34,525 nt of DNA from Candidatus Kapaibacterium sp. (GCA_026996895.1 JALWJX010000121.1:1-34525), one strand, 5' to 3'; counted from the stretch's first letter, positions 1 to 34,525 are shown. Numbers and translations are program-made. The notes: generated by a model not told the origin, from the sequence alone.

Positions 1-903
1 TCTTACTACAACGATCTCTTTCTCTACCGTTGTGGGTTTGTATCGGAAAAGTCTTTTCTCCGCATCCTTGCTCAGGAGCGAATCCAGCGTTTTCTGGAAC
101 AGCCGGGACATCGGAAAATGTCCGTTGCCGATAGCAGCTTTCTTGCCTGGGTCAAACTCTACCAATCCAATGCTGATTCGCCCAACCGATTTCCCTCCTA
201 CTATCTCAAAGGAAGTCTCATCTTCCTGCTGCTGGATCTCTTTCTTATCCAGCAGTCTGGCGGGAAAGTATCGTTGGATACCGTTGTGCAAGCGCTGTGG
301 CAGCGATATCAACACAACCCGGCGGAAGGTATTACGGAAGCAGAGTTCATCGCCACTGCCGAAGCCAGTACCGGGATTCCGATCGGCTCTCTCTTGACGC
401 AGTGGCTCCATACAACGGATCCCCTGCCTTTTGAAGACTTATTCGAAGGAATTGGGCTACAACTGATCCAGCGCCCTGTAGAACCGGAAACTATTGAGCT
501 GGGCGATACACACTTCACCGTGCCGCCTGCTAAGGTATGGACCGGGATGACACTCAAGGAAGTAAAAAATTCCGTGGTGGTCGAAAAGGTCATTGAAGGT
601 TCACCGGCAGATGCTGCTGGCATTGGCGTTGAAGATACGATCATCACGATTGCTGGTCAACGGGTCTGTACGCCAGCTCAGGCAATTGCCCAATTTGCTC
701 GCCATCTCCATCAACCAGTTTCCATTACAGGAAGCTGCGATGGGAAGCTGTACACCACGCAACTGACGCCCGAACCAGCAATGGAATACTTTTTAGAACC
801 GCTTCCCAGCGCTCCTGATCCGGCACGGCGCTGCTACCAGCGCTGGCTGGAGCGTCCAATACGACATATTTACTCTGACACCGAGGTTCTTTTAGGTCGT
901 TGA
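1..903 (+). CDS. M61-family (glycyl aminopeptidase-like) metallopeptidase with PDZ domain, 3' part
   Basis: The reading frame is open from base 1, so this is the C-terminal ~300 residues of a gene starting outside the window; the internal ATG at 118 is not its start. The visible part has the helical C-terminal pattern of peptidase M61: a YY-D-L motif near the start, then a conserved PGHRKMSVADSSFLAW segment and an SYYLKGSLI motif. A PDZ domain follows (about bases 540-740, with the GSPADAAGI carboxylate-binding-type loop). The zinc-binding HExxH motif must lie upstream and cannot be checked. Family members are usually periplasmic or secreted aminopeptidases in Bacteroidota-like bacteria. The stop codon lies inside the end of the convergent bpsA gene (12-base tail-to-tail overlap). 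The family call is fairly sure; the substrate is unknown. Confidence 0.82.
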   Translation, partial: SYYNDLFLYRCGFVSEKSFLRILAQERIQRFLEQPGHRKMSVADSSFLAWVKLYQSNADSPNRFPSYYLKGSLIFLLLDLFLIQQSGGKVSLDTVVQALWQRYQHNPAEGITEAEFIATAEASTGIPIGSLLTQWLHTTDPLPFEDLFEGIGLQLIQRPVEPETIELGDTHFTVPPAKVWTGMTLKEVKNSVVVEKVIEGSPADAAGIGVEDTIITIAGQRVCTPAQAIAQFARHLHQPVSITGSCDGKLYTTQLTPEPAMEYFLEPLPSAPDPARRCYQRWLERPIRHIYSDTEVLLGR

Positions 904-1965
904 TCCCTCTTCGTCCAGATATAAAGCGTCCGTCTGGATAGGCTCGTTCCACCGGGTAAATCCGGGCAGCGTTTCAATGCGATACCAGAACGAGCGATAC
1001 CAGATGGTCCGGGGTGGTTGCTTTACAGGAGCAATTCGCGCTGCTAAGGTTTCAGAATGGTAGGGCCAATTCATATAGTGGTTGAAATTGCGGATTATAT
1101 CGGTCACCACGACGCCCAGATCATTCAGGAGAATACGCTGAAACTCCTGCCAGCGAAAAATGGAAGCATCCCGCAAGGTCAAACCAAAATACCCGCTATA
1201 CCCTTCACCCCGTAGCGTTGCAATGCCGCGAGCAACAAATGCCCGGAAAGCGCTATGTGTTTCCGGCGGGTCGGTAATAAAAACATCGAAAGCACCAACC
1301 CACTCATCGGGCAACGGCTGTCGCAAATCGAAAACATGGGCTTCTGCATTGGTTAATCCCAGTTCAGCTATGATGGTACGATCAAACTCGATCAAACGAT
1401 CGTCAATATCCAGAATCAGCACTCGCCGTGCCAGCCTTGTCATAGCAATTGCCAACCCTGTCAGATCATCTTCAGCACCCAGCACAATGATTTCCTTCTG
1501 GTGAAGATCGCCCAAATGCTTCAACATCTGCACCCGGGCAACCGTGGTCTCCGGTGTTACTGATGCCTGATCATAATTCCGTAGAGGCTTGGGACGATCC
1601 TTAGCAATTTCAATGAACCGCCGGTAAAATTCTTTGTCCAGCCAGTAGGCATACCCCCGCCCTTCACACGCCGGACAGTGCGCATTGACCGGTGCAACAA
1701 GATGAAATTTTTCAACTAATTCTCTCCCCTGATCTGTAAGAAAAATGCCGTTTTCCGAATCTATGGTTACATACCCCTGTTGCTCCAGCTCCCGCACAAT
1801 GAGAACGCCGGTAGGAACAGGAACATCGGCATAGTCGATCAATTGCCAGAAATCCGACGTTGCCAACAGTGCTGAAAGAATCCGATAAACATTTTTCTCG
1901 TGCAACCGCAACTTCTGTGCCGCTGCCTGCTGTTGCAAATGCGCTACAAGCTCCGACAACTCCAT
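892..1965 (-). CDS. bpsA: N4-bis(aminopropyl)spermidine synthase (branched-chain polyamine synthase)
   Basis: A 357-residue cytosolic aminopropyltransferase. The family transfers aminopropyl groups from decarboxylated S-adenosylmethionine to the internal nitrogen of spermidine, giving quaternary branched polyamines that stabilise nucleic acids at high temperature. Visible features: an N-terminal winged-helix-like region (about 1-90), a CPAC motif at 97-100 followed by EGRGY, the acidic motif GAEDDLTG at 163-170 matching the GDDDL active-site region of archaeal BpsA, and DPPET at 232-236. Length matches characterised enzymes (~350). The ATG at 1965 has a good Shine-Dalgarno (AGAGGA), and a Bacteroidota-type promoter lies just upstream. 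It is divergent from lptD and converges on the upstream peptidase gene with a 12-base overlap. Family call is strong; activity is inferred. Confidence 0.9.
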   Translation of the reverse strand: MELSELVAHLQQQAAAQKLRLHEKNVYRILSALLATSDFWQLIDYADVPVPTGVLIVRELEQQGYVTIDSENGIFLTDQGRELVEKFHLVAPVNAHCPACEGRGYAYWLDKEFYRRFIEIAKDRPKPLRNYDQASVTPETTVARVQMLKHLGDLHQKEIIVLGAEDDLTGLAIAMTRLARRVLILDIDDRLIEFDRTIIAELGLTNAEAHVFDLRQPLPDEWVGAFDVFITDPPETHSAFRAFVARGIATLRGEGYSGYFGLTLRDASIFRWQEFQRILLNDLGVVVTDIIRNFNHYMNWPYHSETLAARIAPVKQPPRTIWYRSFWYRIETLPGFTRWNEPIQTDALYLDEEGSTT

Positions 1966-1996
1966 AGTCCTCTCCCTTCGCCAGTTAACAAAACGG

Positions 1997-2023
1997 CAAA
2001 TATAGCAAATTCAGCGATCACAA
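1997..2023 (-). promoter_or_regulatory. Candidate Bacteroidota-type promoter for bpsA
   Basis: On the minus strand the -7 element TATATTTG (2004-1997) matches the Bacteroidota consensus TAnnTTTG exactly. A TTG (-33 core) sits at 2023-2021 with a 16-base spacer, slightly short of the usual 17-23. It lies about 30 bases upstream of the bpsA ATG. The same -7 octamer occurs in front of the tRNA-Arg gene. Confidence 0.55.
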
Positions 2024-2028
2024 TTCCA

Positions 2029-2056
2029 TTGCTCAGATGATCAAAGAATATACTTG
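2029..2056 (+). promoter_or_regulatory. Candidate promoter for lptD
   Basis: TTG at 2029-2031, a 17-base spacer, then TATACTTG at 2049-2056, one mismatch from TAnnTTTG. It sits back to back with the bpsA promoter. If real, transcription begins near 2063, which would exclude the upstream in-frame TTG at 2054 as the lptD start and favour the GTG at 2177. Confidence 0.4.
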
Positions 2057-2176
2057 CACTTGCTGCCCCCTACGATTTCAGCGGACGGCATTTGCCCTCA
2101 GAAGTGCAGCGGAACAGCAAACATCCGTGCCAAATCGCAACATCTCCAGCGCCATCATCCGTCAAACACCGGGAAT

Positions 2177-4699
2177 GTGCAAACAAGGAAGCACGAGAAA
2201 CTGCGTCCAGCAAAACTCCATTGGCATCAGATTTTGGGACTGATGTTCTGCTTTTTTGCGCCGCTGTTTGCCCAATTACCCAGTACTTCTTCAACAGTAT
2301 TGCCGGACACGGTGCAACTCCGTTCTACCACCGCATCCTCTCGGAGAAGCATTGATACCCTCATTACCTTTTTCGCCCAGGACACAAACCGATATGAGGT
2401 TTCATCCCAAATCCTTGTCCTGGTTGGAAATGCGTGGATCCAGTATCGCAACCAACGACTGGAAGCACATCGGATCATTGCGAACTTTCAAACCGGCACC
2501 TTAATTGCTGAAGCAGACTCAGGTGGTCTGGCAAGATTTCAAGAAGGACCTGAAACCTTCATCGGCAAGCGTATTGAATACAATTTTCGGACTCGCAAGG
2601 GACGAATCCTCATCGGAAAAACACAGCGTTCAGAAGGACGGTATGGCGGTGCTATCGTGAAGCAGGTCTCTCCGACCAGCTACTTCGTCCAGAATGGCAT
2701 TTTCACCACCTGTACCAACCCTTTGCCACACTATGCATTCTTTGCCCCGAAGATGCGCATTGAACGCAAAAATAAAATCTTTGTCGATCCCTTATTCCTC
2801 ACCATTGAAGAGTTCCCGGTCTTTGGAATTCCTTTTGGTATTTTCATCGACGCACAGCGTGGTCGCCGATCCGGGTTCCTCATCCCATCCATTTTCTTCT
2901 CCAATGCTCCCGGCTCGCTCAATCGCGGTACCATTATCGAAAACTTAGGGTATTACTGGGCAATCAATGATTATCTGGATGCCAGATTTGCGCTCCGGCT
3001 CACCACCAAAGGAGGCTTTACGCTATTCCAGACAACTCGATACGCCGTTCGCCGCCTGCTCACCGGTTCTATACAGGCAGCATACGGCATTACCCGAACC
3101 TCGCCGACCCAGCCGTATACAACAGATTGGAATCTCCAGTGGCAGCACAAGCAACAATTAGGGAAAACCTCCCGTCTGGACATCGCACTCCGCTTCAGCT
3201 CTTCCAATTTTTTCCAGAATGTATCCACAAATTTACAGGAGCGCGTGCAGCGCCAAATCCGCTCCGACGCTTCTTTCTATCACCAGTTTCCTGATGGGAG
3301 CAGTATCTCCCTTTATTATCAACGAACGCAGGATCTGGCAACAGGAACTGTCAACGAAACATTCCCCCAATTTACCTTCTCCCTGCCACAGTGGTATCCA
3401 CTCCGCTCTTTGACAACGCTGGATTGGCTTCGGAATTTCAACATTCGCTATACAGTCCGTGGCTTTCGGCAACGGTTTGACACAACAACAAAATTTCGGA
3501 TTGAGCACCGACCTCGCATCGCCCTGCGTCCCCGATTTCGCTTTTTTACCGTTATCCCCTCCGTTTCTTATTCCGAAAACTGGTACTTCCGGCGGATGAT
3601 CCGAACAGTGCGGAATGATACAGCGGTTGTAGACTCGATGGAATCCGGATTTTTCCGGGAATTTCAATACTCTCTGGGACTTTCGCTTTCCACCCGGCTC
3701 TACGGCATTGCTTTCCTTCAATGGGGAAAACTCGAAGCAGTTCGACATATTCTGCAACCGACGATCACGTGGGATTACACTCCTGACTTTTCTGATCCTG
3801 CGCTGGGAATGTATGGCACATTTGTGGATCCGAAAACGGGACAACAGGTGAAGTATTCCTACTTCGCAAAAGACGGTGGTGGAGTTAATTCGCAATTGCG
3901 TCAGTCTGTGCGGATCACCCTTGACAACGTTTTTGAAGCAAAAATCTGGGCAAATGACACAACAACTCGCGTCATTCGCCTGCTTAATCTGGGTTTAAGC
4001 ACAGCATACAATGCAGCGGCGGATTCTCTGCAATGGTCTCCAATCACCATAACGGGACGAACCAGCATTGGACGTTTTTTCTCCTTCAGCGGTTCAGCCC
4101 GATTCCTTTTGTACGACCAGGTTCCCGATGCTGACAATCCATTGACATACCACACTATCAACCGCTTTTTGTGGACAACTGGTAAAGGTCTTGCACGACT
4201 TACTGATGCTAACCTAACGGCAACCCTGACCATAGGTAATCAATCCTCCATACCTGCAGCAACAGAACGATCAGCAGACACAACCCTTTCACCAGCATCA
4301 ACAGAGAAGCAGCACTATGCACTGGAAGACACTTTCTGGGGACAAAATGCTCCGGGCAGTATTCCATTGGCAATTCGCTGGCAGCTAACAGCAACGCTCC
4401 AACTGGCTTATGCTGCTCCCACGCCCCGGTCAGTACGCCGAACAGCAGCGATCAGCCTGGCTGGCTCTTTCGCTATCGCCAATAGCTGGGCACTCTCTGG
4501 TGGACTGTCGCTCGATCTGCTCACCGCAGCCATTAACGCCCCTTACCTTGAACTCCGAAAAGATCTCCACTGCTGGGATTTCTACCTGCGATGGTATCCA
4601 ACAGGACTATCTCAGGGCATTTACCTTCGGATTGGGATCAAAGCGGCACAATTGCGTGATATTAAGATTGAGAAGCGAACAGGATCTGTTTATTTCTAA
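2177..4699 (+). CDS. lptD: LPS-assembly protein LptD (OstA-like outer-membrane beta-barrel)
   Basis: About 840 residues. An N-terminal OstA/LptA-like beta-taco region ([16 protein letters not shown] onward, then repeated [10 protein letters not shown]-type strands) is followed by a long C-terminal beta-barrel of alternating aromatic strands ending in phenylalanine (GSVYF), as usual for outer-membrane barrels. LptD inserts lipopolysaccharide into the outer leaflet, so the cell has an LPS outer membrane. I chose the GTG at 2177 because it places a basic n-region, a hydrophobic stretch ([14 protein letters not shown]) and a signal-peptidase-like site before QLPS at the N-terminus. The TTG at 2054 would add ~40 unhydrophobic residues and overlaps the candidate promoter; ATG 2243 would remove the n-region. 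The Shine-Dalgarno is weak. The stop overlaps the convergent acyl-CoA dehydrogenase gene by 4 bases. Confidence 0.83.
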
Positions 4700-5871
4700 G
4701 ACTGCCGCAACAAATTGCGCGCAATAACTATCCGTTGAATTTCAGAGGTTCCCTCCCCAATGGTGAGCAGCTTTGCATCGCGATACAGTTTCTCAACGGG
4801 ATACTCTTTGGTATAACCGTAACCACCGTGGATCTGAACTGCTTCTTCAGCCGCTCGCACAGCCAGTTCACTGGCAAAAAGTTTTGCCTGCGCTGCTTCC
4901 AGGGTATAAGGCATTCCCTGATCCCGCAGCCACGCAGCTTTATAGGTCAGCAAACGTGCTGCTTCAATGTGCGTCGTCAGCGCTGCAAATTTAAACTGCG
5001 TCGCCTGAAATTCTGCTATTGGTTGTCCAAATTGCTTGCGTTCAAACGCATATCGCATACTATGCTTCACGGCTGCCTCTGCTAAGCCCAGACTCAACGC
5101 AGCAATGGTAATACGTCCGCCATCCAGAATGTGCAATGCCTGAATAAAGCCCTCTCCTTCTTCTCCTAATCGATGGGATACGGGAACCCGGACATTTTCA
5201 AAGACCAAACTGGCAGTATCACTGGAACGCATGCCCAATTTGTTTTCCTTTTTAGCAGCATAAAATCCCGGCATAGATTTGTCAACCACAAAAGCCGAAA
5301 TCCCCTTTTTTCCTTGATCCGGATCGGTTTTCGCCATTACTACCGCAATTTCCCCAACGCTACCGTGCGTAATGAAATTTTTTGTTCCATTAAGAATGTA
5401 AAAATCGCCATCTCTCCGAGCAGTGGTCAACATTGCGCCAGCATCCGATCCAGATCCGGGTTCTGTGAGCGCCCACGCCCCCATCGTTTCACCCGTCGCC
5501 AGTCGGGGTAGATATTTTTGCTTTATTTCCTCACTTCCAAACTGAAGAATATGATTACTGCACAAACCATTATGAGCTGCTACACCCAGCGCAATCGATG
5601 GACAGGCTCTGGCGATCTCTTCTACAATAAGAGCCAATTCTATAGCCCCCATTCCTGCCCCTCCGTATTCCGTCGGGACCAACACTCCCAAGAATCCCAG
5701 CTCTCCCATTTTGCGGAACAATTCTGTGGGAAACTCCTGCGACTCATCATATTCCAGTGCCACAGGTGCAATCTCGTTTTGTGCAAAATTGCGAGCCAAT
5801 TCCTGGATTGCCTGCTGCTCTTCACTAAACTCCAGTCGAAATCCTTCATCGTTGACTACATCTAACGGCAT
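4696..5871 (-). CDS. Acyl-CoA dehydrogenase (short/medium-chain or butyryl-CoA type)
   Basis: A 391-residue FAD-dependent flavoprotein that oxidises acyl-CoA to enoyl-CoA in fatty-acid or branched-chain amino-acid breakdown, passing electrons to ETF. Visible: the N-terminal helical domain, the FAD-contacting [13 protein letters not shown] motif, the middle beta domain, [16 protein letters not shown], the [20 protein letters not shown] motif, and the catalytic glutamate in [10 protein letters not shown] near residue 373, placed as in short-chain/butyryl-CoA dehydrogenases. Length is normal. Start ATG 5871 is preferred over the TTG just before it because GGAGGA lies 5-6 bases upstream. No ETF or beta-oxidation partner is in the window, so the physiological substrate is open. 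Confidence 0.93.
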
Positions 5872-5925
5872 CAAAATCCTCCCCCAATGTTGTTCTCTTT
5901 CCAGCTTGCTTGTTCTTTAAGCTTA

Positions 5926-5933
5926 CAAAAATA
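5926..5933 (-). promoter_or_regulatory. Candidate -7 element upstream of acyl-CoA dehydrogenase
   Basis: The minus strand reads TATTTTTG, an exact TAnnTTTG match, about 55 bases upstream of the ATG at 5871. No well-spaced TTG -33 element is evident, and the local sequence is A/T-rich, so support is moderate to weak. Confidence 0.35.
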
Positions 5934-6100
5934 CAAAAATCCTCTGCAACCATCTATTCAGGAGCTTCGCCACCACACAGCAATTGAAACCGAACAAGGC
6001 AAGATGTCCCCGTCGCTGGATCGCAACTTTCCGCCTTACCGCTCGTTTGTATGCTTTGCAGTAAGACAGATATTCGAGTCAACAAAGAAGGAAAAAAACG

Positions 6101-6286
6101 ATGGACTTCTGGAAAAATCTCTTAGCAGGATTTCTGGCAATCATTGTCGCTTTCATAGCGTTCAAAGTCCTGATGTGGTTCTTAGGCTTTTTGTTTCACT
6201 TCACCTTAGGAGTGCTCGCGTTGTTCATCATTGGTCTATTCGCACTGCCGCTGTATTTCCACTTTCGGAAAATGCTCAACCGATAA
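6101..6286 (+). CDS. Small two-helix membrane protein, 61 residues
   Basis: Unrecognised. It is a short, very hydrophobic protein with two predicted membrane helices (about residues 7-30 and 34-54) and a basic C-terminus (HFRKMLNR). The start is supported by an AAGGA sequence 9 bases upstream of the ATG. It stands alone on the plus strand between two minus-strand genes, so it would need its own promoter in the 5872-6100 gap; I see no clear full promoter there. Orientation, start signal and composition all suggest a real gene rather than chance, but no function can be assigned. Confidence 0.6.
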   Translation: MDFWKNLLAGFLAIIVAFIAFKVLMWFLGFLFHFTLGVLALFIIGLFALPLYFHFRKMLNR

Positions 6287-6356
6287 CCTATGGTGTTCTT
6301 TGTGAGTTAGCTCCGGTCCTCAGAGCGTAGTCTTTAGGATAAAGCTCCTGCCTTTA

Positions 6357-7169
6357 CTATCGTGTAATCTTTGCAGTCAAAGGTCCGCGCAACCCTCGAT
6401 ATCCAACCAACTCTGCATAGATACTGCCTATCAACACTTTCGTTGAAACCTGTACTGGAATTTTACGTTCATCATCACTGAGCCAGATCAGAATGCTCCC
6501 CTCGCTCTTAAACAATCCGCCTTCCTGAACCAGTGGTTCGATCACAATCGTTCGAAATCGCCCTGCCTCTACATCAACGATTTCACGTCCGCGAATGACA
6601 ACTTTTAAGTCATACACTCGATCCTTGTAAAAATTCTGGAGATATAAAGTATCTCCCACCTCCATTGTATCCAGCGGCAACGTGCGAACATAGAAAAAGG
6701 CGGAAACCACATCGTGGACAAACGGAGGAATCTGGTAAGCAGTATCTCCAACATAGACCAGGTTCCGGTAATGGTCAAATGCAGCGCGAAAATCGCGCCG
6801 GTATCCACCTTCTCGAATATGCTGTTCAAAATACCACGGAAATAACCCATCGACATCGACCAGCGTTCGATAATAATTGCGCACTCGATACAACCAATCT
6901 AAACTCTTCAAAGAGCGAACATAAAACCGAATATCATAACACTGGCGACCGTTATCGCACGAAACAATTTTAGGTAACACTTTGAAAGCCGCTTTGCCTG
7001 CAGTTACAAATTCATAACGAATTTTGAAATACAGCTCCTCTCCGACGCCAAAAGCAGTGTTCGACACGGTTCGCAGCGGAGCGCCCCGCATACCACTGCT
7101 GCTATCAGCGGCACCCCACCCCCAGATACTGCTTACCAGCCACAAGCTAATGACTACGACAATTCTCAC
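6357..7169 (-). CDS. DUF3108 domain secreted protein
   Basis: 270 residues with an N-terminal signal peptide (hydrophobic segment about residues 3-20, cleavage around WGAADSS), then a DUF3108-like beta-rich domain: GEELYFKIRYEFVTAGKA near the start, FEQHIREGG in the middle, and a late section with W-L-S-D-D-ERKIPVQV. Members are periplasmic or exported beta proteins of unknown function, common in Bacteroidota and Proteobacteria. The start is GTG 7169 with an excellent AAAGGAG Shine-Dalgarno. It lies 39 bases downstream of the preceding secreted-protein gene on the same strand, so they are probably co-transcribed. It converges on the 61-residue gene with about 70 bases between stops and no convincing hairpin there. 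Confidence 0.8.
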   Translation of the reverse strand: MRIVVVISLWLVSSIWGWGAADSSSGMRGAPLRTVSNTAFGVGEELYFKIRYEFVTAGKAAFKVLPKIVSCDNGRQCYDIRFYVRSLKSLDWLYRVRNYYRTLVDVDGLFPWYFEQHIREGGYRRDFRAAFDHYRNLVYVGDTAYQIPPFVHDVVSAFFYVRTLPLDTMEVGDTLYLQNFYKDRVYDLKVVIRGREIVDVEAGRFRTIVIEPLVQEGGLFKSEGSILIWLSDDERKIPVQVSTKVLIGSIYAELVGYRGLRGPLTAKITR

Positions 7170-7208
7170 CGTTGTCTCCTTTCTTCCAATCTCTGAACGA
7201 ACGGTGGA

Positions 7209-7967
7209 TCAGTAGATCAATAACAAAATCCCCTGCTGCTTTACAGAAAGAACGTACACACCTGAGAGATTCACCGATGGCAATTGCCCTTTCCCTTGCC
7301 GAAGAGGAATTTTTGCAACCAGCCGTCCGTTAAGGTCACGAAGCTCGCCCTGTGCAAAAGGAAGTGATCGAAAACGCTGAATCTGTATCCATCGCTGCTC
7401 TCTGGGAACGCAAAGCGCTGGAGACGAAGCGAAAACTTGAGAATGCTCAACAACCCGACTGACAGAAGCTCGATACCAGATTTGGAGAGATAGTTCCCCA
7501 ACAGCGTTATTATCAATTACTGCCGAATCCTCCTTGGTAAGATTATACACATACACCTCGAACGGGTCAGCCAGGCGTGCCGAATCCACAATACTTGCAA
7601 CTGTCCACCGAATATGCAGTGGATATCCATCCCGCTGGATATGAATCTGATGTACAACGCTATCCGACACATGGGGCACAGGTCGAAAATCCTCCTGCGT
7701 CATAATAGGAACTCCCGTGATAGTATCGGTACAGGGCAACAAAAACACCGGAAACATTCCTTCTGGGGGCAGCAAAGGAATTTCTACTTCCAGCGCTGTA
7801 TCCAGACAAATAGTGGCATCAAAAGCAATTCCTGCCCGGAGGACATACTGATAACTGTTTGGACGTTCACTGGCAAATTGTAATTCTACTCCCACCTGCT
7901 GAGCAAAAATACCCCAGCCCCCTAAAAGGATATAGATTCCAGTGATATATCGACCCCATTGCCACAT
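7209..7967 (-). CDS. Secreted protein with shared surface module and short T9SS-like C-terminus
   Basis: About 252 residues from ATG 7967; the frame extends upstream to 8087, but 7967 gives a clean signal peptide (hydrophobic ITGIYILLGGWGIFA, cleavage before QQVG) and excludes the terminator hairpin. The body contains a module with LRAGIAFDATICLD, EIPLLPPEGMF and YPLHIRW, matching segments of the 995- and 2,211-residue proteins upstream. The C-terminus (GELRDLNGRLVAKI ... GVYVLSV) resembles the last strands of a type A T9SS sorting domain but lacks the early PNP motif. It follows the terminator of the large operon, so it probably has its own promoter, not identified. Function unknown; export is likely. 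Confidence 0.72.
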   Translation of the reverse strand: MWQWGRYITGIYILLGGWGIFAQQVGVELQFASERPNSYQYVLRAGIAFDATICLDTALEVEIPLLPPEGMFPVFLLPCTDTITGVPIMTQEDFRPVPHVSDSVVHQIHIQRDGYPLHIRWTVASIVDSARLADPFEVYVYNLTKEDSAVIDNNAVGELSLQIWYRASVSRVVEHSQVFASSPALCVPREQRWIQIQRFRSLPFAQGELRDLNGRLVAKIPLRQGKGQLPSVNLSGVYVLSVKQQGILLLIY

Positions 7968-8026
7968 TCTTCCATTCCGCCTTTCACTTTGCACCTCACT
8001 TTTCAAACGAGATTCCTGGTGCACAA

Positions 8027-8065
8027 ATGAAAAAAGGCAACCACCCGCATCGGATGGTTGCCTTT
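8027..8065 (-). terminator. Strong intrinsic terminator ending the surface-protein operon
   Basis: A perfect 11-bp stem (AAAGGCAACCA at 8033-8043 with TGGTTGCCTTT at 8055-8065) encloses an 11-base loop. Read on the minus strand it is followed by a run of six T and ATT, the normal form of a rho-independent terminator. It lies 36 bases past the stop of the 995-residue gene. Confidence 0.92.
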
Positions 8066-8101
8066 CTCCGCTACTCTTTGCAATCAAATCTTTGACAACC
8101 G

Positions 8102-11089
8102 CTATCGTGCAATGACTAACCGCTGGGTAAATTGCTTATCTCCCAGGCTGACCCGACACACATAGACCCCTTCGGGTAGATTCGAAACGTTCAATTTTAC
8201 GGTTTGTGTACCGCTATGCACAGCATACCGGTAGCTTGCAATCTTCTTACCTAATACAGTGATAAGTTCTACTTGCGCTGGCTGATTTTCACGGGCGGTA
8301 ATTTCCACAAACACATATTGCTGTGCCGGCGTTGGATAGAGAGCGATACCTTCGCCAGAGACAACGCCGATGCTCATCAACTGAACACTTTTCACCCGAG
8401 GATCTGTAATAACCACCGCTTCGGAACTTCCTTTGTCAATTGTTCCCAAAACCTCGCCTGTAACAGGATTTACAATCTTGTAGGACTGGGAAGGATTTTC
8501 AATGGCAATCACGACTGGATAGCGTACACCCTGGAATTGAATAACCGGACTATTAGCAGCACTTTCCACATAACTACCGCTTCCAAAGCGAACATCGAAC
8601 AATCCTGCTGGGGGAACTGGAGGTAATTCGAACCACTTGCTTACCCCACTTTCTTGAGAGAGATATAGCCGACCGACATGATGGGCTTGATCTCGAATGA
8701 CGACCACATCACTGCTGTGCAGGATGTCCTGCTTCCAGCCACGAATGACGCCCGAAGCCTTCATCGCATCCAACCGGAGGTACCCCTCTTCATCGGTCTT
8801 CACCCAATATCCCTTTCCAGGCTCCAGCACGCTGACTTCTTTATACCCTTCATCGGTCTTGTACCAGTAGACACCTGAAACCCGTGTTGGGATAGGACTC
8901 ACATCTGTCAACGGATCAAACTGGATGTTATCCACATTGACCGGAATCGACAGTCCTCCGATCGTATTCCATCCCTTACCCAACCGCACTTTATACTGGG
9001 TCTCCCGTCCGACACTGGTTACCCGGGCTCCAGCAATGATGCTATCCAGCAACGATCCATACTTCACAAAGTAGCCCCGTCCTACCTGCAGATTATCTTC
9101 CTGATAGTAGGCACCTTCAAAGAAGTAGCGGGGCTTATCCAGTGCATTGGGGAAGACTGTTTTCCAGAACGGATCTGCCGGACGAACGGGAAGTGACACC
9201 AGATTCCATCCTTTCTGGAGGAAAGCAAATCGCTCCACTCTTGGTGTCGCATACTCGATAATAAACGATGTAATACGCGCATCACGAATGGTAAAGGAAT
9301 AAATCGTCCCTCCTACGTGCGTTGCGTTGCGCATATCAACGCCAAAAATGGAGCCGTTCAAAGTATCACGGAGAAAGAGCCGGGCATTGGGCGGAAAGTC
9401 ACTGATATCCCAGCTTACAACCACTGGATAATCATTCTGTTCTGCTTTAAAGCGACACAGATAAATGATAGTCGTATCGGCGTGGGCATCTCGAATATCA
9501 CGTGACAGTGAACGTCCGGTCAAATCTCCCATACGAATATCCGTTTCCGGCGGATACCATCGTGCCTCAAAAGGTACCAATGGATCAGTTTCCGCAACTT
9601 CACCAAACAGTGGATCCACACCATCGGAAGCCTCAGCACCAGTACCAAAAATCAGCGTTTGTTGCACTCCCTGGGCACTCTCTAAGGTAATACGAATACC
9701 ACGCCCTGTTACATCCTGATCCTCAACTAAGATTTCCTCATTCGGCTCGATCGGATTCCGCCATATAATGAAAGTTACTCGCAATCGCACAGGGCTCACC
9801 AACATCGTTGGCGAATGGAATGTGATATAGCCAACATACACCCCTGCCGGTCCCGTCACTCGCGAAGGATCACAAATAATCCGCAAACGCAGGGTTGGAT
9901 CGCTCTGGGTTGGATTCCCCAGCGGATCATTAATATCCCCTAAGATCCCTTCATCGATGTAATCGATATACCCTTCCCGTGAAGGCTGCGGAATGGGGTT
10001 TTTCTGTCCAACCGTCTGGAACAACAACCACGGCTGATCGGACTGGACAAACAAATCAGTAATTCGCGACTGATCAATAATGTTCACAACATCCAGTTCT
10101 CGAGTGACTACTTGAGGATCTTGTGAAGCAGAGTCAATCGTCAATGGGTCAATCAGCTCCCACAAGGCCTTATCTGTGCCGGGAACCTCCCGAACCACAG
10201 CACTGGGACCAATATCCGGCTTAAACCCAAGCTGTGGAATACGGGTCAAACGTACATATCCCATTCCCTTCAACGTGGGTTCTGTATTGAAGGTTAAAAG
10301 ATTTTCATTCGTCAAACCGCCAAAAGGCTCTGGTTGCGGCTGATTGGGCACTGCATCTGGACCCGTCGTTGGGAATGGATACTGCCACGGATCTCGTTCA
10401 TTCCATCGAATCGTATCTGCAGCAATGATCAATGGAGTGTTGGAAGCCGTCACATCGCTAATCGTGTTCGTTCCATCATCCTGAATCATTACCTTGAATT
10501 TCACGAAAAGCAGAATCGCCCAGTCGAACTGTCCTCGCTCCCCCGGCGTTGGATTCGTGAAGTTTGTTGAAGGGAGAGGTTCCGAAGAAGTTCCGACAAT
10601 CCGAATCCGACGACCGTTTGGATCACCAGTATTTCCCGGAATACGGGTTTTGTAAAGAGGATCTGGACGATCATCCCACTGAATTTGAAAATGCTTTGCA
10701 ATAGCAAAGGTATCGCTGCCCCGGGTTCCAATCATCTGAACCCCAACAGCTTTCAGCGCTCGCTGATCATATCGAATACTAAACTGAAAACTTTTGATTG
10801 GCTCTGCCGAAGCCAAAGTGTTAGAAAGCCAGGGATTGCGCACATACACTGGCACGATCAAATAATGATCCTCTTTACCCAGAGGGGCAATGGGATACCA
10901 TATCCGCAGTCCCGGATACCGAACCTGCATATTTTGCTGGTACTCACCATAAGCTGGCTCTTGCAATACCAAACCAAGCTGAGGCAGCGATGGTGGTTCC
11001 ACCTGAGACAAAATGTTACTTACAGTAAACAACGCTACAACAAGCACTGCACCGACTTTGCGGACAAACGGAGAAAACTTTGCCATCAT
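8102..11089 (-). CDS. T9SS-exported surface protein with cohesin-like N-domain, 995 residues
   Basis: Signal peptide at the N-terminus (VGAVLVVALFTVSNILSQ). ATG 11089 is preferred over the ATG at 11116 because AAGGA sits 6 bases before it. The N-terminal ~200 residues look cohesin-like: FQFSIRYDQRALKAVGVQ and the FVKFKV strand. A module around bases 9700-9245 (LIFGTGAEASDG, PFEARWYPPE, YPVVVSWD) is shared with neighbouring secreted proteins, and a second partial copy lies at about 8670-8345 (WFELPPVPPAGLFDVRF). Between them are GWNLVSLPV-type segments typical of T9SS cargo. The C-terminal ~80 residues form a type A sorting domain (ALYPTPAQQYVFVEI ... LGKKIASY ... GVYVCRVSL ... RLVIAR). It would be exported through the T9SS and attached at the surface. 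Last gene of the operon. Confidence 0.85.
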   Translation of the reverse strand: MMAKFSPFVRKVGAVLVVALFTVSNILSQVEPPSLPQLGLVLQEPAYGEYQQNMQVRYPGLRIWYPIAPLGKEDHYLIVPVYVRNPWLSNTLASAEPIKSFQFSIRYDQRALKAVGVQMIGTRGSDTFAIAKHFQIQWDDRPDPLYKTRIPGNTGDPNGRRIRIVGTSSEPLPSTNFTNPTPGERGQFDWAILLFVKFKVMIQDDGTNTISDVTASNTPLIIAADTIRWNERDPWQYPFPTTGPDAVPNQPQPEPFGGLTNENLLTFNTEPTLKGMGYVRLTRIPQLGFKPDIGPSAVVREVPGTDKALWELIDPLTIDSASQDPQVVTRELDVVNIIDQSRITDLFVQSDQPWLLFQTVGQKNPIPQPSREGYIDYIDEGILGDINDPLGNPTQSDPTLRLRIICDPSRVTGPAGVYVGYITFHSPTMLVSPVRLRVTFIIWRNPIEPNEEILVEDQDVTGRGIRITLESAQGVQQTLIFGTGAEASDGVDPLFGEVAETDPLVPFEARWYPPETDIRMGDLTGRSLSRDIRDAHADTTIIYLCRFKAEQNDYPVVVSWDISDFPPNARLFLRDTLNGSIFGVDMRNATHVGGTIYSFTIRDARITSFIIEYATPRVERFAFLQKGWNLVSLPVRPADPFWKTVFPNALDKPRYFFEGAYYQEDNLQVGRGYFVKYGSLLDSIIAGARVTSVGRETQYKVRLGKGWNTIGGLSIPVNVDNIQFDPLTDVSPIPTRVSGVYWYKTDEGYKEVSVLEPGKGYWVKTDEEGYLRLDAMKASGVIRGWKQDILHSSDVVVIRDQAHHVGRLYLSQESGVSKWFELPPVPPAGLFDVRFGSGSYVESAANSPVIQFQGVRYPVVIAIENPSQSYKIVNPVTGEVLGTIDKGSSEAVVITDPRVKSVQLMSIGVVSGEGIALYPTPAQQYVFVEITARENQPAQVELITVLGKKIASYRYAVHSGTQTVKLNVSNLPEGVYVCRVSLGDKQFTQRLVIAR

Positions 11090-11128
11090 TCTGTTTCCTT
11101 TAACTTTTATGAACATCCCTTTCGTTCT

Positions 11129-12340
11129 TTATTGTCTGTATACCCACTTAATACGTCGCTCTTGCCCAAAGTAAAGAGCAACGGCATATAATCCACGGCT
11201 CCAGGTCATTGTCGGAATCCAGCAATACCGTCTTCCAGCCTGTACTGGAACATCCAGAATTTTTCGCCCCATACTATCGTAAACTTCAATCTTTGTCATT
11301 GGCAACCTGGTGTGAACTTCTACACCATCCGTTCCTGCTGATATTAGCTCCCATCGCGTCACTGATTCTGTTTGCACACCACTTATCTGTTGCCATTTGA
11401 CCATCACACGGTTCGTATCAAACCGGGTCACACAATGACAAATCGGCAACACCTGCAATATGCCCAATGCAAAATTCATCGTATCCACCGAAGGTGTGCT
11501 CAGCACCGCCTGTATCGAAAGCACTACCGAAGTCCAGTTGGAGTCTCCATAACATTTCCACTCATAGCGTTGCTGCTCTGCATTCCATTCCGGTTGATCG
11601 CACCCCAAGCCAGCCGCCGGAAATAATTGCACGTCCTGCACATCACCTTTGTCATCAAGTTGCCTGAAATACAAGCTAACCGTATCAACTCGATTGTTAA
11701 ATACATTCTGGATTGCAACCGTCAGTTGCAACGTATCCACTGGCATTGTCAACACCGTATTATGCTGATAAACATTCAGCCGAGCCTGTCTATCGGGCTT
11801 ATCCCGAACCATTAACACTACAGGATCAACCTTCCCGATAGTACCCGGCACATCGATAACGGTATTATTATGCAGCCGACCAAAAGTCACCCGGCGCAGC
11901 ACAACATAACTCGTATCCGGACATTGAGGTCCACGTACGCTCCCTGCAATTGCTACCACCGCTTTCTGAGCACCAGTACTTTGTAGAAAACGTTGAACAT
12001 TCCCGCCTTCTACAACGACAACCCCATCTTCGACTGTATGCATCTGAACAAAATCCATCGTTTCACTCAGCGTATTCGCTTTCAACAGGGTTGTCAGCGT
12101 CAACCTCGATGGATCGTATCCAATTTCGACCGCAAATGACAGCAAACTATCCTGCACGTGAATCGTACCAACGGTTACCACCAAAATCACTCGCTGCACC
12201 GATCCACAAATATCCACCGGCTGACTCTGGATTCCGACCACCTGAGCCGCTGTTGGGAAACTCCCACTAACCAAACTCAGGAGCGCTCCCAACCACCTCA
12301 ATTTCTTAAAGAACTCACAACAAAAAACCCTTTTAATCAC
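11129..12340 (-). CDS. Secreted cohesin-like protein with minimal T9SS-like tail, 403 residues
   Basis: Starts at GTG 12340 (AGGA just upstream) with a signal peptide: basic FFKK, hydrophobic LRWLGALLSLVSGSFPTAA, then Q. The first ~170 residues resemble a cohesin fold: DICGSVQRVILVV, FAVEIGYDPSRLTL, then LRRVTFG. The remainder is beta-rich and unassigned. The C-terminus (KIEVYDSMGRKILDV ... GLYAVALYF ... IKWVYRQ) keeps the GRK and GLY features of a type A sorting domain but lacks the PNP segment. The next gene begins 39 bases past this stop. No enzyme motif is visible. Could be a structural surface protein or a ligand-binding module; function unknown. Confidence 0.75.
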   Translation of the reverse strand: MIKRVFCCEFFKKLRWLGALLSLVSGSFPTAAQVVGIQSQPVDICGSVQRVILVVTVGTIHVQDSLLSFAVEIGYDPSRLTLTTLLKANTLSETMDFVQMHTVEDGVVVVEGGNVQRFLQSTGAQKAVVAIAGSVRGPQCPDTSYVVLRRVTFGRLHNNTVIDVPGTIGKVDPVVLMVRDKPDRQARLNVYQHNTVLTMPVDTLQLTVAIQNVFNNRVDTVSLYFRQLDDKGDVQDVQLFPAAGLGCDQPEWNAEQQRYEWKCYGDSNWTSVVLSIQAVLSTPSVDTMNFALGILQVLPICHCVTRFDTNRVMVKWQQISGVQTESVTRWELISAGTDGVEVHTRLPMTKIEVYDSMGRKILDVPVQAGRRYCWIPTMTWSRGLYAVALYFGQERRIKWVYRQ

Positions 12341-12381
12341 AGTCCTACAACTGCTTTCTATATGCTTTGTCTATGACAATT

Positions 12382-14403
12382 TTATCGTTTTGCTACTTGG
12401 TAAGTGCCAACAACCTGTCCGTCTTGGACAATCTGCCAGAAATAGACGCCTGTTGCCACTGGATTCCCACCTCTATCTTTACCATCCCAGCGCAACTGCT
12501 GCATTTGCCCGGCTTCCAAACGACCATCCCACAGTGTTCGAAGCTTCTGTCCCAACTCGTTGACGATCTGGACTGTATAACGCCCCGTCTCAGGAGCAAC
12601 ATATCGCATCTGAACTTCGTTCCCAAAGGGATTCGGGAAAATCTGGATCGCAGCTTGCTCCATACCAGCATTTGCAATCATTAAGGTTGTCCCTTTGCGC
12701 TGGACGTCGTTAAACCGAAGATCTGAAATCGTCACAGTGCTACTTGCAGGACGAATAATCAGATATCCCACGATTCCGGGAGCAAAATCTCCAGTTCCTG
12801 CTACCGCCACACGGTTTCCACTCCATTGCGTATACAATCTCTGATCCCGGCCAGCAACCCCAACGAATTCTTCAATGGTAGCATTGGAAACTGTGAAGGT
12901 AAATCCAACAGTAGAATGCACATATCCATTGAGCCGAACTGGAATGCTCACCATTTCATTGCCTATTGCTTCTGCTGTTCCAAATTCTATGGTTGTCGCT
13001 CGCATTACCGCCGCTGCCTTCCCATATCCCGGAATGGTATCCAGCAGCCAGGGCAGCTCCGGCACTTTCCCGGCAATGTAGTTCAAAATCAATGCAGCAT
13101 CGTATTCATTTGCCTGAAAGTACAAGTTGTTCCGAGAATCATCGGCGGGCAGATCATCATAAACCCCAGCGCTTTTGACTGGCCACTCCCGACGATAGAC
13201 AACCAAGTTTCCGTCCTGATCCAGAGAATCGCCACTATTATCCAGCTTCCGGGAAGAATACCAGAAACGCCCATTGTGGTTCACATCTGCGTGGTACGCC
13301 TGTCGAAACATCAAGCTATCCAGGGGCTGATTCTGCGCTACCGCCCGGAGAATGGTCAACACGTCATTGAGTGTCACATACCGATTCTGTGGCAATCCCG
13401 CATGCAATTGTCCGGGAATTTGAGACATATTGGCATCACCATCTCCCCATCCAGCGATACCCGGTTTCGGCGTAGCGATAAATACAATAATGTTGTTATT
13501 TGCGCGAGACGGAGGCCAGATGCTGGTCAATCGCTGGCTCTTGATCACACTATCCTGCCCATCATATCCAGGAATGTAAGCACTGGAAGTGCTGTCTTCT
13601 ATAAAAAGCCCATTCATAAAGGAGGTATTTCCTCCCTGAGTCAGCGAGACAGACTCCAATCCTACCGCAGAACCACTAATCTTTGTAATACCTGGAATAC
13701 CACCAATGATTCCATAATGGAACTCAATATTCCCCTGATTACCCGTTTTGGGTTCGCCAACAGCCGGCGACTCATAGATTTTCACCTGGAAATTGGCAAT
13801 ACTGGAAGGCTGCGGCGCCGGATTAGCTGCGTTGGGATTATTAGGATCAGTCGGATCAAAGAAATAATTCACGTTCAAGTTCTTCCACTGAACAGTCAGC
13901 ACCCGTGAACCGGGTTGTCCGGAAATGTAGTAAGAAATTTCCGACGGCATAAATCCAATGTCACTGGGCGTACGATAATAATGATCCCCCCAGAACGGAG
14001 CAATAACCCCATTAGGAGAGTTCTTGTTAAACATATTATTGGGATCGTTTGTCCCAAAAACGGCTGGCAAATCTCCTACTTGAACAAAACCATTAACATT
14101 GACCTGAATTCGGGTATATCGCTGTCCATCAAATTCAAATTCAAACGGCAATTCAATGCCGAATTCCTGTGTCACAGGATTATAATAAAATCCATCATCC
14201 GGATCCAGAATGCTCGAATTCAAAGGATCCCGAAAATCCTCAGCCGGGAGCACTACCCGATCTGTTGGTAATTCCTGATAGGGTGCATTCTCAATCGTAT
14301 TGGTAAAGTAAGAATAAATCTGTGCAAAAGTGTTTGCTACAGGCAACAAAAGAAGCCCTACAGCAAATGCTGCCACAGAAAAAATCCGTTGCTGCAACTT
14401 CAT
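12382..14403 (-). CDS. T9SS-exported protein with dockerin-like and cohesin-like segments, 673 residues
   Basis: ATG 14403 is preferred over the in-frame ATG at 14436: it has GGGAAGAG upstream and opens a clean signal peptide (IFSVAAFAVGLLLLPVANTFAQ). The N-terminal beta domain carries PFEFEFDGQRYTRIQVNVNG, common in exported proteins. In the middle are two dockerin-type half repeats: GDANMSQ ... VTLNDVLTILRAV and DVNHNGRF ... NEYDAALILNYIAG, the second split by ~50 inserted residues. Next is a cohesin-like domain (TIEFGTAEAIGNEMVSIPVRL ... GIVGYLIIRP). The C-terminus is a FlgD-Ig-like type A sorting domain (IFPNPFGNEVQMRY ... WDGKDRGGNPVATGVYFW). Calcium binding by the DVNHNG loop is inferred. 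Same operon as its neighbours. Confidence 0.85.
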   Translation of the reverse strand: MKLQQRIFSVAAFAVGLLLLPVANTFAQIYSYFTNTIENAPYQELPTDRVVLPAEDFRDPLNSSILDPDDGFYYNPVTQEFGIELPFEFEFDGQRYTRIQVNVNGFVQVGDLPAVFGTNDPNNMFNKNSPNGVIAPFWGDHYYRTPSDIGFMPSEISYYISGQPGSRVLTVQWKNLNVNYFFDPTDPNNPNAANPAPQPSSIANFQVKIYESPAVGEPKTGNQGNIEFHYGIIGGIPGITKISGSAVGLESVSLTQGGNTSFMNGLFIEDSTSSAYIPGYDGQDSVIKSQRLTSIWPPSRANNNIIVFIATPKPGIAGWGDGDANMSQIPGQLHAGLPQNRYVTLNDVLTILRAVAQNQPLDSLMFRQAYHADVNHNGRFWYSSRKLDNSGDSLDQDGNLVVYRREWPVKSAGVYDDLPADDSRNNLYFQANEYDAALILNYIAGKVPELPWLLDTIPGYGKAAAVMRATTIEFGTAEAIGNEMVSIPVRLNGYVHSTVGFTFTVSNATIEEFVGVAGRDQRLYTQWSGNRVAVAGTGDFAPGIVGYLIIRPASSTVTISDLRFNDVQRKGTTLMIANAGMEQAAIQIFPNPFGNEVQMRYVAPETGRYTVQIVNELGQKLRTLWDGRLEAGQMQQLRWDGKDRGGNPVATGVYFWQIVQDGQVVGTYQVAKR

Positions 14404-14456
14404 AACTCTTCCCTTTATGTTATTCCAACATTTCAACTGTCACAATTTTATCTATT

Positions 14457-14495
14457 CTCCGGGAGCTCCTCTATGTGCAAAAGGAGCTCCCGGAG
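14457..14495. terminator. Perfect 14-bp hairpin between two operon genes (possible attenuator or stability element)
   Basis: CTCCGGGAGCTCCT (14457-14470) pairs perfectly with its complement at 14482-14495 around an 11-base loop. It lies in the 107-base gap between the 2,211-residue gene and the next gene. Neither strand has a T run after the stem, so a classic intrinsic terminator is not supported; it may attenuate, protect mRNA ends, or stop transcription in a U-independent way. Confidence 0.6.
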
Positions 14496-14510
14496 ACATT
14501 CTGCCGTACT

Positions 14511-17500
14511 TTACCGCACGACGGTCACCGGATAGAGCAGCACCTGTCCATCCAACTCAATACGATAGAAGTACAATCCCGCTGCTACACGTTGCCCGGC
14601 CATATTTACAACATTCCACTCATATCGATAAGTGCCAGCAGCAACTTTTGCCTGCCCAAGCACCTGCACGGTTTGTCCCATCACATCCACCACTTCTACT
14701 TTTAGATGGGTTGGATGGTCCGTTGTAATAATCACCGCTGCTTGCTCTTCGATTGGATTAGGATAGGTATTAATTCGCACACCTGCTGGCTGATTACCTT
14801 CTGCAACACTAACAGCCGTTGAGGAATCCTTAACGATTTCGAATCCGGTAATCTTTGTATCGTAGACCGTGATCGTTATTTGTCCATTATCATCCTGAAT
14901 ATCAACGCCAGACGATGCCCGATAATGACCGGTGCGCATATTGATATAGAACACATTCCCCTTGGAATTCGCATCTCGCATATACCAATCAATTCCGGGG
15001 AACGGCGATGGCACCGTATTCTTATCCCAGCTAATCGTCACCGGATAGAGCGCTCCCGATTGATCACCGTATCCCGCCTGGAATCCTGCTTCCAGCGGGC
15101 GATCAGAAGCCTTCGGAACGATATTCCGCAGAATTCCTGTCCGCTCTGGAATCATCCACCGAGCATCGAAAATATTTGCCGGTGGAATGGGTGGAATTTC
15201 AAATTCACAGTAATTGGAATCCAACTTCCCAATACCACCCAGATCTGCGTCTTTTCCTGTTGTCGCGTTAATAGCCGTCCCCCACTCGAGAACCTGGTAA
15301 GCACCAGCAGCATTTTCAATGCGAATCGTGCTAACAAAATCGGTTTCTTCGGAAACGGCAATCCGATAGGTCAGGGTTGCCTGCTCACCTTCTTTATCCA
15401 CCGCTACAATTTCAATCGTTACCGTTCCATCTGGATTGCGCGGTGTATTGTTATCAACTGTTCCTGAGACCGTTACCACAACAGTATCAATTCCACTACC
15501 TGTGACGGTAGAAGGATCAACGGTAAATCCAGATGGTTGCGTAACAGTCAGCGTAATTTCCTCTACTGCATCATCGGGGAAGGTACGCTTCAGATCCAGA
15601 TCGGTCAAGGTAATTTGCTCACTGTATTGCTCCCCAACATCCACACATTCGACCAACGGATCTCGGTACAATGCAGGCGGATGATTGACCATCTGAACTT
15701 CGATGGGAATCTGCTTGACGTGCGTCAAACCATATTCATCAGTTACCAACACCGTGATCGTATCAGCATTGGCGCCCAGGCGTGGCGCATCCTCCACTCG
15801 CGGAATTCCATACAGCCGTCCGGTCTCAGGATCAATCTTCAGCCACCGTGGAGTCTTGGCACGAGACGTGATCTCATCCCAGTTTCCTGCTTCGGGATAG
15901 CACGGATCACGCAAAATGCCAGTTGTGGGCTCATACAGTAATTCAAAAGTATGGCGCTGATCAAAATTCGGATCATATACCTTAATCACTCGCGTCGTAT
16001 CGAACAACTGTGTATTATACTCTTCATCCTCTACAGCAACAGCCACCTGATCGGTTACAATCAACGGTGAGAAGTTAATCAGGATCGGCTTGGTGATCAT
16101 ATTGACCCCACCGTGACCATCGTGGACAACAACGGTAATAATCGTATCAGTGTACAACCACTGGTTATATTGGGATATGGGCTTTAACAAGGTTGATCGC
16201 GCTGTTGCCGAATCAATTCGAGCTCGCAGAATACCTTTTTCAGTAAACGCAGCAGCGTAAGGATCAGGATTACCACTTTCATCCTGCAAATACTCTGGAG
16301 CCAACCATTGCGGGCGCACTTGCGATAACCCACCAACGGCTGTATCTTCCGGATTATTCCGAACACCTACCGTTGCAAATCCATACGCAACCTTCCCGTA
16401 TCGGAAATCCCATCCCTGAGCAGCGGCTGCTGAATCTTCCGCTTCATCATCCGTATCAAAATCAACGTCAAAGCGCAGGGAATCTGTCACACTTGCAATC
16501 AGGGTATCATTAGTCTGGCAGCGAGCATCAACCGCCGTAAACACCGGGATACTATCAATAACCAGAATCCGGAACCGATACTCAATGGTATGATCCCAGG
16601 CGTAGTTAACAGTATCCTGCTGCAAGAAACGCGCATTATCACTGTCATAAACAGTAGCGTTGAGATAATCCCGGTACAGGTAGATATATTTTGCAATTTC
16701 TTCGTCGCTCAATCCCAACTTCTTCAGGCTATCTACCACTTCTGCAGATGGTGCCCAATTGCGGACCCGGACGACTACTTCTTCACCGCCCGGCACAACG
16801 AATGGATTCGTTGGCTGTCCTTTAAATTGCAGGTAGCTGATAGCACCATAGTACGACGGTACATTGTAGAAGAGCGTATCAGCATCCAGCCAATAGGACA
16901 ACCCACTACCCGGTGCCACTTCCCATTCATAGGTCAACGCTGGATAATGATCCGGGAAGAATACGGATCGTGGATCATAGAATTTATTGGTGTCCACTGC
17001 TGTCGCTGTAAGAATCGAATCCCGTCCAATACCACTTCCTGCCGGACGTGGATAGCTAACATCTTCCTTCAGCATAACCAGATTTTGCAATTCTGCAGGC
17101 TGCACTGCTTGCAGATCCACAATATTCCCCGTCCATACCGGTGGCTTCGTAGATGCAGCAATACGGAAAGTAATCCCTTTATCGATCGCAGCATTCACAC
17201 CTTCACGCCACAACACCGTACGCGAAACAATCAGGATTTCATCCCCAATATTCACTGGCAAAGCAGCATACTTCTCACCAGCGAAATAAACTACATTTTC
17301 ACCACCATTTGTAGAAGCTGGCAGATCGGGACGGTTGGAATACTGAAATCCTGTTCCACCCAACCGACCCTCACTGTGTTCATATTTTCGTCCACGCAGC
17401 ACTGCTAAGTCCTCATTTTGGGCATTGCGATAGAGGTAATCAAGCAATGTTGCTCCTGAACCAAAGTTTGCCAATCCCTCAGCTGTTCGGCGAATAAACG

Positions 17501-20500
17501 GATTATTATTCCGATCTGCCGAATCGGGAACAAACTCAACGCGAGCACGGAAAACTTCACTGGCCTTATCAACCTGCTTTAAGTTCACCCGGATAAAGTC
17601 ACCAGTGTTGTTGTTAATAACAAAGAAGACGGTTTCATGGAATGCCCGCTCATCATTGTTGTTCAGCTCTGCTGCTCCAGAGTAATCTGCCCACGCTTCT
17701 AAGAAGAGCGGATACCCAATGGGATGATCTCCTACAAATTCCGTTTGCAGTGCAGCAATATTGGGATCACTTTCGGCTACAAAAGGATCTCGAGTCCAGC
17801 GCCGAACCACCTTACCGGCATAATGCTCGCTATAATTTGGGTCGTTCGGATCAGCGCTATATGTCCGAAGATAAGGTGGAATACCGACGGCAAAGTCTTC
17901 AACCCGTGCAAGTCGCCGCTTCGAGTAATCTGCTGTTTTAATATCTGTTCCCTTGTCGAAAATGTCATACACAACTCCTTGCTGGAGGTATTTTTCGGGA
18001 ATGCTCACGGTAAAGTCATCCGAAACCGGAATCGGTGTGTAAGAGTACTTACTCAAAGACTCAAACGGTCCCTGTTGCTTCCCGCTACCGCCCTGGACAA
18101 ATGGCAATTGCGATTCATTCGGATCGCCACTAATAAAGAAGGTTTCTTGAACTGCGTTCCGATCTACAATAATGGTATGAACATCCGGTCCAGTTTCACC
18201 CCAGTAATTCCCCTGGAGCAAATTCACCCCACCATAACCGATTCCTGTTGTACCTGCCAGCACTCCCTTCGTATTCGGAGCATCCGGCAGACGAATCAAA
18301 AACCGAGCGGAATTATCATAAATAGCATTTGCCAGGACAGAGTAATCATCACTGGGATACGGTCCCACAACATCACCGTACAACACAGCTCCTGCCAGAT
18401 CACTGGATGCCTCATTTTGCCCGTTCACGTATGGACCGGTAATAACGTTCTGATCCATCCCGATCTCAGAGGTTGCAACATTCCCTGTAATCAGGCATCG
18501 ATTGAACACGAGTGCCAAGTCATAATTATCCGAGTACACAACAGCGCCGGAATATGCTTTGTTATCCTGGAAGCGGACACGATCAAAGACGAACATATCG
18601 CCACGGGAAGCCATTGGTTGATCAACGATATAGATAGCACCGCCCAATCCGGTTCCATTCTCCGGAATGTTCGTTCCCGGATGGTATCGAGAAACATCAC
18701 CTGTTTGTGGCTGCGTTGTACCACTGCCCATTTGATCCATATTGGGAATCGCCTCATTTTCCAGGAACCGGGTCAACGAGCGTACATCCGCATCAACACT
18801 GCCACCATAGGTGTAAACATCATCACCACCAGTGGTATAGGTATTGCCGCTGACGGCATCGAAATCGGTCAGGAAATATCGGTTGACGCTGATATCCGGT
18901 GCAACGATACACAGCGCACCGCCATTACCGTTGTAAGCTTTATTCCGCAAGAACTCAACGGCGCGGACCGTCTTCATTTCGGCATTAAATGCATAGATTG
19001 CCCCACCGCCGCGGATCTGCGCCAAAAGTCCCGAAGTAATATTGCCAAAATACTTCTTCAGGAATACCGTGTCCCCGACAATATTATCCTCAAAAAGCAC
19101 GCGAGTCAAATCAATAGACCGATCATCAGGATCCAGCGAGCTAAACGTTACCACGCTAATAGCACCACCTGAAAAGCCTGCTTTGTTGCCTTTGAATTCT
19201 ACCCGATAACCTGCACCGTAGTTTACAGTAGTACCAAACACACCTCCTGCACCGTAGATCCGGATGCGTTTTTTGGCATAAATAGCACCTCCATCATACG
19301 AAGCTTCGTTATTGACAAATCGAATTTTATACCCGTATCCTCGAGTGACAGCAGTCGCGTTGGACCCACCGATTGTCGGAGAAGGCAACAGATTCACTGG
19401 ATTGGTTGGAACCAACAGGAACGTATAGATAGCACCACCACGTGCTGCCGAATTTTCTTCGAAGACTGTTTCAACACCCCCCTGATCCACATCATAGCTG
19501 GAGCGTACTTGAATGCGTGGGGAATTCGCTGATGCATAAATTGCCCCTCCCTGGGAATAATCGGCGGGATTTGTATTAAATGGCGTTGATGTCGAATTGT
19601 TTGCAAATCGTCCAGCAAAAATCACTGATGTTGCATCGCCCACGTAGACCGCTCCCCCTTTAGCTCCGTGGGTCACTTTCCCGTTATTCGGTGTTACGGG
19701 CTGCAAATTAATTGCCTGATTTCCTTCGAAAATGACAAAATCTCGATCTGCTTCAAATCCTTGATTATCACCCAGAGAAATCTCCATCAAATTGCGTCCA
19801 GCAATGTAGACCGCTCCACCGAACGCTTGATTTTTATAGTCGTGATACGGATCCACTGTTGCCGCTTCATCCATATTATCCTGAATGCCGATTGGCACAC
19901 CATTTTGATCATACACTTGCACTACATCTGCCAGCAGCACTTTATTATTCCGGAAAGTCAACTGCCGCACTCGTCCAAGATAGATGGCTAAACGTCCATC
20001 ATCCACTGCCTGCCGCTGCAAATCTGTTAATGGCTCACTGGTGGGATACATCAACTGATCAATTGCTCGAATCTGTTGATTAATTGGCATCCCGGTTTCC
20101 GGATCCGTAACATTAGGATTGACAGCGTTCATCGGATCGGTGGAATAGTACCCAACGCCCAAATTATCCAGATCGACTGAAGGATATATTGCTTGCGTGC
20201 CTCCCGGTCCAAAATCATCTAACGGAGCCTGCAAAAATTGGACAGCACCCCCTCGATATCGAGCCATATTGTTTTCAAACACACAATTCACCAACCACGT
20301 ACGACTGGAAAACGTAGTCAACGCTCCTCCTGATCCATTAGTCATCGACAACAGCCGCTTATTGAAAGCTGCATACTGCGCTGCAACCCCTGGCGTTGGC
20401 GGCTGATAAATTGGCACCCGATCAACGGTGGTATCCTTACGGAAATTCTTGAAATCAACATCCCGGAAGTACGCCGCTTTGGCTCCGGGTAACACTATGA

Positions 20501-21146
20501 TATGCCCCCATTCTCGCGAAAAACTATTGACCGGACGTCCTTCAAAAGTAATCCGCCCTGCAACCACATTAACCGATGCTCCACCGGGTCGCGACCACGG
20601 TGTTACTTTCAGATTTGGATCCATATCGGCAAACTCAATGCGAGAAGCCTTGTAAATAATCGCTTTCCCTGCTGGCAAATTCTGCAATCGGGAATCGGTA
20701 CTACTCAAATTGATATTAAAAATGTCCTCCCGCTTCGAAATGTTCACCGTCGGTTCGTTGATTACCGAAGCAGAAACAACATTCGGATAGGCAAAATAAT
20801 CCAGATCCGCATATCCATCCTCGAACTGCGTATACTGTGGATCCAGCGGATCAATCACATTGGGATTGTACGTTGCAGTCACCCGACCATCGGCAATCAA
20901 TCGACCGCCAGCCCAGACAATAATCCGCCCGTTCGGCAGAAACTCCACCTTGGTTCCGGGCTCAATAAGCAACGTCCCTTCAATCTTATAGGTACCGCTA
21001 ATGCGGTACAGCGTATCCTTGAGAAAGATACGCGTTTGATTACTCGGCAAAACCCCGGAAATTTCTTTAACTGGTTGTGCCAGCAAGTGCAAAAAGCTAA
21101 ACAGTGCGACGACAACTACGGAAAAAGTACGAATCCACCGTTGCAT
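14511..21146 (-). CDS. Giant T9SS surface protein: Pmp-like beta-helix plus Ig-like domains, 2,211 residues
   Basis: ATG 21146 (GAGGGA upstream) opens a signal peptide (FSVVVVALFSFLHLLA, cleavage at Q). The first ~950 residues form a right-handed parallel beta-helix of the kind seen in chlamydial polymorphic membrane proteins: about eight GGA[I/V/L] motifs alternate with about ten FxxN motifs (for example FEENSAARGGAIY, FVNNEASYDGGAIY, FKGNKAGFSGGAI). Residues ~1100-1900 are beta-sandwich, Ig/cadherin-like, including VVHDGHGGV and NHPPALYRDP segments. Around 1935-2110 is the shared module (VLEWGTAINATTGKDADLGG, EIPPIPPANIFDARW). The last ~95 residues are a type A sorting domain (TYPNPIEEQA ... 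VMGQTV ... AAGLYFYRIEL). Likely a large adhesin or surface scaffold; no enzymatic residues stand out. The next gene upstream ends 41 bases before this start. Confidence 0.87.
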   Translation of the reverse strand: MQRWIRTFSVVVVALFSFLHLLAQPVKEISGVLPSNQTRIFLKDTLYRISGTYKIEGTLLIEPGTKVEFLPNGRIIVWAGGRLIADGRVTATYNPNVIDPLDPQYTQFEDGYADLDYFAYPNVVSASVINEPTVNISKREDIFNINLSSTDSRLQNLPAGKAIIYKASRIEFADMDPNLKVTPWSRPGGASVNVVAGRITFEGRPVNSFSREWGHIIVLPGAKAAYFRDVDFKNFRKDTTVDRVPIYQPPTPGVAAQYAAFNKRLLSMTNGSGGALTTFSSRTWLVNCVFENNMARYRGGAVQFLQAPLDDFGPGGTQAIYPSVDLDNLGVGYYSTDPMNAVNPNVTDPETGMPINQQIRAIDQLMYPTSEPLTDLQRQAVDDGRLAIYLGRVRQLTFRNNKVLLADVVQVYDQNGVPIGIQDNMDEAATVDPYHDYKNQAFGGAVYIAGRNLMEISLGDNQGFEADRDFVIFEGNQAINLQPVTPNNGKVTHGAKGGAVYVGDATSVIFAGRFANNSTSTPFNTNPADYSQGGAIYASANSPRIQVRSSYDVDQGGVETVFEENSAARGGAIYTFLLVPTNPVNLLPSPTIGGSNATAVTRGYGYKIRFVNNEASYDGGAIYAKKRIRIYGAGGVFGTTVNYGAGYRVEFKGNKAGFSGGAISVVTFSSLDPDDRSIDLTRVLFEDNIVGDTVFLKKYFGNITSGLLAQIRGGGAIYAFNAEMKTVRAVEFLRNKAYNGNGGALCIVAPDISVNRYFLTDFDAVSGNTYTTGGDDVYTYGGSVDADVRSLTRFLENEAIPNMDQMGSGTTQPQTGDVSRYHPGTNIPENGTGLGGAIYIVDQPMASRGDMFVFDRVRFQDNKAYSGAVVYSDNYDLALVFNRCLITGNVATSEIGMDQNVITGPYVNGQNEASSDLAGAVLYGDVVGPYPSDDYSVLANAIYDNSARFLIRLPDAPNTKGVLAGTTGIGYGGVNLLQGNYWGETGPDVHTIIVDRNAVQETFFISGDPNESQLPFVQGGSGKQQGPFESLSKYSYTPIPVSDDFTVSIPEKYLQQGVVYDIFDKGTDIKTADYSKRRLARVEDFAVGIPPYLRTYSADPNDPNYSEHYAGKVVRRWTRDPFVAESDPNIAALQTEFVGDHPIGYPLFLEAWADYSGAAELNNNDERAFHETVFFVINNNTGDFIRVNLKQVDKASEVFRARVEFVPDSADRNNNPFIRRTAEGLANFGSGATLLDYLYRNAQNEDLAVLRGRKYEHSEGRLGGTGFQYSNRPDLPASTNGGENVVYFAGEKYAALPVNIGDEILIVSRTVLWREGVNAAIDKGITFRIAASTKPPVWTGNIVDLQAVQPAELQNLVMLKEDVSYPRPAGSGIGRDSILTATAVDTNKFYDPRSVFFPDHYPALTYEWEVAPGSGLSYWLDADTLFYNVPSYYGAISYLQFKGQPTNPFVVPGGEEVVVRVRNWAPSAEVVDSLKKLGLSDEEIAKYIYLYRDYLNATVYDSDNARFLQQDTVNYAWDHTIEYRFRILVIDSIPVFTAVDARCQTNDTLIASVTDSLRFDVDFDTDDEAEDSAAAAQGWDFRYGKVAYGFATVGVRNNPEDTAVGGLSQVRPQWLAPEYLQDESGNPDPYAAAFTEKGILRARIDSATARSTLLKPISQYNQWLYTDTIITVVVHDGHGGVNMITKPILINFSPLIVTDQVAVAVEDEEYNTQLFDTTRVIKVYDPNFDQRHTFELLYEPTTGILRDPCYPEAGNWDEITSRAKTPRWLKIDPETGRLYGIPRVEDAPRLGANADTITVLVTDEYGLTHVKQIPIEVQMVNHPPALYRDPLVECVDVGEQYSEQITLTDLDLKRTFPDDAVEEITLTVTQPSGFTVDPSTVTGSGIDTVVVTVSGTVDNNTPRNPDGTVTIEIVAVDKEGEQATLTYRIAVSEETDFVSTIRIENAAGAYQVLEWGTAINATTGKDADLGGIGKLDSNYCEFEIPPIPPANIFDARWMIPERTGILRNIVPKASDRPLEAGFQAGYGDQSGALYPVTISWDKNTVPSPFPGIDWYMRDANSKGNVFYINMRTGHYRASSGVDIQDDNGQITITVYDTKITGFEIVKDSSTAVSVAEGNQPAGVRINTYPNPIEEQAAVIITTDHPTHLKVEVVDVMGQTVQVLGQAKVAAGTYRYEWNVVNMAGQRVAAGLYFYRIELDGQVLLYPVTVVR

Positions 21147-21187
21147 AGGTCCCTCACCTTTATAATTGTTACTCACTTTTTGATTCC

Positions 21188-21928
21188 TCATTCTTGCGAT
21201 TCAATTGTTTCTGGAACTATCGCTTTTCCCAAGCGAACTAATCCGGATTTTGCAAATCCAGCGTAATACGAAAACGGAGTTGTCAAAACAATTTCCCGAT
21301 ACAGTTGCTCTGCTTTTTCAGACTGCTTCGCCACTTCGTATAACTGAGCACTATACAAGAGATACCGCTGATATTCACTCCGTTCTTTTGCCTGCTCTGC
21401 CATTTCCTCCCATTTTTCCGCTGCTTCAGCATAGTGAAACGCAGCATCGCTGACAGTCCCTATTCCTCCTAACCCACCTAATCGCACATCAAGTGCCTCA
21501 CTCTCATACGCTGTCTCGTAATAAGAATTCGCTTCATCAAATTTCCCCTGCAGCGTCAATGCATGCCCTGCGAACAAAGCGGCAATCTGAGCACCGGGCG
21601 TTCCACTATACTGCTCCACTATTTGCTTCAGCCCAATCACTTGTTCTCCTCGAATCCGCTTACCCGGATCACCTTCCAGCGCTTTCTGGTATTCCCCCCG
21701 CTCGAAATATGGCAGAATTCTGGACAGTGCGGTCAATGCTTTTCGATTTTGCTCGTGGCGATTCTGAACATAGTAAACAATCCCGCCCACAAGCAGTAAT
21801 ACTCCAACAATCCCCCATCCTATCCAGGGAGCATATTGCTTCACTTCTTCAACAACTGGTATCCCCTGCTGTCCCTGTTGCTGCTGTTTCCGAACGCGCT
21901 GCTTTTCTAACTTTGCAACCTGCACCAT
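21188..21928 (-). CDS. Membrane-anchored TPR-like protein, 246 residues
   Basis: A short charged N-terminus (LEKQRVRKQQQQGQQG) precedes one membrane helix (about residues 34-53, WIGWGIVGVLLLVGGIVYYV). A helical-repeat domain follows: FERGEYQKALEGD, GKFDEANSYYETAYE, AEKWEEMAEQAKE, SEKAEQLYREIVLTTP. This is the layout of single-pass tetratricopeptide proteins such as the YfgM type, which act as chaperone-like partners facing the periplasm. ATG 21928 has GGGG upstream. It is the first protein gene after tRNA-Arg (45 bases) and precedes the giant secreted protein by 41 bases, so a role in handling that cargo is plausible but only inferred. Confidence 0.75.
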   Translation of the reverse strand: MVQVAKLEKQRVRKQQQQGQQGIPVVEEVKQYAPWIGWGIVGVLLLVGGIVYYVQNRHEQNRKALTALSRILPYFERGEYQKALEGDPGKRIRGEQVIGLKQIVEQYSGTPGAQIAALFAGHALTLQGKFDEANSYYETAYESEALDVRLGGLGGIGTVSDAAFHYAEAAEKWEEMAEQAKERSEYQRYLLYSAQLYEVAKQSEKAEQLYREIVLTTPFSYYAGFAKSGLVRLGKAIVPETIESQE

Positions 21929-21973
21929 AAACCCCGTTTGCTCTCTATGCCAACGCTACTATTTGTAATGTCG

Positions 21974-22047
<74 letters not shown>

Positions 22048-22070
22048 CCTGCCGCGAGACTACGAATTGG

Positions 22071-22100
22071 CAAATATACAACCAATTTCTCAAATAACAA
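22071..22100 (-). promoter_or_regulatory. Candidate Bacteroidota-type promoter for tRNA-Arg
   Basis: The minus strand reads TTG at 22100-22098, a 19-base spacer, then TATATTTG at 22078-22071, an exact TAnnTTTG -7 element, 24 bases upstream of the tRNA. Spacing and sequence both fit Bacteroidota sigma-A promoters. I see no matching element between the tRNA and the TPR gene, so this promoter might also feed the operon downstream. Confidence 0.7.
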
Positions 22101-22143
22101 TCATTTGTAGCCTCACCAGCAGCGGCACCCACACTCAACCGTC

Positions 22144-22159
22144 GTAGGTCCCCACCTAC
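22144..22159. repeat. Inverted repeat GTAGGT-CCCC-ACCTAC
   Basis: A perfect 6-bp palindrome with a 4-base loop in the regulatory gap upstream of mdh. It has no T run after it on either strand. It could be a protein-binding site or a small hairpin; chance is possible at this length. Confidence 0.5.
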
Positions 22160-22260
22160 TGCACACCGCTCCTTTCCTATCAAAAACCATACCACCTATA
22201 ACTCAACCCCGACAAAATCCCCCATTGTCACCCTGACTGCCAACCGTTGCTTACGCTTAC

Positions 22261-22278
22261 TGTCAGGAAAACCTGACA
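22261..22278. promoter_or_regulatory. Candidate operator: TGTCAGG-AAAA-CCTGACA palindrome upstream of mdh
   Basis: A perfect 7-bp inverted repeat with a 4-base centre, about 60 bases upstream of the candidate mdh -7 element. A third TGTCAGG lies at 22303-22309, close to the -33 region, and a partial CCTGAC at 22232-22237. Repeated half-sites in a promoter region suggest a dimeric regulator. The regulator is not identifiable. Confidence 0.5.
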
Positions 22279-22338
22279 CTGTCTACCCGCTGGACACTTT
22301 ATTGTCAGGTGTCTGTTCGACGCCTGCTGAAATTTTTG

Positions 22339-22346
22339 TAGTTTTG
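22339..22346 (+). promoter_or_regulatory. Candidate -7 element for mdh
   Basis: TAGTTTTG matches TAnnTTTG exactly, 52 bases upstream of the mdh ATG. No perfect TTG is found at the expected -33 distance (TTC near 22316-22318). Confidence 0.45.
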
Positions 22347-22383
22347 TAAGTGCGTAATCGTTGCGCTCAACGAAGTGTGATAA

Positions 22384-23970
<1,587 letters not shown>

Positions 23971-23979
23971 CGAGCACAA

Positions 23980-25080
23980 CTACCGCTGTCCTTGCTGGGA
24001 AATATTCAGCACGACACCAGCAGCAGCGGCATGGAACAGTAAGGATGTTCCCCCATAGCTTACAAACGGCAGAGGCAAACCAGTAGTCGGCAAAACCCCA
24101 AGGTTGACTCCGACGTGGACCGCTGCGTACAATCCAATAGCAAAGGTAATACCAGCAGCAAGGAGATACCCTTCGAGATCTGGACTTTGGGCTGCTATCC
24201 GCATCCCTCGCCAGAGCACAATGGCAAAGAGAATCAACACGCCAGCACAACCAACAAACCCATATTCCTCCCCAATGATAGCAAATACAAAGTCTCCATA
24301 AGATTCTGGCAAAAACAAAGCGCGCTGCACACTATGTCCGGGACCAACACCGAATATCCCCCCATTTGAAAACGCCAGCAAAGCCTGCTGTATTTGATAG
24401 CTTGGATAATGTCCGGTTTCCAGAGCTTGCAAAAAAGCGTTCAGCCGATCCAATCGATATGGTGCCGCCACAGCATAGGCTGCTCCGATGCCACCGAAAG
24501 CCATCCATACTATTGCCAACTGATAAAACGGAAGATCCCCCAACCACAGGAGAAACAGTCCAATAACGACAATTAACGCCGCAGTCGATAAATTCGGTTG
24601 CAGTGCAATCAGCGTTGCAACGCCCAGAATCCACACCAGCAGCGGCATCAAAGCCCGGCGATAGTCACGGATATACGTTTGCTTCTGGACCAGCAAAAAC
24701 ACCAGATACAGGATCAAAGCAAACTTTGCGAATTCAGACGGCTGAAACCGCACCGGACCAATGCTCAGCCATCGAGAAGCACCTTTTACTGAGGCACCCA
24801 CCACTAACACGATCAGAAGGGCAACAAGAGCCAGCCCCATCAATACCCGAGAAAACTTCAAAAAAATATGGTAGTCAATTCGACTGACCCCAATCATCAA
24901 AACAATGGCAAGAAGAACCCGGATAGCATGATTCCAGAACAGGGTTTCCGATGAACCAAAGCGCCATTCTGCAAAGCTGGCACTGGCGCTATACACAATA
25001 GCAACGGAAAAGAGCAGCAAAAATGCAATTGCCAGCAATAGCCCCCAATCCACGCGCCCCGTAGACCGCCGCGTTCGCAT
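23980..25080 (-). CDS. ftsW: Septal SEDS peptidoglycan polymerase FtsW
   Basis: 366 residues from ATG 25080 (GTG 25083 adjoins it). A polytopic membrane protein with about ten helices. SEDS features: IVYSASASFAE in the first helix, GASRWLSIGPVRFQPSEFAK, LQPNLSTAALI, the extracellular loop NGGIFGVGPGHSVQRALFLPESYGDFVFAIIGEEYG with the conserved aspartate of the glycosyltransferase site, and the terminal LPTTGLPLPFVSYGGTSL. It polymerises lipid II glycan strands at the division septum. Placement just after murD (10-13 bases) is the classic dcw order and separates it from the RodA paralogue upstream. murG, murC and ftsQAZ, which usually follow, are replaced by coaE. Confidence 0.93.
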   Translation of the reverse strand: MRTRRSTGRVDWGLLLAIAFLLLFSVAIVYSASASFAEWRFGSSETLFWNHAIRVLLAIVLMIGVSRIDYHIFLKFSRVLMGLALVALLIVLVVGASVKGASRWLSIGPVRFQPSEFAKFALILYLVFLLVQKQTYIRDYRRALMPLLVWILGVATLIALQPNLSTAALIVVIGLFLLWLGDLPFYQLAIVWMAFGGIGAAYAVAAPYRLDRLNAFLQALETGHYPSYQIQQALLAFSNGGIFGVGPGHSVQRALFLPESYGDFVFAIIGEEYGFVGCAGVLILFAIVLWRGMRIAAQSPDLEGYLLAAGITFAIGLYAAVHVGVNLGVLPTTGLPLPFVSYGGTSLLFHAAAAGVVLNISQQGQR

Positions 25081-25093
25081 CACCCTGGATAAT

Positions 25094-26446
25094 TTAGCTT
25101 TTTTCCAACTGTTGTTTCAACTGATACACTGCTTCCTTAAACACCTCTCCGCGATGCTCAAAATTCACAAACATATCGAAAGACTTGCATGCGGGAGACA
25201 GCAACACCACATCTCCCGGCTGTGCCAGGCAATGCGCTAAGGCTACAGCCTCCTCCATAGAACGTACTTGATATGCCGGAATGTTCGAGAAGATACGCAC
25301 CAACCGTTCTGCTTCTTCGCCCATCGCTACCAGTGCCCGAACTTTTGCTGCCACCAGCGCTTCTAACGCCGAATAATCCTGCTGCGACTCCTGTCCTCCC
25401 GCAATCCAGACAACAGGGCGTTCGAAACTCTCAATAGCGTACCAAGCTGCGTTTACATTCGTTGCTTTAGAATCGTTGTAGTAGTCAACATTTTCCACTG
25501 AAGCAACGAACTCCAGTCGATGTTCAACGCCCAGGAATGCCATAAGGCTATCGCGAAGATCCTCATTGGAAATTTCCAGCGCTCGGGCTGCTAAAGCCGC
25601 TGCCATCGAGTTATAAACATTATGCACTCCTGGCAACGGGAGCTGATTGCGTGCCATGAACTCTTCCTCTTTATGCTGCTGCATCCATATGATCCGATGA
25701 TCATCGAACGCCATCCCCTGCTGCACGGGAGAGCGTCCGAAAAACGCAATCCGCGCTGCTGCCCACCGGGCAACTGTGCGAACTTTCGGATCGTCAGAAT
25801 TTAAAATTAAGAAATTTCTCGCACTTAACGAGCAAAAAATCCGGCACTTTGCCAGAAAGTACTGTTCCAGATTTCGATGATAGGACAAATGATCAGGTGA
25901 AAAGTTCAACCAGACTGCCACAGAAAGATCCAGCGGCTGACTTTGCTGCAGTTGATAACTGCTGAGCTCCAGCACAACCACTGATTCATCGGTAAGCTCA
26001 TTGACGATCGCCGACAAAGGGGTGCCTATGTTACCTGCCAGCTTGACATCATATCCTGCGCGGTGCAGGATCCAGTGAATCATTGCAGACGTGGTTGTCT
26101 TGCCATTGGTTCCTGTGACTCCAACGAATCGCGGCTGTGCGGTCAAAAACTGTCGGGCGAAATCTACCTCACTCCACACCACAATTCCTCTGGTATACGC
26201 CTGCTGAACCAGCGGATGCCAGGGGGAAATGCCGGGAGAAAGCACCCAGAGGGGAAAATCAAACAATCGATGCGAATGCCCTCCCGCTTCGAAATCTACG
26301 CCCAAACTTTCCAGCGTTTGAGCCTGGGAAGCTGAGAGCATATTGCGATCACTGACAAAGACCTCCATCCCGTGGGAAACCGCTAAGGCTGCCGCCGCCA
26401 AACCACTTTTTCCCGCCCCTAAAATTGCCACTTTATGATCACTCAT
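25094..26446 (-). CDS. murD: UDP-N-acetylmuramoylalanine--D-glutamate ligase
   Basis: A 450-residue cytosolic Mur ligase that adds D-glutamate to UDP-MurNAc-L-Ala with ATP. Visible: an N-terminal Rossmann-like UDP-binding motif (GAGKSGLAAA, from residue 10), the ATP-binding GVTGTNGKTTT (109-119), VVLELSSYQL with the Mg-binding glutamate, NFSPDHLSYH, VEHRLEFV, YNDSKATNVNA and the late SPACKSFDMF motif. Length is normal. The start overlaps the preceding gene by 8 bases, and ftsW follows after about 10 bases, so translation is probably coupled. Confidence 0.96.
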   Translation of the reverse strand: MSDHKVAILGAGKSGLAAAALAVSHGMEVFVSDRNMLSASQAQTLESLGVDFEAGGHSHRLFDFPLWVLSPGISPWHPLVQQAYTRGIVVWSEVDFARQFLTAQPRFVGVTGTNGKTTTSAMIHWILHRAGYDVKLAGNIGTPLSAIVNELTDESVVVLELSSYQLQQSQPLDLSVAVWLNFSPDHLSYHRNLEQYFLAKCRIFCSLSARNFLILNSDDPKVRTVARWAAARIAFFGRSPVQQGMAFDDHRIIWMQQHKEEEFMARNQLPLPGVHNVYNSMAAALAARALEISNEDLRDSLMAFLGVEHRLEFVASVENVDYYNDSKATNVNAAWYAIESFERPVVWIAGGQESQQDYSALEALVAAKVRALVAMGEEAERLVRIFSNIPAYQVRSMEEAVALAHCLAQPGDVVLLSPACKSFDMFVNFEHRGEVFKEAVYQLKQQLEKS

Positions 26447-26873
26447 CCGTCGACCGCCGCCGCATTTCTTGCTGCAATTGATGCAACCACTGGAGATCGT
26501 GAGCTAAATCAACAAGATTACGCAGGGCACCCGGTGCATCAAAATAAATCTGCTGGCACCGCTTCACAAAAGCTGCTGGCGCTTTGTCCGTTGCAAGCAG
26601 CGTTTGCAGTTGCGAGCGCATCCGGGCTGCTAAAGCATACAACTCCTGTTCCAATCGCTCCGCAGGATATCCTGCCGTTTCAGATCGTCGTAAAGCTCGA
26701 TATACCTTCCACAGTGCACTTCCGAGGAAAATGAGTTCATTGATGACATCTGCCAGTTCCTGACGCGCAGCAATATCCAGTAATCCTCCGACATCACCGG
26801 ACTTCCGCAAAGTACCGCCGCTATAGTGATGCAAAAACTTCAACACATTTTGCACTTCCGGAAGAAACTCCAT
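26439..26873 (-). CDS. Unrecognised helical protein, 144 residues
   Basis: No family recognised. The sequence is almost wholly helix-forming, rich in Leu, Ala, Gln and Arg, without signal peptide or membrane helix, so it is probably cytosolic. The first half contains FLHHYSGGTLRKSGDVGGLLDIAARQ; the second is amphipathic (AERLEQELYALAARMRSQLQTLL). ATG 26873 shares its A with the stop of the upstream lipoprotein gene (TGATG), and its own stop overlaps murD by 8 bases, pointing to coupled translation. Position just before murD suggests, but does not show, an envelope or division role. Confidence 0.7.
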   Translation of the reverse strand: MEFLPEVQNVLKFLHHYSGGTLRKSGDVGGLLDIAARQELADVINELIFLGSALWKVYRALRRSETAGYPAERLEQELYALAARMRSQLQTLLATDKAPAAFVKRCQQIYFDAPGALRNLVDLAHDLQWLHQLQQEMRRRSTDE

Positions 26874-27502
26874 CACTGAATAAAATCCAGCGCTATGAGC
26901 ACAGATCGAAAAAGCTGTTCACAATAGGATTCTGGGGGGACCAACTGTTGGGCAAACAGACTTTGAATAAGACTACAGCTATAAAAATTGCCTTGATGTG
27001 TACGAAACACTGCCACCCGGTGAACGGTTGCCCCGTGATCATTCGTAAAGCGGTATACCCCAAACTCTTTTAATCCGAAGTGTTTTTTCTGAAACTTTCC
27101 TACAAGTCGGATTGTTCCGCCCGCTTTCCTGTATCGCTGAGCAAATTCTGCCCGCGCAACGCCAACAATTCCCTGTTCTTGATAGAGCCTATCTTCATCT
27201 TCAACGGTACGTACCATAGCAACCACCAGTTGCAATGTATACTCTGGATTCGTCGCAACTGCCAGAATGTGACTCCCCCCCTTCCGCTGAAGGTCAACGA
27301 AAAACCATTTTTCTGGCAACAACAGAACAAAATCCCCATCGGGGGGAACAAAAGCAGTCTGGGACATTGGGATTGACGGGAATCCCAGCGTATCAACACG
27401 CTCCAGCATCTGTTCTTTTTTTACCTGAGGCATTGAACACCCCCCGATGATCCCTCCTATCAACACAAAGCTCATAGCACTCCAGAACAATATCCGGTTC
27501 AT
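26873..27502 (-). CDS. Unrecognised lipoprotein, 209 residues
   Basis: A signal peptide with lipobox IGGC (lipidated Cys22) follows a hydrophobic stretch (MSFVLIGGIIGG). The mature part starts SMPQVKKEQ and has a single alpha/beta domain: FVPPDGDFVLLLPEKWFFVDL, YTLQLVVAMVRTVED, LKEFGVYRFTND, and a C-terminal helix region with SYCEQLFRSVLIALDF. The pattern of an opening strand about PDGDFVLLLPEKW and a late short helix recalls stress-response or PsbP/Mog1-like small domains, but I cannot confirm this. Three bases separate it from the DUF1684 gene upstream; it overlaps the 144-residue gene by one base. Lipid anchoring is well supported; function unknown. Confidence 0.75.
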   Translation of the reverse strand: MNRILFWSAMSFVLIGGIIGGCSMPQVKKEQMLERVDTLGFPSIPMSQTAFVPPDGDFVLLLPEKWFFVDLQRKGGSHILAVATNPEYTLQLVVAMVRTVEDEDRLYQEQGIVGVARAEFAQRYRKAGGTIRLVGKFQKKHFGLKEFGVYRFTNDHGATVHRVAVFRTHQGNFYSCSLIQSLFAQQLVPPESYCEQLFRSVLIALDFIQ

Positions 27503-27505
27503 CGT

Positions 27506-28144
27506 TCAATGCTTCCAGTTCTTTTCACCCGCACGAATCGCAACATTAAGCACATTTTCTTCCGGCACCAGCGGACAACTATACTGGTCGTTATACACAC
27601 AGTAGGGATTGTATGCCCGATTAAAATCCAGACAATACCATTGTTGTCCGGGCGAATATTCCAGATCCAGGTACCGCCCTCCTTCGTACGTTTCCCTGCC
27701 ATTCGTTGCATCTTTGAAAGGAATAAACAAAAGGTATGGGAAACGTTCCGCTGTCTTCCCGGTATATCGATACACGGTAAGTTCCAGAGGTTGCCCCCGG
27801 TACTCAAAATGCACCTTGCCAAAACGGAGCATTTTACGTACATCGTTTTGATACGTTGTCAGCAAAATAACGGTATCAGGATCTGGAAATATTTCGAGGC
27901 GAGCGCGAAAAACGAAAGCGGGATCCGGTGGATAGTACGAAAGACCGGCGAAGGAAACTTTCTGTTCTTCCGGTATTGGTGAATGGGGAGATGAACGCAA
28001 CCAGGCATCTTTAACCTGTCGCTCTGCTCGAAGTGTATCTGCATTCCAGGAACAAACGCTCTGATGCTCCATCGAGGATGAGCATCCACTGGCAAGCCCT
28101 GCCACCAATGCTCCGATTACCATTCCCAAAGCGACCAATCGCAT
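27506..28144 (-). CDS. DUF1684 lipoprotein
   Basis: 212 residues. Signal peptide (VALGMVIGALVAGLASGC) with lipobox cysteine 21. The rest matches the DUF1684 pattern: KDAWLRSSPHSPIPEEQ, FAGLSYYPPDPAF, LFIPFKDATNGRETYEGGRYLDL, LDFNRAYNPYCVYN and CPLVPEENVLNVAIRAGEK. Such proteins occur widely in Bacteroidota and are of unknown function. It lies 4 bases after dcd and 3 bases before the next lipoprotein gene, within the long operon. Start ATG 28144 is kept because it gives the full signal peptide; its Shine-Dalgarno is weak. Confidence 0.88.
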   Translation of the reverse strand: MRLVALGMVIGALVAGLASGCSSSMEHQSVCSWNADTLRAERQVKDAWLRSSPHSPIPEEQKVSFAGLSYYPPDPAFVFRARLEIFPDPDTVILLTTYQNDVRKMLRFGKVHFEYRGQPLELTVYRYTGKTAERFPYLLFIPFKDATNGRETYEGGRYLDLEYSPGQQWYCLDFNRAYNPYCVYNDQYSCPLVPEENVLNVAIRAGEKNWKH

Positions 28145-28148
28145 TCAC

Positions 28149-28685
28149 TTATTGAAAATTCTTCCACATCATCGATGGAACTGGCTGCCGGGTCTTGGCA
28201 GCATACTTTGCCGATTCTTTTCGATTGTACGGCTTCAAAACTTTGCCCTTCACCTCAAAGTAAATCAATTGTCCAATCGGCATTCCCGCGTACACTCGCA
28301 CCGGCTTGCGCACCGAAATTTCCAGCGTCCACGTATTACAGAATCCAACATCTCCCTTGCCCGCTGTTGCGTGAATATCGATTCCCAGGCGCCCAACACT
28401 GGACTTACCCTCCAGGAAAGGCACGTGGCAGTGCGTTTCCGTATACTCTTCTGTTACCCCCAGATACAGCTCATCTGGTCGCAGCACCAATCCCTCCGGT
28501 GGAATTTCGATATACCGCACCTTCGGTGGCACCTTTGCATCCAGTATTTCATCTTCGTAAACAGCTAAAATTTTACCCAGATGCACGTCATAGCTATTTG
28601 ATCCCAGACACTCTGGTCGAAATGGATCGATGACAATGGTCCCTTTGCGAATTTCTTCCAGAATCTGCGAATCCGACAATATCAC
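28149..28685 (-). CDS. dcd: dCTP deaminase
   Basis: 178 residues, start GTG 28685 with GGGGAG upstream. It deaminates dCTP to dUTP, supplying precursor for dTMP; the enzyme is a homotrimer of dUTPase-like fold. Visible: MILSDSQILEEI at the start, GSNSYDVHLG, GKSSVGRLGIDIHATAGKGDVGF (93-115) with phosphate- and nucleotide-binding residues, and catalytic Glu122 in WTLEISV. Sequence alone cannot rule out the bifunctional dUMP-forming variant. No separate dut gene lies in the window. It is 30 bases downstream of rodA. Confidence 0.94.
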   Translation of the reverse strand: MILSDSQILEEIRKGTIVIDPFRPECLGSNSYDVHLGKILAVYEDEILDAKVPPKVRYIEIPPEGLVLRPDELYLGVTEEYTETHCHVPFLEGKSSVGRLGIDIHATAGKGDVGFCNTWTLEISVRKPVRVYAGMPIGQLIYFEVKGKVLKPYNRKESAKYAAKTRQPVPSMMWKNFQ

Positions 28686-28715
28686 CGTTCGACTCCCCTA
28701 TTTATCCCACTGCTC

Positions 28716-29945
28716 CTACACCACTTTCCGCTGCTGCCGCGCCACATTCAATACCAGTCCAACAGCGGCAAAGTTCACAATCAGCGCAGAACCGCCAGCA
28801 CTTAAAAATGGCAATGGAATACCGACTACCGGTACCCATCCCAGTGCCATTCCGATATTGATCACCACGTGATAAAACCACAAAGATAAAATCCCAATCA
28901 CTATCATCGACTCAAACACTGACCGGATTTTTCTAACCAGACGCAGCAGCCGCCAGAAGAGAAAACCGTAAATACCCAGCACAGTCGCTCCGCCAGCAAA
29001 TCCAAACTCTTCTGCTGGAACACAAAAAATGAAATCTGTCCACTGCTTCGGAATGTACCGCAATTGTGTTTGGGTTCCCTTCAAAAATCCTTTTCCCAGA
29101 AGGCCGCCGCTGCCCACTGCAATCATCGATTGAATGACGTGGTAACCACTACCATAAGGATCAACGTACGGATCCAAAAACGCATCAATCCGCTGCTTCT
29201 GATGGGGTTTTAGCACGTGTTGATACACCCAGCGCACTGAAGATGCCGCTGCTATATTGAGCAACAATACCATTAACAGTGCAATAACGGATCGACGTTC
29301 GAAGATCCAGAACAGCAGTAGCACTCCTCCCAAGACGATAGCACCAATGATCAAAGCTACATCGCCCAGTAGCGACAGGAGCATAGCAAAAGGCAGCGAA
29401 ACCATAAGGAACAACAGTAGCAGATCCATTCCTCCCCATAAACTCATCCCCGCAGCAATAGCAAAAAAGGCGGAAGCAGAGCCAAAATCTGGCTGGAGCA
29501 GAATCAACAAGACTGGCACTGCCGTAACGCCTGCCACTACCAGTGCATCTCTAACAGTTTGCAGCGAAACTTCAGGTCGATGTACGTATGCTGCCAAAAA
29601 TAAAATTGTTCCCAATTTCGCAAATTCTGCAGGTTGCAACGACAATCCGCCGATCTCCAACCAGCTACGGGCACCATAGACGACTTTCCCCACAACCAAT
29701 ACAGCAAGCAACAACAAGATCGATATTCCATATACTCCCAACGCCCAGTGCCGCAATATTTGGGTTGGCAGCAACCATAGCACCAATGCCACTATAATGC
29801 CTACAGCACCAAAAGACAACTGCTTCACAAAATACACCTGCAATGCAGCCGCATGAGTAGCGCTATAAATAGAAAGCAATCCGATCCCAAAGAGCAGCAA
29901 CACGGGAAGTACGATGCTTAACTCTGTCCACTGCCCTTTCCGCAT
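28716..29945 (-). CDS. rodA: Elongation SEDS peptidoglycan polymerase RodA
   Basis: 409 residues from ATG 29945 (2 bases after the purC stop); GTG 29975, overlapping purC, is the alternative. The short N-terminus MRKGQWTEL before the first helix fits RodA well. A polytopic membrane protein of about ten helices with IGLLSIYSAT, ARSWLEIGGLSLQPAEFAK, LQPDFGSASAF, the extracellular loop (GSGGLLGKGFLKGTQTQL, then IPKQWTDFIFCVPAEEFGF with the conserved aspartate), and VPVVGIPLPFLSAGGSAL. RodA polymerises glycan strands for sidewall elongation with a class B PBP. No mreBCD or PBP2 gene precedes it; purC does, and dcd follows. Confidence 0.93.
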   Translation of the reverse strand: MRKGQWTELSIVLPVLLLFGIGLLSIYSATHAAALQVYFVKQLSFGAVGIIVALVLWLLPTQILRHWALGVYGISILLLLAVLVVGKVVYGARSWLEIGGLSLQPAEFAKLGTILFLAAYVHRPEVSLQTVRDALVVAGVTAVPVLLILLQPDFGSASAFFAIAAGMSLWGGMDLLLLFLMVSLPFAMLLSLLGDVALIIGAIVLGGVLLLFWIFERRSVIALLMVLLLNIAAASSVRWVYQHVLKPHQKQRIDAFLDPYVDPYGSGYHVIQSMIAVGSGGLLGKGFLKGTQTQLRYIPKQWTDFIFCVPAEEFGFAGGATVLGIYGFLFWRLLRLVRKIRSVFESMIVIGILSLWFYHVVINIGMALGWVPVVGIPLPFLSAGGSALIVNFAAVGLVLNVARQQRKVV

Positions 29946-29947
29946 TA

Positions 29948-30856
29948 CTAACCACAAATTCTTTGAGTGCCCCACCGCATCCCTGTGACCATCTCAAACA
30001 ATTGGCGATACCGTTGCGCCATTTCCTGAACAACACGAGATGGCAACTCAATGGGTGTTTGCCGATCCCATTCTTTCAAAGTAGCCAGGTAATCACGCAG
30101 TACCTGCTTATCAAAAAAAGTAGATCGTTTTCCCTGCTCATAATCTGCTGTGCGCCAAAACCGGGAAGAATCCGGCGTCAACACCTCATCGATGAGCAGC
30201 AATCGACGTTGAGCATCGAAACCAAATTCGAACTTAGTATCCACCAAGATCAGCGATCGTCGTGCCAGATAATCTGCAGCGTAATGGTAGAGCCAGAGCG
30301 AGCGTTGCCGCAGTTGTTCCGCCAATGTCTCTCCGTAATGCTGCTGCAGTTGTTCAAACGAAACATTCTGATCGTGTCCATCGTGCACTTTCAAAGCGGG
30401 AGTAAAAATTGGTTCTGGCAAACGATCTCCGTACTGTAATCCCGCTGGGAGTTGGACGCCACCCACGCTGCCAGTTTGCTGGTACTCCTTCCATCCCGAG
30501 CCTACCAGATACCCTCGCACCACACACTCTATCATTATTGGCTGGGCTTTTTGAACGATCATAGATCGTCCCTGCAACAAATGGCGATAGGGCTCACACT
30601 CACGGGGAAAGTGCTGAAAGTTGCAGGTAATAAAATGATTGGGAACCTCGCTCTTTAACTTCTGGAACCAGAAAGCGGACAGAGTAGTGAGAATCTTTCC
30701 TTTTTCCGGGATTGGTGTCGCTAACACCACATCAAAAGCTGATACTCGATCCGTTGCAACGATCAAAAGATGTTCACCAAGATCATAAACATCTCGAACT
30801 TTGCCTCGCCGAAACAAAGGAAGAGTTTCTATGTGGGTAGCTGCTACCGTATTCAT
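29948..30856 (-). CDS. purC: Phosphoribosylaminoimidazole-succinocarboxamide synthase
   Basis: 302 residues. SAICAR synthase joins aspartate to CAIR with ATP in de novo purine synthesis. Visible: the nucleotide-binding start (LFRRGKVRDVYDLGEHLLIVATDRVSAFD, 14-43), IECVVRGYLVGSGWKEY, DGHDQNVSFEQL, LVDTKFEFGFD and DEVLTPDSSRFW. Length matches the ~300-residue form found in eukaryotes and some bacteria, longer than the ~240-residue E. coli form. Its ATG overlaps the stop of the VWA-OmpA gene as ATGA, and rodA begins 2 bases after its stop. No other purine gene is nearby. Confidence 0.96.
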   Translation of the reverse strand: MNTVAATHIETLPLFRRGKVRDVYDLGEHLLIVATDRVSAFDVVLATPIPEKGKILTTLSAFWFQKLKSEVPNHFITCNFQHFPRECEPYRHLLQGRSMIVQKAQPIMIECVVRGYLVGSGWKEYQQTGSVGGVQLPAGLQYGDRLPEPIFTPALKVHDGHDQNVSFEQLQQHYGETLAEQLRQRSLWLYHYAADYLARRSLILVDTKFEFGFDAQRRLLLIDEVLTPDSSRFWRTADYEQGKRSTFFDKQVLRDYLATLKEWDRQTPIELPSRVVQEMAQRYRQLFEMVTGMRWGTQRICG

Positions 30857-32277
30857 CGTGCAATGATGACAAATTCTGTCCGACGATTTTTTTGCCGATT
30901 CTCCTCCGTATCATTCGGAGCAACCGGACGACTCATCCCAAAGCCCCGCCAGCGAACCTGCTCTGGGGAAACCCCTCGCTGGATCAATGCTTCTGCCACA
31001 ACCCGCGCTCGTTGCTCTGACAGCCGCTGATTAAACTCAATGCCGCCAATATTATCCGTATGTCCCTGCACTTCGATCTTAATGTTGGGATTGTGAATAA
31101 GGAACTGAGCGATCTCATCAATAATGCGGTAGGATTCAGGACGTAATGTCGCCTTGCCAAAGTCGAAATAAATTTTCTCGGTCACAAACCGTGTTCCCAC
31201 AGTATCAAAAGGAGAAAGCGGCGTTTTATCGTAGCTGGCTTCCGCCATAAGATATTGCTGGTGATAGCGCATACGTAATTGCACATAGTGTCGTCCTGCA
31301 AACCGTGGTGGTTGATAGGTTACCACGTAGTAATTGCGCAACCCTCCATAGATGTCATAAAAAATCGCCTCCAGCTCGCGTTCAGAGTATGCCTTATAAT
31401 ATTTGCCCCCGGTGTACTCAGCTAAATTGCGGAGCAGGCGATCATTGGTATATCCAAATCCAATTGGGAAAATCCGGATTTTGTGCTTCGTAGCAAATTG
31501 AACAATTTGTGCATCGGTCGTCCTGGAGGCGTTATCATAGCCATCGGCAAACAGCACTAAAATTTTGGTATACTGATCGGGCAGATCAGCAATCAACTGC
31601 ATAGAACGAAAAATAGCATCGTACAGCGCTGTATAAAGACCGAATCCTTTGAGTCCCTGCCGTTGATACTGCGACAGAATAACATCCTTATTTCCAGAAA
31701 GTGGCACCTCAACGACGGTTTTATTGTCAAACTTCACTACCGCCATCAAATCATACGGGCGTTTCAATTCCAGAAACCGCTGCGCCGCTTCCTGAACCGT
31801 CTCAATAACGCCTGCCATTGATCCACCGTGATCCAGAGCAACGACAATGGCATAAGGCAGGGAGTCTTGTTCTCCAACTTCCCGGACCGTAAAGGGAATA
31901 TTCCGAACTGTATCAGGACCAATCCGCTCCTGCAGAGAGTGCCACACTGGAGGAAGGGAATCACAATATGGTGGCGCCAGATGGGTAACGATGTATCCAG
32001 CCGTATCAAAAACGCGCACGTACAGGCGAATTTCCCGGGGATAATCTTCTGCCTCTAATTTCCAGATTTCCACTTCCAGCCGATCCGTGGAATCCAGACT
32101 ATCCACCATCTTAATCCCCCTGATCAGCCGTTGCAACTGGAAGGGGCGATCAGGAGTGAGAGCATAATCCTGCTGCATCAGAGCAAAGCCACGCTGCGGC
32201 GGCGTTGTAGAACAACTCCAGAGGAATGCAGCCAAAAGAAAAGACACTCCAAAAACAGTGACAGTGATAGACTTCAT
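30853..32277 (-). CDS. Outer-membrane lipoprotein with VWA and OmpA-like domains, 474 residues
   Basis: A signal peptide with lipidated Cys22 (FLWSC) is followed by a von Willebrand A domain (about 140-315) and a C-terminal OmpA domain (about 365-474) with DFGKATLRPESYRIIDEIA, GHTDNIGG and NQRLSEQRARVV, the peptidoglycan-binding pattern. The metal-site motif is DHGGS at 149-153, where DxSxS is usual, so the first serine is replaced by glycine. The family pattern suggests a lipid-anchored protein linking outer membrane to peptidoglycan and displaying a protein-binding VWA domain. It overlaps both neighbours by 4 bases (ATGA), so it is translated in series with the O-methyltransferase and purC. 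Confidence 0.88.
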   Translation of the reverse strand: MKSITVTVFGVSFLLAAFLWSCSTTPPQRGFALMQQDYALTPDRPFQLQRLIRGIKMVDSLDSTDRLEVEIWKLEAEDYPREIRLYVRVFDTAGYIVTHLAPPYCDSLPPVWHSLQERIGPDTVRNIPFTVREVGEQDSLPYAIVVALDHGGSMAGVIETVQEAAQRFLELKRPYDLMAVVKFDNKTVVEVPLSGNKDVILSQYQRQGLKGFGLYTALYDAIFRSMQLIADLPDQYTKILVLFADGYDNASRTTDAQIVQFATKHKIRIFPIGFGYTNDRLLRNLAEYTGGKYYKAYSERELEAIFYDIYGGLRNYYVVTYQPPRFAGRHYVQLRMRYHQQYLMAEASYDKTPLSPFDTVGTRFVTEKIYFDFGKATLRPESYRIIDEIAQFLIHNPNIKIEVQGHTDNIGGIEFNQRLSEQRARVVAEALIQRGVSPEQVRWRGFGMSRPVAPNDTEENRQKNRRTEFVIIAR

Positions 32278-32924
32278 TGCAATTTTACGGCGACAATCAT
32301 ACCATCACCAACAGGCACAATGCAACTACGATACCGGGAATGCTGTTGTACAAAACGATTGAATTCCTGCATTGCGTATACATCAGGGTCCGTAGATTGC
32401 TCATCGAGAATTTTTCCACCCATCAACGCATTATCAGCCGCGATAATTCCACCAACCCGCACAACAGGATCCAGCAACTCCCAGTAATCTCGATATCCCG
32501 GCTTATCGGCGTCCAGAAAAGCAAAATCAATTGGTTGTGTGAAACGAAATGCTCGCAACTGCTGATGCGCATCACCAACGACAAGCTCCAGCCGCGCGGC
32601 AGCTCCCATTTCCTCCGCTTTTTTGCGAATATACGCTGCATAGTCCGGATTTTTTTCAAATGCATACAGCACTCCATCTTCAGGTAACACTCGGAGCATA
32701 CCCAGAGTGGAATATCCCGCTAAAGATCCAATCTCGACAACCTGCCTTGCATCAATCACGGTCAACAAGAACTGAATGCACGCTAATTGCTCCGGAGAAA
32801 TGTGGATTTGCGGCATTCCCAGCTCAATCGACTGCTGCCGCAATTGTTGCAAGAAGGAATCTTCAGCTCCGCCAAACTCACACAGGTATTGATACAGCGC
32901 CTCTGTTAACGGTACCCCTTTCAT
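32274..32924 (-). CDS. Class I SAM-dependent O-methyltransferase (CCoAOMT-like)
   Basis: 216 residues, ATG 32924 with AAGGAG 7 bases upstream. Visible: SAM motif VEIGSLAGYSTLGML, acidic KN-type second strand end, DAHQQL, FLDADKPGY with metal-binding aspartate, ADNALMGG, and the late FNRFV. This is the caffeoyl-CoA/catechol O-methyltransferase family, divalent-metal-dependent, methylating a hydroxyl of a small aromatic or similar molecule. The natural substrate cannot be told. It begins 11 bases after the MCE-domain gene and overlaps the VWA-OmpA gene by 4 bases. Confidence 0.9.
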   Translation of the reverse strand: MKGVPLTEALYQYLCEFGGAEDSFLQQLRQQSIELGMPQIHISPEQLACIQFLLTVIDARQVVEIGSLAGYSTLGMLRVLPEDGVLYAFEKNPDYAAYIRKKAEEMGAAARLELVVGDAHQQLRAFRFTQPIDFAFLDADKPGYRDYWELLDPVVRVGGIIAADNALMGGKILDEQSTDPDVYAMQEFNRFVQQHSRYRSCIVPVGDGMIVAVKLQ

Positions 32925-32935
32925 CCCTGTACTCC

Positions 32936-33901
32936 TTATGGTCGCGTCCCCAGTCGCACGTTAACGTTAATGCCATACTGCTGCACCTGTTGCAGAAGCT
33001 GTCCCAATGTTTGCAACACTGTATCAATCTGCCGATTAAACTGAGGATCCTGCAGCAAGCGCCCAACCAGAGTTTGATCAGACTGCAATTGCCGAAGCAA
33101 CGGCCGAATTTCGGATAATGTCATATCAAAACGCTGCAAAGATCGATGAAGTTGTTGCACCAGCACAGGAAGTTGTGTTGAGGTTTGCGACAGATTCTTA
33201 AGCAATGTGTCGAGAGTTGACTGATGGAGCAAAGTATCCAGACGCGCTACCAGATGCGCTGTCGATCGTAATGTGTGCTGTAACTGTTTCTGATGTTCAT
33301 CAAAAAACCGATCCAGGTTCATCGTCAATCGCTGCAAACTTTCAACCGTTTCCTGCAACTGTCGCAGTGTTGCTGGCTGTAAGATCGTTGCATTCAACCG
33401 TCTTACTGCCCGGTGCAATTGGCTTAACACCACAGCGGTTGAATCGATAAAACGATACGTAGCCGCCAACATCATTGGTATATCAACCCCTGTTTGCCCC
33501 TTTAAAGTATCTCCCTGCCGAACCGGCGTACTGGAACGTCCGGGGAAGATTTCCACCTTTCGTCCTCCGGTAATTTCCAGCATTTGCAACACGGGGCGAG
33601 CGTCGAGCATAATATCTTCAAGGTGATCCATTCCAATTTTCACCAATACTCCCTGCGAAATGTTGTGGAAATCCAGCACGACTCCTCGTTTGACTCCATT
33701 AACGGTCACCGGATCGCCCACTTCCAACCCCGGTGCCTGTGGAAATATAACATATACGGGCTGCCAGGCAGCTTCAAACTGAATTCCTCGTCCTAAGGTA
33801 ATTCCAAGGACCACAGCAATCAGTGCGAGTACAACAAAAACTCCGACTTTAACCGCTGCACGTTCTTCCGCAAACACGAAACGCTTCCTACCTCGTTTCA
33901 C
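32936..33901 (-). CDS. MlaD-family (MCE domain) lipid-transport protein
   Basis: 321 residues from GTG 33901; GTG 33877 is an alternative with better spacing to AGGAAG. One N-terminal membrane helix (VGVFVVLALIAVVLGITLG), then a single MCE domain (about 45-120: FPQAPGLEVGDPVTVNGVKRGVV ... EITGGRKVEIFPG), then a long, Gln- and Leu-rich coiled helical tail (about 150-321). MCE proteins form periplasmic rings carrying phospholipids between inner and outer membranes with MlaE permease and MlaF ATPase; neither partner is in the window. It leads into the O-methyltransferase. MCE assignment is firm; direction of transport is unknown. Confidence 0.88.
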   Translation of the reverse strand: MKRGRKRFVFAEERAAVKVGVFVVLALIAVVLGITLGRGIQFEAAWQPVYVIFPQAPGLEVGDPVTVNGVKRGVVLDFHNISQGVLVKIGMDHLEDIMLDARPVLQMLEITGGRKVEIFPGRSSTPVRQGDTLKGQTGVDIPMMLAATYRFIDSTAVVLSQLHRAVRRLNATILQPATLRQLQETVESLQRLTMNLDRFFDEHQKQLQHTLRSTAHLVARLDTLLHQSTLDTLLKNLSQTSTQLPVLVQQLHRSLQRFDMTLSEIRPLLRQLQSDQTLVGRLLQDPQFNRQIDTVLQTLGQLLQQVQQYGINVNVRLGTRP

Positions 33902-33971
33902 TTATTGGTGGTGATAACGGTTCGAGGTGCAAATTCGTGAATTTCAGCTCCGACAACGGATTGTCGATTCC

Positions 33972-34418
33972 TTAGAAAGGCAGTTCCTCATCTGTTTCGG
34001 CACCGGTATCGAAAGCATCATCAGGAAAATCCGTTGTATCTGGAGGCGGTGTCCCTGCGTCGGGCGTTCCAAGTCCTTCGCGATCCTTGCGTTCCAGAAT
34101 GAGCATATTTTCCGCAATAATCTCCGTAATGTATCGCTTCTTGCCCTCACGATCCTCGTATGATCGAGATCGCAACTTTCCTTCAATGTACAACCGCGTC
34201 CCTTTTTTGACCAACTCCTGGATAATCTCTGCCAACCGTTGCCAGGCAACGATATTATGCCAATCGGTCCGTTCCTTTAGATTGCCATCTTTATCTTTCC
34301 ACACCTCCGAGGTTGCCAGCGGGAAAGTTGCTATAGCAGTACCTGCTGCCGTATATCGGATGACCGGATCTTTCCCCACGTTCCCGATCAAAATCACCTT
34401 GTTTACACTTCGCGACAT
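33972..34418 (-). CDS. ssb: Single-stranded DNA-binding protein
   Basis: 148 residues. An N-terminal OB fold (MSRSVNKVILIGNVGKDP, then ATSEVWKDKDG, TDWHNIVAW, GTRLYIEGKLRSRSYED, TEIIAENMLIL; about 1-108), a Pro/Asp/Thr-rich linker, and the acidic tip ending DEELPF, which recruits repair and replication partners. It coats single-stranded DNA as a homotetramer. ATG 34418 has GGAAGG 5 bases upstream. A candidate -7 element lies ~40 bases upstream. The MCE-domain gene starts 70 bases after the stop, so ssb may be the first gene of the long minus-strand transcript or a separate unit. Confidence 0.96.
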   Translation of the reverse strand: MSRSVNKVILIGNVGKDPVIRYTAAGTAIATFPLATSEVWKDKDGNLKERTDWHNIVAWQRLAEIIQELVKKGTRLYIEGKLRSRSYEDREGKKRYITEIIAENMLILERKDREGLGTPDAGTPPPDTTDFPDDAFDTGAETDEELPF

Positions 34419-34459
34419 CCAAACCTTCCATCATTTGTGAAACTCGCTTCCCGACATCC

Positions 34460-34467
34460 CAAAATTA
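34460..34467 (-). promoter_or_regulatory. Candidate -7 element for ssb, overlapped by a small palindrome
   Basis: The minus strand reads TAATTTTG (34467-34460), an exact TAnnTTTG match, with TTTCG near the -33 position (18-base spacer, one mismatch). The perfect inverted repeat TTACAA-CTTTC-TTGTAA (34465-34481) overlaps its upstream edge and could be an operator. Confidence 0.5.
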
Positions 34468-34525
34468 CAACTTTCTTGTAAATTACGAAACGAACTTCCG
34501 GGAAAAATATCATACTGCGGTGAGA

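Follow-up and report, generated by a model that had tools for sequence, protein, structure and literature searches.

Taken as a whole, the evidence inclines us, without great assurance, to read the giant protein encoded at 14511..21146 (minus strand) as a T9SS surface protein of Candidatus Kapabacteria, a free-living bacterial lineage, which leads a fixed cassette of five T9SS cargos and belongs to a core structure of the envelope or coat, rather than being a polymorphic adhesin. The window, i.e. the whole stretch of 34,525 nucleotides that was analysed, is one entire contig of a 2.7 Mb genome. The closest named relatives are metagenome genomes of 'Candidatus Kapaibacterium', with an identity of 97-98%; Kapaibacterium is classed by NCBI in the Bacteroidota, class Eximiradiia.

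Parts of the giant protein and its motif-built helix

The giant open reading frame was located where the earlier note had put it. The longest frame (P0001, 14511-21191, minus strand) has 2226 amino acids, and the residue numbers used here count from it. The start at 21146 (M16), which gives a product of 2211 amino acids, is preferred over 21191, because M16 is invariant across 21 orthologues and, in the 15 orthologues read, the equivalent ATG has a GGAGG-type ribosome site ahead of it; the right end proposed earlier is thus the better start. The sequence ahead of M16 in the window is GGTGAGGG. Residues 16-38 (21078..21146, minus) form a predicted Sec signal peptide, as expected of a T9SS type A cargo, with a hydrophobic helix in the model and Ala-Gln at the likely cleavage site; in the orthologues Q39 is invariant and A38 nearly so.

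Residues 288-877 (18561..20330, minus; about 590 residues) contain 11 GGA[ILV] and 12 FxxN motifs in almost perfect alternation. Such an alternation over some 600 residues had been reported in the earlier note, whose counts of about eight and ten were too low. Shuffling of residues 171-1110 gives means of 0.2 GGA[ILV] and 3.2 FxxN, and neither real count was reached in any of 10,000 shuffles. In the tightest pairs FxxN lies 8-10 residues ahead of GGA, while long loops part the others. The stretch is recognized by Pfam Chlam_PMP (E=1.8e-23, 80.4 bits, cut-off 20.6) and by NCBIfam POMP_repeat (E=4.5e-10, 38.9 bits). Across 35 orthologues the identity is 98% at the GGA positions and 88% at the F and N of FxxN, compared with 41% at the remaining positions of the stretch.

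The motifs had been taken as the signature of chlamydial polymorphic membrane proteins (Pmps). This does not hold: Debrine et al. 2023 (PMC10715098) found the motif pairs in more than 100 species that are not chlamydial, among them an archaeon and Trichomonas, and the pairs also occur in other Bacteroidota proteins, the Pfam repeat being present in 16 of 198 genomes of the phylum. In the archaeal, Phycisphaerae and Trichomonas examples the local role of the motifs is alike and the rung shapes differ (PMC10715098). With such short shared repeats, a tree of Pmp-like helices would say little on common descent.

The N-terminal half was modelled with AlphaFold2 from an alignment of 35 orthologues (mean pLDDT 80, pTM 0.85). 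Continuity of the helix had been set beforehand as a test, and the predicted structure is a right-handed parallel beta-helix without a break, covering residues ~40-900 (18492..21074, minus). FxxN and GG are placed at the turns between short strands on several rungs of the model, likewise to their placing in the turns of chlamydial Pmps (PMC10715098). AF2 is reported to over-predict beta-solenoids when given perfect artificial repeats (PMC11795689); the helix of the giant, unlike these, is irregular, with many long loops.

Structural alignments with PDB entries span model residues 24-889, the best having a Z score of 16.8 over 274 residues at 2.9 Å. The matches are tailspikes, alginate lyases and alginate epimerases, which would suit a polysaccharide-acting enzyme or carbohydrate-binding protein built on a beta-helix, as in PL6 lyases, alginate epimerases and tailspikes, and the strong conservation could then reflect a substrate groove. 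We consider such a role improbable, though not strikingly so: neither Pfam nor NCBIfam finds any carbohydrate-enzyme family in the giant, Foldseek returned nothing at E 0.001 or better with the helix model and only generic beta-helices, and conservation is strongest in the structural motifs. The PDB matches are themselves generic beta-helices and show the fold, not the function. A sequence search of the PDB with the helix profile gave zero matches even at E=5, and a search of a plasmid collection with the helix gave none.

C-terminal half and predicted export

The model of residues 1045-2226 has a pLDDT of 78.8 and a pTM of 0.44, so that the relative placement of the domains is not fixed by it. 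Residues ~1347-1949 (15345..17153, minus) are predicted to form tandem cadherin/Ig-like domains, matching cadherin EC tandems with Z ~9; Pfam He_PIG is found at 7.3e-8. They are followed by a pre-tail module, ATxGxD..E.PPxPP..FDaRW..YPVxIxW (residues ~1951-2124; 14820..15341, minus), which is common to the giant and two of the neighbouring products, of 1004 and 292 amino acids (hhalign profile-profile probabilities of 99.3%, 98.7% and 96.6%). At the extreme C-terminus, residues 2135-2226 (14514..14789, minus) constitute a T9SS type A C-terminal sorting domain (CTD). This domain scores 31.7 bits with TIGR04183 (cut-off 23) and 23.3 bits with Pfam PF18962, under the cut-off of 27, and its fold matches the T9SS CTD of PorU with Z 12.3 and 2.3 Å over 91 residues.

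Among Pfam matches to E=1, neither the autotransporter barrel (PF03797) nor any family corresponding to the Pmp middle region is found. The earlier description of Ig-like domains and a T9SS tail in place of the autotransporter barrel is borne out by He_PIG, TIGR04183 and the PorU CTD fold. The core of the secretion system is encoded in the same genome, with SprA (SprA_N, 1.0e-38) and PorU (776 bits, cut-off 420). Export of the giant by the T9SS is, on these domain predictions, well supported, and much surer than its function.

The note had further presented the protein as a passenger fold coupled to a different export route. The coupling to the T9SS stands; from the more than 100 non-chlamydial species (PMC10715098), the fold was already known on proteins without the autotransporter route. 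From established knowledge of the T9SS, the giant would fold in the periplasm, its CTD would act as the recognition signal for export, and the folded protein would pass the wide SprA pore, after which PorU would cut off the CTD and the giant would stay on the cell surface. As the protein would pass already folded, folding of the helix would not drive export in the way proposed for autotransporters.

A fixed cassette, its inheritance and selection

Just upstream of the giant lies a gene for a TPR protein of ~246 amino acids (21188..21928, minus; TPR_21, 26.5 bits against 25.5) with, as judged by eye, one N-terminal membrane helix. Downstream, on the same strand, are four further genes. The first (12382..14403) encodes T9SS cargo 2, of 673-684 amino acids, with a PorU sequence match at its tail; among 17 orthologues FlgD_ig is found in 16, Por_Secre_tail in 15 and NIDO (a nidogen-like N-terminus) in 6. 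A cohesin/dockerin reading of this 684-residue protein, first made by eye, had no Pfam support in the 17 members and was dropped. Cargo 3, of 403 amino acids and fast evolving (11129..12340), has a profile that matches T9SS CTDs, and one orthologue, in locus L118, passes TIGR04183. A clear Cohesin domain (2.3e-12) is limited to one diverged protein in this slot, that of locus L055. Cargo 4, of 1004 amino acids (8102..11116), carries TIGR04183 at 1.6e-11; a Cohesin match in a single member (E=0.039) is not claimed. Cargo 5, of 262-292 amino acids (7209..8087), consists of the pre-tail module and tail only and matches the C-terminus of the giant (hhalign, 98.7%); its orthologue in L118 has Por_Secre_tail. 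When the protein from the window, its profile or one of its orthologues is taken, T9SS-type tails are thus found on all five products after the TPR protein.

The order TPR-giant-684-403-1004-292 shows no rearrangement in 81 loci from about a dozen families, with median intergenic gaps of 9 to 82 bases. All six genes are present in 58 of these loci; the other 23 comprise contig ends, broken giants (L110, L117 and L124, where the giant is not one open frame and each locus contains runs of N), an extra, unrelated TPR frame (L119) and 403-slot proteins too diverged to score (L055 and L056, family f18). The TPR gene is found in 141 of 149 class genomes, also in those lacking the cassette, where other genes follow it (five neighbourhoods read); the TPR gene is hence old, and the cassette placed behind it specific to the lineage.

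Among 294 class genomes, 73 are positive with the helix profile, namely every member of the order that was sampled apart from the six of family f7, plus families f16 and f18. Across 41 genomes (this one and 40 relatives), f7 is the one family of the order that lacks a long orthologue. Family f7 has the T9SS (SprA and PorU checked in two genomes) and no cassette in the six genomes sampled, so the cassette is not essential to every member of the order. Of the 73 helix-positive genomes, 72 also encode the full-length 1004-residue protein, which no helix-negative genome has; the sole exception, G335, is 67% complete. One could regard the cassette as a mere run of adjoining T9SS cargo genes with no joint function, as these genomes encode many T9SS cargos and parts of the 1004-residue profile, its pre-tail and tail modules, occur class-wide in other T9SS proteins. 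The order kept in all the loci, the short gaps and the joint presence or absence speak against this reading, and we hold it to be quite improbable.

In the tree of the giant, each of the eight families with at least two rows forms one clade with 100% local support, which indicates vertical inheritance. Acquisition of the helix from Chlamydiota, followed by re-tailing for the T9SS, would be suggested by the shared motif pairs only; those pairs occur on rungs of differing shape in archaea and eukaryotes as well as in bacteria (PMC10715098), the tree tracks host families, and giant orthologues were found in this class, with none found outside it. Such a transfer is extremely doubtful, and the link to Chlamydia is kept as a fold resemblance only.

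Rates of substitution were obtained with our own Nei-Gojobori script from three congener genomes only. Between these, omega is ~0.03 for the giant (0.02-0.04 over the motif stretch) and 0.03-0.05 for the 1004-residue protein, against 0.27-0.29 for the 403-residue and 0.34-0.47 for the 292-residue proteins. Purifying selection on the giant is very strong, contrary to what a polymorphic adhesin would show. A Pmp-like adhesin, with exposed loops binding other cells or surfaces, would find some favour in the motif pairs placed at like rung turns in the model and in the tandem cadherin/Ig-like domains, which are common in adhesins. We think it unlikely, if less so than the other alternatives: a single full-length giant is found per genome except in G040/KatS3mg039, which has two cassette copies (L069, L083), identity between families is 35-57% over the full length, omega is low even across the loop-bearing helix, and both middle region and autotransporter barrel are absent. 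Of the adhesin link drawn in the earlier note, the resemblance in fold stands and the functional analogy is weakened by the single copy and the low omega.

The contrast between the frozen giant and 1004-residue protein and the varying 403- and 292-residue proteins is read as that between a rigid scaffold, held invariant, and partners that vary. In the core-structure reading that we prefer, the helix would serve as a structural scaffold that does not vary and would assemble with the proteins exported alongside it, the variable parts of the assembly being the 403- and 292-residue proteins; we infer, and only infer, a single surface structure formed by all five products. More tentatively, the cassette may build an undescribed coat, sheath or scaffold, near-defining for Kapabacteria, with the Pmp-type helix as the main strut and with cohesin-like and small variable proteins attached; this is possible, and clearly less secure than the general assignment. 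In the open-licence papers searched, no description of the cassette was found.

Comparison with known systems

The FxxN/GGA helix is here separated both from the autotransporter route and from the polymorphic-adhesin lifestyle, and a surface component built on these motifs can be frozen and passed on vertically. The motifs would accordingly point to stable rungs, and not to adhesion or to vectorial secretion. In the cassette, fixed across a poorly known lineage, one also has a definite candidate for a surface structure common to that lineage.

The giant resembles the chlamydial Pmps (PF02415; PMC10715098) in its right-handed rungs, whose successive turns carry FxxN and GGA(I,V,L), and in its loops of varying length. 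It differs from them in lacking the middle region and autotransporter barrel, in having the T9SS tail and the Ig/cadherin tandem, and in being essentially single copy and not polymorphic, whereas the Pmps form variable multi-copy families. The non-chlamydial Pmp-like helices of Methanobrevibacter, Phycisphaerae and Trichomonas (PMC10715098) are likewise built from the motifs, and the one from Methanobrevibacter lies in a protein named for Ig-like repeats; unlike the giant, they have not been described as T9SS cargos, nor as members of a conserved cassette.

With T9SS type A cargos (TIGR04183/PF18962; the CTDs of P. gingivalis PorU and PorZ) the giant shares the fold and sequence of the CTD and the accompanying SprA and PorU; it is distinguished by its size of 2211 residues with a Pmp-type helix and by its place in a fixed, operon-like cassette of five cargos. 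Four other Bacteroidota proteins carry both the repeat and a T9SS tail (L166, L170, L171 and L172; L166 lies under the Pfam repeat cut-off and over the NCBIfam one, and L172 has the Pfam repeat only). They have fewer motifs and FG-GAP, laminin G or choice-of-anchor Q architectures, and L170, the one of the four that was compared with the giant, has no convincing similarity to it beyond the repeats. The combination of helix and T9SS tail is therefore a recurring one rather than unique; the unusual features are the conservation of the giant and its fixed five-cargo cassette, not the pairing of helix and tail.

Structural and evolutionary variation within the cassette

The giant, which carries a Pmp-type beta-helix and a T9SS tail, is longer in two loci of family f3 (L047, 7898-15979, and L050, 7696-16002; approximately 2700 residues each), where it features a beta-propeller of the PSII_BNR/Ycf48 type (Pfam matches at 7e-32 in L047 and 7e-26 in L050). 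The insertion lies close to the end of the helix region in both proteins, and the matches of the f3 genomes to the helix profile are broken in two at this point. The members of the cassette evolve unevenly: the 403-residue protein (window 11129-12340) and the 292-residue protein (7209-8087) have dN/dS values roughly ten times that of the adjoining giant.

Distribution and surroundings of the cassette

In the genome KatS3mg039, two six-gene cassettes (L069 and L083) are found on a single contig in opposite orientation; one of their 684-type genes is broken into two ORFs. The full cassette in standard order is also present in records titled Desulfobulbaceae (L118) and Armatimonadetes (L114), and for this reason the organism names on both records are probably wrong.

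Family f7 is the only family of the order in which no cassette was found (genomes G008, G016, G023, G030, G036 and G470 were searched). The T9SS core components SprA and PorU were found in both f7 genomes that were checked, and G008 retains the TPR gene.

Upstream of the TPR gene, 43 of the 73 loci have a conserved gene of about 722 codons, whose product, judged by eye, looks like a 2-oxoacid dehydrogenase E1 with fused alpha and beta parts; genes resembling amidotransferases and aminotransferases are common there as well. A second protein with Pmp-type repeats, unrelated to the giant, is encoded in the cassette-bearing genome G012 (L170, G012:C1:2571500-2581500); its 1917 residues combine the repeats with a choice-of-anchor Q region and a T9SS tail.

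N-termini of the cassette proteins

Most cassette proteins, including 61 of the 71 giants, have Ala, Gly, Ser or Cys followed by Gln soon after the signal peptide stretch. This arrangement matches the Q-rule of Bacteroidetes (PMC5837995); the cassette lineage itself lies outside the classical Bacteroidetes.
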